Assembly (NCBI RefSeq): GCF_011758645.1
Contig: NZ_JAAMOZ010000001.1
Location: forward strand, 1,922,001-1,986,000
Direction of reading: 5' to 3'
DNA from: Brooklawnia cerclae
GTDB lineage: Bacteria > Actinomycetota > Actinomycetes > Propionibacteriales > Propionibacteriaceae
Length of the DNA stretch: 64,000 nucleotides
Below are positions 1 to 64,000 of the stretch, piece after piece. The notes below the pieces were generated by a model. It saw nothing but the letters and a program-made list of their open reading frames with translations. It did no database searches and was not told where the DNA came from. Made by a program: the position numbers and the translations under genes. Numbering within the stretch: position 1 is the stretch's first letter; every line of letters starts with the position of its first letter.

Positions 1-402
1 GTAGTCCCGGAGGATGTCGAGGGCGTTCTCGCTGGTGAGAGCCACCTGGTGGGTGATCACCGTCGTAGCGGGGTTGATCGCCCGGATCCGGTCTCGCGCC
101 GAAGCGGTCTTGGGACGACCGACGTCGCGGGTCGTGTGGATGATCTGACGCTGGAGGTTCGACTCCTCGACCACATCGAAGTCGACCAGGCCGATCGTCC
201 CTATCCCGGCCGCGGCCAGGTAGAGGGCGATCGGCGCGCCGAGACCGCCGGTGCCGACGATCAGCACGCGGGCCGATCTGATGCGTTCCTGTCCCTCGAT
301 CCCGACCTCGGGAAGAAGGATGTTGCGGCTGTAGCGGCCGAGTTCGGCCTGCGTGAGCGGGGTCAGCCGATCCCCGGGGACTATCGACTCGCTGGGCGAC
401 AC
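1..402 (-). CDS. MoeB/ThiF family E1-like sulfur-carrier activating protein (partial)
   Basis: The protein would adenylate, and probably thiocarboxylate, the C-terminal glycine of the small carrier protein encoded just upstream. The visible 134 residues show the family N-terminus: a RYSRNILLPEVG motif near residue 20, the glycine-rich ATP loop GTGGLGAP, and an acidic Asp after the second strand (GLVDFDVVEESNLQRQ). The C-terminal half, where a second CxxC or a rhodanese domain would lie, runs off the left edge. The start is GTG at 402, four bases after the cysO stop, with GGAG upstream; no ATG is available in frame. It is the last visible gene of the trx-DUF4395-cysM-mec-cysO operon, matching the moeZ role in the mycobacterial CysO pathway. 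The family is certain; the specific partner is inferred from context. Confidence 0.88.
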   Translation of the reverse strand, partial: MSPSESIVPGDRLTPLTQAELGRYSRNILLPEVGIEGQERIRSARVLIVGTGGLGAPIALYLAAAGIGTIGLVDFDVVEESNLQRQIIHTTRDVGRPKTASARDRIRAINPATTVITHQVALTSENALDILRDY

Positions 403-406
403 GGGC

Positions 407-706
407 TCACTCCGCCCGCCCGGCCGGTTCCGGCGCACCGCCGGCGATCGCCGGGACGAGCAGGATCGCCGAGTCGTCGTCCACATGTGTGGTCACCCCG
501 TCGAGAGAGCGGATGTCCTGCTCCCCCACGAACACGTTGACGAAGCTGCGCAGGTCGCCCCGGTCGTCGAGGATGTGCGGGGCCAGATCGGGATATGAGG
601 CCGCCAGCGTCGACACGACCTCCTCCACGGTGGCTCCCGGCACGGTCAGGCGGCTCTGGCGCGCCGTATAGGTACGCAGCACGGACGGAATGGTCACGAT
701 GGCCAT
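407..706 (-). CDS. cysO: CysO-like MoaD/ThiS sulfur-carrier protein with a C-terminal tail
   Basis: This 99-residue ubiquitin-fold protein should carry sulfur as a C-terminal thiocarboxylate and deliver it to CysM for cysteine synthesis. The sequence VTIPSVLRTYT at the start and VFVGEQDIRSLDG in the middle are typical of CysO/MoaD proteins. Mature carriers of this family end in Gly-Gly. Here the expected PAIAGG is followed by nine more residues (APEPAGRAE) before the stop. The neighbouring JAMM peptidase could trim this tail before activation, as is known for some tailed carriers in other pathways. The start ATG is preceded by AAGGAG at a good distance and overlaps the end of mec by 13 bases, suggesting translational coupling. 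Confidence 0.9.
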   Translation of the reverse strand: MAIVTIPSVLRTYTARQSRLTVPGATVEEVVSTLAASYPDLAPHILDDRGDLRSFVNVFVGEQDIRSLDGVTTHVDDDSAILLVPAIAGGAPEPAGRAE

Positions 707-1218
707 GAGTATTGCTCCTTGTCGAATGACTGACGATCGATTGACGCGCGTGCGTCGACGGGGTCGAGCTCGGCTTCCAGCCGAAACTGCGAGCGGTCCT
801 CGGCCAGCGTCCAACTGGTCGTCCGCTCCGCTACCGGCTCGACGGCGACCACGGGCTCGTCGGCTTGTCCGCCGCGGACGGCGACCACGATGTAGCTGAG
901 GCCGGGTAAGGCGTGATCGCGGTCGTAGTCCGAGGGAACCGCCGGATGATCCGGGTGGGAATGGTAGATGCCGACGATCTCCAGGCCCCACTCGGCGGCC
1001 TGGCGCTCGGCCTTCAGGTAGTCCAGGGGCTCGATGCGAAACCGGTGGTACCGCTCCTGCGGCTCACGCGAGTTGACCAGCGGCTGCACGTCCTGGACGA
1101 TGCGCTCCTGCCCGTCCTCGGAGAACCGCCCCAGGAGCACCCCGCAACCCTCGTCCGGGTAGGCCTGCACGGCGTCGATGCGGATTCGTTCGAGGACGAC
1201 ATCGGGAACGGTGATCAT
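694..1218 (-). CDS. mec: JAMM/MPN+ zinc peptidase (Mec-type)
   Basis: In mycobacteria the Mec enzyme hydrolyses the CysO-cysteine adduct made by CysM, releasing cysteine and regenerating the carrier. The 174-residue product carries the JAMM metal motif as HSHPDHPAVPSDYD, with the two His and the Asp zinc ligands and the conserved Ser, at about residues 85-98. An N-terminal Glu in the PDEGCGVLLG region is the expected catalytic acid. It sits between cysM, whose stop overlaps its start by four bases, and cysO. Because the neighbouring CysO has a tail beyond Gly-Gly, this peptidase may also perform that maturation cut; that second role is inference. Confidence 0.9.
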   Translation of the reverse strand: MITVPDVVLERIRIDAVQAYPDEGCGVLLGRFSEDGQERIVQDVQPLVNSREPQERYHRFRIEPLDYLKAERQAAEWGLEIVGIYHSHPDHPAVPSDYDRDHALPGLSYIVVAVRGGQADEPVVAVEPVAERTTSWTLAEDRSQFRLEAELDPVDARASIDRQSFDKEQYSWPS

Positions 1219-2213
1219 GACCGTGCCCCCTCGGTGCCCCAGAACCGGTCGCTGAGATACCGCGACCCCGAGTCCGGCAGGACGGTGACCAGGGTCGATC
1301 CAGGTGGCGCCGTGGCGGCCACCCGCAGGCTCGCCGCGACGTTCGCTCCCGAACTGATCCCGCAGAACAACCCCTCGTGGCGCGCCAGGCTCCGTGTCAG
1401 GTCGTAGGCATCTTCGGTCGAGATCGGCTGCACGGCATCGATCAGGGTCTCGTCGAGGATGGACGGACGAATGGTCGAGCCCATGTGCTTGGTTCCCTCG
1501 ATACCGTGCAGCGGCGAATCCGGCTGCACGGCGATCGCCCGCACGCGGGGATCTTCTCGCTTGAGCCGCCGGGCCGTGCCGGTGAAAGTACCCGACGTGC
1601 CCATGGACGCGACGAAATGGGTCACCGTGCCGTCGGTCTGCTCCCAGATCTCCGCGCCCGTGCCGAACTCGTGGGCCCGCGCGTTGGCCGGATTGTTGTA
1701 CTGGTCGGGGTAGAAGTAGGCATCCGGATCACGCCCGACGATCTCGCGCACGGCCTCGAAAGCCCCGTCGGAGCCTTCAGCAGCGCTCACCGTGTCGATC
1801 ACCCGCGCGCCCAGGTGCCGCATGGTCGATTTCCGCTCCGGGCTGGTGTTCTCCGGCATCACGAGTGCCACGGGCACGCCGATCGCCGCACCGATCATCG
1901 CCAGCGCTATCCCCGTGTTGCCGCTGGTGGCGTCGATGATGGTCGGCACCGAGCCACGTGGCCGATCCGCGAGCGGAAACGTCGGATCGGGCAGGAGCCC
2001 GCGCTCGATCCCGTCGAGCACCATCGCCGCGGCGGCCCGGTCCTTGACCGAGCCCCCGGGGTTCATGAACTCGGCCTTCGCGAAGAGCCGGACGCCGAGG
2101 GGCAGGCGACCGACTCGGGTGAGCTCGATCAGCGGTGTGTGCCCGATCGCGGCGAACAACGGCAGATGGCCGATCAGGGAGTGAACAAAGACGGGTGGAG
2201 GCAGAATCGCCAT
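1215..2213 (-). CDS. cysM: PLP-dependent cysteine synthase, CysM type
   Basis: This 332-residue fold-type II PLP enzyme should form cysteine on a sulfur-carrier thiocarboxylate, using an activated serine such as O-phosphoserine. The PLP lysine lies in NPGGSVKDR near residue 58, the substrate/cofactor loop is TSGNTGIALA, and the phosphate-binding loop is MGTSGTFTG. The C-terminal segment GLFCGISSGAN holds the conserved Ser-Gly. It overlaps mec by four bases and is 66 bases downstream of the DUF4395 gene. Its place with cysO and mec argues for the carrier-dependent CysM role rather than a sulfide-dependent CysK or a cystathionine beta-synthase, but sequence alone cannot exclude those. The product starts with a hydrophobic stretch before IGHTPLIEL, so a start a little downstream is possible. 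Confidence 0.88.
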   Translation of the reverse strand: MAILPPPVFVHSLIGHLPLFAAIGHTPLIELTRVGRLPLGVRLFAKAEFMNPGGSVKDRAAAAMVLDGIERGLLPDPTFPLADRPRGSVPTIIDATSGNTGIALAMIGAAIGVPVALVMPENTSPERKSTMRHLGARVIDTVSAAEGSDGAFEAVREIVGRDPDAYFYPDQYNNPANARAHEFGTGAEIWEQTDGTVTHFVASMGTSGTFTGTARRLKREDPRVRAIAVQPDSPLHGIEGTKHMGSTIRPSILDETLIDAVQPISTEDAYDLTRSLARHEGLFCGISSGANVAASLRVAATAPPGSTLVTVLPDSGSRYLSDRFWGTEGARS

Positions 2214-2279
2214 GGAAGATGTCCTCGGGTGTCGTGTGGATGCCGGCGGAATCGCGCGAGGCGGCGAACCCGGCCGGTG

Positions 2280-2756
2280 TCAGGCCTGGCTCGGGCCTGA
2301 CACCGGCTTCGAACGCAGGCGGACGAGCAGGCCGTAGAGCTGGCAGCCGAGGCAGAACCCGATGGACGCGTTGAGGAATGCTGCGATGAAGGCGAGCGCG
2401 GCGCTGATCGGCACTGCCGCATGCACTCCGACGAGGCCGAGGACGAACCCGATACCCGTGATGACCAGCCCGACGAGTTGCGCGAACCGTGGTGGGGCGG
2501 CGTCCTCGGTCTCGGCCGGTGGGGCCAGGCGCGGGCGGACGAGCCGGGCGAAGATCAGGCTCCAGGGGTGGAAGGGTGCGCCGGACGCGCCGATGGCGAA
2601 CAGCACGGCGATGACGCCGAGCAGAATCAGCGCCGCGAGCCTCTGGCCGGTGAGGGCGAGGACGATGTCCACCGCCAGCAGGACGCTGGTGATGGCGGCA
2701 CCGAATCGCGGCCCACGCGGGTCGATCTGCCGGGGCCTGGTTTCAGGAACGGTCAT
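2280..2756 (-). CDS. DUF4395 family membrane protein
   Basis: A 158-residue protein with about four hydrophobic segments. It begins with the DPRGPRFGA motif and ends with GFCLGCQLY, both typical of DUF4395. The paired cysteines of CLGC near the membrane edge suggest a redox or sulfur-handling role. The start overlaps the end of the thioredoxin-like gene by 14 bases, so the two are translationally coupled, and cysM follows after 66 bases. Pairing of DUF4395 with a membrane-anchored thioredoxin is common in actinobacteria, but the biochemical function is not established. Confidence 0.85.
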   Translation of the reverse strand: MTVPETRPRQIDPRGPRFGAAITSVLLAVDIVLALTGQRLAALILLGVIAVLFAIGASGAPFHPWSLIFARLVRPRLAPPAETEDAAPPRFAQLVGLVITGIGFVLGLVGVHAAVPISAALAFIAAFLNASIGFCLGCQLYGLLVRLRSKPVSGPSQA

Positions 2757-3189
2757 GGTTGTCTCCTGTGGTGATCACGTGCAGGTGGTGTTCGAGGTCG
2801 TCGGGGCGTGGGACCCCCGCGAACCGGACCCGGACGACTCCTCCGCGGTCCAGCAGCAGGGTGGTGGGGGTCTCCACGACGTTGAAGCGGTCGGCCAGCT
2901 CCGGAGACTCCGCGAGGTCGATGTCGAGGTGCGCCACCCCGGGACGCGTCGCGGTGAAGTCGGACAGCCGGCGGGCGGTCGCACGGCAGGGCGCGCAGAA
3001 CGTCGTCCCGAGTTGGACGAAGGTGGCGAGCTCGCCGAGCGGTTCGCCGGATCCCAGATCGGATGCGGCGACCACGGTGGCGCGCGAGACGGCCCGGCCA
3101 TGACCTGCGCGGGCGCGCAGGACGATCGCGAGCGCGCCCGTTGCGGCTACCAGCGCGGCCAGGACGATGAGAGCTTGCGGCAAAGACAT
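2743..3189 (-). CDS. Membrane-anchored thioredoxin-like protein (CAPC active site)
   Basis: The 148-residue product has one N-terminal membrane segment (about residues 5-25) followed by a thioredoxin fold with the active-site motif CAPC in LGTTFCAPCRATA and the cis-proline region VVETPTTLLLD. It should act as a thiol-disulfide exchange protein on the outer face of the membrane. It is the first structural gene of the sulfur operon. The ATG has GGGAG seven bases upstream. A 199-base gap separates it from a Cys-codon-rich leader peptide, so its transcription is probably attenuated by cysteine supply (inference). Confidence 0.87.
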   Translation of the reverse strand: MSLPQALIVLAALVAATGALAIVLRARAGHGRAVSRATVVAASDLGSGEPLGELATFVQLGTTFCAPCRATARRLSDFTATRPGVAHLDIDLAESPELADRFNVVETPTTLLLDRGGVVRVRFAGVPRPDDLEHHLHVITTGDNHDRS

Positions 3190-3258
3190 TGATTGTGCTC
3201 CCGGGTCGATGATCGGGAATCGCGAAGACGTCGGCCGACAGGCCCTTCAGGCGGAGCG

Positions 3259-3323
3259 GTCGTCTTCTTGCGAAGGTGCGGAGTCCACGAGGACGTAGAT
3301 CTCACGCGGCGGCAAAAGACGAC
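3259..3323 (-). promoter_or_regulatory. Long inverted repeat in the leader of the sulfur operon
   Basis: In the transcript the arm at 3312-3323 pairs with the arm at 3259-3271 (12 pairs with one bulged base) around a loop of about 40 bases. It lies between the Cys-rich leader peptide stop (3388) and the first structural gene (3189), where an attenuator stem would be expected. No U-tract follows, which is common in actinobacterial terminators. Its regulatory role is inferred from position. Confidence 0.45.
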
Positions 3324-3387
3324 GAGATCACTGGGATTCCGAGGGCCACCCGATGGGGGCCGCACAGGGGATGCGTGCTCGTCGCGG

Positions 3388-3456
3388 TCAGCACACGGGA
3401 CAACAGGACACAGCGACGCGCGGAGCGGTCACCATCGGGGTCCTGTTCGTCACCAT
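3388..3456 (-). CDS. Cys-codon-rich leader peptide of the sulfur operon
   Basis: A 22-codon reading frame ends in SCCPVC immediately before TGA, so three of its last five codons are Cys. The upstream ATG (3456) lies eight bases after a -10 element, which would make it leaderless. A second in-frame ATG at 3435 has AGGA upstream. The frame lies in the 5' region of the operon encoding the thioredoxin-like protein, DUF4395, CysM, Mec and CysO. Cys-rich leader ORFs that attenuate sulfur genes are known in mycobacteria; the assignment here rests on the peptide, the promoter and the downstream genes. Confidence 0.68.
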   Translation of the reverse strand: MVTNRTPMVTAPRVAVSCCPVC

Positions 3457-3464
3457 GGCACCGC

Positions 3465-3493
3465 AGACTACTACGCGCATGCCCCACCGCCAA
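3465..3493 (-). promoter_or_regulatory. Promoter of the Cys leader and sulfur operon
   Basis: On the minus strand a TTGGCG -35 element (3493-3488) and a TAGTCT -10 element (3470-3465) are separated by 17 bases. A start about seven or eight bases further on falls at or next to the leader ATG at 3456. Confidence 0.6.
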
Positions 3494-3570
3494 GCCCATC
3501 GCACCTCCGGCAGCGATCGCGGGGCCCCCGAGGCGTCCCGACACGAGGCCCGCCCGTACTGGGCAGAGGT

Positions 3571-3599
3571 TTGACATCGGTCGCCACGGGGGATTGAAT
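3571..3599 (+). promoter_or_regulatory. Promoter of the second Cys leader (GNAT operon)
   Basis: A perfect TTGACA -35 element (3571-3576) is followed after 17 bases by TTGAAT (3594-3599) as a -10. The Cys-rich leader frame begins 38 bases downstream. An ACCCCCGGT palindrome directly after the -10 could be an operator, since a related C/G tract occurs at the third leader promoter near 11660. Confidence 0.6.
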
Positions 3600-3636
3600 A
3601 CCCCCGGTAACCAGATCGTCATGGCGAGGAGCAACC

Positions 3637-3708
3637 GTGAACGCAATCGTGCGCTCGGTCCCGCAGGCATATGCCGTGCGGGTGTGTTGTCCCTGTCGTC
3701 ACCGCTGA
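3637..3708 (+). CDS. Cys-codon-rich leader peptide of the GNAT/thiol-transferase operon
   Basis: A 23-residue frame starting with GTG, preceded by GAGGAG at ideal spacing, ends VRVCCPCRHR and then TGA. The three clustered Cys codons resemble the divergent leader at 3388-3456, which ends RVAVSCCPVC. It lies 419 bases before the GNAT gene, with strong alternative hairpins in between, as expected of a ribosome-stalling attenuator. No function other than regulation is likely. Confidence 0.66.
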   Translation: MNAIVRSVPQAYAVRVCCPCRHR

Positions 3709-3940
3709 CCGACCGCTCGTCCGCATCCGTATTGCCCGGAATCGAGCCGAGGCGCCAGCCCCGCGCTGATCCGACGATCGTGACCGCCCCCGGTTCGATC
3801 TGCCACCCTGTGCACACCGAACCACCGACGGCCCCTGTGATTCGTCACCCACCCGCGAAGGCTTCTTCCGAGCCGCGAAGCGGCGAGAAGTCGGTCCACC
3901 ACACCACGAACACTCATCCGGCCTGAGGGCACAGCTCTTC

Positions 3941-4046
3941 GGCCGGACGGCGTCCGGCCCACCGGACGCCGAGTCCGAGCCGGTCGAATGGGCCTGCTCG
4001 TGCCATCCCCTGAGCGCTCGGGGACCGGTCACCCACGGTCCCCGAG
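3941..4046 (+). promoter_or_regulatory. Alternative hairpins between Cys leader and GNAT gene (attenuator candidate)
   Basis: An 8-bp perfect hairpin (3941-3948 with 3952-3959) is mutually exclusive with another 8-bp pairing (3948-3955 with 3964-3971). An 11-bp perfect stem (4017-4027 with 4036-4046, 8-base loop) follows and could act as the terminator. The remaining bases of 3709-4127 show no gene. This is the only clear RNA-switch-like arrangement in the 419-base leader; folding has not been computed. Confidence 0.45.
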
Positions 4047-4127
4047 CCCCGCGATCCGCCCGGCATCAGGCTGCCGGCCTCGCGGCCACCCGGCCTGTTG
4101 GAATCGTCTGTGTCGACAAGGAGAGAC

Positions 4128-4694
4128 ATGTCACACGTCCACTCGAACACAACCGAGTCGATCGGATCGGCCTGGGCGCCTCCGAACCCACGCGTGGTCG
4201 TCCGCCAAGCCGGTCACGACGAGTTCGGGGCGATCGGTGACGTGCTGGACCGCGCCTACGACACGTCCTACGGCATCGACGACGACTACCGCGACGAACT
4301 GCATCACCTGGAGCGCTTCGACGGGCTGGCCGACGTGTGGGCGGCGCGCATCGACGACGACCTCGTCGGAGCGCTCATCACGCCTGCCGCCGGTCAACCG
4401 AGCAACTACGTGGTGGATCCGCCCGTTCCCGAGATCGGCTTCCGCATGCTCGGCGTCGATCCCGCGGGACGGGGCAAGGGCGTCGCGAAAGCCCTCATCG
4501 CGCACGTGATCGAGTTGGGACGCGAGCGCGGCGCCCAGCGTGTCGGGATCTACTCGGCCGAGCACATGCTGCAGGCCCATGCGATGTATCGCAGGCTGGG
4601 TTTCGTGCGACAGCCGTGGCGCGACTCGCACATACCCGGCTCCGACGTGCCCCTGTTCGCATTCGTTCTCGACATTCCCGAGGAGCAGAAATGA
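4128..4694 (+). CDS. GNAT family N-acetyltransferase
   Basis: A 188-residue single-domain GNAT protein. The acetyl-CoA-binding motif A reads MLGVDPAGRGKGVAKALI at about residues 107-124, and motif B includes YSAEHMLQAHAMYRRLGF. The substrate is unknown. It shares a four-base ATGA overlap with the following glutathionyl/mycothionyl-hydroquinone reductase-type gene and lies behind a Cys-rich leader, so a role in thiol metabolism is plausible. It is too short to be the two-domain mycothiol synthase MshD. The start is set by AAGGAG five bases before ATG 4128; an in-frame ATG 30 bases earlier lacks a site. Confidence 0.82.
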   Translation: MSHVHSNTTESIGSAWAPPNPRVVVRQAGHDEFGAIGDVLDRAYDTSYGIDDDYRDELHHLERFDGLADVWAARIDDDLVGALITPAAGQPSNYVVDPPVPEIGFRMLGVDPAGRGKGVAKALIAHVIELGRERGAQRVGIYSAEHMLQAHAMYRRLGFVRQPWRDSHIPGSDVPLFAFVLDIPEEQK

Positions 4695-5683
4695 CCACAG
4701 AAACCACCGTCCTGCCACAGGCCGATCCCGTCGATTTCGAGAAGTACGGAGAGGCGTCGGGCTGGGCGAAGAACGCGAAGCCCGAGGACAAGGGAGCCTT
4801 CGTCCGCACCGACTATCCCTTTCGGGGACGAATCCAGCCCGGGGGCGAGTTTCCCCCCGAGCCCGGGCGATACGTGCTCTACATCTCCTACGCCTGCCCG
4901 TGGGCGCACCGGCAGGCCATCGTCCGCGAGTTGAAAGGGCTCACCGACGTCATCGGCCTCGCCGTGGTCGACCCGGTGCGCGACGGACGCGGATGGGCCT
5001 TCCGGCCCGGGCCCGATCTCACCCTCGACCCCTACAACGGCTTCACCCTGTTGCGGGACGCCTACGAGGCGACCCAGCCCGGCTACGCGGGTCATGTGTC
5101 CGTGCCGGTGTTGTGGGACACCACGAGCGGACGGATCGTCTCGAACAACTTCCCCGACATCTCACTCGACCTGGGCTCGCAGTTCAACCAGTGGGCGAGC
5201 GATCCCGGGCTCGACCTCTATCCCGAAGCCCTGCGTCCCCAGATCGACGAGTTGAACGACCTGATCTATCGCACCGTGAACAACGGGGTCTATCGGTGCG
5301 GCTTCGCACGCACCCAGGAGGCCTACGACGCGGCCGTCGTCCAACTCTTCGACACCCTCGACCTGTTGGAGGCCCGACTCGCGGATCGCACCTACCTGCT
5401 CGGGGAGGCCATCACGGAGGCCGACATCCGGCTGTATCCGACGCTCGCACGGTTCGACGCCGTCTATGCGACCCACTTCAAGGCCAACATCCATCGCCTG
5501 GTCGACTACCCCAACCTGTGGGACTACGCACGATTCCTGTACGCGCAGCCCGCGTTCCGCGTCACCACGAAGTTCGACCACATCAAGCGCCACTACTTCG
5601 TGACCCATCCGCACATCAACCCGACCCGGATCATCGCCGCGGGATATGCCGTCGACTGGGACGCGCCCACCCGCAGGAACTGA
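4691..5683 (+). CDS. Glutathione S-transferase omega-like / S-(thiolyl)-hydroquinone reductase
   Basis: The 330-residue product matches the YqjG/ECM4 family, which reduces S-glutathionyl-hydroquinones through an N-terminal catalytic Cys. That Cys is in YISYACPWAHR near residue 63, followed by the VDPVRDGRGWAF segment and a C-terminal all-helical GST domain with EADIRLYPTLARFD. Actinobacteria generally lack glutathione, so the natural thiol is more likely mycothiol (inference). It overlaps the GNAT gene by four bases. A paralogue at 27543-28634 also follows a Cys-rich leader peptide, indicating that both respond to cysteine or thiol status. Confidence 0.87.
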   Translation: MTTETTVLPQADPVDFEKYGEASGWAKNAKPEDKGAFVRTDYPFRGRIQPGGEFPPEPGRYVLYISYACPWAHRQAIVRELKGLTDVIGLAVVDPVRDGRGWAFRPGPDLTLDPYNGFTLLRDAYEATQPGYAGHVSVPVLWDTTSGRIVSNNFPDISLDLGSQFNQWASDPGLDLYPEALRPQIDELNDLIYRTVNNGVYRCGFARTQEAYDAAVVQLFDTLDLLEARLADRTYLLGEAITEADIRLYPTLARFDAVYATHFKANIHRLVDYPNLWDYARFLYAQPAFRVTTKFDHIKRHYFVTHPHINPTRIIAAGYAVDWDAPTRRN

Positions 5684-5786
5684 CTCGCGGATCGTCCCTC
5701 ACCACCGGCGAGAGGCCCCGCTCCGTCCCACGAGGCGAGCAGGAGTTGTCTGTGCCCGGCGCGTCTGCTTAGATCTTCCTATCTAA

Positions 5787-5805
5787 ATAGGTAAGCCTCA
5801 CCTAA
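5787..5805. promoter_or_regulatory. DtxR/IdeR-type iron box without an obvious target gene
   Basis: The 19-mer ATAGGTAAGCCTCACCTAA fits the IdeR/DmdR iron-box consensus (TTAGGTTAGSCTAACCTAA) at most positions and keeps dyad symmetry. It lies about 100 bases after the end of the thiol-transferase gene and no recognisable iron or siderophore gene follows in either direction. It may belong to a lost gene or to an unannotated small RNA. Confidence 0.6.
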
Positions 5806-6036
5806 CTGCGACGCACGGGTCTGCCGTAGAGACTCGTGCCGAGCAGGCTGGGAACACGGTGAGGACGACACCGGAGGGAAGCACGAGCGAAGCGGACGCG
5901 CCGGAAGTCCACCCGGCCACCGGGGAGTCGGAGCACGATGCCGCCCAGCCACAGGGCCTGGTTGGCGGGGAGGTATCCCGGCGTCCCAGCCGGCCCGGGG
6001 CGTAGATCGTTCACCCTCGCGGTGATTCAGAAGTGG
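5806..6036. other. Intergenic stretch downstream of the iron box, no confident gene
   Basis: Between the iron box and the terminator-like hairpin of the VOC gene there is a 70-codon open frame on the minus strand (5802-6014), but it lacks a recognisable domain, has no clear ribosome site and is not credible as a known iron-regulated product. A decayed gene is possible. Confidence 0.4.
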
Positions 6037-6081
6037 CGGTGGAGGCCACGGCAGGTGGGGTTGCCACCGTGGCCTCCGCCG
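6037..6081 (-). terminator. Hairpin terminator after the VOC gene
   Basis: Arms 6037-6051 and 6067-6081 pair at 14 of 15 positions around a 15-base loop. The stem is 55 bases beyond the stop of the leftward VOC gene, consistent with termination of that transcript. Confidence 0.6.
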
Positions 6082-6135
6082 GTCACCTCACAGACGCCGT
6101 GGCGCGAGCCAACGGCCGCTGTGGTGACGGCTCTG

Positions 6136-7074
6136 TCATCGATCGAGCAACTCGTCCGCGTCCGTCCCCGGAACCGCGACGGTCACCTGGGTGCCCCACG
6201 GATCCTCCGCGACGACGGCGCGCCCATCGTCGACGAACTCGATCCCGGCACGCCTCAGCCGCCCCACCAGGGCGTCGAGATCGTCGCGACCGGGCACCAT
6301 GATCGCCACGTCGCCCAGGCCGAGGCTCGCCGCGCGAGGACCGGCTCCACGACTCTGCCACGTGTTCATGGCGACATGGTGGTGATACCCACCGGCCGAG
6401 GCGAACAGCGCACCGGGGTATGTGTCGAGGGTCTTCTCGAACCCGATCACACCGACATAGAAATCGCGCGCCGCGGCGAGGTCACCGACCTGGAGGTGCA
6501 CGTGGCCCACCCGACCTGCCCGGGCGGTACCCGCATCGACGGCCTCCTGCGTCAGGTGATCGCGCAGGTAGGTGTTCGGGTCGAGGAAGATCGTGTCCAT
6601 TCTCACGTTGCCGTTGTCGTACCGCCATTCGGAACGATCCCGGTCGGTGTAGAGCTCGATCCCGTTGCCCTCGGGGTCAGTGAAGTAGAAGGCCTCGCTC
6701 ACCAGGTGATCGGCCGAACCGACGAACCTGCTCCTGGGTTCGAGTGCCGCCCGGTAGACGGTCGCGGCAAGATCCTCCGCGTTCTCGAAGAGGAAGGCCG
6801 TGTGATAGAGCCCTGCCTGGCGCGGGTCGACCGGAGGCAGACCCGGGGTGTGGATGAGCCGGAGCATCGGGACGGCGCCCCGCCCCAGCACCCGGTGCAC
6901 CTCCCTGCCACGGGGGCGTTCGGCGATGGGTTCCAGCACGAGCGCATTGCCGTAGTAGGACGTCATGGTCTCGAGGTCGCCCACACGCAGGGTGACCGCG
7001 TCCATGCTGGTTCCGGCGTCCAGGACGCGCTCATCGGTCGCGACTGACCGAAGGATGCCGTCGGTTGCGGTCAT
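6136..7074 (-). CDS. Two-domain VOC protein, ring-cleaving dioxygenase/glyoxalase type
   Basis: A 312-residue protein with two vicinal-oxygen-chelate modules, resembling the CatE/YfiE type of catechol-2,3-dioxygenase-like proteins. Module one holds DAVTLRVGDLETMTSYY, LYHTAFLF and NGIELYTDR; module two holds GHVHLQVGDLAAARDFY and HHHVAMNTW, with DPWGTQVTV at the place of the last ligand strand. The His and Glu metal ligands are clear in module one. It is probably co-regulated with the NADP-binding gene upstream and controlled by the divergent MarR protein, a common arrangement for quinone or aromatic stress genes. The start at 7074 is favoured because GGGAG is six bases away; an ATG two codons earlier has no spacing. 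Confidence 0.82.
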   Translation of the reverse strand: MTATDGILRSVATDERVLDAGTSMDAVTLRVGDLETMTSYYGNALVLEPIAERPRGREVHRVLGRGAVPMLRLIHTPGLPPVDPRQAGLYHTAFLFENAEDLAATVYRAALEPRSRFVGSADHLVSEAFYFTDPEGNGIELYTDRDRSEWRYDNGNVRMDTIFLDPNTYLRDHLTQEAVDAGTARAGRVGHVHLQVGDLAAARDFYVGVIGFEKTLDTYPGALFASAGGYHHHVAMNTWQSRGAGPRAASLGLGDVAIMVPGRDDLDALVGRLRRAGIEFVDDGRAVVAEDPWGTQVTVAVPGTDADELLDR

Positions 7075-7120
7075 GATCATCTCCCTGATCGAAGAGTTGC
7101 TTGTCGGAATGCGATCGAGG

Positions 7121-7699
7121 TCAGCGGATGATTCCGAAGCCGCCGGTCCACGAGATCTTCTCGCCCGCGGCCAGGGTGAGCTGAAGGAAGCCGAGAGCCT
7201 CGAGCTCATGGGCGCGCTTGAGCGATCCCGCATCGATCGCGGTCAGTCCGCCCGCCTCGATCGCGGACTTCAGGGCCTGCTTCGCCTCGGCGTCGTCCCC
7301 CGCGATGAGCACGGTGGTGGTCAGGTCGCCGACCTTGCCCGATACGAGTGTCGCGGCGAAGGTGGTGTTGAACGCCTTGAGCACTGCGCTGGCAGGAAGC
7401 TTGGCCTGCAGTTCCGCCGCTGCGGACGACCCCGCGGGGACGACGAGCGAGTCGAAGGTGGTGAAGTCCAGAGGGTTGGTGATGTCGACCACAGTCTTGC
7501 CGGCCAGCTGATCGGCGTGGGCGCTGACGATGCCGTCGAGCGCCGGGTAGGGGACGGCGAGGACGACGATGTCGCCCTCGATCCGCGCGGTGCCGATCTG
7601 CTCGTGCGCAACGTAGGCGACGCTGTTCCCGCCGTTGGCGAGGACTCCGCCGATGGCGTTCGCCATGGTGCCGGTTCCGATGATCGTGATGGTGGCCAT
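7121..7699 (-). CDS. NAD(P)-binding Rossmann protein, F420-dependent NADP reductase-like
   Basis: The 192-residue product begins MATITIIGTGTMANAIG, a nucleotide-binding loop of the NADPH:F420 oxidoreductase-like family, followed by DIVVLAVPYPAL and VVDITNPLD, both characteristic. Length agrees with the short members of the family. ATG 7699 has AAGGAG at good spacing. It precedes the VOC gene by 46 bases, so the two probably form one operon divergent from marR. The substrate and cofactor partner are unknown. Confidence 0.82.
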   Translation of the reverse strand: MATITIIGTGTMANAIGGVLANGGNSVAYVAHEQIGTARIEGDIVVLAVPYPALDGIVSAHADQLAGKTVVDITNPLDFTTFDSLVVPAGSSAAAELQAKLPASAVLKAFNTTFAATLVSGKVGDLTTTVLIAGDDAEAKQALKSAIEAGGLTAIDAGSLKRAHELEALGFLQLTLAAGEKISWTGGFGIIR

Positions 7700-7752
7700 G
7701 AGTTGCTCCTTGTGTGATTCGTGTGCCGCGCGCCCTGCGCACCACGCTTTAC

Positions 7753-7806
7753 TTGTATCTACAACCAACACTGTAGAGCAGGTTAATTGAAGATACAACC
7801 ATTTGA
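7753..7806. promoter_or_regulatory. Operator sites between the NADP-binding gene and marR
   Basis: Two 12-bp dyads, TTGTATCTACAA (7753-7764) and TTGAAGATACAA (7787-7798), flank the region where the divergent promoters must lie. The half-site ATCTACAACCA (7757-7767) is identical to the half-site of the ArsR operator at 19523, and TACAACCATTTG (7794-7805) also occurs there. They are likely MarR binding sites controlling both directions. Confidence 0.6.
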
Positions 7807-7818
7807 TAGGATGAGTTC

Positions 7819-8406
7819 ATGACGGACGAGACGTTGGCGCCGGACGAGCGCGTGGCCATCGCTCGGCTGCACGCGCTCCTCGAGTTGCTGCCCACGGCGC
7901 TCGACCGCGAACTGGCGTCGATCGGGCTCACTTCGTTCGAGTACACGCTGCTGGAAGCCCTGAGCGAGGCCGAGCACCACAGGCTGCGGCTCAGCGCACT
8001 GGCCAGCCGCACCAACGCCACGCTCCCCCGCCTCTCGCGGGTCGTGACCGCCCTGGAACGCAAGGGTCTGGTCGTCCGGGCGCCCTGCGCCGAGGATGGT
8101 AGGGCGACCAACGCGCTGCTCACCGACGCCGGCCTGGCCGCCCATCGTGCAGCCAGGCCCCGCTACGCCGAGGCTGTGCGGAGCCTCGTGCTCTCCGGGC
8201 TGGACGAGAGCGGAATCCACCAACTGGCCGATCTGTCGTACGCGATCCTGGCGAAGCTCGACCCCGACGCACGGCTGAAGATCACGGCGGACGGCGCCTG
8301 CGCAGCGGACGGAACAGCGAAGTCTGTTGCCACATGTGCGGCGGACGGAACAACGGAACCCATCGCGTGCGCGGCGGACCCCCAACCGGAAGAAGCCGCG
8401 AACTAG
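7819..8406 (+). CDS. MarR family transcriptional regulator with a repetitive Cys-bearing tail
   Basis: A 195-residue winged-helix protein. Residues 20-150 show the MarR core: LTSFEYTLLEALSEA, LSALASRTNATLPRLSRVVTALERKGLV for the recognition helix, and the wing EDGRATNALLTDAGL. The last 40 residues are unusual, with three imperfect copies of a CAADG(T) unit, placing three Cys in a flexible tail that could sense oxidants or metals (inference). It is divergent from the NADP-binding/VOC operon and probably represses both through the dyads in between. A META-domain gene follows. Confidence 0.87.
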   Translation: MTDETLAPDERVAIARLHALLELLPTALDRELASIGLTSFEYTLLEALSEAEHHRLRLSALASRTNATLPRLSRVVTALERKGLVVRAPCAEDGRATNALLTDAGLAAHRAARPRYAEAVRSLVLSGLDESGIHQLADLSYAILAKLDPDARLKITADGACAADGTAKSVATCAADGTTEPIACAADPQPEEAAN

Positions 8407-8466
8407 GCTCCGAGGAAAAGGGTGTGACGGATCGTCCCCGGCACCGGGGACAGAAAGGTGGCAGCG

Positions 8467-8757
8467 ATGCCGAGATCCTCGCCCGTGGGGGCATGGGGCC
8501 GCCTTGGCCGGGGCCTTCCACATCTTTCCTTGTCAAGCGACGGAAGGCTGGCCGGATCGGATGGTTGCAACCGGCTCGCGGGCGGTTGGTCGCTGCGGGA
8601 CGAGATCATCGAGTTCGGTCCTCTCGTGTCAACCCTGATGTTCTGTGAAGGTGTGGACACCTGGTTGCGCGATGCCGCCTCGGCGACCGTCGACGGCGAC
8701 GTGATGCACGTGCGAGACGCCGAGGGACGCGAGATCGGGACGCTCGAGCGCGGTTGA
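8467..8757 (+). CDS. META domain (HslJ-like) protein
   Basis: The 96-residue product contains the META-domain signature SSDGRLAGSDGCNRLAGG followed by IEFGPLVSTLMFC and a final strand GDVMHVRDAEGREIG. HslJ-type META proteins are linked to heat shock, motility and novobiocin resistance. There is no clear signal peptide, and the N-terminus is shorter than in secreted relatives. ATG 8467 has AGGTGG upstream; GTG 8458 in the same frame is an alternative. It lies 60 bases after marR and could be cotranscribed. Confidence 0.72.
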   Translation: MPRSSPVGAWGRLGRGLPHLSLSSDGRLAGSDGCNRLAGGWSLRDEIIEFGPLVSTLMFCEGVDTWLRDAASATVDGDVMHVRDAEGREIGTLERG

Positions 8758-8982
8758 CCCGGGTTCCGCCCGGCACAGCCCGTCCGGCAGGAACCGATAC
8801 ACGCGCCACTTCAGCGGTGGTACGCGTCCCGGCGGTGGACGGACGCCCGGAAGCACCAGCGGCACCCGACACCGTCCGCCGCTGTTTTCCGCCCGGCGAC
8901 ACACCCGCGGAGGCTCACGTCTAGAGTTGGCGACATCGACAGTCCGGCCGGCACAACGAAGGTCTCGCCAGGAAAGACGACA

Positions 8983-9678
8983 ATGACATATCGCTTCATG
9001 CACCCCACATCAGGCACGCCGACAAGGCTTCCCCTCGTCATCCTGGGAGTTCTGGTGCTCGCCCTCGCGGCCTGCACGTCGGACGACACCACCTCTGTCC
9101 AGACGCCAACGCCGACCGCCACACCCGTGTCCACCTACTCCGCCTCGAGTTCCGTGCGTCCCAGCACCTCGGGCACCGGTTCCCCGGGAGCCACCACCGC
9201 GGCAGCCGAGTGCCCGAACGGGATCACACTGCCGGACGGAGTGGTCTCGCTGGCCTGTGGGTCCGCACCCGACGGCGCCGAGGCGCCCACTGTGCTGGCC
9301 GACTCCGCCGCCCTCGGCAACGGCACCGACGAGTACGTGCTGAGAACGCCGAGCGAGAACATCGGCTGCGACCTGTCCGTGGAAGACGTGACCTGTGGCA
9401 TAGCCGAGCACACCTTCCCCGATCCGTCGGAGGATCCCGCCGGCCAACCCAGCTGGCGCGTCACCGTCAGGCTCGGGACGACCGGTGCCGCGACCAGCGT
9501 CTCCCGCAGCGGCCTGCTGGCCAACGAGGCGGCCGACAACGTGCAGATCCTCGCCTACGGCCAGTCCGTGGTGCTCGGCGAGTTCGTCTGCCTCAGCCAG
9601 GAGGCGAATCTGACCTGCTGGAACACCACCACCGGCCACGGCTTCATGCTGGCCAGGGACGCGATGGTCACCTGGTGA
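8983..9678 (+). CDS. DUF6636-type lipoprotein
   Basis: A 231-residue exported lipoprotein: the N-terminal signal ends in the lipobox LALAAC near residue 31 and is followed by a Ser/Thr/Pro-rich linker to about residue 70. The C-terminal domain shows LRTPSENIGCDL, VTCGIAEHTFPDP, LAYGQSVVLGEFVC and CWNTTTGHGFMLAR, all matching the DUF6636 pattern with its paired cysteines. Function is unknown. It stands alone, with 225 bases upstream and 73 downstream. Confidence 0.8.
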   Translation: MTYRFMHPTSGTPTRLPLVILGVLVLALAACTSDDTTSVQTPTPTATPVSTYSASSSVRPSTSGTGSPGATTAAAECPNGITLPDGVVSLACGSAPDGAEAPTVLADSAALGNGTDEYVLRTPSENIGCDLSVEDVTCGIAEHTFPDPSEDPAGQPSWRVTVRLGTTGAATSVSRSGLLANEAADNVQILAYGQSVVLGEFVCLSQEANLTCWNTTTGHGFMLARDAMVTW

Positions 9679-9751
9679 CGCATCAGCCGTGAACGCCGTT
9701 CTCCGGCCGTGAACGCCCCCGACACGCGGCAGGCGTCGGCACTACGGTTGT

Positions 9752-10318
9752 GTGCCTGTGAGCATCGAACGCGTCATCGTCTTCCACGGGTACCAGGCCT
9801 CGCCGTCCGATCACTGGTTCGGATGGCTCGCCGACGAGTTGGCGACCACCGGGGCGAGCGTCCGGATCCCCACGATGCCGAACTCGGACGATCCCGACCG
9901 TGAAAGCTGGGTCGCCCAGGCTGCCCGCGAGATCGGCGCACCGGACGAGCACACCGCGATCGTCACCCACAGCCTCGGGGGCGTGACCGCCCTGCACGCC
10001 CTCGACCGCATCGACGGCGACTGGACGCTCGGCGCCTTCATCGCGGTGGCGGGCTTCGTCCAGCCCCTGCCTGAGCTGCCGCCGCTGGACGCATTCACCG
10101 TCCGTGCTCCCGACGTGCACCGAACCACGTCGCGCACGGTGTACCGCCGCGTCCTGCTGTCGGCCGACGATCCGTTCGTGCCGGTGGACCATGCGCTCAC
10201 CCTGGCCCGCCTGCTGGACGCCGAGACCACGACCTTTCCCTCAGCCGGGCATTTCCTCGGGAGGGACGGCTTCACACGCCTGCCCCACGTGCTCGCGCAG
10301 TTGCGCGCACGGGCCTGA
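9752..10318 (+). CDS. Small alpha/beta hydrolase, RBBP9/YdeN family
   Basis: The 188-residue protein has FHGYQASPSDHWFGWL at the N-terminus, the nucleophile elbow THSLGG, and the general-base His in SAGHFLGRDGF near the C-terminus; the acid is probably in SADDPFVP. These are typical of the RBBP9/YdeN serine hydrolases, which have poorly known substrates. GTG at 9752 is used; a second in-frame GTG two codons later is equally possible. It ends seven bases before the convergent iclR-type gene. Confidence 0.83.
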   Translation: MPVSIERVIVFHGYQASPSDHWFGWLADELATTGASVRIPTMPNSDDPDRESWVAQAAREIGAPDEHTAIVTHSLGGVTALHALDRIDGDWTLGAFIAVAGFVQPLPELPPLDAFTVRAPDVHRTTSRTVYRRVLLSADDPFVPVDHALTLARLLDAETTTFPSAGHFLGRDGFTRLPHVLAQLRARA

Positions 10319-10324
10319 GGCCAC

Positions 10325-11191
10325 TCACCCGACCCGGCGTCGTCCCCGGATCCCGGACTCGAACCGGACCGGCTGCCTGCGGGCAGGGTCGTCGGAACCG
10401 ACCGGGAGAACGCCGAGCGCGCCGTGCTGGTTGATCATGCCCGCGAGCGCATTCGCCCCGCTCGTCAACTCCGACACCAGCGGCCTCAGGTTCGAGAACT
10501 GCGAAGCCTCCCCGACGAGCGACAGCGCGCCGAGGCAGTGCCGTCCGTCCAGCACCGGCACGCCCACCCCGACCATCCCCGGCCCGATACTGCCGGACGA
10601 GAAGGCGTATCCACGCTTGCGGATGCGGCGCAGTTCCCCCCTGAGCTCCTCCGGCTCCGGCCTGGCGGTCGAAGGCCGCTTGGACGGGCCGTTCAGGGTC
10701 TCCTCGACAACCTGGGGCGGGGCGAACGCGAGCAGCGGCAGCACACTCGCCCCCGCATGCAGCGCTCGCAACTGGCCGGGCTGGAAGGCCATCCTGTAGG
10801 CACCCTGCCCCCGGACGATCTCGACGCACTTGCCCACCGTGTGGACGCGGATCGCGATCAGCGCGGTAAGACCCGTGTAGTTGCGCAACTGCACGAGCAC
10901 CGGTGTCGCGAGATGGCGCACCCGCGCCGCGTCCACGGACCGCGCCTCGCTCAGTTTGTCGCTGGGGAGGACGCGATGATCGACCTCCATCAGGTAGCCG
11001 GCCCGCACCAACTGACCCACCAGGCGGTAGGTGGTTGATGACGGCAGGCCGATCCGCTCGATGATCTGCGGCACACTGGCGCCGCCCATACCCCGCACCA
11101 GGTCGAGGATCGCCAGGCCACGGCCCAGCGCCACCGAGTCGCCGGAGGTCGTGGACGTGCCCCGGCCGACAGACGCCTCCACCTCACTCAT
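10325..11191 (-). CDS. IclR family transcriptional regulator
   Basis: A 288-residue regulator with an N-terminal winged helix (ALGRGLAILDLVRG, SVPQIIERIGLPSSTTYRLVGQLVRAGYL) and a C-terminal IclR effector domain (ALHAGASVLPLLAF, GYAFSSGSIGPGMVGVGVPVLDG, CLGALSLVG). The C-terminal 30 residues are an Arg-rich extension. No catabolic operon is adjacent, so the ligand is not indicated. Inverted repeats at 11257-11300 upstream may be its operator. Confidence 0.88.
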   Translation of the reverse strand: MSEVEASVGRGTSTTSGDSVALGRGLAILDLVRGMGGASVPQIIERIGLPSSTTYRLVGQLVRAGYLMEVDHRVLPSDKLSEARSVDAARVRHLATPVLVQLRNYTGLTALIAIRVHTVGKCVEIVRGQGAYRMAFQPGQLRALHAGASVLPLLAFAPPQVVEETLNGPSKRPSTARPEPEELRGELRRIRKRGYAFSSGSIGPGMVGVGVPVLDGRHCLGALSLVGEASQFSNLRPLVSELTSGANALAGMINQHGALGVLPVGSDDPARRQPVRFESGIRGRRRVG

Positions 11192-11256
11192 AACGTCCCC
11201 CGGCTCGATGCCGCAGGGCTCCGATCACTGCTTGCCCGAACATGTCAGACTCCGCT

Positions 11257-11300
11257 CGCTGGGAAATGGCTACTGGACTGGTGGCAGCCCATTCCCAGCG
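11257..11300. repeat. Inverted repeat upstream of the IclR gene
   Basis: Arms CGCTGGGAAATGGCT (11257-11271) and AGCCCATTCCCAGCG (11286-11300) match at 13 of 15 positions. A weaker dyad, GTTCGCCCAGT / ACTGGGAAC, follows near 11327-11351. The remaining sequence of 11192-11658 shows no convincing gene. The dyads are candidates for IclR autoregulation. Confidence 0.45.
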
Positions 11301-11658
11301 ACCGCGATACGGCGCTAGTGGGAGTTCGCCCAGTACGGAGACTGGGAACGCGCTGCCGGCATCAGAGGCGACAGCAAGAGTTCGAATCAACCAGAACGAG
11401 GCCACGCGTGGCGGACGATCCCGCAGGCGCAGACGCACGCAAGTCCAGGCCCGACAAGGCCCGGTACATCGCGTTTCGGCTCATTCTGATCCCTTCGACA
11501 GCCCACCGATATCGACGGCGGCCTGGCCGGAAGACTAACGGCGAACAGCCGCCGCTCCCAAGGCCATTCCCACACTACGAGAAATTCGGTGCGATGGCCA
11601 GGTGATGCATCGCGCCACTTGGGCAAACACGATTTCGAAGGGTAACCCCCCGACAATT

Positions 11659-11682
11659 ACCCCCCGGGGGTGTGGCTACAGT
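11659..11682 (+). promoter_or_regulatory. Promoter and C/G-tract palindrome of the flavin operon leader
   Basis: A TACAGT -10 element (11677-11682) lies seven bases before ATG 11690, an arrangement typical of leaderless transcripts. Just upstream is a CCCCCGGGGG palindrome (11661-11670), and the octamer ACCCCCCG occurs twice, 15 bases apart (11644 and 11659). Such C/G tracts resemble CsoR-family operators, but the assignment is speculative. Confidence 0.5.
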
Positions 11683-11689
11683 GTCCCGC

Positions 11690-11806
11690 ATGATCAACGC
11701 AGGAACGCTCTCCGGTCGTCTCGGCCGCACCCTGCGCTCCGTGGTGCGGGGCGGCATGCCCCCGGCGCTCTGTACGAGCCGCCGGGTCGCTTGTTCGTGT
11801 TGTTGA
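11690..11806 (+). CDS. Cys-codon-rich leader peptide of the flavin electron-transfer operon
   Basis: A 38-codon frame beginning at a probable transcription start ends RRVACSCC directly before TGA. Four of its last eleven to thirteen codons are Cys (LC, AC, SCC). An internal ATG at 11756 would make a 16-residue version. It is followed by 272 bases without a gene and then the propeller lipoprotein. The resemblance of the ending to the leader at 3388-3456 (RVAVSCCPVC) supports a shared cysteine-sensing role. Confidence 0.66.
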   Translation: MINAGTLSGRLGRTLRSVVRGGMPPALCTSRRVACSCC

Positions 11807-12078
11807 CCCGGCACCATCCCGGCTGTCGCCCTCGGCGTCACGCGGTCTCCCGCGTCCTCGCCCACGTCACCCGATGCGACACCAGCCTCTCGAACTGACA
11901 CACGTCCCTCCGAACGCCGATCGGCGCGTCCCCTCACGGAGACCCTGACCGCGGTCGCCCCCGCCCGGGGAACCGCACGCCGATCCGCCGTGCCAGTCCG
12001 AACAGCCCGCGTGGACTCCATGAGCCCGCGGCGCGTCCCTACCCCATCCATCCCCTCCGACAAGGATCCCCACCACCC

Positions 12079-13377
12079 ATGTCCACACCATCGATTCCCG
12101 CTCGCCTCCGGCATCGGCACGCTCTCGCCCCGGCGAGCATCACGATCGCCGCCGTCATGCTGGTCGCCGGCTGCTCGTCCGGCACGACACCCACGGACGA
12201 GTCCTCCGCAGAACTCGGCGACGCGTACATCGTCAACACCGGCGGCGTCGACGCCGGCCTCCCGGACGCCGGTCCGTCCCTGTCCGTCGTCGATCGTTCG
12301 ACCGGCCAGGTGAGCCAGACGATCGAACTGCCCAACGACGGCGACCATGCCGAGGTCGGCCACTTCGTCAACATCTCCGCCGACGGCACCCAGCTGTGGC
12401 TGGGCACCCGCTCCGACGAGACCGAGGCCGGTCACGGCACCGTGCGTGCCTACGACCTCGCCGCACTCCACGAGACCGGCGTGATCAGCTACGACGACTC
12501 GGACGCGATCCAGCACAGCTTCGACGTCGGCAGCGGCGTGCAGAACGTGAGCACGCCGGACGGGCGCTTCTTGTTCACATCGTCCGAACAAGGGACCAAG
12601 GGCATCAACATCTTCGACACCGAGACCGGTGAGTTCATCGGCAACATCCCCAACGACAACACCTCGCCGCACTCGGGCGCCGTGTCGCCTGACGGGAAGA
12701 CCTACTACACCACCACGGCAGAGAAGCACCACGTCGTCGGCTACGACATCAGCGGCCTGCCCGACACGGTGCCGTCCGATGCCGATCGGGTGCTCGATCT
12801 CGACATCGGCTACGGCTCCCTGCACGCCTTCGACATCGATCCCACCGGGAACTACCTGTTCGTGGGCAACTCCGACTGGCAGATCCCCGAGGGTGCCACC
12901 CCGCGCTCCGGTGTGAACATCATCGACATCTCGACCGGCACCCCGACCATCGTCGCGACGGTTCCCGGGCGCCCGCACAACTTCACCATCTCCGCCGACG
13001 GCACATACCTGGCCTCCACGGAACTGAAGGCACAGGCGAAGGCGAACGACTGCGACGCGGGAGCCGCCGACCTCGGCAACCGACTGCAGTTCATCGACGT
13101 CTCGACGCTCCAGGACGCCGACCCCGACTACTCCACGATCACCGAGGTCTACTCGTACGACACCCCGGGATTCGGCGGCAGCCACGCCATCTGGGACGAG
13201 GCGACCGGCTGGCTGTACTACACGGTGATCGACAACGAGTCCGGACAGGGGTATCTCCACGTGCTCGACACCTCCACACTCGACGACGCGAGTCCGTCGG
13301 TGAGCACGGTGCTGGACGCCCAGGAGATCGGTTGGAACCCCCACGGCCTCGTGATCCCCGGGCGGAACGGCCGATGA
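12079..13377 (+). CDS. Beta-propeller (YVTN-like) lipoprotein
   Basis: The 432-residue product has a lipoprotein signal ending in MLVAGC near residue 31, then about seven repeat blades. Several blades carry an inward-type His motif: GHFVNISADG, QHSFDVG, SPHSGAVSPDG, LHAFDIDPTG, RPHNFTISADG, SHAIWDEATG and NPHGLVIPG. This ring of His is seen in YVTN/AztD-like propellers and could bind a metal or cofactor. It overlaps the next gene by four bases and heads an operon for an FMN-binding lipoprotein, ApbE and an NqrB/RnfD-type reductase, so it may be the terminal redox or substrate-binding component. The ribosome site is weak (AAGGA about 14 bases upstream). Confidence 0.8.
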   Translation: MSTPSIPARLRHRHALAPASITIAAVMLVAGCSSGTTPTDESSAELGDAYIVNTGGVDAGLPDAGPSLSVVDRSTGQVSQTIELPNDGDHAEVGHFVNISADGTQLWLGTRSDETEAGHGTVRAYDLAALHETGVISYDDSDAIQHSFDVGSGVQNVSTPDGRFLFTSSEQGTKGINIFDTETGEFIGNIPNDNTSPHSGAVSPDGKTYYTTTAEKHHVVGYDISGLPDTVPSDADRVLDLDIGYGSLHAFDIDPTGNYLFVGNSDWQIPEGATPRSGVNIIDISTGTPTIVATVPGRPHNFTISADGTYLASTELKAQAKANDCDAGAADLGNRLQFIDVSTLQDADPDYSTITEVYSYDTPGFGGSHAIWDEATGWLYYTVIDNESGQGYLHVLDTSTLDDASPSVSTVLDAQEIGWNPHGLVIPGRNGR

Positions 13378-13862
13378 GTCAGTCCCGAGGCGGCGGTCAT
13401 GCCGGTTCGCGCCGAGCCACCCTGGTCGGCGCGGGCGGCATGGCCGCGGTCGGGGTCGTCTGGTCCCTGGCCGGTTGCTCGGCCAGCCACTCGCCCGACT
13501 CAACGGTTCCGGCATCCTCGTCGCACGCGAACGGGGCCTCGGCAACGGCCGGGTCGAGCGCCGAGGCCACCGCCGGCGGCGACGTCTACCGGGTGAGCGG
13601 TGAGGACAACCCTCCCGGCGGGCCCGAGCCGTTCGAGGTGGAGGTCACGCTGGACGAGAACGTGATCACCGCGGTGACGTTCACACCGCAGGCCACCAAC
13701 TCCGAGTCGAACCGTTTCCAGCGCATCTTCGCCAAGCAGATCAGCGACCAGGTGCTCGGCAAGACGCTGGACGAGGCCCGCGCCGTCCGGATCTCGGGCG
13801 CCTCGCTGACTTCCGAGGGCTTCGCGGAGGCCCTCGCACAGATCGAGCAGCAGGCCGGGTGA
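13374..13862 (+). CDS. FMN-binding domain lipoprotein (ApbE flavinylation target)
   Basis: A 162-residue exported protein. The N-terminus has a twin-arginine-like GSRRATLVG and a lipobox SLAGC, so it may be a Tat-exported lipoprotein. The C-terminal FMN-binding domain ends with RISGASLTSEGFAEAL, containing the SGAxxT motif whose Thr takes covalent FMN from ApbE in NqrC/RnfG-type proteins. The next gene is apbE itself, overlapping by four bases. It should shuttle electrons from the membrane reductase encoded downstream to an acceptor outside the cytoplasm. Confidence 0.83.
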   Translation: MSQSRGGGHAGSRRATLVGAGGMAAVGVVWSLAGCSASHSPDSTVPASSSHANGASATAGSSAEATAGGDVYRVSGEDNPPGGPEPFEVEVTLDENVITAVTFTPQATNSESNRFQRIFAKQISDQVLGKTLDEARAVRISGASLTSEGFAEALAQIEQQAG

Positions 13863-14764
13863 GCCGGCCGCGAGTGATGACCGAGTCGGAGTTCCATGCC
13901 ACCGGCACTCGCTGGCGCATCGACACCGCGCGTCCACTGGATGCATGGGTCGCCGACGCCGTACGCGATCGCATCGACTCCTATGAGGCCGCCTTCTCGC
14001 GGTTCCGGCCCGATTCGACGGTGGCGGCCGCGGCCAGGCAGGCGGGGACGTTCATGTTCCCGCCCGAGGCCGATCCGCTGTTCGACGTCTACCGGCGTCT
14101 CGACGAACTCACGGGTGGGGCGGTCAACCCCCTCGTGGGGGTCAGCCTCGCCCACCTCGGGTACGGGGCGGTGCCGACCCTTCGTCCCCGACCGGGCGCG
14201 AGACCGGCACCGGTCTTCGGCGAGGTATGCCACTGGGACGGCCGTTGTCTGCACACACGGGAGCCGGTGAACCTCGATTTCGGCGCGGCCGGCAAGGGAC
14301 AGATAGCCGACCTCGTCCTGCAGATGCTGCGGGACGAGAGCACCGTCGGGCACGGACCGGTGGTCGTCGATGCCGGTGGCGACATCGTCCGTGACGCCGG
14401 CGCACGCCGCGACGCCGAACGGGTGGGGCTGGAGAGCCCGTTCGAGCCGGGACGGGTGATCGGGGTGTTCACGCTCGGCAGCGGTGCGGTCTGCGGATCC
14501 GGTGTCGGACGGCGCGCCTGGGCCGGACGCCATCACGTGCTGGACGCGCGAACCGGGGAACCGGTCACCGGGATCGTCGCCACCTGGGCCATGGCGTCCA
14601 CCGCTCTGATGGCGGACGCCGCAGCCACCGCGCTGTTCTTCGCCGACCTCGACGAGGTCTGTTCGGCCTTCATGGCTGTGGGCGTCCGGGTCAGGGCCGA
14701 CGGGTCCGTCGAGTGGTTGGACGATCCACGGTTGGAGATCTTCACAGAACATCAGGAGAGCTGA
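13859..14764 (+). CDS. apbE: FAD:protein FMN transferase
   Basis: The 301-residue ApbE protein attaches FMN to a Thr of exported flavoproteins. It shows the family N-terminus MGTRW-like ATGTRWRID, the GGAVNPLVG segment, the LDFGAAGKGQIAD motif at about residues 139-151, DAGGDIV, and the metal-binding C-terminal stretch ATWAMASTALMADAAATALF. GTG 13859 overlaps the stop of the FMN-binding gene (GTGA), so the enzyme and its substrate are coupled. No signal peptide is obvious, unlike many ApbE lipoproteins, so its compartment is uncertain. Confidence 0.9.
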   Translation: MSRPRVMTESEFHATGTRWRIDTARPLDAWVADAVRDRIDSYEAAFSRFRPDSTVAAAARQAGTFMFPPEADPLFDVYRRLDELTGGAVNPLVGVSLAHLGYGAVPTLRPRPGARPAPVFGEVCHWDGRCLHTREPVNLDFGAAGKGQIADLVLQMLRDESTVGHGPVVVDAGGDIVRDAGARRDAERVGLESPFEPGRVIGVFTLGSGAVCGSGVGRRAWAGRHHVLDARTGEPVTGIVATWAMASTALMADAAATALFFADLDEVCSAFMAVGVRVRADGSVEWLDDPRLEIFTEHQES

Positions 14765-14765
14765 C

Positions 14766-16334
14766 ATGAATGCCTCATCCGCCCAGGTCGTTGCGATACC
14801 AGGCCACTCCCCCGGCCCGCTCGCACGTCTCGTCGCCCGGAGCGGCCGCTGGTCGATGTACCGGTGGACCGCGGCCGGGCTCGCGCTGGTCGAGGTGTGC
14901 GCGCTGGGCGCGGCCGCCGCCGGGCAGTTGCTCGCTGGGCCGATCGACCTGCTCATGAGCCTGGCCGTCGCGGTGGCAGTCAGCATCGTGGCCAACAGGG
15001 CGTGCGCCGCGCTGTGGCATGCGCCCGTGCGGGACGAGTCCGCCCTCGTCACCGGGCTGATCGTCCACCTGGTCGCCTGGCCGGGAACCGATCGGGTCTC
15101 GTTACTGGCCGTCGTGGTGACCGCGGGGATCGCCGCGGTGTCGAAGTACGCGCTGGTGGTGAGGGGACGCCGCCTCGTCAACCCGGCGGCCGTCGGGCTC
15201 GCTGTGAGCGGGCTCGTCGGCCTGGGATCGGGTAGCTGGTGGGTCGCCACCCCCGTGCTGTTGCCGATGGTCGCAGTCACGGGCCTGCTCGTGCTCCAGC
15301 GCTCCGCGACCTGGCCCGCCGCTGCCGGTGCCTTCATCACGGGCCTCGTGGGCCTCACCGTATGGCTGGCCGGCTCGGGCGCGAGCGTCCCGCAGGCCGC
15401 CGCCTCGGCCCTCGGGTCGTATCCGGTCGTCTTCTGGGCGGCGTTCATGGTGACCGATCCCCAACTGCTGCCCGCACGACGCCTGCACCAGGTGGTCGCG
15501 GGGGTGGCGTCCGGGATCGCGCTGGCGATTCCCTTCAGCCTGTCCATCGGCGCCCTCACCGTGTCGTCCTCCCCTGCGACGGCTGTGCTGGTGGGCAACC
15601 TCGTCGCTCTCGGGCTGCGTGCGCGGCGCAGCCGGGCCGTGGACGCCCGGGTCGGTGCGACGCGGTCATTGGGTGGCGACATCGTCGAGGTCGACCTGAT
15701 CACCTCGCGTCCCATCAGCATCGAAGCCGGCCAGTACGTGGAGCTGACGGCACCGTCCGGGCCGTGGACAGCACGCGGGAACCGTCGCGCGTTCACTCCC
15801 ACCAGCACCACAGGCACCCCGGGGACGGGATTGCAGATCATATTCCGCGCCGGCGAGCCGCTCAGTTCGTTCAAGCGCAGCCTGCTGACCGACGGAGCCC
15901 CCCTGCGCCTGGAAGGTGTTCGCGGAGATCTGACGCTGCCCGGCGACCCGGGCATTCCCCTCGTGCTTCTCGCCGGCGGGGTCGGGATCACCCCGTTCAT
16001 CGCATTCGCCAACCAGCTTCGCGCCCGCGGCGAGGTACGGGACGTGGTCCTGATCCACTGCGTCCGGCATGTCGACGAGATCATCCATCCGGAGGTGCTC
16101 TCCGGCTTCCGTGTGATCGTGGTCAGCCCCGACACGGACGGGAAGCTGCCCGAGGACTGGCTTCGGCTCACAGGGTCCGTCCCCGACGCGGAGGCCCTGA
16201 AACGCCTGTGTCCCGATATCGGGAAACGGCTCGCCTACGTCGCGGGCTCGCCCCGATCGGTGGCTCGGTACCGACGGGCGCTACGTGCCGCCGGGGTGCT
16301 CCGGGTACGCAGCGAGGCACTGGTCGGCATCTGA
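14766..16334 (+). CDS. NqrB/RnfD-like membrane domain fused to a ferredoxin-NADP reductase-like domain
   Basis: A 522-residue fusion. Residues 30-290 form a polytopic NqrB/RnfD-type domain (e.g. LVNPAAVGLAVSGLVG, FWAAFMVTDPQLLPARR). Residues 295-520 are a flavin reductase module with the FAD motif NRRAFTPTS, the pyridine nucleotide motif LLAGGVGITPFIAFANQL, and the final AYVAGSPRSV. It should take electrons from cytosolic NAD(P)H and pass them across the membrane to the FMN-binding lipoprotein. Such fusions are found in extracytosolic flavinylation systems described from genome surveys. It begins two bases after apbE and is the last gene of the operon. Confidence 0.85.
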   Translation: MNASSAQVVAIPGHSPGPLARLVARSGRWSMYRWTAAGLALVEVCALGAAAAGQLLAGPIDLLMSLAVAVAVSIVANRACAALWHAPVRDESALVTGLIVHLVAWPGTDRVSLLAVVVTAGIAAVSKYALVVRGRRLVNPAAVGLAVSGLVGLGSGSWWVATPVLLPMVAVTGLLVLQRSATWPAAAGAFITGLVGLTVWLAGSGASVPQAAASALGSYPVVFWAAFMVTDPQLLPARRLHQVVAGVASGIALAIPFSLSIGALTVSSSPATAVLVGNLVALGLRARRSRAVDARVGATRSLGGDIVEVDLITSRPISIEAGQYVELTAPSGPWTARGNRRAFTPTSTTGTPGTGLQIIFRAGEPLSSFKRSLLTDGAPLRLEGVRGDLTLPGDPGIPLVLLAGGVGITPFIAFANQLRARGEVRDVVLIHCVRHVDEIIHPEVLSGFRVIVVSPDTDGKLPEDWLRLTGSVPDAEALKRLCPDIGKRLAYVAGSPRSVARYRRALRAAGVLRVRSEALVGI

Positions 16335-16553
16335 GACCGGGAGCCCCGCGGTGAGACGTCGGCATCAGCGCATGGCCCCAGCACGCCGAAAAGACGAATC
16401 CAGCACACCGGGCAGATGGCCGATCTAGGCTGGAGGCACTGGATCGACACGACCTGACTACGCACAATGCCGGGCGGGTTTCGTGGATCGGGTCAGGCCG
16501 GGCAGATGGGCCGTGACTTGAGAACGCACCCCCGTCCAGAGGTGGAGGACTCC

Positions 16554-17126
16554 ATGACCAACGACACCGACACGTTCGACCCTGTCGCACGAGGATTGGG
16601 TGTGGTACGCACCATTCTCGGCGTCAGCGGGATTCTGACGCTCCTGCTCGGGCTGGCGATACTGATCTGGCCGGGACGCACCGCCGAGGTGCTCGTGGCG
16701 CTGCTCGCGATCTACACGGTGGTCACGGGGCTGGTCTACGTGGGCACAGGGATTCGCGCGACGATGCACGCGACGTGGTCGCGGATCGCATCGGTCGTGC
16801 TCGGCATCTTCCTCATCGTCGCGGGCATCATCGCCTTCGCCAACATCGGCGCAGCCACCGATGCGTTCATCGTTGTCATCGGCGTGTTGGTCGGCATCGC
16901 ATGGATCGCCGAAGGGATCTTGGAGCTCGCCTTCGGCCTCAACGGAATCGCCAGACCCCGTGGTTGGACGATCGCCTTCGCCGTCATCAGCATCCTCGCC
17001 GGCGTGCTGCTGCTGTTCTCCCCCATGCTCATCGCGGTGATGTGGATCTGGCTGGGCGTGCTCGCCGTCGTCCTCGGCATCGCCCAGATCATCGACGCGT
17101 TCCAGATCGGCCGGCTCGTCCGCTGA
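16554..17126 (+). CDS. HdeD/DUF308 family membrane protein
   Basis: The 190-residue product has about six transmembrane segments and the repeated pattern GLAILIWPGRTAEVLVALLAIY, VLGIFLIVAGIIAF and GIAWIAEGILELA typical of HdeD (DUF308). HdeD is linked to acid resistance in enteric bacteria; the role in actinobacteria is unknown. GGAGG lies eight bases before ATG 16554. It stands alone between the flavin operon and an aldo/keto reductase. The 219 bases before it hold no recognised gene. Confidence 0.85.
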   Translation: MTNDTDTFDPVARGLGVVRTILGVSGILTLLLGLAILIWPGRTAEVLVALLAIYTVVTGLVYVGTGIRATMHATWSRIASVVLGIFLIVAGIIAFANIGAATDAFIVVIGVLVGIAWIAEGILELAFGLNGIARPRGWTIAFAVISILAGVLLLFSPMLIAVMWIWLGVLAVVLGIAQIIDAFQIGRLVR

Positions 17127-17233
17127 AGCTCGGCGTGGCGGGCTCGTCCACCACGAGCGGCTGCCCACCACGAGCGACTAGCGTGAGAATGTGACTCCGG
17201 GCGGCGGGCCCGGGTCTGGCAAGGAGGTCGGAC

Positions 17234-18187
17234 GTGACTGACGAGGCTGTTGTCGTGCATACCGGGACCACCCGTTCCCTGCGCTTCGACGAGCACCCCG
17301 AGGTGACGACGGGAGCCGGGACACCTGCCCCGGTTCCTCTGATCACCCTCAACAACGGTGTGCGTATGCCGCAACTCGGGCTGGGGGTGTGGCAGGCCGG
17401 GGACGCGGACACCGAGCGGGCCGTGCGTTTCGCGATCGACGAGGCCGGTTACCGCCACATCGACACGGCGAGGATCTACGGGAACGAGGCCGCGGTCGGG
17501 AAGGCCGTGCGGGAGTCGTCCGTGCCGCGCGAGGAGATCTTCGTCACCACCAAGCTCTGGAACGCCGATCAGGGCGATGGCTCGACGATCGCGGCCTTCG
17601 ACGCCAGCCTGCAGCGGCTCGGCCTCGACTACGTCGACCTGTATCTCATCCACTGGCCGCTCAAAGGATCCGACCGGTTCATCGAGACGTGGCTGGCCCT
17701 CGAAAAACTCCTGGCGTCCGGCCGCACGCGTGCCATAGGCGTGGCCAACAACAAGCCGCACCACCTGCAGACCCTGTTCGAGCACGGCTCGGTCGTCCCG
17801 GCGGTCAACCAGATCGAGTTGCATCCTCATCTGCCCCAGCACCTGACCAGGGAATTCGATGAGGACCACGGCGTCGTGACCGAATCGTGGAGCCCCCTGG
17901 GGGGCAGCGACCGGCAGGGCTGGGGGCCGGCGTCCAAGCCGAACACCCTGTTGGGTGACCCGCTGCTGACCGGGATCGGGGCCGCACACGGCAAGACCGC
18001 CGCCCAGGTGATGATCCGCTGGCACATCCAGAACGGCCTGGTCGTCATCCCCAAGTCGGTGCACGAGGACCGGATCCGCCAGAACATCGACGTCTTCGAC
18101 TTCGAGCTCACCGGCGGCGAGATCGAGCAGATCGCGGGTCTCGACAACGGTCAGCGCGTGGGCAAGGACCCGGACGACTTCGTCTGA
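17234..18187 (+). CDS. Aldo/keto reductase, 2,5-diketo-gluconate reductase type
   Basis: The 317-residue NADPH-dependent reductase has a TIM-barrel with the catalytic tetrad in GYRHIDTARIYGNE (Asp, Tyr), TTKLWN (Lys) and LIHWPL (His), and the NADPH tail motif VVIPKSVHEDRIRQNIDVFDFELT. The first 35 residues are an N-terminal extension before ITLNNGVRMPQLGLG. GTG 17234 has a full AAGGAGG. A close paralogue lies at 51200-52084. The 3' end overlaps the convergent SRPBCC gene by 37 bases. The physiological substrate is unknown. Confidence 0.9.
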   Translation: MTDEAVVVHTGTTRSLRFDEHPEVTTGAGTPAPVPLITLNNGVRMPQLGLGVWQAGDADTERAVRFAIDEAGYRHIDTARIYGNEAAVGKAVRESSVPREEIFVTTKLWNADQGDGSTIAAFDASLQRLGLDYVDLYLIHWPLKGSDRFIETWLALEKLLASGRTRAIGVANNKPHHLQTLFEHGSVVPAVNQIELHPHLPQHLTREFDEDHGVVTESWSPLGGSDRQGWGPASKPNTLLGDPLLTGIGAAHGKTAAQVMIRWHIQNGLVVIPKSVHEDRIRQNIDVFDFELTGGEIEQIAGLDNGQRVGKDPDDFV

Positions 18188-19158
18188 GTGATCTCCGGCA
18201 ACAGCGACTCCAGCCGTGAGTAGCTGGTCTCCATGCCGTCGACCATGCCGGTACCCAGGATCGCGTCGCGTGCCTCGGCACTCGGATACGTGATGACGAT
18301 CACCAGCAGAGTGCCGCCGTCGACCGGGGTGAGAGTCATCTCGTTGACGGTGACCGGCGCCTCGCCGCCGATCAAGATCTCGGTCGTGACCGCGCGACGC
18401 GGCGGGCTCGATGCGAGCAGTTCCCCCGTGAACCCGAAGCGATTCCCGGCGTCGTTCTCCCACTCGTAGCGATACCTCTCGCCGACGGCCACGGCGACCT
18501 CGCACACGGGCATCGTCCAACCGTCCGGGCCCAGCAGCCAGCGCTTCATGATGTCGGGGTCGTGGTGCGCCCGCCAGACGTCCGTCAGATCGCCACGGAT
18601 CACCCGACCCGTCCGCACCTGCGTGTCGCCGAGGATCTGGGCCTGCACCGCGTTCCCGGCGGCGAAGGACGACAGGTCGGCCACGACGGCGTCGATCTGC
18701 GCCATCGCCGTCCGCAGGCCCTCCTCCATGCCCATGCGGACCAGTTCCTCGAGTTCGTCCAGACTGTTGAACGTGCTCACGGTCGTGACCCGGGACCCCT
18801 CCCCGATGGGCTCGAACCCGACCGACATGCGGGTCGTCGGCAGTTCGACATTCGGTGAGCCGTCGGGATGGGCGAAGCCATCGATCACCTCGAAGCGGCG
18901 GGGCGCCTCGACCAGGAGGAACTCCCAGTAGCCGTGCGAACTCTCGCCCTGCGGCCCGGTCATCCGGTAGTCGGACCTGCCACCCTGGGTCATGTCGTGC
19001 CGCGTGAACGTGGCGGGCCATTCGGGCGGGCCCCAGAACTTCTCCAGTTGTCGGGGGTCACAGTACGCGTCCCACACGCGGCGGACGGGAACCGGGTATT
19101 CGGCGATGACGGTCAGGGTCAGGGTTCCAGGGTCTTTGCGTACCTCTGTGATGGGCAT
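18151..19158 (-). CDS. Tandem SRPBCC (AHSA1-like) domain protein
   Basis: A 335-residue protein with two copies of the AHSA1/START-like fold. The first runs from about residue 10 (RVWDAYCDPRQLEKFWGPP) to 150; the second from about 165 (DVWRAHHDPDIMKRWLLGPDGW) to 315. AHSA1-like domains next to an ArsR regulator are a recurrent, poorly understood pair, sometimes linked to stress or glyoxalase-like functions. ATG 19158 has AAAGG at good spacing. It follows the arsR-type gene by 22 bases and is surely cotranscribed with it. Confidence 0.87.
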   Translation of the reverse strand: MPITEVRKDPGTLTLTVIAEYPVPVRRVWDAYCDPRQLEKFWGPPEWPATFTRHDMTQGGRSDYRMTGPQGESSHGYWEFLLVEAPRRFEVIDGFAHPDGSPNVELPTTRMSVGFEPIGEGSRVTTVSTFNSLDELEELVRMGMEEGLRTAMAQIDAVVADLSSFAAGNAVQAQILGDTQVRTGRVIRGDLTDVWRAHHDPDIMKRWLLGPDGWTMPVCEVAVAVGERYRYEWENDAGNRFGFTGELLASSPPRRAVTTEILIGGEAPVTVNEMTLTPVDGGTLLVIVITYPSAEARDAILGTGMVDGMETSYSRLESLLPEITQTKSSGSLPTR

Positions 19159-19180
19159 GTCGGAGCCTTTCGTCGCTCGA

Positions 19181-19534
19181 TCAGTGCTCAGGGTCGGCGA
19201 GCAGTGCATCCAACCGGGCCACGCGCCCGCGCCAGATCTGCTCGTACTGGTTCAGCAGGGACTGCGCCCGGCGCATCGCGTCGGGGTTGCCATACACGCA
19301 GCGTTCGCGCCCGCGCGATCGTTTCGTCACCAGACCCGCGTCCTCCAGGATGGCGACGTGCTTCTGCACGGCGGCGTACGACATGTCGTAGGACGCCGCC
19401 AGCTGCGTCACCGTCGCATCACTCGCGAGGGTGCGACGCAGGATGTCTCGGCGGGTGGCGTCGGCGAGGGCACCGAAGACCCGGTCGGTCTCGTCCTCGG
19501 TGAGCGCGTCCGATGCACCTCTATCTACAACCAT
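19181..19534 (-). CDS. ArsR family transcriptional regulator
   Basis: The 117-residue winged-helix protein has the ArsR core RVFGALADATRRDILRRTL, VTQLAASYDMSYAAVQKHVAILEDAGLV and a basic wing TKRSRGRERCVYG. It lacks the metal-binding Cys pair of arsenic sensors, as is usual for ArsR proteins paired with SRPBCC genes. A perfect dyad overlaps its start codon, so it almost certainly represses itself and the SRPBCC gene. ATG 19534 and GTG 19531 are both possible starts. Confidence 0.88.
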   Translation of the reverse strand: MVVDRGASDALTEDETDRVFGALADATRRDILRRTLASDATVTQLAASYDMSYAAVQKHVAILEDAGLVTKRSRGRERCVYGNPDAMRRAQSLLNQYEQIWRGRVARLDALLADPEH

Positions 19535-19546
19535 TTGGTTGTAGAT
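19523..19546. promoter_or_regulatory. ArsR operator overlapping the start codon
   Basis: The arms ATCTACAACCA (19523-19533) and TGGTTGTAGAT (19536-19546) are perfect inverse complements around a 2-base centre. The arsR start codon lies within the left arm. The same half-site occurs in the marR intergenic region at 7757-7767. Confidence 0.75.
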
Positions 19547-20209
19547 TATTCAATAGATTGCTTCCGGTCAAGAGTCGCTGACGGCGCGAATCGCCTTGCC
19601 CGTCAGATTCCGGGTGCTGATCCGTCCTGAAAGATAGTGGATGATCCACCCTTCACTGGTTCCCCCTGTGTTGGCCCCACTGTCCCCCGGTGGGGATTGA
19701 ATGGCACGCCCCAAAGTGCCGAGGCGGACTGGGTGCCCATCGACAGACGGCACCCAGTCCGTCTGTCTTTCCTTCGGCCGCGCCGTTTCGCATCGCGCCT
19801 CGATACGGGGCGCCTCACCTCCGATCACCCGCGAATCGGTAGGCTCTCGGCCTTGTCCACAAAGTACGCGGACAAGGCCGTCTTCCCCCGTTGCCCACAT
19901 AGTCCCTTGTTGTCACGAGTCTTCCGCATCACACCACAGGCACCGCAACAAACCTTCGCGGGCGACAGGTTTGAGGCGTGTCGTCGTCCTACTTGTCGGA
20001 GGGGCGTCCTCCTTGTGCCGTCACAGCCACCACCACGACTCGCCCCCCAGGGGGAAGTCGAGGTTTGAAGAGCAGCACTGGTCGGACTGACGTTGTGGAC
20101 CTGACGCGCCGGAGACGCCCCCCATCGCGAGGCATGGCTCGGTACCGGGGGAGCCCGCAGCGAGGTTCGCGCGGCCGTACCCAGCCATCGACACGCCACA
20201 AGGCGAGCC
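19547..20209. other. 660-base region with two strong hairpins and no convincing gene
   Basis: Two stems stand out: arms 19725-19737 and 19749-19761 (13 perfect pairs, 11-base loop), followed by TCTGTCTTTCCTT, and arms 19848-19858 and 19870-19880 (11 perfect pairs, 11-base loop). Open frames across this stretch lack domains, ribosome sites or consistent codon bias. The hairpins look like terminators or parts of a structured RNA, but no known RNA family was recognised. Confidence 0.45.
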
Positions 20210-20995
20210 ATGGACGGAGTTGACCACACGTCCTCGGCTCCCCCGCATGACGAAGATCTGGTTCTCGCCGCCGCCGACGGCGACATGGATGCGGCCGCCG
20301 AATACCTCATCACCAGGCATGGGAGCTTTTTTCACGCCATGGCGAGCCGTATCGCCGGCACGACCATGGATCCCGAGGACCTCCTGGCCGAGGCGATCAC
20401 GAACCTGCTCGCCAAGTGGGCTCAAGGCACCGGACCACGCAGGAACGTGCGGGCGTACGTGGTGTCGGCGATGCGGAATCGCATCATCGACGAGTCTCGA
20501 TCGCCGCGATCGCGGGTGCTCCCCCTCGGCACGGTCCCAGAGCCCGAGATCGAGGACGAAAGAAGCCATCACCAGGCTGAGCTGAGCGAGGAGTTCGAGT
20601 ACGTCCGCCGGGCCATGTGGCTCCTACCGGAGGACCAGCGCACGGCCATCATCGCCACGATTGTGGAGGGCTGCAAGCCACGGGAACTCGTCGGACGACT
20701 CGGGCGTCCTCCCGCCGCCATCTATTCGCTCACCCGGCGCGCACGCGTCAACCTCCGCCGCAACATGCTCCGCGTCATGCTCGAACAGAGCGCATCCACC
20801 GAGTGCCATGTCACCGCGCGACACCTGCCGGAGGTCATTCCGGTCGAGTTCCCCGGTTCGCCGGACAACCCCGCGATGCAACACATCAGCACCTGCCGCC
20901 ACTGCTCGGCCGCGTGGGTGCGTTTCGCCTCGATGCCGGCCGCACTCGGCGTCCTACCGGCCGACCCCACCGGGCCCGGTCAGGCCGCCGAGTGA
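20210..20995 (+). CDS. ECF-type sigma factor with a C-terminal zinc-finger-like extension
   Basis: A 261-residue protein. Residues 15-95 form sigma region 2 (DMDAAAEYLITRHGSFFHAMASRI, DPEDLLAEAITNLL, NVRAYVVSAMRNRIIDESR) and residues 120-175 region 4 (LPEDQRTAIIATIVEGCKPRELVGRLGRPPAAIYSLTRRARVNLR). The last 80 residues include HISTCRHCSAAW, an H-x3-C-x2-C pattern typical of anti-sigma zinc fingers (zf-HC2). No separate anti-sigma gene is adjacent, so the extension may act as a built-in regulator. The 3' end overlaps the convergent transporter gene by 16 bases. Confidence 0.82.
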   Translation: MDGVDHTSSAPPHDEDLVLAAADGDMDAAAEYLITRHGSFFHAMASRIAGTTMDPEDLLAEAITNLLAKWAQGTGPRRNVRAYVVSAMRNRIIDESRSPRSRVLPLGTVPEPEIEDERSHHQAELSEEFEYVRRAMWLLPEDQRTAIIATIVEGCKPRELVGRLGRPPAAIYSLTRRARVNLRRNMLRVMLEQSASTECHVTARHLPEVIPVEFPGSPDNPAMQHISTCRHCSAAWVRFASMPAALGVLPADPTGPGQAAE

Positions 20996-22425
20996 TCCAC
21001 GCGGTCTTGTGCCGACGCGTTGTACTCGTCGATCGTCGCTGTCACATGCCTGTCGTCATAGCGCCAATACAGCACCGAGGCGACCGCGATCGCCACCGCG
21101 GCGACACCTGCGGTGAGCCTGACGCCCTCGACAGTGGCCTGGCCTGTCGTCGACCCGAGAGCCACGAGCGCCGGTGTGACGAACAGCACCAGCGACTGGC
21201 CCAGTGAGGTGATGAAGTTGCGCGACGCGAAGAACATCCCCGCCCGGTTCACCCCGGTCTTGATCGTGTCGTACTGCGTCAGGTCGGCGAAAGCTGCGGC
21301 CGGCAGGATGTTGGTCACCGAGATGGGAAACCCGATCAGCAGCCCGATGAGCACGGCGAACGTGGTGGACCCCATGACCTGCAGCACCACCGGGTACCAG
21401 AAGATGGCCGCATAGATCACGATGTAGGCCAAGCATGCCCCCACCATGAGGGGTTTCTTGCCGAATCGCCTGGCCAGCGCGTTGATGGGCCAGTAGCTGG
21501 CGATTCCGACGACGATCGCCAGGCCCGAGACCACGGTAGCGAACGACTCGGGCGCGCCGATCAGCATCGTGACGTAGTACAGCAATGTCGCGTTGAACAA
21601 GGTGAATGCCACCCACATGATCAGGTACGCACCGAGCAGGACCACGAAGTTCGGGTAACGCAGCGTTGCCCGGAAGGACGACAGCAGCGGCACGTAGGCG
21701 GGCTCGAACCTCACCCAGCGGCGCTCACGAACCGTGAACGCGGGGATGGCGGCAAACACGAAACCGATGACGGAGAACAGTGCGAAGGTCGCCCGCCAGG
21801 CATCGAGTTCGCTCAGCCCCGCACCGTCCAGCGCGCCCTTGATGATCGGGCTGAGGAACACCACCGCGCTCCCGACCACATAGAAGAGCGTGTTGAGCGT
21901 GAAGAACCACACCCGGCGGTGGGTGTCGGTGACCAACTCGGCCTGGAGTGCGTAGAACGGCACGAGATAGACCGAGGACGACACCAGGTTCACCAGCATG
22001 AACACCGAGACCCACACGGTGTTGACCCAACTGGCGTGGCCCGTCGGGGTCAACACCAGCAGCGCCGTCGACACGGCCCACGGCACGACCGCCCACCGCA
22101 TGAACGGGATCCTGCGCCCGGAGGCTCCCCCGGCACGATCGGACACGTAGGCGATGAGCGGGTCGACGACGGCGTCGATGACGCTGCCCACACCGCGCAC
22201 CACCGCGAAGGTCACTGCCGCGGCGGGCAGAAGCACAGGCAGGGACGAGGTCGGCTGCGGGATGAAGACGACCATCAGATAGCTCGTGATCAGCCCCGAG
22301 AGCAGGGCACGGGCGAAGTCCGCCAGGCAGAAGTTGATCAGGACGCTCGTCGGTGTGCCGGGCCCGGCGCCGGGTGGCGCGGCGGCCTCCTCCGGTGCGC
22401 GCGGGGTCGCCGTGGTCTCGCTCAT
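20980..22425 (-). CDS. GPH/MelB-type MFS transporter
   Basis: The 481-residue protein has about twelve transmembrane segments and features of the glycoside-pentoside-hexuronide family: DAVVDPLIAYVSDRAGGASGRRIPFM after helix 2 and DTHRRVWFFTLNTLFY in the centre. It probably carries a sugar-like or conjugated substrate by cation symport. ATG 22425 has GGGAG at five bases and overlaps the preceding hydrolase stop by four. It is the last gene of a leftward three-gene operon (SDR fusion, hydrolase, transporter) that looks catabolic. Confidence 0.85.
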   Translation of the reverse strand: MSETTATPRAPEEAAAPPGAGPGTPTSVLINFCLADFARALLSGLITSYLMVVFIPQPTSSLPVLLPAAAVTFAVVRGVGSVIDAVVDPLIAYVSDRAGGASGRRIPFMRWAVVPWAVSTALLVLTPTGHASWVNTVWVSVFMLVNLVSSSVYLVPFYALQAELVTDTHRRVWFFTLNTLFYVVGSAVVFLSPIIKGALDGAGLSELDAWRATFALFSVIGFVFAAIPAFTVRERRWVRFEPAYVPLLSSFRATLRYPNFVVLLGAYLIMWVAFTLFNATLLYYVTMLIGAPESFATVVSGLAIVVGIASYWPINALARRFGKKPLMVGACLAYIVIYAAIFWYPVVLQVMGSTTFAVLIGLLIGFPISVTNILPAAAFADLTQYDTIKTGVNRAGMFFASRNFITSLGQSLVLFVTPALVALGSTTGQATVEGVRLTAGVAAVAIAVASVLYWRYDDRHVTATIDEYNASAQDRVDHSAA

Positions 22426-23498
22426 CTGTTCTCCCCTGGTGATTCGTCGGATTCGGTCTGGTCGCCGGGCGTCAGGGCGTCGACGAGCCGCTGCCGGAAC
22501 AGCGACGGCTCGTCGCGGGCCGGAGAATGGCCCGACCCCTCGAACCACACGAGATTCACCCGCGGCGCCTCGAGCAGCGCGGCATACTCCTCCACGAGGT
22601 CCGACGGCGTGGTGTGATCATGGCGTCCCTGGAAGAACCAGACGGGAACACCCAGCCGGGGTGCCTGCGACCGGAAGTCATAGGACGTGGCGGTCGGCCA
22701 CAGCTGGCTGAGGCTCCTCACCACCCCGAGCCTGCTGCCGATCCGTTCGGCGAGCGGCACGGGCCATGCGTAGCGGCGACGCGGGGGGACGACCGCCGCC
22801 GCGTCCTCGCCGGCATCAACGGGATATTCTCCGGGCAAGGGAAGATATCGTCCCAGGACAGAGCGCTGGATCGCGAGCCCCAGCAGCACGGGTCGGTACT
22901 GGGCCAGGCGTGGGGGGCCGACACGGTGCAGAAGCGCTACGTCGCGGCGGGCCGCCCGGCGTGTACGTGCAGCCACCGTCCGGTCGCGGGCGACGCGAAC
23001 GGCCTGGTCGAGCGCCCACGACCAGCTGAGCGCCTCACCGTGTACCCCGTCCACCGCCTGCCCCGATCCCACATAGCCCGCGATGTGTTCCGGGTGGCGT
23101 TTGACGAGCAGGATGCCGAGTTCGCTGCCCCACGACTGGCCGAGCACGTACACCGGTGCGCCCGGGTTTCTGGCAGCCACCCGGGAGACCAGTTCGGCGG
23201 CGTCCTCGACCAGCGTGTTCACCGTGAGCCGCGAGCGGCCCGCGCCGAAAAAGCTCGCTCCGGCTCCCCGCTGGTCCCACGTGACAAGGGTGAAATGCTC
23301 GGCGAGCGCCGCATGCCGGTCGAGGAATGCCCGTCCGTTCGCGAAACCCGGACCTCCGTGCAACACCAGGAGCACAGGCAAGCCCACCCGCGCGGCGAGT
23401 ACCTGGATCTGTTGTGGACGACCGCCGAGGCGGACGCGACGACGAAGGTCCACCGCATGATCGGTGGGGCCGGACGGTGTCGACCGGAGCAGCGTCAT
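22422..23498 (-). CDS. Alpha/beta hydrolase, proline iminopeptidase-like
   Basis: The product (about 358 residues) has LLVLHGGPGFANGRAFLDRH with the oxyanion HGGPG motif, TWDQRGAGAS, the nucleophile elbow LGQSWGSELG, an acid in FFQGRHDHTTP and the base His in FEGSGHSPARDEP. This is the proline iminopeptidase/epoxide hydrolase-like clan. ATG 23498 is used; GTG 23507, overlapping the SDR stop as GTGA, is an alternative. Operon position between an SDR and a sugar-type transporter suggests hydrolysis of an imported compound. Confidence 0.82.
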   Translation of the reverse strand: MTLLRSTPSGPTDHAVDLRRRVRLGGRPQQIQVLAARVGLPVLLVLHGGPGFANGRAFLDRHAALAEHFTLVTWDQRGAGASFFGAGRSRLTVNTLVEDAAELVSRVAARNPGAPVYVLGQSWGSELGILLVKRHPEHIAGYVGSGQAVDGVHGEALSWSWALDQAVRVARDRTVAARTRRAARRDVALLHRVGPPRLAQYRPVLLGLAIQRSVLGRYLPLPGEYPVDAGEDAAAVVPPRRRYAWPVPLAERIGSRLGVVRSLSQLWPTATSYDFRSQAPRLGVPVWFFQGRHDHTTPSDLVEEYAALLEAPRVNLVWFEGSGHSPARDEPSLFRQRLVDALTPGDQTESDESPGENR

Positions 23499-23503
23499 CG
23501 GGA

Positions 23504-25015
23504 TCACGCCGTCAGCAGGCCGGCGTCCAGCACGTACTGGGCGCCGGTGATGTAGCGGGCGCGGTCGCTGGCGAGGAACAGCACCAGTTCGGCGACATCG
23601 GCGGTCTCGACCCACGGAACCGGCAGCAGGTTGCCCGCGGAGGCCTCGGCGATCTCCTCCGGCGTCTTTCCCTCCATGGCCGCCAGACCGTCGTTCATCT
23701 GGGTGTCGACCCCCGTCGGATGGATGGACACGGCCCGGATGCCATGCGGGGCGAGCTCGATCGCCAGCGACTTGGTCAGGCCGATCACTCCCCACTTGGA
23801 CGCCGAGTAGTGCGACAGGCGCCGCATTCCGCGCAGGCCACCGATGGACGAGTTCGTGATGATGACGCCGCCGCCCCGCTCGACGAGCGCGGGCGTCGCA
23901 GCGCGCGTGGTGTGCCAGACCCCGCCGAGGTTGATGTCGATCATGTCGCCCCACTCCCGGTCGGTCAGCTCGTGCGACAGACCGTAGGCACAGATACCGG
24001 CGTTGGCGAAGACGATGTCGAGACCACCGAACTTCGTGACGCCCGCCGCGACCGCCTGTTCCAGGGACGCGAGGTCGCGCACGTCGCCACGGGCGGCGAG
24101 GAAGTGATCGGCGCCGATCTCGGCGGCGAGGGCCTCCAGGCCGTCCTCCTGGTGGTCGAGGTAGGACGGATAGGCCAGCGGCGCCAGGCGGTCGAACCCG
24201 ATGACGTTCGCACCCTGTGCGGCGAAAGCGCGGGCGACCCCGCGTCCCTGCCCGCTCCCGGCCCCGGTGATCAGCACCGTCTTCCCCGCGAACTCCCCCG
24301 GACGCGGCCCCGCGGCCACCGGCTCGGCGTCGAGGCGTCGTGCTTCTTCCTTGACGCCATGCGGTGCCACCCCGGGACGAGGTGCCGCGTCGTCCGGCAC
24401 CGTCACCGAGATCTGCTCGGCGACCGCCGGTGCGACGGCGAAGTTCCTGGTCGGAGCCGCTGCGAAGGCCGCGAACGGATCGTCCGGCCCCTCGAACAGT
24501 TCGAGGGCGCTCTGGTCCGGGTCGACGCCCAGCGCCTCGTTGACGATGTTGGTGGCGACCATGAGCCCGGCGAACGCGACCAGCAGCACCAGTCCCTCCT
24601 CACCGAGGCGATCCCGGATGCGGGCGGTGACGGCGTCGTCCGCCCGGCCTTGGGACGCGACGCCCCGCCCGAACTCGGCGAGGTCGGTCTCCTCGGGGCT
24701 CAGCGGCTCACCGGACGGATCGTCCCCCCTCGCGAGCAGGGCACGCCGGAAGTACAAGGAGCAGATGAGGCACTCGTTGGCGGTCGAGATGGCATGGCTG
24801 ACGACGATCGTGCCCCGCTCGCCGATGAACGGGATCAAGGCATCGCGCAACGGATACCACGTCATCAGGGCATCGAACGCGGGTGCCGAGCGGAGCAGCG
24901 TCTGCTTCATGTGGGTCATGCCGTGAGCCGCATGCTCCTCGTCCCAACGTCTCCGAGCCTCAGGCGGCAGATCGTCGTAGGCGGGCCTGGTGACGTAGGT
25001 GATCATGCGCCCCAT
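23504..25015 (-). CDS. Fusion of a carboxymuconolactone decarboxylase-like domain with a mycofactocin-type SDR
   Basis: A 503-residue two-domain enzyme. Residues 1-180 resemble the CMD/AhpD fold, with a CxxC-type site in STANECLICSLYFRRA. Residues 245-500 are an SDR: cofactor loop TGAGSGQGRG, NAGI, catalytic Ser in NSSIGG and YSASK, followed by IHPTGVDTQM. The GxGQGRG loop and HPTGVDTxM are hallmarks of SDRs reported to hold NAD tightly and work with mycofactocin. No mycofactocin biosynthesis genes are in the window. It probably oxidises an alcohol in the catabolic operon; the role of the CMD domain is unknown. Confidence 0.83.
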   Translation of the reverse strand: MGRMITYVTRPAYDDLPPEARRRWDEEHAAHGMTHMKQTLLRSAPAFDALMTWYPLRDALIPFIGERGTIVVSHAISTANECLICSLYFRRALLARGDDPSGEPLSPEETDLAEFGRGVASQGRADDAVTARIRDRLGEEGLVLLVAFAGLMVATNIVNEALGVDPDQSALELFEGPDDPFAAFAAAPTRNFAVAPAVAEQISVTVPDDAAPRPGVAPHGVKEEARRLDAEPVAAGPRPGEFAGKTVLITGAGSGQGRGVARAFAAQGANVIGFDRLAPLAYPSYLDHQEDGLEALAAEIGADHFLAARGDVRDLASLEQAVAAGVTKFGGLDIVFANAGICAYGLSHELTDREWGDMIDINLGGVWHTTRAATPALVERGGGVIITNSSIGGLRGMRRLSHYSASKWGVIGLTKSLAIELAPHGIRAVSIHPTGVDTQMNDGLAAMEGKTPEEIAEASAGNLLPVPWVETADVAELVLFLASDRARYITGAQYVLDAGLLTA

Positions 25016-25282
25016 TGTTCATCGCGGCTTCCGCCGCAGCCGAAACCTCCGACGGCACTTCTCGCGCACCGGGAGACAGGTGTCCCGGACGCTTCACGCG
25101 GGTACCGTCGCTTCCCGCTGGCCATATTTCGCCCGCGGGAACACACAAGGCCCGCGGCAACCGAGCGGCTCCTGGCCGGAGGCCGCGAGGCCCAGGAAAC
25201 GGCGTGGTCACAGCCGGGTCATCCCTCAGGAAACGGGCGCCCCGCACGGCCGCGCACCTCGACCGGAAGAGGACGGACGACC

Positions 25283-26569
25283 GTGGGTGACATGTTTCGT
25301 ATCACGAACGTGAACGTGTTCGACGCCCGGGCGGGACGCATCGCCGGGCGCTTCGACGTCGTCGTCGCGGACGGCACGATAGCGGCGGTCACCCCGGTGG
25401 GCGACGGTCTCCCCGGCTCGCCCACGGACTCCGGCGGCGCGATCATCGACGGCACCGGGAAGACCGTCATCCCCGGGCTCATCGACGCCCACTGGCACAC
25501 GGCGTTCTCCACGGTTCCGGCCATGGTCGCCACGACCAGCGACATCGGCTACGTCGTCGCCCGGGCGGTGGCCGGCGCGCGCGACACCGTACTGCGGGGC
25601 TTCACGACCGTGCGCGACCTCGGCGGCCCGTCCTTCGGCATCAAGCGGGCCATCGACGAGGGTGCCGTCCCAGGGCCGCGCATCTATCCCTCGGGCGCCT
25701 TCATCTCGCAGACCGGGGGCCACGGCGACTTCCGCATGCCCAACGACGTGCCACGGGGCATAGCCGGGAATCTCAGCTACAGCGAGATCGTCGGCGCCGC
25801 GGTCATCGCCGACGGTGAGACCGAGGTGCTCCGCGGAGCGCGGGAGATGCTGCGGCAGGGGGCCTCGCAACTCAAGGTGATGGCAGGAGGCGGGGTGGCT
25901 TCCCGCTATGACCCGCTCGACGTCAGCCAGTACACCCCGCGCGAGATCAGCGCCGCTGTCGACGCCGCCGAGAACTGGGGCACCTACGTGACCGTGCACG
26001 CCTACACGCCCCGGGCGGTACGCACGGCGATCACCGCTGGGGTTCGCTGCATCGAGCACGGCCAACTGCTGGACGAGCAGACTGTCGCGTCGATGGCCGA
26101 ACAGGGCATCTGGTGGTGCCTGCAGCCGTTCGCCCTGGAGGCCGATCAGCTCCCGCCCGCCGGCCCGAATCGGGACAAGTTCCTCCGCATGGTCGCCAGC
26201 ACCGACAGCGCCTACGAACTGGCTATCAAGCACCGGGTCAAGGTCGCCTTCGGCACCGATACCCTCTTCGACGCCGCCCTCGCCGCACGCCAGGGAGCGC
26301 AGTTGGCAAAACTCACCCGCTGGTACAGCCCGGCGGAAGTACTGCAGCAGGCGACCTGGCGCAACGCGGAACTGCTGTCGCTGTCGGGGCCACGGAACCC
26401 GTATCCGGGGACGCTCGGCGTCGTCGAGACGGGCGCGATCGCCGACCTGATCCTGGTGGACGGCGACCCCGTGGCCGACATCTCGTTGATCGCCAGGCCG
26501 GACGAGGCGTTCTCCGCGATCATCAAGGACGGACGGCTCGTCAAGGGGACGGCCTCGCCCGCGGCGTGA
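25283..26569 (+). CDS. Metal-dependent amidohydrolase, imidazolonepropionase/prolidase-like
   Basis: The product of about 428 residues is a TIM-barrel hydrolase: PGLIDAHWH supplies the first two His ligands, QLKVMAGGG the bridging carboxylated Lys, VHAYTPRA and RCIEHGQ two more His, and FGTDTLFD the catalytic Asp. Such enzymes often cleave Xaa-Pro or Xaa-Arg dipeptides or cyclic amides. It is transcribed divergently from the SDR/hydrolase/transporter operon across 267 bases, and these four genes likely serve one degradative pathway. GTG 25283 has GAGGA upstream; ATG 25292 is a possible start. Confidence 0.85.
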   Translation: MGDMFRITNVNVFDARAGRIAGRFDVVVADGTIAAVTPVGDGLPGSPTDSGGAIIDGTGKTVIPGLIDAHWHTAFSTVPAMVATTSDIGYVVARAVAGARDTVLRGFTTVRDLGGPSFGIKRAIDEGAVPGPRIYPSGAFISQTGGHGDFRMPNDVPRGIAGNLSYSEIVGAAVIADGETEVLRGAREMLRQGASQLKVMAGGGVASRYDPLDVSQYTPREISAAVDAAENWGTYVTVHAYTPRAVRTAITAGVRCIEHGQLLDEQTVASMAEQGIWWCLQPFALEADQLPPAGPNRDKFLRMVASTDSAYELAIKHRVKVAFGTDTLFDAALAARQGAQLAKLTRWYSPAEVLQQATWRNAELLSLSGPRNPYPGTLGVVETGAIADLILVDGDPVADISLIARPDEAFSAIIKDGRLVKGTASPAA

Positions 26570-26643
26570 GGCCTTCCGCCCGTGCGGGGCTCGCGAGGCG
26601 ACCTCGGCAGGCAACGGTTGGCGAAGCCCCTAAGTTGGGTGAC

Positions 26644-27162
26644 ATGGACATCCTGCTGCTCGGCGGCCAGAGCCCCCGCCACCGCGAGTGGTCGCGCGCC
26701 ATCGCCGCGTCCCTGGAATCACACGGGCACCGTGTCTCCCAACTGGAGTACGCGAACTGGCTCGACCAGACTCGTGTGACCGACGTGGAGCACGAGGTGG
26801 CAGCCGTGACGCACGCGGCTGCGACGTTGACCGATCCCGTGGTGGTGGCCAAGTCGGTCGGCACGCTCATCGCGACTCTGGCCATCGGGCGAGGGCTGCT
26901 GCACCCCGCAGGGGAGGTGTTCCTGGGTCTTCCCCTGGAGGCTTGGGCCGACAGCGACGAGGCCACCGCCTACCTGACCGACCTCCCGCCCCTGACGGTG
27001 GTGCAGAACGAGCACGACCCCTTCGGGTCGGCCGACGACGCGTCCCGTTTCGTGGCCGCCCATGCCCCGCGCACCTACACCGTCGAAGCCGTCCCGGGCG
27101 TGAGCACACATGACTACGTGGACGCCGAGGCGATCCATCACTGGGCCTCCGATCGCGGGTGA
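26644..27162 (+). CDS. Small alpha/beta hydrolase-like protein
   Basis: A 172-residue protein that starts MDILLLGGQSPRHREW and has a nucleophile-elbow-like VVAKSVGTLIATL (Ser in KSVG), an acid in QNEHDPFGS and a terminal His in STHDYVD. The layout agrees with short RBBP9-like hydrolases, but the motifs are diverged and no substrate can be inferred. The ribosome site is weak. It lies 74 bases after the amidohydrolase. Confidence 0.7.
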   Translation: MDILLLGGQSPRHREWSRAIAASLESHGHRVSQLEYANWLDQTRVTDVEHEVAAVTHAAATLTDPVVVAKSVGTLIATLAIGRGLLHPAGEVFLGLPLEAWADSDEATAYLTDLPPLTVVQNEHDPFGSADDASRFVAAHAPRTYTVEAVPGVSTHDYVDAEAIHHWASDRG

Positions 27163-27248
27163 GGACGCGCCCGCGCACGGGCGGCCGGGGATCGATAGTC
27201 CTTCGGCTGCTGTGCTACGGTCCCAGCATCAGTTCTTGGAGGACACCG

Positions 27249-27335
27249 ATGAACGCACAGTCATACCGCGGCCCGGTCACCGTGCAGTACGCCGGCGGCA
27301 TGCTCGCGTGTCCGTCCTCCTGTCGCCGCCACTGA
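27249..27335 (+). CDS. Cys-containing leader peptide of the second thiol transferase
   Basis: A 28-codon frame with GGAGG six bases upstream ends MLACPSSCRRH before TGA. The CPxxC arrangement resembles the CCPC/CCPVC endings of the leaders at 3637 and 3388. It lies 207 bases before a gene paralogous to the thiol transferase at 4691, which also follows a Cys leader. A TACGGT -10 element sits at 27216-27221; no good -35 was seen. Only two Cys codons make it weaker than the other three. Confidence 0.58.
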   Translation: MNAQSYRGPVTVQYAGGMLACPSSCRRH

Positions 27336-27542
27336 CCGCTCGCCGAGTCCGCGCGGGCGAAGCCCCGTGCGCCATTGACAGCCGGAGACCCGATCCCGGC
27401 CGGAGCGAGCCCACCCCGGAGTCGTCCGGACCGGCAAGGCGTCCATCCCTCGTGAGCCGTCGGAATCCCCCGGAGATCCGGCACTCCTTCCACCCAACTC
27501 GCCTACATGAACCGATACTGAGCCAATGACAAGGAGAATCAC

Positions 27543-28634
27543 ATGGCCTCTCTGACCTCTGGCCTCGAAGCCGACCTGCTCAACAAGCCGGACCCAACCG
27601 ATCGATCGAGCTTCCCCGAGACGAACGTCGAGCAGACCCCCGACGGGGCCTTCCGCCGTCAGCGCAACTGGTTCTCCGGGCGGTTCGGTGACGGCCCGGG
27701 ACAGGCGCCCGCCGAGCCGGGGCGGTACCTGCTGCTCGGCAACCCGGGCTGCGGCTGGAACCGCAGGCAGCTGATCCTCCTGCGACTGCTGGGACTCAGC
27801 GACGCGGTCCCCTTCGTCCTGCTCACCGGACGGGACGAGAAGGGCTGGCGGATCGCGTCGGCCGACAACGACCTGGCCGATCGATTCGGCAGCAGCCTGC
27901 TCAACGACTACTACAGGCGCACCGACCCCAGTTTCAAAGGCCGGGGCACCTCGCCGACCGTACTGGACGCGAAGACCGGCACGGTGGTCTCGAACAACTA
28001 CCACCTGCTGCCACAGGACTGGGAAGTCGCCTGGAAGGCCCACCACGCGCCCGGGGCTCCCGACCTGTACCCGGAGGCGCTTCATCAGGAGATCGACCTG
28101 CTCAACCAGCAGATCTTCGACGACGTGAACAACGGCACCTACAAGGTGCTGTTCGCCACCAGCCGCGACGCGGCGCTGACGGCCAAGACCGTCTTCGAGG
28201 CCCGCCTGGCCGACTACGACTTCAGGCTGGCGTCCCGGCGTTTCCTTTTCGGCCCCGAGATCACCGACTCGGACGTGCGGCTGTTCCAGACGCTCTCGTC
28301 CTACGAGCGCAACTACCGGCCGGGCATCGCCGAGATCTTCGGCGAGCAGGAGACCGCGCATCTGCAGGACTACGCGAACCTGTGGGCCTACGCGCGAGAC
28401 CTGTTCGCGCAGGGTTTCGTCGACGACCGCGAGCTGTACTTCCTCGGCCTGGAGCCGGGCCCGTCGGGCGACTACATCGACGGCGGGCTCGTCCTCAAAG
28501 CGACCGGCCTGCTGGGCCCCGCGGAGGATCTTGCGCGTTGGCAGGAACCGTCCGGACGCGAGTCCCTCACCGGCTCTCCCCTGTACTCGGGCCCCGGTGG
28601 CGGCGGTTCCTACGAGCTGTGGCGCTTCGCCTGA
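27543..28634 (+). CDS. S-(thiolyl)-hydroquinone reductase paralogue (GST omega-like)
   Basis: The 363-residue product is a diverged homologue of the protein at 4691-5683. The active-site region is LLGNPGCGWNRRQL, retaining the Cys but with GCGW instead of the usual CPWA. Shared features include the KxGWRIA-like segment after the first strand, GTVVSNNYHLL and the helical domain ending TDSDVRLFQTLSSYERNY. It has about 45 extra C-terminal residues (from GPSGDYIDGG) with a Gly-rich run. AGGAG is close to ATG 27543. A mycothiol-linked reductase or de-thiolase is the best guess, with unknown substrate. Confidence 0.8.
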   Translation: MASLTSGLEADLLNKPDPTDRSSFPETNVEQTPDGAFRRQRNWFSGRFGDGPGQAPAEPGRYLLLGNPGCGWNRRQLILLRLLGLSDAVPFVLLTGRDEKGWRIASADNDLADRFGSSLLNDYYRRTDPSFKGRGTSPTVLDAKTGTVVSNNYHLLPQDWEVAWKAHHAPGAPDLYPEALHQEIDLLNQQIFDDVNNGTYKVLFATSRDAALTAKTVFEARLADYDFRLASRRFLFGPEITDSDVRLFQTLSSYERNYRPGIAEIFGEQETAHLQDYANLWAYARDLFAQGFVDDRELYFLGLEPGPSGDYIDGGLVLKATGLLGPAEDLARWQEPSGRESLTGSPLYSGPGGGGSYELWRFA

Positions 28635-28726
28635 TCGGGTGACTTCGCCGAGTCTGCCGAAGCGGGCTTCGTGGCTGCCTACGATGGGAAAGTTCCCGTC
28701 GCGACCAGCGAGGCAGGAGATCTGCG

Positions 28727-29200
28727 ATGAGCACCACGAAGAAGCCCGTCAAGCGCACCACAGCGGCCGACAAGCCCACCGAGGGATTCTCGGAGGACGA
28801 ACGGGCCGCGATGAAAGAGCGAGCCCAGGAGTTGAAGGCCGAGTCGCGTCGCGGACGCGGGGCCAAGGCCGACCTGGAGAAGGCCGTGCTCGACAAGATC
28901 GCCGAGCTACCCGAACCCGACCGGGTGCTGGCCGAGAAGATCCACGCCATCATCAAGGAGAACGCACCGACGCTCTCACCGAAGCTGTGGTACGGCATGC
29001 CCGCATACGCGCGCGACGGCAAGGTCGTCTGCTTCTTCCAGGGCGCCAGCAAGTTCAAGGTGCGCTACTCCACCCTCGGCTTCAACGACCCCGCGAACCT
29101 GGACGAGGGCACCATGTGGCCGACCTCCTTCGCCTTGACCACACTGTCCGCCGAGGACGAAGCGCGCATCGCCGAGCTCGTGAAGAAAGCGGTGGGCTGA
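28727..29200 (+). CDS. DUF1801 (YdhG-like) protein
   Basis: A 157-residue soluble protein with a Lys/Glu-rich N-terminal half ([24 protein letters not shown]) and a C-terminal DUF1801 domain: [39 protein letters not shown]1801 proteins bind small ligands and one Bacillus member is proposed as an iron chaperone. It lies alone, 92 bases after the thiol transferase gene and convergent to the YibE/F gene. Confidence 0.85.
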
Positions 29201-29243
29201 GGCGCGAGGAAGGTCGCGGCACTTCGTGCGTGCCCGTCCCCGA

Positions 29244-30482
29244 TCAACCCCGCAGTTCCGACCAGTAGGACTGATCGGGGGTCGGGGCCGGCGGATCCTC
29301 GCGGGCCGGCGTCTCCTCAGCCGTCTCCTCCGGTCTGGGTCCCCCAGCCATCGCCGCGGCGATGGCCGTCGTCAGGGGAATGGTCAGCACCAGACCGATC
29401 GAGGCCACAGCGATGGAGACGAGTTCCTCGGCGATCTCGTCGTAGGTGACCAGATCGGCCAGCTTGTGATCGAGGGTGCTGGCCAGCAGGAGCAGCCCCA
29501 GCGCCCCGCCCACGTACGCGAAGGCGATCGTGTAGACCGTCGAGGCGATGTGATCGCGGCCGATGCGCATCGCACGGGCGAAGATCTTCCAGCGTGTGTC
29601 GTGCGGTGCGGCCGCGCGCAGTTCCCAGACCGAGGAGGCCTGGGTGATGGTCACGTCGTTGAGGACGCCCACGCCACCCAGCACCATGCCGCACAGCAGG
29701 ACGCCGCGAACGTCGACGAGGGGCGCGTAGTACGCGAGTTGGGACATCTCCTCGCTGACGCCCGGCGTCAGGTGACTCGCCGGGATCGCCCAGGCGGCCA
29801 GGGCAGTGACCAGGGCGATACCTGCGAAGGTGCCCAGGAGCGCGGTCGAGGACTTCACCGAGACCCCGTGGGCGAGGTACACGACGATGAACAGCACCGC
29901 GCTGGCCGTGACCAGGGCGACGAGCAGCGACGGACGCCCCGCCAGGAGCGCCGGCAGGGTGAAGAACCAGATCATGGCGAGCGCGCCGACCAGCCCGCAC
30001 AGGGCGGCGAACCCCTTCACTCTCGCCACGGCGACGACGGCGATCGCGAACACCGCTGCCAGCGCGAGGAGCGGGACTCCTCGATGGAAGTCCAGGAACA
30101 GATAACTGGGCAGCCCCGAGGTCTCCGTGCCGCCCGGAGTGGCGACGAGTCGCACGCTGGCGCCGATGATGTCGTCGCTCGCGATCGTCGGGCTGAGCTC
30201 GATGGTGGTCTGCTCGCCGGAATCGTCCAGCCGCACGACCACCTCGGCGTTCTGCCCGTCCTGCAGGCTTCCGGGATTCTCGATCGCCACGACCGTAGCG
30301 GTGACCTGCTCGGCGCCCTCGTACAGGACGGGCCGCTTGGCGGGTAGATCGCCGGTGCTGGGCCACAGCATCACGACGGCGATCACGGTGGCGACGAAAA
30401 GGGCGGCCATGACGGCGGCCAGGCCGACGACCACCGCACGGCTGGCCGGGGCCGGACCACCGTGGTCATGGGTGTGGGACAT
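29244..30482 (-). CDS. YibE/F family membrane protein
   Basis: The 412-residue product has an N-terminal His-rich MSHTHDHGG, one anchor helix, a small extracytoplasmic domain (about residues 50-130), and then seven or more helices. The segments GVLLCGMVLGGVGVLNDVTITQASSVWEL and FARAMRIGRDHIASTVYTIAFAYVG are signature stretches of YibE/F. The function is not established; a transport role is often proposed. The C-terminal tail is Pro/Glu-rich. It is a single-gene unit. Confidence 0.88.
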   Translation of the reverse strand: MSHTHDHGGPAPASRAVVVGLAAVMAALFVATVIAVVMLWPSTGDLPAKRPVLYEGAEQVTATVVAIENPGSLQDGQNAEVVVRLDDSGEQTTIELSPTIASDDIIGASVRLVATPGGTETSGLPSYLFLDFHRGVPLLALAAVFAIAVVAVARVKGFAALCGLVGALAMIWFFTLPALLAGRPSLLVALVTASAVLFIVVYLAHGVSVKSSTALLGTFAGIALVTALAAWAIPASHLTPGVSEEMSQLAYYAPLVDVRGVLLCGMVLGGVGVLNDVTITQASSVWELRAAAPHDTRWKIFARAMRIGRDHIASTVYTIAFAYVGGALGLLLLASTLDHKLADLVTYDEIAEELVSIAVASIGLVLTIPLTTAIAAAMAGGPRPEETAEETPAREDPPAPTPDQSYWSELRG

Positions 30483-30554
30483 GGTGCCGACCCTACCGGC
30501 ATCGCCTCGAGATCAGCGGGACCGCCTGCCCCGTGGCGGCGGTTCGCGGCACGA

Positions 30555-31616
30555 TCACCGCGGCACGATCAACCTCGGTGGTGTGGTCGAGGCACGCACG
30601 CGCAACTCCGCGGGCACGGGCGACAGATCGGGGGCCTCGCCGGCGAGGGCTGCGAGGGTGGCTCGCAGAACCTTGTGCCCGAGTGTGGTGAAGTCCTGGC
30701 GGACGGTCGTCAGCGGCGGGCTGAAGTAGTCCGCACCGGCGATGTCGTCGAAACCCACCACAGAGATCTCCTCGGGAACTCCGACCCCCGCCTCGTTGAG
30801 GGCCGCGAGCACTCCGAGAGCCATCTGGTCGTTCGCCGCGAACACCGCGGTCGGCGAGCCGCGTCCGGCTTCACGATCGGCGACGAGCGACAGCCCCGCC
30901 TGGTAGCCGCTTCGGCTCGTCCAGTCCCCCGCCAGTACCTGCCAGGACATCCCGTGCCGGTCGCATGCGCGGTGCGCCGCGGCGAAACGCTGCTGCGCGT
31001 CCACCCAGTCCTGCGGCCCGGCCAGCAGCGCCACCGACCGGTGCCCCAGTGCGGCGAGGTGATCGATCGCGGCGACCGCGCCTGCCGCCTGGTCGACACT
31101 CAGCGCGGCGAGATCGTCGACATCCGCAGGGCTCGGCCCGACGACGATGACCGGGATGCTCAGGCGCAGTTCCGCGGTGCGCCGCACCAGCGACTCGCGT
31201 GAGGCGATGACGACCAGTGCCTCCACGTCGTGGTTGAGCGCTGCCTCGACCGCATCGGTCAACCCGCTCTCTGCCCCCGCACGCAGGGTTGCCAGCAGAG
31301 ACACGTAGCCGTGCCGGCGCGCGGCCTCCTCGACAGCGGCGAGCGTGCTCGTCGGGCCGAAGAGGAACGAGCCCACCGCGATGAGCCCGATGATGCCGGA
31401 GCGCTGGGTGACCAGTGTGCGCGCGGCGTTGTTGCGCCGGTAGCCCAGGTCATCGATCGCCTCCAGCACCCGGGAACGCGTGGAGGGACGCACCCCGGGA
31501 AGATCGTTGATCACGCGCGAGACGGTCTGATGGGAGACACGAGCCCGCTCGGCGACGTCCTTGAGGCTCGGCGGGCGGCCACCGGCCTGGCGGCGAGCGG
31601 AACGCCCTACGTTCAC
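30555..31616 (-). CDS. LacI family regulator of the arabinose genes
   Basis: A 353-residue repressor. The helix-turn-helix begins LKDVAERARVSHQTVSRVINDLPGVRPSTR at about residues 18-47 and includes the hinge GYRRNNAARTLV; the rest is a periplasmic-binding-protein-like effector domain (IIGLIAVGSFLFGP, AVFAANDQMALGVLAALNE, ISVVGFDDIAGADYFSPPLTT). GTG 31616 overlaps the stop of the mutarotase gene as GTGA. It lies next to araBDA and palindromic TGTGAACGTTCACA operators, so an AraR-like function with L-arabinose or a derivative as inducer is likely. Confidence 0.88.
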   Translation of the reverse strand: MNVGRSARRQAGGRPPSLKDVAERARVSHQTVSRVINDLPGVRPSTRSRVLEAIDDLGYRRNNAARTLVTQRSGIIGLIAVGSFLFGPTSTLAAVEEAARRHGYVSLLATLRAGAESGLTDAVEAALNHDVEALVVIASRESLVRRTAELRLSIPVIVVGPSPADVDDLAALSVDQAAGAVAAIDHLAALGHRSVALLAGPQDWVDAQQRFAAAHRACDRHGMSWQVLAGDWTSRSGYQAGLSLVADREAGRGSPTAVFAANDQMALGVLAALNEAGVGVPEEISVVGFDDIAGADYFSPPLTTVRQDFTTLGHKVLRATLAALAGEAPDLSPVPAELRVRASTTPPRLIVPR

Positions 31617-32578
31617 GCGCCCTGCCCGTCGAGCGCACTGACGAGCCACGATGCCTCGTGACTCGCGCCCGGATCGAGGACGACGAGATCGACGCCGCTG
31701 TTGAACGCGTCCGGCGGGCAGCTCATCGGCTCGACCGCGAGCCCGGCCCGATTCAACTCGGGCTCGGGACGATCCGCCGTGTGCACCTGCACCCATGGCA
31801 GTACCCGGGGGTCCCACGTCATCGCCACACCCGTTCCACCGGGCCCCCTGACCTCGACGCGGCAGGTGTTCTCACCACCGGACCGCGGGGTGAGGTCGGT
31901 GTAGGCGTGGTCGACGAACGTCTCGCCCAGACCTCGCGACACCCGGAAGTCCAGCTCGGCGTCCAGATAGTCGCCCACCGGCCGGGTCGCCAGCGGCAGG
32001 AGCCTGTCGGCACTGACCTCGAGGACCTGCCGAGCAGGCAGCGACAACGTCCAGTCGTTCACGCGGCCGGCACCGCCCACCAGGTAGGCATGCGATCCCA
32101 CTCCGTAGGGCGCGCGGACGGCCCCCAGGTTCGTGGCACGCACCGACCATCGAAGACCGTCGTCCCCCAAGCGGTAGGACGCGGCGACCAGCAGGTCGAA
32201 CGGATAGGCCTCCTGCGCGGTGATGCGATGCTCGAGGGTCACGGAGTCCGCGGTCTTCTCGACGACAGTCCAGTCCGCCCACACGGCCAGACCGTGGAGA
32301 GCAGTGGAACGCTCCGGCTCATTGATCGGAATCCGGTGGGCCGTCCCGTCGAAGGAGTAGTGACCGTCGGCCACCCGATTCGGCCAGGGCACGAGGACCG
32401 ACCCACGGAACACCGGACGCAACACGTCTGCGTCGAACGGGACCACGAGGTCTCGCCCGCGGTAGGTGAGCGTGCGCAGGCTCGCACCCACCGAGGCGAT
32501 GTCCGCCGCGTAGTCACCGAAGGTGATGCGGACCTGCTCGCCGCTGAGCGGACGGCGGCTCGCGTGTTCTGCAGTCAT
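31613..32578 (-). CDS. Aldose 1-epimerase (mutarotase)
   Basis: The 321-residue protein interconverts sugar anomers. The galactose mutarotase fold shows VLVPWPNRVADGHYSFDG (the conserved NR), ALHGLAVWADW (catalytic His), GVGSHAYL (second His), TGVAMTWDPRVLPWVQVHT and AVEPMSCPPDAFNSG (the catalytic Glu). It is the first gene of the leftward unit with the regulator and divergent from araB, so it probably converts arabinose anomers before the isomerase. AAAGG lies seven bases before ATG 32578. Confidence 0.9.
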   Translation of the reverse strand: MTAEHASRRPLSGEQVRITFGDYAADIASVGASLRTLTYRGRDLVVPFDADVLRPVFRGSVLVPWPNRVADGHYSFDGTAHRIPINEPERSTALHGLAVWADWTVVEKTADSVTLEHRITAQEAYPFDLLVAASYRLGDDGLRWSVRATNLGAVRAPYGVGSHAYLVGGAGRVNDWTLSLPARQVLEVSADRLLPLATRPVGDYLDAELDFRVSRGLGETFVDHAYTDLTPRSGGENTCRVEVRGPGGTGVAMTWDPRVLPWVQVHTADRPEPELNRAGLAVEPMSCPPDAFNSGVDLVVLDPGASHEASWLVSALDGQGA

Positions 32579-32680
32579 GGAGGGACCTTTCTGGGTTGCC
32601 GACATTGGCCGGGACGCGTGGCGCCGCCCGCACCCGGGCGCTATCCCGTCCCTGAGTGTAGGACACCTGGCCAGATCCTA

Positions 32681-32740
32681 TGTGAACGTTCACGGCTTGC
32701 GTCCCGCGAAGCCTCTTGCTACGGTTTGTGAACGTTCACA
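32681..32740. promoter_or_regulatory. Pair of LacI-type operators between mutarotase and araB
   Basis: TGTGAACGTTCACG (32681-32694) and TGTGAACGTTCACA (32727-32740) are near-perfect and perfect 14-bp palindromes, 46 bases apart centre to centre. The second is 30 bases before the araB start. They should bind the adjacent LacI-type protein and control both directions, possibly by looping. Confidence 0.85.
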
Positions 32741-32770
32741 TCAACGATGACGGATGGCATGAGGACGACG

Positions 32771-34378
32771 ATGTCTGCAGCACAGCGCTTGACGGCCGCA
32801 GGGGCGGCTCTCGCGGAAGGCCGCGCGCGGCTGGGTATCGAACTGGGCTCGACCCGGATCAAGGCAGTGATCCTCGGCGCCGACGAGACCGTCATCGCGA
32901 CCGGCAGCGCAACGTGGGAGAACCAGTACGTCGATCGCGTGTGGACCTACTCGCTGGACGCTGTGTGGGAAGGTCTGCAAGAGGCCTACGCGACGGTCTG
33001 CGAGGATGCCGTCCACCGGCACGGCGTGCGCCCCACGAGTTTCGCCGCCATGGGCGTGTCCGCGATGATGCACGGCTACCTGGCTTTCGACGAGCAGGAA
33101 CGCCTGCTCGTCCCCTTCCGCACGTGGCGGAACACCTCGACCGCCGCCGCAGCAGCCGAGCTCACCGAGCTTCTGGGCCACAACATCCCGCTCCGCTGGT
33201 CGGTGGCTCACCTGTATCAAGCGGTGCTGGACGCGGAGCCTCACGTGCCCCACGTGCGCCTCGTCACCACGCTCGCCGGGTACGTCCACTGGCGCCTGAC
33301 CGGACGCAGGGTGCTCGGCGTGGGCGACGCCTCCGGCATGTTCCCGATCGACCCGGTGACACACGGCTACGACCGCGAGCATGCCGCGGAGGTCGACCGC
33401 GTCCTCGCCGGGCACGGCGTCCGGCTGCGGATCGCAGAGATTTTCCCCGAGCCGCTGGACGCCGGCCGGGACGCCGGTGTGCTCACCCCTCAGGGAGCCG
33501 CCCGGCTCGACCCGAGCGGCCGTCTCGAGGCGGGCGTGCCGCTGTGCCCGCCCGAGGGCGACGCCGGCACGGGAATGGTCGCCACGAACTCGGTCTCCCC
33601 TCGCTCGGGCAACGTCAGTGTCGGCACGTCGATCTTCGCCATGGTCGTCCTTGAGCACCCGTTGATCGCGGTGCACCCCGAACTGGACCTCGTCACCACC
33701 CCCACGGGTGATCAGGTGGCGATGGTCCACTGCAACAACGGCGCCAGCGAACTGGGCGCCTGGGCCGGGGTGTTCGGCGAGTTCGCGACGGCCCTCGGCG
33801 GGTCTGCCGACCCGGACGCGGTGTTCGCGGCTCTGCTCGAGGCCTCCCTGGACGGACAGCCCGATGCCGGTGGGCTGATCGCCTACAACACGCTCTCCGG
33901 CGAGCCGATCACCGGCCTCGACGAGGGACGTCCACTGGTCGTTCGCACCCCTGACAGCCGTTTCACGCTCGCGAACTTCGTGCGGGCACAGGTGTACGGG
34001 GTGTTCGCGACGCTCAGCCTCGGGATGCGCGTCCTCCGTGACGAGGACGTCGCGCTCGACACGATGTACGCGCACGGCGGGGTCTTCCGCACCGCGGGGG
34101 TGGCCCAGCGCTTCCTCGCCGCGGCGATCGGCACACCGGTCGCCGTATCCCGGACGGCCGGCGAGGGCGGCGCATGGGGCGCAGCCGTGCTCGCCTCCTA
34201 CCTCGCGAACGGCGCAGGACGCACCCTCGGGCAGTTCCTGTCCCAGGACGTGTTCGGCTCCATGAGTTCCGAGGTGGTCACGCCCGATCCGGTGGACACG
34301 GCCGGTTACGAGGCATTTCTGAACCGCTACGAGGCGGGACTCGCGGTCGAACGGGCCGCGGTGGGGGCACTCCGGTGA
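32771..34378 (+). CDS. araB: L-ribulokinase, FGGY family
   Basis: A 535-residue carbohydrate kinase. The N-terminal ATP-site region is RLGIELGSTRIKAVIL, followed by MGVSAMMHGYLAFD and TWRNTST; the C-terminal domain holds MVHCNNGASELGAWAGVFGEF, MYAHGGVFRTAGVAQRFLAAAIG and VSRTAGEGGAWGAAVLASYL. Its place before araD and araA identifies it as ribulokinase of the actinobacterial FGGY type. ATG 32771 with GAGGA upstream is preferred over the in-frame ATG codons at 32747 and 32759. Confidence 0.92.
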   Translation: MSAAQRLTAAGAALAEGRARLGIELGSTRIKAVILGADETVIATGSATWENQYVDRVWTYSLDAVWEGLQEAYATVCEDAVHRHGVRPTSFAAMGVSAMMHGYLAFDEQERLLVPFRTWRNTSTAAAAAELTELLGHNIPLRWSVAHLYQAVLDAEPHVPHVRLVTTLAGYVHWRLTGRRVLGVGDASGMFPIDPVTHGYDREHAAEVDRVLAGHGVRLRIAEIFPEPLDAGRDAGVLTPQGAARLDPSGRLEAGVPLCPPEGDAGTGMVATNSVSPRSGNVSVGTSIFAMVVLEHPLIAVHPELDLVTTPTGDQVAMVHCNNGASELGAWAGVFGEFATALGGSADPDAVFAALLEASLDGQPDAGGLIAYNTLSGEPITGLDEGRPLVVRTPDSRFTLANFVRAQVYGVFATLSLGMRVLRDEDVALDTMYAHGGVFRTAGVAQRFLAAAIGTPVAVSRTAGEGGAWGAAVLASYLANGAGRTLGQFLSQDVFGSMSSEVVTPDPVDTAGYEAFLNRYEAGLAVERAAVGALR

Positions 34379-34413
34379 CCACCGGGTGCACGGATACGAG
34401 GACTGGAGGAACG

Positions 34414-35103
34414 ATGACCTGTCTGGAGGACTACCCGCCGGAGGTTCGGGCGGAGGTGGGCCAGGTGCGGCAGTCGGTGTGCGACCTGCACGCCGAGTTG
34501 CCCCGGTGGGGGCTGGTCGTGTGGACGGCGGGCAACGTCTCGCAGCGGCTGCACTCCGCCGACCTGTTCGTCATCAAGCCGTCAGGCGTCCGCTACGACG
34601 AGCTGACACCCGAGTCGATGGTGGTGTGTGATCTCGACGGCAACCTGGTGGACGGCACGCGGTCGCCCTCGTCCGACACCGCCGCCCACGCGTACGTGTA
34701 CCGGCACATGCCCAAGGTGTACGGCGTGGTGCACACCCACTCGACCTACGCCACCGCGTGGGCGGCGCGAGGGGAGGAGATCCCCTGCGTGCTGACGATG
34801 ATGGGCGACGAGTTCGGCGGCCCCGTTCCCGTCGGGCCGTTCGCGATCATCGGCGACGATTCGATCGGCCGGGGCATCGTCGAGACCCTGCGCGCTTCGA
34901 GATCGCCGGCCGTACTCATGTGCAACCACGGGCCGTTCACCGTCGGCAAGGACGCGACGGCCGCAGTCAAGGCCGCGGTGATGGTCGAGGAGGTCGCGCG
35001 GACCGTGCACATGGCGATGCAGCTGGGCGACCCGCTGCCCATTCCGCAGGACCGCATCGACGCCCTCTACGACCGCTACACGAACGTCTACGGGCAGCAC
35101 TGA
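34414..35103 (+). CDS. araD: L-ribulose-5-phosphate 4-epimerase
   Basis: The 229-residue class II aldolase-like enzyme converts L-ribulose 5-phosphate to D-xylulose 5-phosphate, the last step of arabinose entry to the pentose phosphate pathway. The phosphate loop is TAGNVSQR, the substrate segment [11 protein letters not shown], and the zinc ligands are the two His of [11 protein letters not shown] and the His of [18 protein letters not shown] lies six bases before ATG 34414. It follows araB by 35 bases and precedes araA by 43. Confidence 0.93.
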
Positions 35104-35146
35104 CGCGTCCCGCAGCAATCCACCCACCACAAGCAAAGGGTCAACG

Positions 35147-36655
35147 ATGAAGAACCCCTTCGAGGAGAAACGAGTCTGGCTGCTCACCGGCAGCCAGGGC
35201 CTCTACGGCGAGGAGACCCTCGCGCAAGTCGCTGAGCAGTCGCAGCGAGTCGCCGAACTCCTCAACCAGTCGGGCGACATCCCGGTCGAGGTCGTCTGGC
35301 GACCCGTGCTGACCGATTCCGAGTCGATTCTCCGGGCGATCCTGGACGCCGGCTCGGACGACACGGTGATCGGGGTGATCGCCTGGATGCACACGTTCTC
35401 GCCGGCCAAGATGTGGATCCGTGGGCTGGAGGCGCTGCGCAAGCCGCTGCTCCACCTGCACACCCAGGCCAACGAGGCGCTTCCCTGGTCGACGATCGAC
35501 ATGGACTTCATGAACCTCAATCAGGCCGCGCACGGCGACCGCGAGTTCGGCTACATCCTCACCCGTCTGGGCATCCCCCGGACCACCGTGGTCGGGTACG
35601 CGGGCGACCACGCGGTCACACAACGGATCGGCATATGGACGCGCGCCTCGGCGGGCTGGGACGCCGCCCAGCACCTGGTGCTGGCCCGGTTCGGCGACAA
35701 CATGCGCAACGTCGCGGTCACCGAGGGCGACAAGACCGAGGCCGAGATCCGGTTCGGCGCGTCGGTCAACACGTGGGGCATCAACGATCTGGCGGACGCG
35801 ATCGCCCAGGTGCCCCAGAGCACCGTCGACGCACTGGTCGCCGAGTACGCACAGGCCTACGACGTGGTCCCCGACTTGCTCCCCGGCGGCGCGCGTCACG
35901 ATTCACTGCGGTACGCCGCGGCCCAGGAAGCCGGGCTGCGCTCGCTGCTGGAATCGGTGAACGCGACGGCGTTCACCGACACGTTCGAAGACCTCGGCGC
36001 CCTGCGTCAGCTTCCTGGCCTGGCGGTTCAGAGGCTGATGGCCGACGGCTACGGGTTCGGGGCCGAAGGCGACTGGAAGACTGCGGTGCTGGCGCGACTG
36101 GCCAAGGTCATGGGCCACGGCCTGCCGGGTGGGGCGAGCATGATGGAGGACTACTGCTACAACTTCGTGCCCGGCGCCGAGAAGATCCTGGGCGCGCACA
36201 TGCTCGAGGTGTGTCCGTCGTTGACCCAGGACAAGCCGCGCCTCGAGATCCATCCCCTGGGGATCGGAGACCGGGAGGACCCGGTACGGCTCGTGTTCGA
36301 CGCCGACCCCGGTCCCGCGCTGGTGCTGGCCCTCAGCGACCTGCGTGACAGGTTCCGTATCACGGTCAATGTCGTCGAGGTGGTCGAACCCGACGAACCG
36401 CTACCGAAGCTGCCCGTGGCACGCGCCGTGTGGCGTCCCGCCCCCGACCTTCCCACCTCGGCGGCGTCCTGGTTGACCGCAGGCGCGGCACACCACACCG
36501 TCTTGACCAGTGCGGTTCCACTCGACGCGTGGCGGGATTTCGCCAAGATCGCCGGCGTGGAACTCGCCGTGATCGACAACGACACAACTGTGAGGAGGTT
36601 CGAAGAGGAATTGCGCTGGAACGCCGTGTACTACAGGGTGGCGCAGGGGCTCTAG
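35147..36655 (+). CDS. araA: L-arabinose isomerase
   Basis: At 502 residues this is full length for the manganese-dependent enzyme that turns L-arabinose into L-ribulose. The family signature opens with [32 protein letters not shown] and [17 protein letters not shown] follow, and the metal ligands lie in [10 protein letters not shown] (Glu), [10 protein letters not shown] (Glu), MLEVCPSL and the final AAHHTVLT (His). AAAGG lies eight bases before the ATG. Confidence 0.95.
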
Positions 36656-36725
36656 TCCGGCCCACGTCACCGACATCTCTACTGGTTCCCGAAGTCGGCG
36701 AAGGACGTCACACGAGATGCGTGAA

Positions 36726-36739
36726 TGTGAACGTTATCG
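36726..36739. promoter_or_regulatory. Third LacI-type operator, before the ABC importer
   Basis: TGTGAACGTTATCG keeps the left half and centre of the TGTGAACGTTCACA palindrome found before araB and loses part of the right half. It is 82 bases upstream of the substrate-binding gene and places the importer under the same regulator. Confidence 0.65.
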
Positions 36740-36820
36740 CCGAAGCATCGAAACGAACGGTCCTTCTCAGGACCACCAACTCTCCGGCTGTCGGCCGGAC
36801 TGATCTCAAGGAGGAGATCG

Positions 36821-37822
36821 ATGATCTCTCACAAGACATTGCGTCGCGGCGCCGGGGCCGTAGCCGCCCTCACCATGGCCTTCGCGTTCACCGCTTGCGG
36901 TAACGGCGGCGGCAGTGGCTCCGACGAATCGAGCAGTGGCGACCTGACCACCATCGGATTCGTCGCCGTCGGCCCGGAAGGCGACTGGCGCAACGCCAAC
37001 GAACAGAACATCCAGGACACCTTCACGGCCGACGCGGGCTTCGACCTGAAGTACGCGCCCGCAGAAGACCTCGACCAGGCCTCGCAGATCGAGGCGTTCG
37101 ACTCGTTCGTCGACGAGGGCGTGGATGTCATCCTGCTCTCCGCGACCGAGGCGACCGGCTGGGAGGACTCCCTCGAACGCGCCAAGGAGGCCGAGATCCC
37201 GGTGATCCTGCTCGATCGCGGCATCGAACCCGACGACACCAGCTTGTACGTCACTCGCATCGCTCCCGACAACGTCGCCGTCTCCGAGTCGGTCGCCGAC
37301 TGGGCCGTGTCGGAGTTCCCCGACGGGGCGAACTACTACGTGCTGGAGGGACCGGCCGGCGTCTCGGTGGTCAACGAGCGCAACGAGGGCTGGGACTCCG
37401 TGATGGACTCGCAGACGGCGTTCTCGAAGGTCGGCGCGCAGACCGCCAACTGGTCGGCCGAAGAAGCCAAGAGCGTTGTCGAGACCGTGCTCAAGGCGAA
37501 CAACAACGACATCCAGCTCATCTTCGCCCAGAACGACGAGATGGGCCTGGGGGCTGTGCAAGCCGTCCAGGAGGCGGGTCTCACCCCGGGTGAGGACGTG
37601 AAGATCGCCACCATCGACGGGACGAAGGGAGCCCTCGAGGCCCTCGCCGACGGCGAACTCAGCTTCGTGGCCGAGTACAACCCGCTGTTCGGCGACATCG
37701 CTCTCGACGTCGTCGAGAAGACCCTGGCCGGCGAGTCGGTCGATTCCTACATCCGTGTCGACTCGACCACGTTCGATTCGCCGGAAGCTGCCGACAAGGC
37801 CCTGCCCGACCGCAAGTACTGA
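36821..37822 (+). CDS. Sugar ABC transporter substrate-binding lipoprotein, YtfQ-like
   Basis: The 333-residue exported protein has a lipoprotein signal ending FAFTAC near residue 26 and a Gly/Ser-rich linker. The periplasmic-binding domain shows TTIGFVAVGPEGDWRNANEQ, VDVILLSATEATGWEDSLE and LIFAQNDEMGLGAVQAVQEAG, as in galactofuranose/arabinose binders of the YtfQ type. AAGGAGG lies eight bases before ATG. It starts the importer genes directly downstream of araA, so L-arabinose or arabinofuranosyl compounds are the probable ligands. Confidence 0.9.
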   Translation: MISHKTLRRGAGAVAALTMAFAFTACGNGGGSGSDESSSGDLTTIGFVAVGPEGDWRNANEQNIQDTFTADAGFDLKYAPAEDLDQASQIEAFDSFVDEGVDVILLSATEATGWEDSLERAKEAEIPVILLDRGIEPDDTSLYVTRIAPDNVAVSESVADWAVSEFPDGANYYVLEGPAGVSVVNERNEGWDSVMDSQTAFSKVGAQTANWSAEEAKSVVETVLKANNNDIQLIFAQNDEMGLGAVQAVQEAGLTPGEDVKIATIDGTKGALEALADGELSFVAEYNPLFGDIALDVVEKTLAGESVDSYIRVDSTTFDSPEAADKALPDRKY

Positions 37823-37975
37823 TCCGCGAGCACAGACACGTACCGAATCATCCGGACGGCTCGTCCGAACGCGAGCCGTCCGGAGACCAGGTGCGGGGCA
37901 ATCCGATGGACAAGGCGGCCCCGCACCGAACCGGACACGTCACGCATACCCGGAAACGGGGTTAGGAACGTCACC

Positions 37976-39553
37976 ATGACTGGTACATCGCCGATCGTCG
38001 AGATGACCGGAATCTCGATCGAGTTCCCAGGCGTCAAGGCACTCGACGGCGTCGACTTCCGGCTCTTCCCCGGCGAGGTGCACAGCCTCATGGGCGAGAA
38101 CGGGGCAGGCAAGTCAACTCTCATCAAGGCGCTCACGGGCGTCTACAAGATCGATTCCGGCACCATCCGCGTGCAGGGCACCCAGCGCCGCTTCGGTGGC
38201 ACCGCCGACGCTCAGCAGGCCGGCATCTCGACGGTGTACCAGGAGGTCAACCTGTGCACCAACCTCTCCATCGGAGAGAACGTCATGCTCGGCCATGAGG
38301 TGCACGGCCGGTTCGGGATCAACTGGAAAGCCACCTACCAGCGCGCGGCCGACGCTCTGGGGCGTCTCGGGCTCAGCTATCTCGACCCGACCCGGCCGCT
38401 GTCCGCCATCTCCATCGCGTTGCAGCAGATCGTGGCCATCAGCCGCGCGATGGTCGCCGAGTCGAAGGTGCTCATCCTGGACGAGCCGACGTCCTCACTG
38501 GACGCCAACGAGGTCGAGGGGCTCTTCGCGGTCGTGCGCAGCCTGCGCGACCAGGGTGTGGCCATCCTGTTCGTCTCACACTTCCTCGATCAGGTGTACG
38601 CCATCAGCGACCGTATGACCGTCTTGCGCAACGGTCAGTACGTCGGCGAATACCTGACCAGCGAACTCGACCGGCGCTCCCTGATCGAGAAGATGATCGG
38701 CAAGGATCTCTCGACGCTCGAGTCGTTGGGCAGCGGACGCGAGCACGGTGTACACGCGGCCGACGCAACCCCGGTGCTCACCGCCCGGGGTCTCGAACGG
38801 CGCGGTTCGATCGAGGCGACCGATATCGACCTCTACCGGGGTGAGGTGCTCGGGATCGCGGGGCTCCTCGGCTCCGGGCGGACCGAGCTGGCACGCCTGC
38901 TCTACGGCGCGGACAAGGCGGAAGCCGGATCGGTCGACGTCGACGGCAAGGAAGTGACGCTGTCGAGCCCGGTGGTCGGGTTGGACAACCGGATCGCCTT
39001 CTCGACCGAGAACCGACGCGACGAGGGCATCGTCGGCGACCTGACGGTTCGGGAGAACCTCGTCCTGGCGGTGCAGGCCAAGCGCGGCTGGATGCGCCCG
39101 CTGTCCCGCAAGCAACAGGACGAGATCGTCGGACGCTACATGACCGCCCTCGGCGTCCGGCCGAACGATCCCGAACGGCCGATCAAGAACCTCTCCGGAG
39201 GTAACCAACAGAAGGTGCTGCTCGGCCGCTGGCTGGCGACCCGCCCCGAGGTGCTCATCCTCGACGAACCCACCCGCGGCATCGACGTCGGGGCGAAGGC
39301 GGAGATCCAGGAGCACGTGGTGCGCCTGGCCGACGACGGCGTCAGCGTCGTGTTCATCTCGTCGGAACTCGAGGAGGTGGTTCGCCTGTCCGACCGGATC
39401 GTCGTCCTCAAGGACCACCAGAAGATAGCCGAACTCGACAACGGCCCCGAGGTCACGGCGTCCAGCATCGTCGACATCATCGCGACCTATCAGACCCCGC
39501 CGAGGCCCGAGGACGGGCCCGCCGAGGCAGACGGAACGGAGCCAGCCGCATGA
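37976..39553 (+). CDS. Sugar ABC transporter ATP-binding protein with two ATPase domains, YtfR-like
   Basis: A 525-residue protein with two nucleotide-binding domains. Domain one has Walker A GENGAGKSTLIKALTG and Walker B LILDEPTSSLD, but its signature loop is degenerate (PLSAISIALQQIVAISRAM). Domain two has LGSGRTELARLLYG in place of a strict Walker A, signature NLSGGNQQKVLLGRWLATRP and Walker B LILDEPTRGIDVG. This asymmetry is normal for the RbsA/YtfR group. It overlaps the first permease gene by four bases. Confidence 0.92.
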   Translation: MTGTSPIVEMTGISIEFPGVKALDGVDFRLFPGEVHSLMGENGAGKSTLIKALTGVYKIDSGTIRVQGTQRRFGGTADAQQAGISTVYQEVNLCTNLSIGENVMLGHEVHGRFGINWKATYQRAADALGRLGLSYLDPTRPLSAISIALQQIVAISRAMVAESKVLILDEPTSSLDANEVEGLFAVVRSLRDQGVAILFVSHFLDQVYAISDRMTVLRNGQYVGEYLTSELDRRSLIEKMIGKDLSTLESLGSGREHGVHAADATPVLTARGLERRGSIEATDIDLYRGEVLGIAGLLGSGRTELARLLYGADKAEAGSVDVDGKEVTLSSPVVGLDNRIAFSTENRRDEGIVGDLTVRENLVLAVQAKRGWMRPLSRKQQDEIVGRYMTALGVRPNDPERPIKNLSGGNQQKVLLGRWLATRPEVLILDEPTRGIDVGAKAEIQEHVVRLADDGVSVVFISSELEEVVRLSDRIVVLKDHQKIAELDNGPEVTASSIVDIIATYQTPPRPEDGPAEADGTEPAA

Positions 39554-40644
39554 ACAGTGAGAAGACAGACTGGGCGAGCGTCCTCGGCCAGACGGCCCGC
39601 AAGCCGTTCTTCTGGGGGATCGTCGCGATCGTGGTGCTGCTCGGGATCAACCTCGTGAAGGATCCGTCCTTCCTGGCCATCAGCTACAACGCGAACACCG
39701 GATACCTCTCCGGCAACGTCCTCGACATCCTGCGAGCCGCCGCGCCGATCATGCTCATCGCAGTGGGGATGACGCTCGTCGTCGCCACCGCCGGGATCGA
39801 CCTGTCGGTCGGCTCGGTGATGGTGGCCTCCGGCGCCGTCGCGATGCAGTTCCTGGCGGGTGTCAACACACCCGGCTCGGCAGGTGCGGCGCTGGGGGCC
39901 GTTCTGCTCGCGCTCGCGGTCGGCGCGGCGATGGGTCTGCTGTCCGGTGTGCTGGTCGCGTACGTGGGGCTCCAGCCCTTCATCACCACACTGGTGATGA
40001 TGATGGCCGGCCGCGGCCTCGCCAAGGTGATCACGGGCGGCAACAACACCAAGGCCTCCAACGACGCCTTCTCCTGGATCGCCAACGGACGAGTCCTCGG
40101 CTTCCCGGTGGTCTTCGTCATCGCGGTCGTGGTGGTTGTGCTGGTCGCCCTGGTCATCCGCTGGACAGCGCTGGGCATGATGATCGAGGCGATCGGCATC
40201 AACGCCAACGCGGCACGGATGGCCGGGATCAAGCCGCGCGGCCTGCTCGTCACCGTCTACACGGTCAGCGGCCTGCTCGCGGCCGGCGCGGGGATGATGT
40301 CGGTCGCATCGGTGATGACCGTGGATGTCTCCCAGACCGGCAATGGCCTGGAGATGGACGCGATCCTCGCCCTCGTCGTCGGCGGTACGTCCCTGGCCGG
40401 TGGCAAGTTCCACATCGGTGGCTCGGTCGTCGGTGCCCTGATGATCACCACGCTCGACAAGACGGTGAAGTTCCTGGGCATCGCGTCCTCGGCCACGCCG
40501 GCGTTCAAGGCCGCCGTGATCATCATCTTGTGCCTGCTGCAGTCCGAACGCGTGCGCAACCTCCTTCTGAGGCGTAGACGCGACAAGAGTACGGTCGCCG
40601 CCCCGATAGCGGTCGCGACCCCGAAAGAGAGTGTGACGGCATGA
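39550..40644 (+). CDS. Sugar ABC transporter permease, YtfT-like
   Basis: The 364-residue membrane protein has about nine helices and the BPD_transp_2 signature ISVGMTLVV-type MLIAVGMTLVVATAGIDLSVGSVMVASGA near residue 80 and GLEMDAILALVVGGTSLAGGKF near residue 280. It forms half of a heterodimeric pore with the next gene product; start and stop overlap both neighbours by four bases. Confidence 0.92.
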   Translation: MNSEKTDWASVLGQTARKPFFWGIVAIVVLLGINLVKDPSFLAISYNANTGYLSGNVLDILRAAAPIMLIAVGMTLVVATAGIDLSVGSVMVASGAVAMQFLAGVNTPGSAGAALGAVLLALAVGAAMGLLSGVLVAYVGLQPFITTLVMMMAGRGLAKVITGGNNTKASNDAFSWIANGRVLGFPVVFVIAVVVVVLVALVIRWTALGMMIEAIGINANAARMAGIKPRGLLVTVYTVSGLLAAGAGMMSVASVMTVDVSQTGNGLEMDAILALVVGGTSLAGGKFHIGGSVVGALMITTLDKTVKFLGIASSATPAFKAAVIIILCLLQSERVRNLLLRRRRDKSTVAAPIAVATPKESVTA

Positions 40645-41690
40645 GCGCGGTTGCCGTGCATCCCGGGACGACCGGGACGAGTGCGTGGGATTCGATCAAG
40701 CGGTTCCTCGACGCGAAGGCGATGCTGTTACCCACATTCGCCGCGCTGGTGATCTTCGTCGGGATGCTCGTCTACGGCCAGGCCGAATACGGGCTGCTCG
40801 TCTCAGGCGGCTCGATGCAGTGGGGAACCATCTCGAACCTGCTGCTCAACAACGCCCACATGATCATCCTCGCTGTGGGAATGACATTCGTGATCCTCAC
40901 CGGAGGCATCGACCTGTCCGTCGGCGCAGTGATCGCCTTCTCCTCACTGGCAGGGGTGATGCTCACCAACGCCGGCCTCAACGGTTGGCTCGCGATGATC
41001 GTCATGGTGCTCGTCGGCACGCTGTTCGGCCTGTTCTCCGGTGTGCTGATCCAGTACTTCAACTTCCAGCCGTTCATCGCCACGCTGGCGACCATGTTCC
41101 TGGCGCGCGGCCTGGCGTCGATGCTCAGCACCGATCCCCAACGCGTGGACGCCGACTCGCCGATCAAGCTCGTGTCGGCCGACATCAAGCTCATCGACGG
41201 GCCGAAGGTCAACGACCTGATCGTCACACCCGGAGTGCTCGCCGCGATCCTCGTGGTCGCGCTGGGATTCTGGGTGTTGCACCGCACCCGCACCGGCCGG
41301 ACGGTGTACGCGATCGGCGGTTCGGAAACCTCCGCGGCACTCATGGGCCTACCCGTGGTCCGCACAAAACTGTTCATCTACACGATGAGCGGCACCATGG
41401 CCGGCCTTGCCGGGCTGGTCTACACCGCCGAACTCGGCAAGGCACAGAACATCACCGGGACGGGATGGGAGCTCGACGCGATCGCGGCCACGGTGATCGG
41501 TGGCACGCTGCTCACCGGGGCCTTCGGGTACGTCCTCGGGTCGGTCGTCGGCGCGCTGGTTCTCGGGCTGATGACCGTGCTCATCACCCGCAACGGCGCG
41601 ATCCCCTCGGAGTGGACGACCATCATCACCGGCGCGATCCTGCTGGTGTTCGTCCTGCTCCAGCGAGCCATCACGTTGCGGAGGAAATAG
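40641..41690 (+). CDS. Sugar ABC transporter permease, YjfF-like
   Basis: A 349-residue permease with MIILAVGMTFVILTGGIDLSVGAVIAFSS, HRTRTGRTVYAIGGSETSAALMGLPV and ELDAIAATVIGGTLLTGAFGYVLG, closely following the YjfF pattern. Together with the previous gene it makes the membrane channel of a YtfQRT-YjfF-type importer, which in E. coli takes up furanose sugars. It is the last gene of the arabinose regulon; a hairpin follows 27 bases later. Confidence 0.92.
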   Translation: MSAVAVHPGTTGTSAWDSIKRFLDAKAMLLPTFAALVIFVGMLVYGQAEYGLLVSGGSMQWGTISNLLLNNAHMIILAVGMTFVILTGGIDLSVGAVIAFSSLAGVMLTNAGLNGWLAMIVMVLVGTLFGLFSGVLIQYFNFQPFIATLATMFLARGLASMLSTDPQRVDADSPIKLVSADIKLIDGPKVNDLIVTPGVLAAILVVALGFWVLHRTRTGRTVYAIGGSETSAALMGLPVVRTKLFIYTMSGTMAGLAGLVYTAELGKAQNITGTGWELDAIAATVIGGTLLTGAFGYVLGSVVGALVLGLMTVLITRNGAIPSEWTTIITGAILLVFVLLQRAITLRRK

Positions 41691-41716
41691 CCGGGTCGCC
41701 ACGAACGAGAGTTTCT

Positions 41717-41743
41717 CTTCTGGCAACCGGCGTTGCCGGGAAG
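41717..41743 (+). terminator. Hairpin after the arabinose importer
   Basis: CTTCTGGCAAC (41717-41727) pairs with GTTGCCGGGAAG (41732-41743) around four bases, with one bulge. It lies between the importer stop and the pyruvate oxidase gene. No U-tract follows. Confidence 0.5.
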
Positions 41744-41867
41744 GGTAACCTCGGTCAAGGGAATACCCGGATTTCACGAGAGCGCCGCCGCTGAGCAGGG
41801 CGCCATCGTCCCGGCTCACGGCCGCTCGAGGACGGGCACAGTCCCCATTCTCGTGGAAAGAAGAAAG

Positions 41868-43589
41868 ATGGTCACAGTAGCCAAGAACATGGTCGACACC
41901 CTCGCGGCGAGCGGGGTCAAACGCGTCTACGGGATTCCCGGCGACTCCCTCAACGGCTTCACCGATGCTCTGCGAGGCTCCGGAATCGAGTGGGTCCACG
42001 TCCGGCACGAGGAGGCGGCGGCCTTCGCCGCGGGCGCTGAGGCCGCTCTGACCGGCGAACTCGCGGTCTGCGTCGGCAGCTGTGGCCCGGGCAACCTGCA
42101 CCTGATCAACGGCCTGTTCGATGCCCAGCGATCCAGGGTGCCGGTGCTGGCCATCGCGGCCCACATCCCGACCTCCGAGATCGGCAGTGGCTACTTCCAG
42201 GAGACCCACCCGCAAGAGCTGTTCCGGGAGTGCTCGGTGTATGTCGAGTACGCGGCCGACCCCGTCCAGATGCCCCGGGTCCTGCGGACCGCGATGCAGG
42301 CCGCCCTGGCTCAGCGCGGCGTCGCGGTCGTGGTCATCCCCGGAGACGTGGCTCTCGCGGACGCACAGGACGCCACAATCACCCCGGTTCGTGCCGCGAC
42401 CCCCAAGGTGCTCCCGTCGAGCGACGAACTGCGCGAGGCCGCGTCCCTGCTCGACAAGGCCAAGAAGGTGACGATCCTCGCCGGGGCCGGCACCGAGGGT
42501 GCCCACGACCAGGTGATCGCGCTGGCCGATGCGCTGGCCGCCCCGATCGTCCACACTCTGCGCAGCAAGCAGTTCGTCGAGTACGACAACCCGTTCGATG
42601 TCGGCATGACCGGGCTGTTGGGATTCGCCTCGGGCTACCGGGCGATGGAAAACTGTGACACCCTGCTCATGCTCGGCACCGATTTCCCCTACCGCCCCTT
42701 CCTGCCGGATCAGGCGGCCGTGATCCAGGTGGACCTGCGCGGGGAGCACCTCGGCCGGCGCGTCCCCCTCAAGCTCGGCCTGATCGGGGACGTCGGTGAC
42801 ACCGCGGAGGCCCTGCTTCCGCTGCTCACCCGGCACACCGACCGGTCGCACCTGGACGATTCGCTGGCCCACTACGCCAAGACCCGTACCAAGCTGGACG
42901 ACCTGGCCACCCCGCGCAAGGGCAAGCAGGCGCTGCATCCGCAGTACATCGCGAAGCTGCTCGACGAGGTCGCCGCCGACGATGCCGTCTTCATCCCGGA
43001 CGTCGGCTCCCCGGTGATCTGGGCAGCGCGTTACCTGAAGATGAACGGGAAGCGCAAGCTCATCGGCTCGTTCATCCATGGCTCGATGGCCAACGCCTTG
43101 CCGCAGGCCGTGGGCGCTGCCTCGGCCTTCCCCGGACGTCAGGTCGTCGCTCTGTCGGGGGACGGCGGAGTCGAGATGCTGCTGGGCGAACTGTTGACCC
43201 TCACCCAGAACAAGCTTCCCGTGAAGGTGGTCGTCTTCAACAACTCCTCGCTGAACTTCGTGGAGCTCGAGATGAAGGCGAGCGGGTTCGTCACCCACAC
43301 CACCGACCTCGAGAACCCCAGCCTCGCCGGCATCGCGAAGGCGGCTGGGCTCAAGGGCTTCCGGGTCGAGAAGTCCGACGACCTGCAAGCGGTGCTGAAG
43401 GAAGCGTTCGCCTACGACGGGCCCGCCCTCATCGACATCGTCACCGAACGGCAGGAGTTGACCATCCCGCCGTCGGTCAAGCTCGACCAGGCAAAGGGCT
43501 TCGCCCTCTACGCGATGCGTACTCTGCTGTCCGGACGAGGCGACGAGCTGGTTGACCTCACCCGGGCCAACCTGCACCAGGTGTTCTGA
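41868..43589 (+). CDS. poxB: Pyruvate dehydrogenase (quinone)/pyruvate oxidase
   Basis: The 573-residue thiamine-diphosphate flavoenzyme decarboxylates pyruvate to acetate and feeds electrons to quinone. The N-terminal TPP domain has YGIPGDSLNGFTDAL and HVRHEEAAAFAAGAEA (catalytic Glu), and the C-terminal TPP-magnesium motif runs from GDGGVEMLLGELLTLT to FNN. The C-terminal extension (LLSGRGDELVDLTRANL) matches the membrane- and lipid-sensing tail region of PoxB. Length equals E. coli PoxB. It is monocistronic, with a 14-bp stem-loop directly after the stop. Confidence 0.9.
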   Translation: MVTVAKNMVDTLAASGVKRVYGIPGDSLNGFTDALRGSGIEWVHVRHEEAAAFAAGAEAALTGELAVCVGSCGPGNLHLINGLFDAQRSRVPVLAIAAHIPTSEIGSGYFQETHPQELFRECSVYVEYAADPVQMPRVLRTAMQAALAQRGVAVVVIPGDVALADAQDATITPVRAATPKVLPSSDELREAASLLDKAKKVTILAGAGTEGAHDQVIALADALAAPIVHTLRSKQFVEYDNPFDVGMTGLLGFASGYRAMENCDTLLMLGTDFPYRPFLPDQAAVIQVDLRGEHLGRRVPLKLGLIGDVGDTAEALLPLLTRHTDRSHLDDSLAHYAKTRTKLDDLATPRKGKQALHPQYIAKLLDEVAADDAVFIPDVGSPVIWAARYLKMNGKRKLIGSFIHGSMANALPQAVGAASAFPGRQVVALSGDGGVEMLLGELLTLTQNKLPVKVVVFNNSSLNFVELEMKASGFVTHTTDLENPSLAGIAKAAGLKGFRVEKSDDLQAVLKEAFAYDGPALIDIVTERQELTIPPSVKLDQAKGFALYAMRTLLSGRGDELVDLTRANLHQVF

Positions 43590-43595
43590 GCAGAG

Positions 43596-43635
43596 GGTTG
43601 TGGCGCTCGTCCGGTTCGGGTCGAGCGCCACAACC
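43596..43635 (+). terminator. Strong stem-loop after poxB
   Basis: The arms 43596-43609 and 43622-43635 are 14 perfect base pairs around a 12-base loop, starting six bases after the poxB stop. There is no U-tract. Confidence 0.72.
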
Positions 43636-43723
43636 GATCCGGACAGATCGAGGGGCGGTCGCCATAAGTCCGCGAAACACATCCGGAGGGTGGGCGACGT
43701 TTTCACCCCACCGAGGCCATCCC

Positions 43724-43798
43724 CGCGGCCCGCTGCCGTTGATGCTCGTCGGGCTCACCGTGGTCACCGGGCTCGTCGACGCCTCCAGCTACTTCGAA
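43724..43798 (+). pseudogene. Remnant of a DUF1275 (YoaK) membrane protein
   Basis: A 25-residue stretch reads RGPLPLMLVGLTVVTGLVDA followed by SSYFE, strongly like the first helix of DUF1275 proteins, which open with a hydrophobic helix ending in GhhDA. The frame degrades into low-complexity sequence on both sides and no further DUF1275 helices follow. It looks like the 5' end of a deleted gene. The rest of 43636-43947 has no gene. Confidence 0.35.
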
Positions 43799-43947
43799 CG
43801 GTGGGCGCCTGGCGAGCCTCCTCGTCCACCGGCGATTGGACGAAAACTCACTGACGCCCGGCCTGCCGCACCACATGTGCTCGCGGCGGTTCCGCATCAC
43901 CTGTTCCCTCCTCGTGGGACGAGAGGGGACGTCGTGTCCCGCGGAAC

Positions 43948-43953
43948 TATGAT
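43948..43953 (+). promoter_or_regulatory. -10 element of the ClC transcript
   Basis: TATGAT is followed after seven bases by GTG 43961, the geometry of a leaderless start. No convincing -35 element was found. Confidence 0.5.
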
Positions 43954-43960
43954 CGCCCGA

Positions 43961-44056
43961 GTGACGACAGCCGGCCCGCGACCCGCGTTGGTGTCGATCC
44001 CCTTGGCCTCCCGTCGGCACGCTCCGGGCGCGAGCCCGTCGCGGCGGGCGAGGTGA
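43961..44056 (+). CDS. Possible leaderless upstream ORF coupled to the ClC gene
   Basis: A 31-codon frame, Arg/Pro/Ala-rich, begins at the predicted transcript 5' end and its stop (AGG TGA) overlaps the GTG start of the ClC gene. It contains no Cys and resembles no known protein; a role in translational coupling of the channel gene is possible. Confidence 0.35.
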   Translation: MTTAGPRPALVSIPLASRRHAPGASPSRRAR

Positions 44057-45381
44057 CGGACGACGTGATCGGCGCAAACCTCGGGTCGGCCTGGAAGTCG
44101 CTCGGCGAACGAGTCGTGCAGTTGTTCGCCTCGAAACGCTGGAGAGTTGCCCGCAACGGTGTCCTGGCGGGTCTCCTGGGCGGGGCCCTCAGCAGCGCAT
44201 ACCGGGTGGGTATCGCCGTGAGCAGCGATGTCGCGCACCGGATCTACGCATATCTGGGCGAGCGTCCCGGCTTCGTCGCACTGTGGGCCGTGGCGGCGCT
44301 GGCGGCCACCGTGGTCGTATGGCGATTGCTGCAATGGGAGCCCATGTCGTCGGGATCGGGGATTCCCCAGGTCAAGGGCATACTCAACGGCGTCATGACC
44401 ATGCGCCCCGTGCCCGTGGTCGTCGCACGATTCCTCGGGGGGACGACCGGATCGCTCTTCGGCCTCTCGCTCGGACGCGAGGGGCCGTCGATCCACATCG
44501 GAGCGGCCGTCGGGCAGATGCTCTCCGCACCCCTGAAGGCGACGCCCGAGGAGGAACGTCACCTTCTCACCAGCGGCGCGTCCGCCGGCCTGTCGGCCGC
44601 CTTCAACGCCCCGGTTTCCGGGATGCTGTTCGGCATCGAGGGTCTGCACCGCAGTTTCTCCCCGCTCGTGATCGCCTCGGCCTCGACAGGGGCTCTCGCC
44701 GCGGACGCGGTCTCGCGCCTGGCCTTCGGCCCTCATCCCATCCTGCAGTTCGGCCAGGTCGAGGAACTGGCCCTTCCGCTTCTCTGGGTGGTGATACCCC
44801 TCGGTGTCCTGACGGGTCTGGCCGGTGCGCTGGTGAACCGGTTGCTCCTTGGGGCCCAGACGTGGATGGCCCGGTTCCCCGGCCCCGCACGCATACCCGT
44901 CGCGCTTCTCCTCGCCCTGCCGTGCGGGCTGTGGCTTCCCCAGGTGCTCGGCGGCGGGGAGGACCTCATCGGCTGGGCCGAGTTCGAGGCAACAGGGATC
45001 GGGCTGGTTCTCCTGCTCCTCGCCGTGAAGATGGCATTCACGGCGACCAGTTTCGGCTGCGGTATCCCCGGTGGCATCTTCATGCCGATCCTCGCCATCG
45101 GCACCCTGACCGGCTCCGCCTATGCGCTCATGACGCAGTACGCAGGGCTCCCGGTGCAGTATCAGTCGATTCTGGCCGTCTGCGGCATGGCCGGCGTCCT
45201 GGCGGCCAGCGTGCGCACTCCCCTGACATCGATCCTTCTCACCGCGGAGATGACCGGGAGCCTCGCCCACCTCCTGCCGGTCGCCATCGTGGTGATCATC
45301 GCCGTCTTCACGGCCGATGCGCTACGCGTCCCGCCCATCTACGAGGCTCTGCTCAACCGAGCTCTCGATCGCACGCGGTGA
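44053..45381 (+). CDS. ClC family chloride channel/antiporter
   Basis: A 442-residue membrane protein with the three ClC anion-selectivity motifs: GSGIPQVKG, GREGPSIHIGA (with the gating Glu) and the later GIPGGIFMPILAIGTLTG. The central Tyr region lies in the last helix pair. GREGP rather than GREGT argues against a fluoride-type ClC. There are no CBS domains. The GTG at 44053 lacks a good ribosome site and may be reached by coupling from the preceding small frame. Confidence 0.88.
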   Translation: MTDDVIGANLGSAWKSLGERVVQLFASKRWRVARNGVLAGLLGGALSSAYRVGIAVSSDVAHRIYAYLGERPGFVALWAVAALAATVVVWRLLQWEPMSSGSGIPQVKGILNGVMTMRPVPVVVARFLGGTTGSLFGLSLGREGPSIHIGAAVGQMLSAPLKATPEEERHLLTSGASAGLSAAFNAPVSGMLFGIEGLHRSFSPLVIASASTGALAADAVSRLAFGPHPILQFGQVEELALPLLWVVIPLGVLTGLAGALVNRLLLGAQTWMARFPGPARIPVALLLALPCGLWLPQVLGGGEDLIGWAEFEATGIGLVLLLLAVKMAFTATSFGCGIPGGIFMPILAIGTLTGSAYALMTQYAGLPVQYQSILAVCGMAGVLAASVRTPLTSILLTAEMTGSLAHLLPVAIVVIIAVFTADALRVPPIYEALLNRALDRTR

Positions 45382-45504
45382 CGAAGCTCGGACGATCACC
45401 GCGCGGGCAGATTGTCGCCCGGGTTCTCGGCGGGAGGCCGGCCGCGGTCAAACCCGCGTGATTCGCCCGTTCCGACCGGTGAACGGTCGTCCGCCCTGTT
45501 TCTT

Positions 45505-45562
45505 GCACATCGACACGCCCGAGGAGCGTCGGGAAAGCGCTTGCTATGGCGTGTCGATGTGC
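45505..45562. repeat. 15-bp perfect inverted repeat between ClC and the MFS gene
   Basis: GCACATCGACACGCC (45505-45519) and GGCGTGTCGATGTGC (45548-45562) are perfect inverse complements with a 28-base loop. The right arm encodes the C-terminus of the small minus-strand gene that ends at 45544. It may serve as a shared terminator for converging transcripts. Confidence 0.5.
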
Positions 45563-45774
45563 GCGCAGCAGGGTTTGCGGCAACAGTCCGCCCATTCCGG
45601 ACGCTCGGTCGTCAGCCACACGGCGCGGTCCGCAGCGGGGTTCGCCTCGATGACGAGTCCGACGACCGACGACGGACCGGGGCCGACGATCAGGCCGTCG
45701 TCCACAGCGGGTGCGGGTGCGACCAGCTGTCGTCCAAGCGCGGCAACCCGGACGCGCCTCAATGTTTCAGCCAT
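45544..45774 (-). CDS. Small Cys-rich hypothetical protein
   Basis: A 76-residue frame with high third-position GC throughout, which supports coding. It has no transmembrane segment and ends in ADCCRKPCCAHIDTP, with two CC pairs. The final CCxxxCCxH pattern could bind metal or form disulfides. An in-frame ATG 84 bases upstream gives a longer version; neither has a strong ribosome site. It is divergent from the Bcr/CflA transporter and shares a symmetric promoter element with it. No family was recognised. Confidence 0.5.
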   Translation of the reverse strand: MAETLRRVRVAALGRQLVAPAPAVDDGLIVGPGPSSVVGLVIEANPAADRAVWLTTERPEWADCCRKPCCAHIDTP

Positions 45775-45813
45775 GTCACCGCGTTGGTCACGGACCGAGA
45801 CGCCACGTGTGGC

Positions 45814-45826
45814 CGAGTTAAACTCG
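45814..45826. promoter_or_regulatory. Symmetric promoter element of the divergent small gene and MFS transporter
   Basis: CGAGTTAAACTCG is a 13-bp palindrome holding TAAACT (45819-45824), six bases before the GTG start of the transporter, which would be leaderless. The opposite strand reads TTTAACTC toward the small Cys-rich gene. Confidence 0.5.
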
Positions 45827-45830
45827 CCCG

Positions 45831-47234
45831 GTGCCAAAATCCGACTCCTCCACCCCACGCCCCCGTCAGACCCAGAAGGCGGACCACGCGTCCGACCAAG
45901 TGGGCCCGGCGCTGATCATCGCACTCGCGATCCTGGCAATGGTCGGGTCCGTCTCCACCGACATGTTTCTCGCCGGATTGCCCCGCATCCGCGTCGACCT
46001 GAACACGACCACCGCGACGGTTCAGCTCACGCTGTCGCTGTTCATGGTCGGCATGGCGGTCGGGCAGTTGTTCTGGGGCCCGCTCTCGGATCGGCTCGGA
46101 CGACGCGGCCCGTTGCTCGTCGCGGTCACGCTGTTCGCGTTGTCCAGCATCGCGGCGCCGCTCGCGACGAACATCTGGATGCTCGTCAGCATCCGTCTGG
46201 TTCAGGGATTCACCGGGTCGGCGGGCGTCGTGATCGGCCGTGCCGTCGCCCGCGACAGGGCCCGGGGCATCCAGCTCGCGAAGGTCTTCAGTTTCATCGG
46301 CATGGTGTTGGGCATCGCTCCCATCGCCTCACCGATCATCGGCGGGTTGGTGATCGGGACGATCGGATGGCGTGGCGTCCTGTGGATCGTGTTCGGAGTG
46401 GGCGTCCTCATGGCGATCTCCGCCTTCGCCCTGATTCCGGAGTCACTGCCCGAGCAGCACCGCCTTCGCGGTGGCAGCCGTGAGTTCTTCGGCACGCTCG
46501 GCGACGTGGTACGCGACGTCCCCTTCCTCGGCTACACCGCGTCCGCGATCTTCGGCTTCGGGGCGATGTTCTCCTACATCTCCGGTTCCTCGGTGGTGAT
46601 GCAGGAGCGGTACGGCCTCAACGGCCTGCAATACACCCTGTGTTTCGCCGTCAATGCGGTGGGCATGCTGCTCATGGGGTTCGTGAACTCGCGCATCGTC
46701 GGACGCGTCCAGCCCGACAAGATCCTGCGCGTCGCGACAGGGGTGATGCTCGCGGGTTCCGTGGTGTTGTTCGTGCTGGGTGAACTTCTCCCGAACATGC
46801 CCGTCTGGCTGGTCATCGTGCTGGTGTTCGTCACCACCACGGTCAACCCGCTCATCATGGCGAACACCTCGACCCTCGGGCTGAGCCGCCATCGCAAGGG
46901 TGCCGGTATGGCATCCGCCTTCATGGGCATGCTGCAGTACGCCGTCGCAGGCGCGGTCTCCCCATTGGTCGCCGTGGGCGGCACAGTCACGCTGCGTTCG
47001 ATGAGCCTGGTGATGGTCGTCAGCGCGGCCCTCGCCGTCGCCGGGAACGTGGTGACGCGGGTCTCGTTGCGTCGGCGTGGTGAGACGGGACACATGACCG
47101 ACGACTCAGGCCACGAGCAGCACCCCGAACCCGCGCCGGACAGCCTGCCGGATTCGGAAGCCGTGCCCACCGACATTCAGGACCCGGGTTCAACGCGATC
47201 GGTCGACTCAGCCACGGAGCGCACCGAAGCGTAG
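45831..47234 (+). CDS. Bcr/CflA-type multidrug MFS exporter
   Basis: The 467-residue protein has twelve predicted helices. The Bcr/CflA features include DMFLAGLPRIRVDLNTTTATVQLTLSLFM in helices 1-2, GQLFWGPLSDRLGRRGPLL in the 2-3 loop and RLVQGFTGSAGVVIGRAVARD with motif C-like residues. It probably exports drugs or small metabolites such as cysteine or its derivatives. The last 45 residues are a hydrophilic Glu/Asp/Pro tail. The 3' end overlaps the convergent LysR gene by 58 bases. Confidence 0.88.
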   Translation: MPKSDSSTPRPRQTQKADHASDQVGPALIIALAILAMVGSVSTDMFLAGLPRIRVDLNTTTATVQLTLSLFMVGMAVGQLFWGPLSDRLGRRGPLLVAVTLFALSSIAAPLATNIWMLVSIRLVQGFTGSAGVVIGRAVARDRARGIQLAKVFSFIGMVLGIAPIASPIIGGLVIGTIGWRGVLWIVFGVGVLMAISAFALIPESLPEQHRLRGGSREFFGTLGDVVRDVPFLGYTASAIFGFGAMFSYISGSSVVMQERYGLNGLQYTLCFAVNAVGMLLMGFVNSRIVGRVQPDKILRVATGVMLAGSVVLFVLGELLPNMPVWLVIVLVFVTTTVNPLIMANTSTLGLSRHRKGAGMASAFMGMLQYAVAGAVSPLVAVGGTVTLRSMSLVMVVSAALAVAGNVVTRVSLRRRGETGHMTDDSGHEQHPEPAPDSLPDSEAVPTDIQDPGSTRSVDSATERTEA

Positions 47235-48130
47235 TCGAGCGGACCCGCCGCACCGGCACGGCGCAGTTCGTCGAGGACGCGCCGTACGGCCCGGCGCTCA
47301 GCCTTGTCCGGCCGCAGGATCGCGGACACGTAACGGGTGGCGGGCACTCCCTCCAACTCGCGCAGAACCAACCCACCGCCGTTCGGAGTGGTGAACCGCG
47401 GCAGGATCGCCACGCATTCGCTGGAGGCCACGAGCGACTCGATCAGGCGATTGTCGCGCAGTCTCTGCTGGATGCGCAGTGAAGCACCGGTGGCACTCTC
47501 GATCGCCAACCGCACGGTGTCGAACGGATAGCCGACCGGTACGCCGATCCACTCACAGTCGAGAAGATCGTCGGGCCGGATCCGGGCTTGCCCCGCCAGT
47601 CGGTGCCCGGCCGCCATGGCCACGTCGAGCGGTTCTCGCGCCAGGGCCACGACGGTGAGACCGTCGGTGCCCGCAGGCCGCCGGCCGGTCAGGCTGTGAC
47701 CGATGACGATGTCGACCTCGGCGGCCAGGCTCGCGAACTGGGCCTCGGCAACGTCGTGATCGTGTATCACGATCTCGATCCCGGTATCGTCGAGCGCTCG
47801 GAACACCCGCGCCATGAGGAAGGTCGCGGCCGAGGGCAGGGACGCGATGGACACCGTGCCGGACAGGTCGTCACGAAAAGCGTCCCAACGTGCTTGCACC
47901 CGTTCGAGAGCCGCCGCGACGTCGGTGCAGCCCTCGGCAAGAATGCGCCCCGCCTCGGTCAGCCGAACCCCCCGGCCGTCCGGTTCGACGAGGGGCACCC
48001 GCAGATCGCGTTGCGCGGTCCTGAGCTGCTGAGACACCGCTGAGGGAGTGCGGAAAGTGGCCCGGGCAACTGCGGTGAGGCTGCCGTAGTGCTCCAGATC
48101 ACGCATCAGTTCCAGGTGCCGAAGTTCCAT
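47177..48130 (-). CDS. LysR family transcriptional regulator
   Basis: A 317-residue regulator with an N-terminal winged helix (MELRHLELMRDLEHYGSLT, ARATFRTPSAVSQQLRTAQRDL) and a LysR substrate domain (GTVSIASLPSAATFLMARVF, LREPLDVAMAAGHRL, IESLVASSECVAILPRF). It is divergent from an EamA-family exporter gene, which it probably controls in response to that exporter's substrate. The 63-base intergenic DNA is AT-rich compared with the rest of the window. Confidence 0.9.
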   Translation of the reverse strand: MELRHLELMRDLEHYGSLTAVARATFRTPSAVSQQLRTAQRDLRVPLVEPDGRGVRLTEAGRILAEGCTDVAAALERVQARWDAFRDDLSGTVSIASLPSAATFLMARVFRALDDTGIEIVIHDHDVAEAQFASLAAEVDIVIGHSLTGRRPAGTDGLTVVALAREPLDVAMAAGHRLAGQARIRPDDLLDCEWIGVPVGYPFDTVRLAIESATGASLRIQQRLRDNRLIESLVASSECVAILPRFTTPNGGGLVLRELEGVPATRYVSAILRPDKAERRAVRRVLDELRRAGAAGPLDYASVRSVAESTDRVEPGS

Positions 48131-48193
48131 GTAGGTAGCCTACAGAATAGGGCCATAAATATTCACTTGTGCTTAATCATCAGCGCGCCGAAG
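48131..48193. promoter_or_regulatory. Divergent LysR/EamA promoter region
   Basis: This short AT-rich gap holds ATAAATATTCAC and a T-N11-A pattern suited to a LysR binding site. Both divergent promoters must fit here. Confidence 0.45.
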
Positions 48194-49162
48194 ATGGTGG
48201 GCGTGCCTCTCAGCCACAGACTCATCGCCACTCTCGTCGCACTGATCTGGGGAGTGAACTTCGTCGCCATTCACGCTTCGCTCACCCACTTCCCGCCGTT
48301 CTTCCTCGTGGCGCTCCGTTTCGCACTCATCGCCGTGCCCACGATCGTCCTCGTCCCGCGCCCGGACGTGCCGGTGAAGTGGCTCCTGGGCTATGGCATC
48401 GGCTTCGGCACTCTGCAGTTCCTCTTCCTCTACTGGGGCATGGCCACAGGGATGCCGGCCGGGCTCGCATCCCTGGTGCTGCAGGCATCAGCGCCGTTCA
48501 CCGTGGTCCTCGCAGCGGCGTTCCTGCACGAGCGAGTGAGTGGTCGCGCAGTCGTCGGCACCTCCGTCGCTGTGGTCGGCCTGGCGATCATCGGGTGGGG
48601 CGTGATGGGCGGGACGACGCTGATCCCCTTCCTGCTCACCCTCGCCGGCGCCCTCGGCTGGTCCATCGGCAACATCTGCAGCCGTCAGGCCAAACCCACC
48701 AACCCCGTGCATCTCACCTTGTGGATGTCGGTGATTCCGCCCCTGCCCATGCTCGCCCTGTCGCTGGTCACCGAAGGACCGCACCGAATCGTGCAGTCCC
48801 TGGCCGGGGCCCTGTCGATGGACGCAGCCGGCGCTCTCGCCGGGCTCGTCTACACGGTTGTCGTTGCGACCGTCGTCGGCTCGGGCGCCTGGACCTGGCT
48901 GTTGTCGCGGCATCCCGCCGGGGTCGTGTCCCCGTTCTCGATGCTCGTCCCGGGCTTCGGGATCGCGTCGTCGTGGATCGTCCTCGGTGAGCGCGTCACC
49001 GGCACCGAGATCGCAGGTGCCCTACTCGTCGTCGCCGGTGTCGTGTTCGGATCGACGCACCACACCCCACGACGAGTGGACGCCGACCCACCCGTTCCGG
49101 CGTCCACCGGACCCCGGCCGGACGAGGTCGTCGACGTGTCCTGCCGCGATCTCGCCCAGTAG
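48194..49162 (+). CDS. EamA family (DMT) metabolite exporter
   Basis: The product (about 322 residues) has ten helices in two EamA repeats. Repeat one begins ALIWGVNFVAIHASL and continues to GLASLVLQASAPFTVVLAAAFLHERVSG; repeat two ends ILGERVTG-like SSWIVLGERVTGTEIAGALLVVAGV. These proteins export amino acids or related metabolites (YdeD-type cysteine exporters are members). ATG 48194 is chosen, GTG 48203 is possible; neither has a strong ribosome site. The last 35 residues are a soluble tail. Confidence 0.87.
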   Translation: MVGVPLSHRLIATLVALIWGVNFVAIHASLTHFPPFFLVALRFALIAVPTIVLVPRPDVPVKWLLGYGIGFGTLQFLFLYWGMATGMPAGLASLVLQASAPFTVVLAAAFLHERVSGRAVVGTSVAVVGLAIIGWGVMGGTTLIPFLLTLAGALGWSIGNICSRQAKPTNPVHLTLWMSVIPPLPMLALSLVTEGPHRIVQSLAGALSMDAAGALAGLVYTVVVATVVGSGAWTWLLSRHPAGVVSPFSMLVPGFGIASSWIVLGERVTGTEIAGALLVVAGVVFGSTHHTPRRVDADPPVPASTGPRPDEVVDVSCRDLAQ

Positions 49163-49618
49163 TTCTTGCCCTGCTCGGCCGATCGGTTTGGGAAACCCAG
49201 CTTCGGGTTGGCTCGCGGGGAGTTGGGGGTCGGACCGGTTCGGAGGTTGGGTGGGCTTGTTTACGTGGCTGGGTGGGCGTTGATGCAGGTGGGGCTTGTT
49301 CACGCGGCCCGCGTGTGATTCACGCGGGCGGTAGGTGTTTACGCAGGTGGTGTACGGCCCGCGGGAAGCGCTAGGACTCGCGTGAGGTCAGGCGGGCCGC
49401 GGGAAGGCCGGGTTTCCCGCGCTGGTCGCGGCAGGTTGCCGGTGCTGTAGGGACAAACGGCTTGCTTTGAGGGTCGGGTGGGCTGCGTGTGCGGCCGGTA
49501 GCTGGCGGGAAGGCCGGGGTTGTCCACAGGTGGTGGGTGGGGGCGGGTGGGGTGGTCCGGGGATGTGGCAGGATCTGGCCATCGTTGTGGTTCTTCCACC
49601 CCCTGGGAGGTCTGTCTG
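49163..49618. other. 456-base G/T-rich region without a gene
   Basis: The plus strand here is rich in G and T (GTGG, GGGTGG runs) and differs from neighbouring DNA. It contains four copies of a TT[TC]ACG-type element described separately. Minus-strand open frames across it are Pro/Thr-rich low-complexity and not believable. The final bases hold GGGAGG, the ribosome site of the following lipoprotein gene. Confidence 0.45.
49259..49347 (+). repeat. Four iteron-like TT[CT]ACG[CT][GA]G repeats
   Basis: TTTACGTGG (49260), TTCACGCGG (49299), TTCACGCGG (49319) and TTTACGCAGG (49338) occur in the same orientation, the last three spaced 19-20 bases, about two helix turns. Such phased direct repeats suggest a protein-binding array. 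No replication gene is near. Confidence 0.45.
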
Positions 49619-50209
49619 ATGGGACGCTGTGTGGGCGGTCGTTGGGGTGTAGTGGTCGGTGTTGTTGTGGGTGTGGTGTGGGTTGCGGGATGTTCTGCGG
49701 GGCAGGCCGATCCGGTGGTGACACCCCTGGTATCGAGTTCGAGCACGTCCCCGACCGTCTCGCCGACTCCCTCGGTAGATGTGTCGGCGGACGCATTGTA
49801 CGCGGAGGCCGAACAGGTCTACCTGCGATCACTGGAAGTGTCGGAGCGCTACGAGGTGCATGGGGACTATTCGGAGTTCCCACCCGAATACGAGGAACTG
49901 CTGGCTGATCCGTACCTGGAGTGGACGCGGGCGTTGTTCGACGCAGGGAAAGAACAGGGGTGGCATGTTCCAGACGGTCTACAGCTACCGGTGACGACGA
50001 GATCGCTGCCCGGGATGTCGCGAGACGGATCCGACGTAGCCTTGCAGACATGCCGGGACAACCGAGGTGTCCCAACTCTTGACTACAACGGGAACCAGGT
50101 GGCTGAGGGCTCGCTTGTTTACGAGACGTTGTTCTTCAAGCACGTCGACGGCCGGTTGAAGCTGTTCACAGGCACGACGGACCAGAGGGACTCATGCCCG
50201 TTCGAGTAG
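49619..50209 (+). CDS. Lipoprotein of unknown function
   Basis: A 196-residue lipoprotein; the signal is a very Val/Gly-rich helix ending VWVAGC near residue 24, then a Ser/Thr/Pro linker. The folded part has FPPEYEELLADPYLEWTRALFDAG and LKLFTGTTDQRDSCPFE and shows no recognised domain. GGGAGG precedes ATG 49619. It overlaps the next gene by 16 bases, and the two exported proteins probably act together. Base composition differs from the flanks. Confidence 0.72.
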   Translation: MGRCVGGRWGVVVGVVVGVVWVAGCSAGQADPVVTPLVSSSSTSPTVSPTPSVDVSADALYAEAEQVYLRSLEVSERYEVHGDYSEFPPEYEELLADPYLEWTRALFDAGKEQGWHVPDGLQLPVTTRSLPGMSRDGSDVALQTCRDNRGVPTLDYNGNQVAEGSLVYETLFFKHVDGRLKLFTGTTDQRDSCPFE

Positions 50210-51060
50210 CGCGCCGAGCGCTCTTTGTGATGTTCGTGGTGGCGTTTTTCGCCCAAATGCCAATCGCGTCCGTGTGGGCTGACTGCGAGCGAATCGGCCG
50301 CGGGGGACGAGCGGTTGGTGCTGATGCGTGTGTGTCGGGTGACACGGTGACGGTGACGGCCGGAACCACCAGCGAGGTGGGCGGAGCCCCCGCCGACACC
50401 GACTGGACCACCCACAACGGTGACATAACCGACACCAACTGGCAGGCCCCCACAGACCCAACCACACCCACCCGAACCACCCCCTGCAACACCACAGACC
50501 TGGCCACCGCCCCCAGAATCGGACTCTGGACCCTATGCCGACCCACCACCACCGACCCGGAACCCGCCACCCCCGACACCCCACCCGAACAAGCCATCCC
50601 TGTGAACGCGATCGCCGCCTCAGCCGCCGCCTCCCTCCACGTCCCGCCCCCCACCATCCACATCGGCCCCAACCCCGCCAACAACCAATGGAACGCCCTC
50701 GCCGTCGGCCTACCCATCTGGCTGTGGACAACAGACCCCGGCGAAGTCAACGAGCAGGTATCGCGGGAGGGCATCAACATCACACTGTCAGCCACACTCG
50801 CCACCATGAGCTTCGACATGAGCGACGGCACCACCATCACCTGCCAGTCGATGACACCCCGACCACCCCGCACCGATCCGATGATGAAGTCACCCGACTG
50901 CGGATACACCTACAAACGTCCCGGCGTATACGAGATCCGGGCCACCGGTACCTGGCACGTCACCTGGCAGGCGTTGGGGTACTCGGGGCAGGAACAAGTA
51001 GCAGCCACCAGCAACCACCCACTCGACATACGAGAGTTCTCCACCGTCGTGACAGCCTGA
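50194..51060 (+). CDS. Secreted protein of unknown function
   Basis: The 288-residue product has a signal peptide (ALFVMFVVAFFAQMPIASVWA) and mature sequence rich in Thr, Pro and Asp. The C-terminal half (NQWNALAVGLPIWLWT, CGYTYKRPGVYEIRATGTWHVTW) resembles a beta-sandwich domain seen in secreted actinobacterial proteins of unknown role. The codons strongly prefer ACC, CCC and AAC, giving a C-rich plus strand that contrasts with the G-rich sequence just before. The pair 49619/50194 looks like a transferred module. Confidence 0.7.
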   Translation: MPVRVARRALFVMFVVAFFAQMPIASVWADCERIGRGGRAVGADACVSGDTVTVTAGTTSEVGGAPADTDWTTHNGDITDTNWQAPTDPTTPTRTTPCNTTDLATAPRIGLWTLCRPTTTDPEPATPDTPPEQAIPVNAIAASAAASLHVPPPTIHIGPNPANNQWNALAVGLPIWLWTTDPGEVNEQVSREGINITLSATLATMSFDMSDGTTITCQSMTPRPPRTDPMMKSPDCGYTYKRPGVYEIRATGTWHVTWQALGYSGQEQVAATSNHPLDIREFSTVVTA

Positions 51061-51199
51061 CGAAAACCGGGATCTCGCCCCCGCAAGCATCAGCGTGTCG
51101 CCCCGACACACCCACACCCACCAAAACGAGATCCCAATCGTCGTCGATCACCCGCGGGACGCGGGGCTCACACGGACCAGGTCGGGCGTTCAGACCTTG

Positions 51200-52084
51200 C
51201 TAGTCGTTGAGCTGCTCAGGATCGGGCCCGACGCGATTGCCGTTGTCCAGTGTGGCGAGTTGCTCGATGTCGGTGCCGTCGAGCTCGAAGTCGAACACGT
51301 CGATGTTCGCGGCGACGCGAGCTTCGTGCACCGACTTGGGGATGACGACGATGCCGTTCTGCAGACTCCAGCGAATGAGCACCTGGGCGGGCGACTTGCC
51401 ATGCTTCTCGGCGATCGCGGCGACGACCGGGTCACCGAGAAGACGGTTCACGCGCACCACACCCGCGCGGTTCTTTCCGCCCGGCGTACCGCCCAGGGGG
51501 CTCCACGCCTCCGTCACGATGCCGTGATAAGCGTCGAAGGCGCGAGTCGCGTACTGCGGAAGATTCGGGTTGAGCTCGATCTGATTGACCGCGGGGACGA
51601 CCGTACCCGCGTCGAGGATCAGCTGCAGGTGATTCGGGTTGTGGTTGCAGACACCGATCGCCTTGGCCCGGCCCTGCGAGTAGATCGTCTCGAACGCACG
51701 CCAGGTGTCGAGCAGCTTCCCGACCTTCGGCATCGGCCAGTGGATGAGGTAGAGGTCGACGTAGTCGGTGCCGAGCTTCTTGAGGCTCTCGTCGAAAGCG
51801 GCGAGGGTCGAGTCGTAGCCCTGATCGGAGTTCCACAGCTTCGTGGTGAGGAAGATGTCCTCGCGCGGCACTCCGCTCGCAGCGATGGCGCGTCCGACGC
51901 CGGCTTCGTTGGCGTAGAGGGACGCGGTGTCGATGTGGCGGTATCCGGCCTCGGCGAGCGCGTAGCGGACGGAAGCCTCGGCGTCGTCCTCGCTCGCGAG
52001 GAACACACCGAGGCCGAGCTGGGGCATGGTCACGCCGTTGTTCAGGGTGACGGAAGGGACAGAGGTTTCGGATCCAAGTGTCAT
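51200..52084 (-). CDS. Aldo/keto reductase
   Basis: The 294-residue NADPH-dependent reductase carries GYRHIDTASLYANEAG, TTKLWNSD, YLIHWPMP and VVIPKSVHEARVAANIDVFDFELDG, the same framework as the protein at 17234-18187 but without its N-terminal extension. The two are paralogues. Substrate unknown. The 139 bases after its stop and 201 bases before its start contain no gene. Confidence 0.9.
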   Translation of the reverse strand: MTLGSETSVPSVTLNNGVTMPQLGLGVFLASEDDAEASVRYALAEAGYRHIDTASLYANEAGVGRAIAASGVPREDIFLTTKLWNSDQGYDSTLAAFDESLKKLGTDYVDLYLIHWPMPKVGKLLDTWRAFETIYSQGRAKAIGVCNHNPNHLQLILDAGTVVPAVNQIELNPNLPQYATRAFDAYHGIVTEAWSPLGGTPGGKNRAGVVRVNRLLGDPVVAAIAEKHGKSPAQVLIRWSLQNGIVVIPKSVHEARVAANIDVFDFELDGTDIEQLATLDNGNRVGPDPEQLND

Positions 52085-52285
52085 GGAGGTGATCGTTCCT
52101 CTTCTGGATAGCCGGGCTCGTGAGCCCGTGACTGCTGGAGCTGTGTCCGATCCTAGTGCCGGTGCCGACGGAGTGACGATGCGACCGCGGTGTCAGTCAT
52201 GATGACCGGTCGAATGGCCTGCACCTACCCGGCGCAACCGACCGGCCGCCGTCGTTCCCCCGGCAACTCGACGTCCAGCTGCGCC

Positions 52286-52840
52286 TCACGGGCGGGGCTT
52301 GCCGGATGTGACATCCCACAGGTGATGGGTCGGGTCGTGCACGAAATAGCGAGCGAGGCTCCCGACGGTGAACACGGCGCCGTCGCTACGCCGGCCGGTG
52401 CGATCGATCGATTCGTCCGGCACCGCCTCGAAAGAGTCCGCAATGGTGTGCCCGGCCTCTGTCAACTCTGCCAGCACCGTGCTCGGGTCCTGGGCCCAGT
52501 AGCGATCCTCCACGGCGGTGACGTCCTGATCCCAGTTGGGGAACAAGGGGTCGTCCCGGGTGAGCATGAGCCCGAGCCGGTAGTTCATCGTGCGAAAGAC
52601 ATCGCGGACGTGGCAGGCGTACTCGAGCGGCGACCACACCAACTTGGCCGGACGCTGCCCGACCGACGGGCGGGAAAGGACAGGCCCCCACGCCACGACG
52701 TTGCGCCGCGTCAGCTCCGGCACGTCCCGGAAGGCGACGTGAACGGCATCGAACCCGCACTCGGGGCACGGTTGCCCCAAGACCCACGTCCAGTTCTTGG
52801 TCTCGGACGGTATGCGCAGCGGCTCGGCGGTTGAGTCCAT
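52286..52840 (-). CDS. DinB superfamily protein
   Basis: A 184-residue four-helix-bundle protein. It opens with a CPECGFD zinc-binding-like motif, then VWSPLEYACHVRDVFRTMNYRLGLML (helix with the first metal His) and FVHDPTHHLWDV near the C-terminus (second His cluster), as in the DinB/maleylpyruvate isomerase-like group. These often use bacillithiol or mycothiol. The ATG is six bases after TAACCT, so the mRNA may be leaderless. It lies 40 bases upstream of the helicase stop, on the same strand. Confidence 0.82.
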   Translation of the reverse strand: MDSTAEPLRIPSETKNWTWVLGQPCPECGFDAVHVAFRDVPELTRRNVVAWGPVLSRPSVGQRPAKLVWSPLEYACHVRDVFRTMNYRLGLMLTRDDPLFPNWDQDVTAVEDRYWAQDPSTVLAELTEAGHTIADSFEAVPDESIDRTGRRSDGAVFTVGSLARYFVHDPTHHLWDVTSGKPRP

Positions 52841-52880
52841 GAGGACAGGTTACGTCCGCCCGCCGACCACCGGCGTCCGG

Positions 52881-54392
52881 TCAGGCGCGACCACGCCTGC
52901 CGTGGTGCGACCGACCGGAACCCGGCCGCCCGTCACGCCCCACCTGCTGTCCCCCGCGTGGCTCGTGCCGCGAGCGACTCTGAGGGGTTGCCTTGACCGG
53001 GGCCGGCGCAACCCGCGGCGCACGCTCGCCCACAAGCTCAGTGACCTCGGGAGAGTTCGCGACAACCCGCTGAGGGGTCACCCGGATCTTCGCCCGGCGC
53101 AGCACGGCCGCCAGGTCCCGGCGCTCTTCGGGCAGACAGATGGTCACGACGTCGCCCACGTTCCCGGCACGCGCCGTGCGGCCCGAACGGTGGAGGTATT
53201 CCTTGTGCTCGACCGGCGGATCAACGTGGACGACGAGCGCGACCCCATCGACATCCACGCCGCGCGCTGCCACGTCCGTTGCCGCGAGCACCCGCACCTC
53301 GCCCGATTCGAATGCCGCGAGGTGGCGCTCGCGCGCGTTCTGGGACAGGTCGCCCTGCAGGTCGACGGCCGGGATACCAGCTGCGGTGAGATGCTTGGCC
53401 GCCCTCTTGGCACGATGCTTGGTGCGGTAGAAGAGGATTCGCCTGCCTGTTCCGGAAGCGAGCGCCTCGATGAGCTTGGCCTTGTCGTCGGACCCGCCGA
53501 CCTCGAACACATGGTGGGTCATCGTGTCGACGGGTGACTCGGCCGAGTCGACCGAGTGGCGAACCGGGTGATCGAGGAACCTCTCGACAAGGCGATCCAC
53601 CCCGTTGTCGAGGGTCGCGGAGAACAGCATCCGCTGCCCGCTGCGCGGGGTTGCGTCCAGGATGCGCGTCACGCCTGGGAGGAAGCCCATGTCGGCCATC
53701 AGGTCGGCTTCGTCGATGACGGTCACGCAGATGTCCTTGAGGGTCAGGATGCGCTGACCGAGGAGGTCCTCGAGGCGCCCGGGACAAGCGACGATGATCT
53801 CGGCACCACGCGCGAGGGCGTGTTCCTGGCGGGCCTGTTTGACTCCGCCGAAGATCGTCGTCGACCGCAGGCCGCAGGCCGCCGCGAGCGGCGCGATGAC
53901 CTCGTCGATCTGCGTGGCGAGTTCCCTGGTCGGGGCGAGCACGAGCCCCCGGGGACGACGTGGTGTGTTGGCCGAGCCGCTGTGCGCCGCGAGGCGCGCG
54001 ACCAGCGGAATGGCGAATGCGAGTGTTTTGCCCGAGCCGGTGCGACCACGGCCTAGCACGTCACGCCCGGCGAGGGTGTCCGGCAGCGTGTCCGCCTGGA
54101 TCGGGAAGGCGGTTGCCTTGCCCTGACTGATGAGAGCGCCTGCGATAGGCGCCGGGACGCCGAGCGAGGCCCACGACTGTGCGGGACCCTCTTGGGCCAC
54201 CGCAACGGGGCGCGGCGCACGTCCGGCCTGGGGCCTAGACGCCGGCACGGCGGAAGCAGCCGAACCTGCCCGCTTGCGAGAAGAGGCCCCGCGGCGCGAA
54301 GCCGACTCGTTGGGACGCTCGGGGGGTGCGGATCGCCGCGCGGAGGTCTTGGGGGCGCGCGCGGAGGAGCCGGGATCGAAAAGCTGAGTCAT
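52881..54392 (-). CDS. DEAD-box RNA helicase
   Basis: A 503-residue ATP-dependent RNA helicase. After a 75-residue basic, Ala/Arg/Pro-rich N-terminus come the Q motif (FPIQADTL), motif I (GRTGSGKTL), Ia (APTRELATQI), II (VIDEADLM), III (FSATL), V (ATDVAARGVDV) and VI (HRSGRTARAG). The C-terminal tail from about residue 450 is again Arg/Gly-rich for RNA binding. The start is ATG 54392 with AAGGA ten bases upstream. It is probably cold-induced or stress-induced like other members, with a long 5' leader. Confidence 0.9.
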   Translation of the reverse strand: MTQLFDPGSSARAPKTSARRSAPPERPNESASRRGASSRKRAGSAASAVPASRPQAGRAPRPVAVAQEGPAQSWASLGVPAPIAGALISQGKATAFPIQADTLPDTLAGRDVLGRGRTGSGKTLAFAIPLVARLAAHSGSANTPRRPRGLVLAPTRELATQIDEVIAPLAAACGLRSTTIFGGVKQARQEHALARGAEIIVACPGRLEDLLGQRILTLKDICVTVIDEADLMADMGFLPGVTRILDATPRSGQRMLFSATLDNGVDRLVERFLDHPVRHSVDSAESPVDTMTHHVFEVGGSDDKAKLIEALASGTGRRILFYRTKHRAKRAAKHLTAAGIPAVDLQGDLSQNARERHLAAFESGEVRVLAATDVAARGVDVDGVALVVHVDPPVEHKEYLHRSGRTARAGNVGDVVTICLPEERRDLAAVLRRAKIRVTPQRVVANSPEVTELVGERAPRVAPAPVKATPQSRSRHEPRGGQQVGRDGRPGSGRSHHGRRGRA

Positions 54393-54829
54393 GAAGAATG
54401 AATCCTTGAAAGGTCGGGAATAGGGCCCCATCGGGCCGAGCTTGAGTTCCGAAAGAACCTCAGCCCAGGAAGACGAGATGGCGAAGGCGCCCGCTGGCGC
54501 ATTCATTCGCCGTCGATAAGAGGATCTGCACCCGGCGGATCCGGAACCGCAAGAGCCCAGATCACGTGCCGAGGCCGGCAGAGGCGCGTTCAACGACGCT
54601 GGCGATGTGCTGAACCGCCTTGATGACACTAGCACAGCTACGCAACGAGAGCCCACAAAGGGACCCGACCACGGCGGCCGCCCATGGAGACCTGCGTCCG
54701 AAGTACCCCGGCGTACTGCGAATGCGGTATCGGGACAGTCCATTCGGACGACGCCGCTGAAACCGATTGTTGGAAGGATTTCGGTGTTGGAATCCACGGC
54801 GAAAGAAGCACCCGAAAGGAGGGAAATAA
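54393..54829. other. Long leader of the helicase gene and promoter region of the small TM genes
   Basis: No gene was seen. On the minus strand the helicase frame stays open to 54797 but lacks coding character. The plus strand holds a palindrome AGTACCCCGGCGTACT (54702-54717) and CATTCGGACGAC (54741-54752), the latter also present at 58370. A stem with one bulge lies near 54440-54465 in the helicase leader. Confidence 0.4.
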
Positions 54830-54937
54830 ATGTCCACCCGCTCGAAAGTGATCGTCTCCGTGATCGCGGTCGCCGGGGTGATCGGCGCGCTCGTGGTGCG
54901 GAAACGCTACCAGGAGCAACCCGGGACCACCCTATGA
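54830..54937 (+). CDS. Small single-pass membrane protein (35 aa)
   Basis: The 35-codon frame starts after AAAGGAGGG at ideal spacing. A basic start (MSTRSK) is followed by a hydrophobic helix VIVSVIAVAGVIGALVV and a basic tail RKRYQEQPGTTL, the positive-out or positive-in flanks of a single-pass protein. It is too short for domain assignment. A second such gene follows 66 bases later. Confidence 0.65.
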   Translation: MSTRSKVIVSVIAVAGVIGALVVRKRYQEQPGTTL

Positions 54938-55003
54938 CTTCAGCTTCACCACACTAAACACATTCATTCCACAAACCCTGATCTCCATGAGAGGAACTCA
55001 ACC

Positions 55004-55102
55004 ATGTCTACAGCCGCCGTCATCTGGACCGTCGTGATCATCGCGGTCGTCCTCGTTGCAATCATCGTCATCGGGCGTCGGATCGCCAAGAGCAGGTCCT
55101 GA
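55004..55102 (+). CDS. Small single-pass membrane protein (32 aa)
   Basis: The 32-residue product starts MSTAAVIWTVVIIAVVLVAI, essentially all membrane helix, and ends GRRIAKSRS. AGGA lies eight bases upstream of ATG. With the preceding 35-residue protein it forms a pair of tiny membrane proteins close to a two-component system, a setting often linked to envelope stress. Confidence 0.62.
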   Translation: MSTAAVIWTVVIIAVVLVAIIVIGRRIAKSRS

Positions 55103-55115
55103 TCACGCACCATGG

Positions 55116-55143
55116 GTGGCCGATCCGGAAACGGGTCGGCCAC
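55116..55143 (+). terminator. Hairpin after the small TM genes
   Basis: GTGGCCGATCC (55116-55126) pairs with GGGTCGGCCAC (55133-55143) with one G-U pair, 13 bases after the stop at 55102. Confidence 0.6.
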
Positions 55144-55266
55144 TTGGCATTGTCCGGGTAGGTGGCCGACGCGAACAGCATTTCGCACGACCCGTCGACG
55201 ATGCTCTTTATGCCGGAATTGGCGCGAGGGATTCCTCTTCGGACGTGAACAGAGGAACCCGGCGAA

Positions 55267-55926
55267 TCACGGATGGATTCCGGCGAGCACCGCGAGAGAC
55301 ACAAGTTGTGCCCGATCGCGAGCACCGACTTTCATCATCGCCCTGTTCGCGTGGGTCTTCACCGTGAACGGCGACAGGTACAGGTCTGCGGCGATCTGCT
55401 CGTTGGTGAGCCCGGTGACAATGGCCTGGACGATCTCCAGCTCACGCGGGGTGAGTGAAGTGAAACGGGCCGCCACCGACGGGTCGGAAGGGACGGCGCT
55501 GTCCTCGGCCACGTGGTCGACCAGTGCGTCCACCGCGGCGGGAGACAACGCCCTGCCGCCTCCGGCAACTCGCAGGATCCCGGCGGTGAGTTCGGCCGGG
55601 CTGGCCCCCTTGCTGAAGAATCCGTCCGCGCCCGCGCGTACCGCTGCGAGCACGTTCTCGTCCTGGTCGAAAGTGGTGAGCACCAGGATACGGATCTGCT
55701 CGGCAGAGTAGCTGCGCCGGATACGACGGGTGGCCTCCACTCCGTCGATACCCGGCATCCGGATGTCCATCAGCACCACGTCTATCTCGGTCGTGCCGAG
55801 CATCTTGAGCGCGGCCAGCGCATCCCCGGTTTCCGCGACGACTTCCAGATCGGGGTGCGCATCGATGATGGTCCGCAGCCCTGTGCGGATCATCTCCTGA
55901 TCGTCCACTATCAACACCCGGATCAT
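55267..55926 (-). CDS. NarL/LuxR-type response regulator
   Basis: The 219-residue protein has a receiver domain with the acidic pair DDQE, phospho-acceptor Asp in VVLMDIRMPG and Lys in FFSKGASPAEL, then a LuxR helix-turn-helix (LTPRELEIVQAIVTGLTNEQIAADLYLSPFTVKTHANRAM). It overlaps the kinase gene by four bases. It probably controls its own operon and the small-membrane-protein operons around it, since similar promoter segments occur at 57087 and 58342. Confidence 0.93.
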   Translation of the reverse strand: MIRVLIVDDQEMIRTGLRTIIDAHPDLEVVAETGDALAALKMLGTTEIDVVLMDIRMPGIDGVEATRRIRRSYSAEQIRILVLTTFDQDENVLAAVRAGADGFFSKGASPAELTAGILRVAGGGRALSPAAVDALVDHVAEDSAVPSDPSVAARFTSLTPRELEIVQAIVTGLTNEQIAADLYLSPFTVKTHANRAMMKVGARDRAQLVSLAVLAGIHP

Positions 55927-57128
55927 TGCTCTTCCCCTTCGTCTGCGGGCAGATAGGCCTTGACAGAAAAAATCCGGCCGTCGTCGTGGGTCACGAGGCG
56001 CCCGCCGGCCGATTCGGCCCGTTCCCGCATCCCGACCAGCCCGTTGCCGCCACCGGAGGTGTCGCGGCCGTCGGAGCGTCGCAGGTTCACCGCCTCGATC
56101 AAGACGGAGTCGTCATCGATGCTCACGTTGAGGGAGACGGGCCCCTCGCCATGCCGCTCGGCGTTGGTCAGAGCTTCCTGGACGATACGGAACACGGCCG
56201 TGCTGGTGTTCCGTGGAAGCGGGTGTTGCAGGCCGGAAAGCACCGCGTTGATCTCGAGTCCCGCGGCTTGGTACGACTCCACGAGCGCGGCGACGCGTCC
56301 GTGGTCGGGCGTGGGGGCGAGCACCTTGTCGTCGGTCCCGACACGCAGCACCCGCAGGATCTCCTGCGTCTCGCGCAAAACGGACTGGACACTGGTGCGA
56401 GCAGCCCGCAAGTCTTCCGCCGCGGCCTCCGTATCGGTTGTCACGTGAACCTCCGCCGCACCGAGGCGCATGCTCACCACGGCTATCTCGTGCCCGATGC
56501 TGTCATGCAGATCACGAGCGATCCGCAGGCGCTCCTGAGCGACGCTGCGATCGACCGCCGCCTCGCGAGTGGCGATCGCGTCCCGTGCGCGCTGTTCCAA
56601 CTCCCCGAAGTACTGCCGCTGCCCCCGGATCGCACTCCCGGTCGCGGCGAGCACAAGCGCCGCCGCTGCCGCGATAGACGCCTCCGGATTCAGTTCGACA
56701 GACAGCGTCCCGGCGTACCAACCCGCCGCGACGAAGTTCGCCAGTCCGACGACCAATCCGGTCAGGAGGCCGGAGAGCCCGCGCAGGGTGAGCAGGAACG
56801 CGGCGAAGCACGCGATCGACCAGTTGTGCGTCGGCAACCATCCGGTGAAAGCAGCCACGAGTGGCCCCGCGGCAACCAGCGCCAGCCCCAGGTGCGGGGC
56901 GTAGCGATAGCCGATGACCGTGCCGGCCGCGATGACCGCGGCGGACACGAGCCCAGCGGGATTCAGCCCGATGCCGGCGATGACGAACTCCACAGCGACC
57001 GCGGTTCCGACAACTGCCAGGACGACGACCTCCAGGGCGTTCGTGCCACGCACCCACAGCGGTACGCGCACCCGCCCCGCGGTGCCAGAAGTCGTCGTCA
57101 CAACCTCATTGTCCCATTCGGGCGACAT
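55923..57128 (-). CDS. Sensor histidine kinase, NarX/DesK-like
   Basis: A 401-residue membrane kinase: five or six helices between residues 30 and 165, then the H-box ERLRIARDLHDSIGHEIAVVS with the phospho-accepting His, and an ATPase domain with GGGNGLVGMRERAES. It has no large external sensor domain, so it probably senses membrane state. The start is ATG 57128 with GGGAG eight bases upstream; GTG 57101 is also possible. Sequence around its start is duplicated at 58342-58417. Confidence 0.9.
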   Translation of the reverse strand: MSPEWDNEVVTTTSGTAGRVRVPLWVRGTNALEVVVLAVVGTAVAVEFVIAGIGLNPAGLVSAAVIAAGTVIGYRYAPHLGLALVAAGPLVAAFTGWLPTHNWSIACFAAFLLTLRGLSGLLTGLVVGLANFVAAGWYAGTLSVELNPEASIAAAAALVLAATGSAIRGQRQYFGELEQRARDAIATREAAVDRSVAQERLRIARDLHDSIGHEIAVVSMRLGAAEVHVTTDTEAAAEDLRAARTSVQSVLRETQEILRVLRVGTDDKVLAPTPDHGRVAALVESYQAAGLEINAVLSGLQHPLPRNTSTAVFRIVQEALTNAERHGEGPVSLNVSIDDDSVLIEAVNLRRSDGRDTSGGGNGLVGMRERAESAGGRLVTHDDGRIFSVKAYLPADEGEEQ

Positions 57129-57162
57129 CAGGACGTACTCCCAACGCAGTAGGACGAGCCCG
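57087..57162 (+). repeat. Duplicated segment, copy A (kinase gene 5' region)
   Basis: These 76 bases match 58342-58417 at 68 positions in the same orientation; all eight differences are transitions. The shared part includes the palindromic TACTCCCAACGCAGTA (57137-57152) upstream of the kinase start. Confidence 0.8.
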
Positions 57163-57320
57163 GCGCACGCACCACGAGTGCCCTCGTCTTCCGCGGGCGA
57201 GCCCTCAGGAGAGCGCTCGAACCGAAGCGGCGTCGCGCAAGCCCGCCACCCAGACTCGAGCGAGCCCCGAGCCAGTCATGTTCGTCCTCGCCAGGCGCGA
57301 GATGAGAGCATGGGACCGTG

Positions 57321-58091
57321 ATGGCAGACAGCGTGCACGAAGGCGACTCCCCACCGGGACAAGGCGCCCGGCCGACCGCCCGGGTCACGTTCTGGGGTCT
57401 CATGTCCGCGCTCATGGCCGTGGCCATTCTTCTCGCCACCGCCGAGCAGGCCCGGCTGGCGATCGGCGCTGCGGAGGCTGCAGGTATCAATGCAGCAGTC
57501 GCTGTCGGACGACTGCTCAGCTTCTTCACCGTGCAGTCCAACCTCATTGCCGCCGCGGTGCTGTCCTGGGTGGCCCTCGTCTCCTTCACCACCCGACGGC
57601 GGATCGACGGGCCCGCATTGGCGTTCGCCCGCGCGGCGGCCACGACATACATGCTGGTCACCGGCCTGGTGTACAACATCGTGCTGCGTGCCGCTGCGGG
57701 CACCGACATCATGCTCGGCTGGTCCAACGACGTCCACCACGTGTACGCACCGGCGTTCCTGCTGCTCGACCTTCTCCTCGCGCCGAGACGACGGGCACTG
57801 CGATGGCGGTCGGTCGCAGGCATCCTCGTCTTCCCCATCGCCTGGGTCGCCTATACCCTGGCTCGCGGCCCGTTCCTGATCTCGCCGTCGACGGGTGAGG
57901 CGCCGTGGTATCCGTACCCGTTCTTGAACCCCGGCGAAGTTGCAGGCGGGTATCTTGGCGTCTCCGTCTGGGTCGCGGGCATCGCGGTGGTGATCGCCGT
58001 CGCGGCGTGGATCACCGTGTATATCGGAAGGCGGCGGTCGCGGGCGGCTGCCGGGGAGACCACACCGCGTCGCGATCGAGGCCTCAGCTAG
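57321..58091 (+). CDS. Pr6Pr family membrane protein
   Basis: The product (about 256 residues) has six helices with FFTVQSNLIAAAVLSWVAL, GLVYNIVLR and WYPYPFLNPGEVAGGYLG, the signature of the Pr6Pr family. Function unknown. GTG 57318 directly precedes ATG 57321 and either could start. Its stop TAG (58089-58091) is formed by a TA dinucleotide plus the first base of an inserted palindromic element, so the C-terminus may have been truncated by that insertion. Confidence 0.82.
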   Translation: MADSVHEGDSPPGQGARPTARVTFWGLMSALMAVAILLATAEQARLAIGAAEAAGINAAVAVGRLLSFFTVQSNLIAAAVLSWVALVSFTTRRRIDGPALAFARAAATTYMLVTGLVYNIVLRAAAGTDIMLGWSNDVHHVYAPAFLLLDLLLAPRRRALRWRSVAGILVFPIAWVAYTLARGPFLISPSTGEAPWYPYPFLNPGEVAGGYLGVSVWVAGIAVVIAVAAWITVYIGRRRSRAAAGETTPRRDRGLS

Positions 58092-58201
58092 GGAAACGCT
58101 GATCAATGCGGGCAACGCTGGCTGAGCCTGTCGAAGCCCGTCGCCGGATGACAGTTCCACGGCCCTTCGACAGGCTCAGGGATCGTTGATCAGCATTTCC
58201 C
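58091..58201. mobile_element. 111-bp MITE-like element with TA target duplication
   Basis: The ends GGGAAACGCTGATCAA (58091-58106) and TTGATCAGCATTTCCC (58186-58201) are inverted repeats with one mismatch. A second nested pair, CTGAGCCTGTCGAAG / CTTCGACAGGCTCAG (58122-58136 and 58164-58178), lies inside. The element is flanked by TA on both sides, as expected for IS630/Tc1-type transposition. No transposase is encoded. Confidence 0.65.
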
Positions 58202-58341
58202 TAGTCCGCCGGCCGACGGACGGCGGGCCTGACGACGGGCACGCGGGGCGGATCCGAGGGGTGCGCAACCGCGCCTCACGCCGACCGCCAGACCCCGCAC
58301 CGCCCGGTGCCGATACACACACGAACCCGCTCCGCGGCGCG

Positions 58342-58417
58342 AGAAGTCGTCATCACAACCTCGTTACCCCATTCGGACGACGTCAGGACGTACTCCCAGC
58401 GCAGTAGGACGAGTCCG
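58342..58417 (+). repeat. Duplicated segment, copy B (upstream of the paired membrane genes)
   Basis: Copy of 57087-57162, 68 of 76 bases identical, including TACTCCCAGCGCAGTA (58392-58407). It ends about 80 bases before the start of the first paired membrane-protein gene. The region 58202-58341 has no gene. Confidence 0.8.
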
Positions 58418-58499
58418 TCCGCGCGGACGATTCCCGCGCGGTACGTGGCCGGAAGAATCGAAGTGTCCCGACAACCGGGCCACATCGAAGGAGAACATC

Positions 58500-59024
58500 A
58501 TGACCACGACCACCGCCGATTTCGTCCCCTACGAATACCTGACATTGCAGGTCGACCGGGAACTGGAGCCCCTCTACAGGGACACCTACCACAGCTTCGG
58601 CTGGGCCGTCGAAGGCTACGGCACCACCGTCCCCAAGGTGAGCACCGTCACCCTCAAGCTCAAGCGTGACCGCCGCATCCACAACCGGCGGCCCGTCCTC
58701 GAGCAGCAGCGTGTCGCCGAGCAGGCGCTGGCGACCATCGCAAGCCTCGAGCACTCCAAGCAGACCGCACCGGTGATCGCCGCACTCACCACCGGCATCA
58801 TCGGCTCCGCTTTCCTTGCCGGATCGGTGTTCGCCATCACCGCCAACCTGTGGCTGCTCGGCATCCCGCTCGGCCTCATCGGCCTGGTCGGCTGGGTGGT
58901 CGGCTACTTCCTCCACGGCCGGGTGAAGGCCAGCCAGACCGCCAAGGTCAACCCGCTCATCGACCGCGAATACGAGACGATCTATGCCGCCGGTGAGCAG
59001 GCCAGCCAGTTGCTCGCCGCCTGA
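58500..59024 (+). CDS. Membrane protein, first of a tandem paralogous pair
   Basis: A 174-residue protein: a soluble N-terminal half with PYEYLTLQVDRELEPLYRDT and VTLKLKRDRRIHNRRP, then two helices (about residues 95-140) and a short cytosolic tail ending ETIYAAGEQASQLLAA. GGAG lies seven bases before ATG. The next gene encodes a clear paralogue with the same layout, so the pair arose by duplication and may form a heteromer. No known family was recognised. The promoter contains a copy of the kinase-operon region, so regulation by the response regulator is likely. Confidence 0.78.
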   Translation: MTTTTADFVPYEYLTLQVDRELEPLYRDTYHSFGWAVEGYGTTVPKVSTVTLKLKRDRRIHNRRPVLEQQRVAEQALATIASLEHSKQTAPVIAALTTGIIGSAFLAGSVFAITANLWLLGIPLGLIGLVGWVVGYFLHGRVKASQTAKVNPLIDREYETIYAAGEQASQLLAA

Positions 59025-59048
59025 CCGGACGAACAGGAAAGAACCGTC

Positions 59049-59627
59049 ATGATCGACGAATCAGGTTTCGGCTCCGGAACGCCAATCGATTACACGAGGT
59101 ACGGCGGGGACTATGTCGCCTACGAATATCTCACCGTTCAGGCCGACCGCGACCTCGAACCTCTCTACAAGGACACCTATCGCAGCTTCGGCTGGATCAT
59201 CGAGAACACCACCACCGGGGTGCTGGCCGGGGGTGCGCCGAACCCCACCACCGTCACCCTCAAGCTCAAACGCGATCGCCGCATCCGCAACCGCCCTCTT
59301 GTGAACGAACTCCAGCGCAAGGCCGAATCCGCGATGGAGGCGATTCACGATCTCGAGAACTCGCGCACCAGCACGGCCCTCGCTGTCGCGCTGGCGATAG
59401 GGATCGTGGGCTCGGCGTTTCTGGCCGGTTCGGTCTTCGCCATCGAAGCCGGGCTGTGGGTGCTGTCGATTCCGCTCGGGGCCGTCGGCCTGCTCGGGTG
59501 GCTGGCCGGCTATCTCGCCCACGGCCGCATAAAGGCCCGCAAGACGACCCAGACCGCGCCGTTGATCGACGAGCAGTACGAGATCATCTACGACGCCAGT
59601 GAACAGGCCGCCCGTCTGCTCGCCTGA
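59049..59627 (+). CDS. Membrane protein, second of the tandem paralogous pair
   Basis: A 192-residue protein similar along its length to the upstream product: AYEYLTVQADRDLEPLYKDT, TVTLKLKRDRRIRNRP, two helices with GIVGSAFLAGSVFAIEAGLWVL, and the tail EIIYDASEQAARLLA. It has about 18 extra N-terminal residues and a Gly/Pro insertion. AGGAAAG lies upstream of ATG 59049, 24 bases after the previous stop. Confidence 0.78.
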   Translation: MIDESGFGSGTPIDYTRYGGDYVAYEYLTVQADRDLEPLYKDTYRSFGWIIENTTTGVLAGGAPNPTTVTLKLKRDRRIRNRPLVNELQRKAESAMEAIHDLENSRTSTALAVALAIGIVGSAFLAGSVFAIEAGLWVLSIPLGAVGLLGWLAGYLAHGRIKARKTTQTAPLIDEQYEIIYDASEQAARLLA

Positions 59628-59748
59628 CCGGGAACGACCCACTTCAGCGGCATACTCTCGCGCAATTGCTCACATTTTCAATGGTGACCGGCTAACGTTC
59701 GCCACAAGAGCACGTCTTCACCCTCACGTGATAAGGAGAAATGCCGCG

Positions 59749-60540
59749 ATGACCACACAGTCCTCCATCCCCGCTGAGTCGTCGATCCCGGAGCCACGCC
59801 CAGGTTCGGACTTCGCCCCTCGCCTGGTCGCCGAAGCTCTCGGCACCCTGTTACTTGTTGCCGGCGGCGTCGGCACCGCGATCTTCGACGCGACGTTCCC
59901 CAGCGCCGACAACAATCTCGTCGGTGTTGGGCACCTCGGCGTCGCCCTCGCATTCGGTCTCACGGTGGTCGTAGGGGCCTACGCCTTCGGCCCGATCTCG
60001 GGCGGGCACTTCAACCCGGCGATCACCCTCGGGCTGGCTGCAGCCGGTCGTTTCCCGTGGAAGGACACCGTCGGCTACATCGTCGCCCAAGTCGTCGGCG
60101 GTATCCTCGGTTCCTCGATCGTCGCCCTCATCGCGTCGACCAAGGGCGGTTTCTTCTCCGCGGCCCGCGACAGCGGGTTCGCGTCGAACGGCTTCGGCGC
60201 CCACTCCCCCGGCGGGTTCGGCATCGGCGGAGCGATCGTCGTCGAGATCGTGTTCACAGCGATCTTCGTCTTCGTCGTCCTCGGCACGACGGCCAAGGTC
60301 GGCGCCACGGGTTTCGCTCCGCTGGCGATCGGCCTCTCACTGGCGCTCATCCATCTCATCACGATCCCCATCGACAACACGTCGGTGAATCCCGCTCGCT
60401 CGATCGCGGCAGCCGTGTACGGCGGGGGCTGGGCCTGGGCCCAGTTGTGGGTGTTCATCGTCTTCCCGATCGTCGGGGGGCTCGTCGCGGGCCTCAGCTA
60501 CAAGCCGCTGTTCGGGAAGACCTTCACCCAGGCCGCCTGA
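59749..60540 (+). CDS. Aquaporin (MIP family, AqpZ-like)
   Basis: The 263-residue channel has six helices and both Asn-Pro-Ala loops: GGHFNPAITLGLA and TSVNPARSIAAAVYGG. His in the second filter position (LALIHLITIPI) and the absence of the glyceroporin Asp favour a water channel. An N-terminal Ser/Pro-rich tail precedes helix 1. AAGGAG is ten bases before ATG 59749; a nearer ATG at 59741 is out of frame. It lies between the paired membrane proteins and an LssY_C gene in what appears to be an envelope/osmotic cluster. Confidence 0.9.
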   Translation: MTTQSSIPAESSIPEPRPGSDFAPRLVAEALGTLLLVAGGVGTAIFDATFPSADNNLVGVGHLGVALAFGLTVVVGAYAFGPISGGHFNPAITLGLAAAGRFPWKDTVGYIVAQVVGGILGSSIVALIASTKGGFFSAARDSGFASNGFGAHSPGGFGIGGAIVVEIVFTAIFVFVVLGTTAKVGATGFAPLAIGLSLALIHLITIPIDNTSVNPARSIAAAVYGGGWAWAQLWVFIVFPIVGGLVAGLSYKPLFGKTFTQAA

Positions 60541-60583
60541 CCCTGGGGTCCGGTCACCGACGCGGGTCCACCGCACCAGCGAC

Positions 60584-61900
60584 GTGACGAACGATCATGG
60601 CTCGCGACGCCTGTGGGCGTTGCAACTACAGCAACCGCCGCCACCAGCGAGGTTGTTCGATCAGCTCGCGTTCCTCGTCGGCACCGCAGCCGCGGCGTGG
60701 CTGGCCGTCATCATCGGGATCCAGGGGTTCCACTCCCCCTGGGCCCCGGTGTGGGTGATTCCGATCTGGGCGATCACGGCCTACTTCGTCCTGCCCCGAT
60801 TGCACCGGCTGCTCTCGGACCTCTACGTGCCCGACTACTTCTTCGGCCGCACCCGAACCGCCGATGGCCTGCTCGGCGATCCGGTCAACCTCGGCGTCGA
60901 CGGCTCCGCCGAACAGCTCGATCACGTGATGACCAAGGCCGGTTGGCACCGCGCGGACGAGATCACAGCTGCCTCCAGCTGGCGGATCATCATGTCGACG
61001 TTGACCCGTCGCAGCTACCCCACGGCACCGGTGTCTTCGCTCATGCTGTTCGGACGGCGACACGACATCGCCTACGAGCAGGAGGTCGCGGGCAACCCGA
61101 AGCAGCGCCACCACGTGCGCTTCTGGCACTGCCCACCAGGGTGGCTCCTCCCGGGCGGAGCCTCCACCGATTGGCTCGGCGCAGGCACCTACGACATGGA
61201 CGTCAGGCTGTCGTTCTTCACCCTGCAGGTCACACATCGAATCAACGAGGACACCGATGTCGAGCGGGACTACGTGGTCTCGTCGATACAGCAGACGAAC
61301 CAGGGCGTGACGCTACGCACCCTTCGCAACTTCACCACCGGTTATCACGCACGGAACGGCGGTGGCGACCGCTTCATCACCGACGGCGACCTGCCAATCA
61401 TCGACGTCTCCGCCGTGGACGCACCGCCGCGGACGGTGCCGAACGTCCCCGGTGAGGCCTCGGCGACCGAGATGATCGAGCGCGCACCGCTGGCGACCGC
61501 GGTGGCGGCTGCGCTCGTCGTGCTCGTCAGCGCAATACAACTGATCGATTTCGTCGTCGCGGGCGATGCGGCGGAGCTGGTGGCCGACGGCTCGGGATCG
61601 GATCGCGTCCTGATCGCTCTGGCGATCGGCGCGTTCTGCGTGTTCAAACTGAGCCAACTCGTGATGTCATGGCTCGCGCTGCGTGGCGGACGCCGATCCC
61701 GCGCCGCGCTCATGGTGCTCCTCACACTCGAGATCTCACTGGTGGCCGCCGACTACCTCGACGGCAGCGCCGCTCTCGGGCTCGACTGGACGCTGTTCAC
61801 CGCCTCGGTGCAATGCCTCACGCTGCTCGCTCTGTCGAGTGAGTCATCAGGCGCCTGGGCGCGGCGGACGCGGAAGGCCGGGTCCGCCGCGCGCGAGTAG
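60584..61900 (+). CDS. LssY_C domain membrane protein
   Basis: The 438-residue protein has two N-terminal helices, then the LssY C-terminal-like domain (about residues 80-260) with YFFGRTRTADGLLGDPVNLG, WHRADEITAASSW, MLFGRRHDIAYEQEVAGNPKQRHHVRFW and a conserved D-V-R segment, followed by four C-terminal helices. LssY_C is often linked to PAP2 phosphatases or stands alone in membrane proteins; its function is unclear. GTG 60584 has a weak ribosome site. Confidence 0.78.
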   Translation: MTNDHGSRRLWALQLQQPPPPARLFDQLAFLVGTAAAAWLAVIIGIQGFHSPWAPVWVIPIWAITAYFVLPRLHRLLSDLYVPDYFFGRTRTADGLLGDPVNLGVDGSAEQLDHVMTKAGWHRADEITAASSWRIIMSTLTRRSYPTAPVSSLMLFGRRHDIAYEQEVAGNPKQRHHVRFWHCPPGWLLPGGASTDWLGAGTYDMDVRLSFFTLQVTHRINEDTDVERDYVVSSIQQTNQGVTLRTLRNFTTGYHARNGGGDRFITDGDLPIIDVSAVDAPPRTVPNVPGEASATEMIERAPLATAVAAALVVLVSAIQLIDFVVAGDAAELVADGSGSDRVLIALAIGAFCVFKLSQLVMSWLALRGGRRSRAALMVLLTLEISLVAADYLDGSAALGLDWTLFTASVQCLTLLALSSESSGAWARRTRKAGSAARE

Positions 61901-61948
61901 CCATACTGCGACCACCCCAGAGACCGAGCTGTTTCCGAGGCTTCCCGC

Positions 61949-62349
61949 TCACCGCCTCTTCCTGGAGCTGCCTCCGATCAGTGCACTTCCGAGTAGGAGT
62001 ATCGCAGCGCCCCCGGCCAACCAACCGAGCGAGTCTCCACCTGTCGCGGGAAGACTCCAGGGCCTGTCCTGATGGTCCGGCGGCGCGGTGCCCTCGTCCT
62101 CGGCGCGATTGGTGACCGTGCAGGTGACATCGTCACCGACACCGAGTACCAGCACGTCACCGTCGAGTTCGGCTCCAGTGCAACTCCAGCCCTCCGAGAC
62201 GTACTCCGCCGTAGGCCTGTCGGCCACCGGTGCCTCCGACAGGGTGTAGCTGCCGGGCTCGACTGCCGTGTCGGTCACCAGCGGGTCACCGGTCACCCCC
62301 GAAGCCGTGACCGGTCCGTCGGCGGTCAGGATCCAGTCGGTGGATTGCG
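61949..62349 (-). pseudogene. 3' part of an LPxTG surface-protein gene cut by an ISL3 element
   Basis: This fragment encodes STDWILTADGPVTASGVT, then a repeat GSYTLSE...GWSCTG...DVTCTVTN, a spacer and the sortase signal LPATG followed by a hydrophobic helix and RKRR. It is the C-terminus of a cell-wall-anchored protein. Joined to 63774-64000 across one copy of the 8-bp duplication, the reading frame is restored exactly (VEGGSAQ-STDWIL). As it stands it has no start. Confidence 0.88.
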
Positions 62350-62352
62350 GGC

Positions 62353-63663
62353 TCATCCGAATCCAGGGTGTAGTCGGGGTCTGAATCCGCCGGCCTCGAG
62401 GAGCGATCTGGCGATGTAGTTGGTGAGGTTGCGGAAGCCGAGGGCGGAGCCGCGTAGGTGTTCGAGTCGGCCGTTCATGGCCTCGGTAGGCCCATTCGAG
62501 GTGCCGGGGCGGTCGAAGTAGGCCAGGACGTCGGCAGCGCGTCGGTTGAGAGTACGGCCCAGGGTCCGCAGCTCGGTCAGCGTGGCCGGGACTCCCTGTG
62601 CGAGGGAGGCGATCAGGTGGGTCATGAGGTCTCGTCCCCGGGTCCGGTCGGGTTCGCGGTAGGCGGTGACCATGCGCTGGTAGACGGCCCAGGTGGCCTC
62701 GACCTCGACGTGGTCGTCCCCGGTGAACAGCCGATCGAGCCGTTGCTTCTGCTTGTCGGTGAGCAGGTCGGCGCCGGTGTGCAGGGTGCGGCGGGCGGTG
62801 TAGAGCGGGTCGCCCTTGCGGCCGCGGTGGCCACGGGTGTGCTGCTGGACGCGGCGGCGGCACTCATCGAGCGCGTCACCGGCCAGGCGGACGACGTGGA
62901 AGGGATCCATGACCGCGACCGCGTCGGGCAGTTCCTCGGTGGTGGCGGTCTTGAAGCCGGAGAAGCCGTCCATAGCGACGACCTCGACGCCGTCTCGCCA
63001 GGCCTGGGGGCGTTCGGCGAGCCAGGTCTTGAACGTCTGCTTGGAGCGTCCCTCGACCATGTCGAGCAGCCGCGAGGGCCCGGTCCCGTCCCGGACGCCG
63101 GTGAGGTCGATGATGACGGTGACGTACTTGTCCCCGCGGCGGGTGTGGCGCCACACGTGTTCGTCCACGCCGACGGCCGTGACGCCGTCGAAGCGGGTCG
63201 GGTCGTCGATCAGGACGCGGCTTCCTTCGGCCAGGACCGCGGTGTTGGCGGTGTTCCACGAGACACCGAGCCCTTCTGCGACGCGGGCGACGGTGAGGTG
63301 CTGGACGACGATGCCCTCCAGGGCCCAGCGCAGGCCCCGGCGGGAGAGCTTGGCCCGCGGCTCGGCCGCGGCGGTGGTGTCCTGGCGCCACACGTGCCCG
63401 CATCCGGTGCACCGGTAGCGGCGCACCGTGACCTCCAGCGTGGTGGGGCGCCACCCCAGCGGCTCGTGCGCGAGCTCGCGGGTGACGGTGTCGCGTGGCG
63501 TGCCCTCGCAGCCGCACCGACGGCACCACCCGTCGGGCTCGACGACCCGGCAGGCCAGGACCGCCCGGTCGGGCTCGAGGCGCTGCCCGACGACCTGAAG
63601 GCCGAGCTCGTCGAGGCGGGCGAATGTGGTCAGGTCAGGGCGAGCGAAGGTAGCGTCGGGCAC
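62353..63663 (-). CDS. ISL3-family transposase
   Basis: A 436-residue transposase with an N-terminal zinc ribbon (WCRRCGCEG and YRCTGCGHVW), a helix-turn-helix (VARVAEGLGVSWNTANTAVL) and a DDE catalytic core: GVDEHVW, AMDGFSGF and the C-terminal SNGPTEAMNGRLEHLRGSALGF with the catalytic Glu. The stop lies in the left terminal repeat. It is intact and probably functional. Confidence 0.93.
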   Translation of the reverse strand: MPDATFARPDLTTFARLDELGLQVVGQRLEPDRAVLACRVVEPDGWCRRCGCEGTPRDTVTRELAHEPLGWRPTTLEVTVRRYRCTGCGHVWRQDTTAAAEPRAKLSRRGLRWALEGIVVQHLTVARVAEGLGVSWNTANTAVLAEGSRVLIDDPTRFDGVTAVGVDEHVWRHTRRGDKYVTVIIDLTGVRDGTGPSRLLDMVEGRSKQTFKTWLAERPQAWRDGVEVVAMDGFSGFKTATTEELPDAVAVMDPFHVVRLAGDALDECRRRVQQHTRGHRGRKGDPLYTARRTLHTGADLLTDKQKQRLDRLFTGDDHVEVEATWAVYQRMVTAYREPDRTRGRDLMTHLIASLAQGVPATLTELRTLGRTLNRRAADVLAYFDRPGTSNGPTEAMNGRLEHLRGSALGFRNLTNYIARSLLEAGGFRPRLHPGFG

Positions 63664-63718
63664 GTCGAGGTCTTCCGGATGGGTGGCGTGAGAACCTCCA
63701 TCTTCGGAAGACCTCGAC
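63664..63718. repeat. 14-bp inverted repeat upstream of the transposase
   Basis: GTCGAGGTCTTCCG (63664-63677) and CGGAAGACCTCGAC (63705-63718) are perfect inverse complements directly upstream of the transposase start. It may block read-through from the host gene or bind transposase. Confidence 0.6.
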
Positions 63719-63773
63719 CCCTATCCGGTGACCGACGCGCCGCCCCGCACTACACCCTCAACTGCGAAGAGCC

Positions 63774-64000
63774 GGATTGCGCCGATCCTCCCTCCACCTG
63801 TTTCACCAGAGTCAAGGTGGGCGGATCGAAGGTGTTGGTGATCGTGCAGCGCACGTCCGCGCCGGTCTGCACCTGCACGACCGACCCGTTCAAACTGCCT
63901 CCCGTGCACGACCACGCCCCCGCCGCGTACTGGTTGAGAGGTGCCTCGGTCGAGTTAGCCGCCTCGCTGAGCGTGTAGGCGCCCGCCAGCACGGGGAGGC
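63774..64000 (-). pseudogene. 5'-side part of the interrupted LPxTG surface-protein gene
   Basis: This fragment reads in from the right edge and encodes another repeat unit, AYTLSE...GAWSCTG...DVRCTITN, then TLTLVKQVEGGSAQ, where the IS interrupts it. The two repeats in the window share WSCTG and the CT-I/V-TN ending, so the gene is a tandem-repeat wall protein, most of it outside the window. Translation would end shortly inside the IS, giving a product without a wall anchor. Confidence 0.85.

What the first reader, a model, noticed from the sequence alone, without database searches (positions are those of the whole stretch)
11690..11806. Third Cys leader upstream of a flavin electron-transfer operon
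The frame begins seven bases after TACAGT and ends RRVACSCC. Cysteine control of an extracytoplasmic flavin pathway is unexpected and hints that the operon's product reduces a sulfur compound such as cystine or another disulfide or sulfoxide outside the cell.
Basis: inference. Interest (0 to 1): 0.8.

Follow-up and report, generated by a model that had tools for sequence, protein, structure and literature searches.

The report
Cysteine-sensing leader before flavin electron operon
A tiny gene ending in several cysteine codons sits where a cysteine-shortage switch would sit, just before four genes that look able to push electrons from inside the cell to an unusual histidine-ringed, probably metal-binding protein outside it, which hints at an unknown way of gathering sulfur.

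Summary
ATG 11690 opens a 38-codon frame, 7 bases after TACAGT, ending RRVACSCC. Leaderless frames with 3+ Cys in the last six codons: 2 in the window, 0 in 150 random 64-kb sequences. The other one (3388-3456, minus) precedes thioredoxin-DUF4395-cysM-like-mec-like genes. Such leaders also precede sir and a YeiH-type gene here, and sir in 4 of 5 sir-bearing congeners. I found two in the window, not three.

The operon (12079-16334) is a published type of NAD(P)H-to-FMN module (FMN_bind, ApbE, NqrB/RnfD-like-FNR) headed by a lipoprotein propeller with seven regularly spaced histidines and one mature Cys. In distant relatives that Cys is an in-frame UGA followed by a SECIS-like hairpin, in genomes with SelB: probably selenocysteine.

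Best reading: cysteine-starvation attenuation of an extracytoplasmic metal-thiolate redox system. 'Reduces a sulfur compound' is plausible, unproven. Six module relatives lack leader and propeller, so the combination is known from one genome.

The parts
11677..11682 (+). -10 element TACAGT; predicted start of transcription at or next to the ATG (leaderless)
   Evidence: sequence; same TANNNT-7 nt-ATG spacing as the sir leaders of own genome and four congeners
11690..11806 (+). poly-Cys leader uORF, 38 codons, C-terminal ACSCC; all four Cys codons TGT
11807..12078 (+). 272-nt stretch without a convincing frame, C 48.5%, G 24.3%; candidate Rho-loading region; no intrinsic terminator on the + strand by the scan
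12062..12066 (+). AAGGA, candidate Shine-Dalgarno of the first gene
   Evidence: sequence
12079..13377 (+). lipoprotein beta-propeller (432 aa), His 95/146/198/249/300/369/422 at blade spacing, single mature Cys 325
13051..13053 (+). codon of Cys325, aligned with in-frame UGA in Thermoleophilia/Gaiellales relatives
13374..13862 (+). FMN_bind lipoprotein; overlaps propeller stop (ATGA)
   Evidence: PF04205 25.3 bits, cut-off 22; lipobox read by eye
13794..13805 (+). SGAS, flavinylation-type [S/T]GA[S/T] motif
   Evidence: sequence; motif as stated in PMC8238504
13859..14764 (+). ApbE, FAD:protein FMN transferase; overlaps FMN_bind stop (GTGA)
   Evidence: PF02424 115.3 bits, cut-off 25.6
14766..16334 (+). 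NqrB/RnfD-like membrane domain fused to FAD/NAD(P)H reductase domain
   Evidence: PF00175 24.6 bits, cut-off 22; PF03116 hit in 2 of 7 aligned orthologs, not in the window protein; reductase half matches ferredoxin/P450 reductases and NqrF FAD domain

Best explanation
A leaderless transcript begins at ATG 11690. Ribosomes translate the 38-codon leader; when charged cysteinyl-tRNA is scarce they stall on the terminal TGT codons, and the downstream operon is read; when cysteine is plentiful they finish and leave a long C-rich, G-poor RNA, on which Rho could end transcription before 12079. The operon makes an NAD(P)H-fed membrane reductase (NqrB/RnfD-like-FNR) that passes electrons to a lipid-anchored FMN protein (loaded by ApbE), and from there to a lipid-anchored propeller whose hub carries seven histidines and one Cys, probably a copper-thiolate site. 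Most likely job: redox conversion, probably reduction, of a sulfur compound outside the membrane to feed cysteine synthesis. Shown: frame, promoter motif, chance control, leader architecture and codon bias shared with cysteine genes of this genome, protein families, conservation of the His series and of Cys/UGA. Inferred: stalling, Rho, electron direction, metal, substrate.
For: Chance control 2 vs 0 in 150. Same-type leaders at a cysM-like operon, sir and a YeiH-type gene in this genome and at sir in G001, G004, G006, G007. TGT in 13 of 15 Cys codons of the four leaders vs 7 of 35 in 17 genes, Fisher p 1.6e-5; this leader 4 of 4, p 0.004. C-over-G excess of the 272-nt gap reached by 0.26% of 9,996 windows. 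Module genes and published NQR/RNF-like type. His spacing 51, 52, 51, 51, 69, 53 and one mature Cys; Cys/UGA position invariant in 5 of 5, six His in 5 of 5, the seventh in 4 of 5.
Against: No expression data. Leader-propeller-module combination seen in one genome: propeller in 0 of 390 others of an order sample (E 1e-10) and 0 of 197 others of the family (E 1e-15), and the two genomes with the closest propellers show no module in the DNA held. Six module orthologs have no such leader or propeller. The TGT bias is not seen in three congeners' sir leaders (6 of 12 TGT). The C excess after the YeiH leader is weaker (reached by 3.6% of windows), so the Rho idea is not shown to be general. Gap of 272 nt against about 21-113 nt after sir leaders. 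Metal is inferred; the model has mean pLDDT 69.5. Substrate and direction rest on the leader and on published proposals.
Confidence: 0.58

Rival explanations
1. The leader works as said, but the propeller oxidises a sulfur compound (as thiocyanate dehydrogenase or methanethiol oxidase do) and the flavin module carries electrons inward or serves another enzyme.
For: Thiocyanate dehydrogenase chains are among the top 50 structural matches (ranks 10, 33, 38, 48); it is a copper propeller splitting thiocyanate (PMC9456337 passages). SELENBP1 is a copper-dependent methanethiol oxidase (PMC10362175, title and start of abstract in a listing; that it is a propeller is recalled). One UGA relative has a weak methanethiol oxidase hit (16.4 bits of 650).
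Against: Propeller fold matches are unspecific (1,645 chains at E <= 0.001). No methanethiol oxidase hit for the window protein at E <= 1. The published module type is proposed to send electrons outwards.
Confidence: 0.18
2. The operon is a reductase of NosZ type (propeller plus flavinylated partner), and cysteine control reflects the need for sulfide or thiol in its metal centre, or thiol stress, not sulfur supply.
For: NosZ holds CuZ [4Cu:2S] by seven hub histidines in a seven-bladed propeller (PMC11573801 passages); nitrous oxide respiration depends on an ApbE-flavinylated domain (PMC8238504); the best NCBIfam hit is L-NosZ (31.9 bits), 61.8 and 41.9 in two relatives.
Against: All far below the L-NosZ cut-off of 700; no CuA domain reported; none of the window ORFs scanned with Pfam was a nos accessory gene (only part of the window was scanned).
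Confidence: 0.1
3. The module is a ferric reductase for iron uptake or general electron export; cysteine control links it to Fe-S or redox balance.
For: PMC8238504 notes a VIT1 iron transporter in six NQR/RNF-like clusters and suggests iron assimilation for some; weak PF08030 ferric-reductase NAD-binding hits in 7 of 7 orthologs (best E 0.00072).
Against: No iron gene recognised in the operon; a cysteine leader is not the expected iron control (recalled).
Confidence: 0.08
4. The small frame is a chance or decayed leader and the operon has its own promoter in the gap.
For: The gap is long; no relative with the same arrangement confirms it.
Against: Chance control, tail shared with the cysM-like leader (RRVACSCC, PRVAVSCC), TGT bias; no TANNNT hexamer between 11681 and 12100, though other promoter types were not tested.
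Confidence: 0.06

Closest known systems
Polycysteine leaderless short ORFs of mycobacteria (Canestrari et al. 2020; not held; seen only as a cited title and one sentence in PMC13236596; details recalled)
   Same: leaderless start, Cys codons in a short frame, several operons in one genome
   Different: downstream operon is not a known cysteine gene; 272-nt gap; predicted exposure of the Shine-Dalgarno does not change with ribosome position (0.41 throughout), so the translation attenuation named in PMC13236596 is not supported here
NQR/RNF-like flavinylation gene clusters (PMC8238504, PMC11334425; passages read)
   Same: ApbE + FMN_bind + NqrB/RnfD-like domain fused to NAD-binding domain; primarily Actinobacteria and candidate phyla radiation
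   Different: here with a His-series/Cys propeller as first gene and a cysteine leader; 'propeller' does not occur in the main text of either paper
NosZ CuZ propeller and L-NosZ (NF052460)
   Same: propeller with seven histidines; NosZ linked to a flavinylated partner
   Different: His spacing suggests one per blade, where NosZ takes two from blade II and none from blade IV; conserved Cys/UGA; no CuA domain; L-NosZ score 31.9 against cut-off 700
Thiocyanate dehydrogenase
   Same: extracytoplasmic copper propeller, sulfur substrate
   Different: only weak, local sequence similarity (profile E about 0.005 or weaker for chains so named)

Membership tests
poly-Cys leaderless attenuator uORF | start codon at the transcript's 5' end | tested here: inconclusive
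   -10 motif seven bases upstream fits; the transcript start was not measured
poly-Cys leaderless attenuator uORF | clustered Cys codons at the end of a short frame, beyond chance | tested here: met
poly-Cys leaderless attenuator uORF | stalled ribosome unmasks the Shine-Dalgarno | tested here: inconclusive
   predicted exposure of AAGGA 0.41 for all ribosome positions (0.59-0.64 for 12064-12070); no switch seen, but folding 400 nt is a weak test
poly-Cys leaderless attenuator uORF | expression rises on cysteine limitation | not testable with these tools
   needs RNA or reporter data
NQR/RNF-like flavinylation cluster | ApbE and extracytosolic FMN_bind protein with [S/T]GA[S/T] | tested here: met
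   SGAS at 13794-13805
NQR/RNF-like flavinylation cluster | N-terminal NqrB/RnfD domain (PF03116) | tested here: inconclusive
   no hit for the window protein at E <= 5; 2 of 7 aligned orthologs hit, best E 0.0046; no NqrB/RnfD chain among the 50 structure matches listed
NQR/RNF-like flavinylation cluster | C-terminal NAD-binding domain PF00175 | tested here: met
   24.6 bits, cut-off 22; fold match
NosZ / L-NosZ | score above the family cut-off | tested here: not met
   31.9 of 700 bits; relatives 61.8 and 41.9
NosZ / L-NosZ | ring of seven hub histidines | tested here: inconclusive
   seven regularly spaced His in sequence; hub position not measured in coordinates
methanethiol oxidase / SELENBP1 | family profile match | tested here: not met
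   no NF052453 hit for the window protein at E <= 1; one relative 16.4 of 650 bits
selenoprotein (for the relatives in L103 and L106) | in-frame UGA aligned with Cys and SelB in the genome | tested here: met
selenoprotein (for the relatives in L103 and L106) | SECIS hairpin after the UGA | tested here: inconclusive
   hairpin with GGUCU at the top in all three and one C-G to U-A change, but the two L103 folds are not better than shuffles (z -1.4 and 0.1)
thiocyanate dehydrogenase | trinuclear copper site and thiocyanate turnover | not testable with these tools
   only weak similarity

The most novel reading that the evidence does not exclude
A new class of extracytoplasmic redox metalloenzyme: a seven-bladed propeller with a ring of seven His plus one Cys or selenocysteine, fed by NAD(P)H through a covalent-flavin relay and switched on by cysteine starvation, used to liberate sulfur from an extracellular compound. 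It would be a flavin electron-export chain under ribosome-sensed cysteine control, and a copper-Cys or copper-Sec propeller enzyme; my paper listings showed neither.
Probability: 0.3. Interest if true: 0.85.

Novelty: new variant of a known kind. Interest (0 to 1): 0.6.

Why it matters
The leader gives an orphan electron-export operon a physiological label, cysteine shortage, that can be tested directly. For NQR/RNF-like clusters the passages I read suggest a role only for a few (iron, where VIT1 is present); here the regulation narrows the search to sulfur chemistry. The first gene belongs to a small family in which a Cys or selenocysteine beside seven conserved histidines points to an undescribed metal-thiolate or metal-selenolate site.

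Tried and rejected
Exact pattern with TGC codons in the own genome found nothing, because the leader uses TGT. CxCC-stop pattern: 28 places, of which 8 have a true stop; besides the finding's own, 7, none with a leaderless start (one search had read minus-strand loci unturned and was redone). NCBIfam on the leader peptide: no family. Rfam over the window at gathering scores: nothing. Leader RNA fold: z -1.0, not unusual. Translation attenuation by Shine-Dalgarno masking: no support. Intrinsic terminator: none on the + strand by the scan. Foreign origin by GC: operon 69.7% against a mean of 67.6, sd 1.3, of equal windows, like its upstream flank at 69.9%; no clear signal. Plasmids: 58 records, all under 60% identity and none covering 80%, none for a UGA relative at 1e-10; viral contigs: none. 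Burkholderiales propellers (L115-L127 in part) were dropped: similarity covers about 65 residues and, by eye on two of them, the His series differs. Not examined: four further genomes at 60-70 bits (own gene 479); the 57-aa frame before the YeiH-type gene. (transporter family, own genome) was meant to find sulfur transporters and was little used. In one search the sir gene was read out of frame; its gene count (11 of 53) is replaced (7 of 35, 17 genes picked by convenience). One search's looser rule listed further frames that I take for chance, and in G006/G007 a second, divergent leader-like frame.

Full report
Observation. The frame is exactly where described: ATG 11690, TGA ending 11806, 38 codons, TACAGT at 11677-11682 and seven bases between. 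GTGs at 11672, 11681, 11741 and 11744 and an ATG at 11756 share the stop, but only 11690 has the TANNNT spacing. In 150 random 64-kb sequences with the window's dinucleotide make-up no frame met the rule (TANNNT, 6-8 nt, ATG/GTG, 8-50 codons, 3 or more Cys in the last six), against 2 in the window; for 4 or more Cys anywhere it is 1 against a mean of 0.07; for any such frame 8 against 9.4.

The second of these, 3388-3456 on the minus strand (MVTNRTPMVTAPRVAVSCCPVC, TAGTCT eight bases before), leads to thioredoxin (3189-2743), DUF4395 (2756-2280), a PALP enzyme read here as cysM (2213-1215) and a JAB protein read as mec (1218-694), then a frame that looks like ThiF by eye. The names cysM and mec are my reading of family and order. 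The tails PRVAVSCC and RRVACSCC are alike. A third leader was not found by this rule; looser scans gave only doubtful frames.

Leaders of the same build elsewhere. In the own genome the sulfite/nitrite reductase gene (PF01077), here called sir, has MAAQGCDILFCSRAACPRACRAS, and the divergent YeiH-type gene (PF03601) has MSSADVPTRDLTCRVAPGTRCCCRSAMLRV. In 101 kb of own sequence the rule with only 2 or more Cys finds these two, the finding and 3388-3456, and nothing else (L097 was chosen for sir). Of seven congeners, five have PF01077; four of these have a poly-Cys leader with exactly seven bases between TANNNT and ATG (G001, G004, G006, G007; the last two share one sequence); in G003 I found none. 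In the four leaders of the own genome 13 of 15 Cys codons are TGT, against 7 of 35 in 17 genes picked by convenience (Fisher p 1.6e-5; this leader 4 of 4, p 0.004). In three congeners' sir leaders it is 6 of 12, so the bias is not general.

How it may switch. Between leader and first gene lie 272 nt with 48.5% C and 24.3% G; 0.26% of 9,996 window values (both strands) reach that excess, but 3.6% reach that of the stretch after the YeiH leader. No intrinsic terminator was found on the + strand, the leader RNA folds no better than shuffles (z -1.0), and the predicted exposure of AAGGA (12062-12066) stays at 0.41 wherever the ribosome is placed. Rho-type transcription attenuation therefore fits better than masking of the ribosome site, but this is composition, not proof. 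After the sir leaders the gap is about 21 nt (own) and 51-113 nt (congeners, by the first possible starts). PMC13236596 (passages) says that cysteine genes of M. smegmatis are under translation attenuation and describes a transcription attenuator at ilvB1.

The operon. Four genes overlap or nearly touch (ATGA, GTGA, one base). FMN_bind, ApbE and a protein with a C-terminal NAD-binding domain were found by Pfam. The membrane half gave no PF03116 hit by itself at E <= 5, but 2 of 7 aligned orthologs did (best E 0.0046). The model's reductase half matches P450/ferredoxin reductases and the NqrF FAD domain; no NqrB or RnfD chain is among the 50 matches listed (mean pLDDT 75.2, pTM 0.58). This is the gene set of the NQR/RNF-like clusters of PMC8238504, proposed there to carry electrons from NAD(P)H to an extracytosolic FMN domain, with iron assimilation suggested for some; PMC11334425 adds a model of the pair (passages only).

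The propeller. The first gene is a 432-aa lipoprotein propeller (mean pLDDT 69.5, pTM 0.75; structure matches are all kinds of propellers). Seven His (95, 146, 198, 249, 300, 369, 422) out of 15 recur at about one blade's spacing, at or next to the start of strands, and after the lipobox Cys32 there is a single Cys, 325. In five family members six of these His are in 5 of 5 and H146 in 4 of 5; position 325 is Cys in two and UGA in three. The three UGA genes (two tandem in L103, one in L106) each have a hairpin after the UGA with GGUCU near its top, with a C-G to U-A change in the stem between L103 and L106; against shuffles the two L103 folds are not significant (z -1.4 and 0.1), and the L106 fold differs in detail. 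SelB (PF09107) is present in both of those genomes and not found in the own genome or G006. That the loop resembles known bacterial SECIS loops is recalled. I take the relatives as selenoproteins and the window protein as their Cys form.

What the propeller may do. NosZ binds its copper cluster with seven hub histidines in the same fold, two from one blade and none from another (PMC11573801 passages), and thiocyanate dehydrogenase has three coppers in the tunnel of such a propeller (PMC9456337 passages). The window protein is not a member of the profiled L-NosZ family (31.9 of 700 bits). A metal-thiolate centre fed by FMN is the simplest reading; copper, substrate and direction are inferred.

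Distribution. The propeller is in 0 of 390 other genomes of an order sample, 1 of 395 others of a phylum sample (G420) and 2 of 399 of G420's class (G420, G837) at E 1e-10, and in 0 of 197 others of the family at E 1e-15; only the best few candidates per genome were scored. A class sample of 394 gave, besides the own genome, four at 60-70 bits, not examined. The named scan returned 23 loci, of which two (L106 Gaiellales, L107 Thermoleophilia) are close and hold the same DNA as G837 and G420. None of L104-L128 shows the flavin module by tblastn at E 1e-3, though several contigs end near the gene. Among 56 relatives the long reductase protein has long matches in six (G034, G052, G006, G043, G049, G007), each with FMN_bind and ApbE matches beside it (partial for ApbE in G007) and no propeller match in the 12-14 kb read. 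No leaderless frame with 2 or more Cys was found there; G006 and G007 have one doubtful TTG frame 830-870 bases before the FMN_bind match.

Verdict. By my judgement the leader is very probably a cysteine sensor (0.85), outward electron flow is likely (0.75), a metal site in the propeller 0.65, a sulfur substrate 0.45. No paper listing that I saw showed a cysteine leader on a flavin operon, and none a selenocysteine propeller of this kind; I read titles and abstract starts there, the listings are capped, and the library lacks most subscription papers and Canestrari 2020 itself.

Noticed in passing
L103 9383-7818 and 11552-9975 (minus); L106 9743-11023: Three propeller genes in two Thermoleophilia/Gaiellales genomes carry an in-frame UGA aligned with Cys325 and a SECIS-like hairpin; both genomes have SelB. 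Possibly an undescribed selenoprotein family with seven conserved His.
   Followed up: partly
window 3388-3456 (minus): Second poly-Cys leaderless leader, before thioredoxin, DUF4395, cysM-like and JAB (mec-like) genes.
   Followed up: yes
L097 7698-7790 (+) and 7507-7578 (minus): Back-to-back poly-Cys leaders between the sulfite reductase gene and a YeiH-type (PF03601) gene; a 57-aa membrane-like frame (from 7962) lies between the YeiH leader and the gene.
   Followed up: partly
L132 611-688 (minus), L133 2775-2852 (+): G006 and G007 also have a divergent leader-like frame, MYSSATQIPALGGWLRMCCPCLKCR, back to back with the sir leader; its downstream gene was not identified.
   Followed up: no
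leaders of the own genome: Leader Cys codons are TGT in 13 of 15, while 17 genes use TGC in 28 of 35; perhaps the rarer codon makes the stall more sensitive. Not seen in congeners (6 of 12).
   Followed up: partly
G005 and G002 (same genus): No PF01077 match in two congeners, so this kind of sulfite reductase may be absent there.
   Followed up: no
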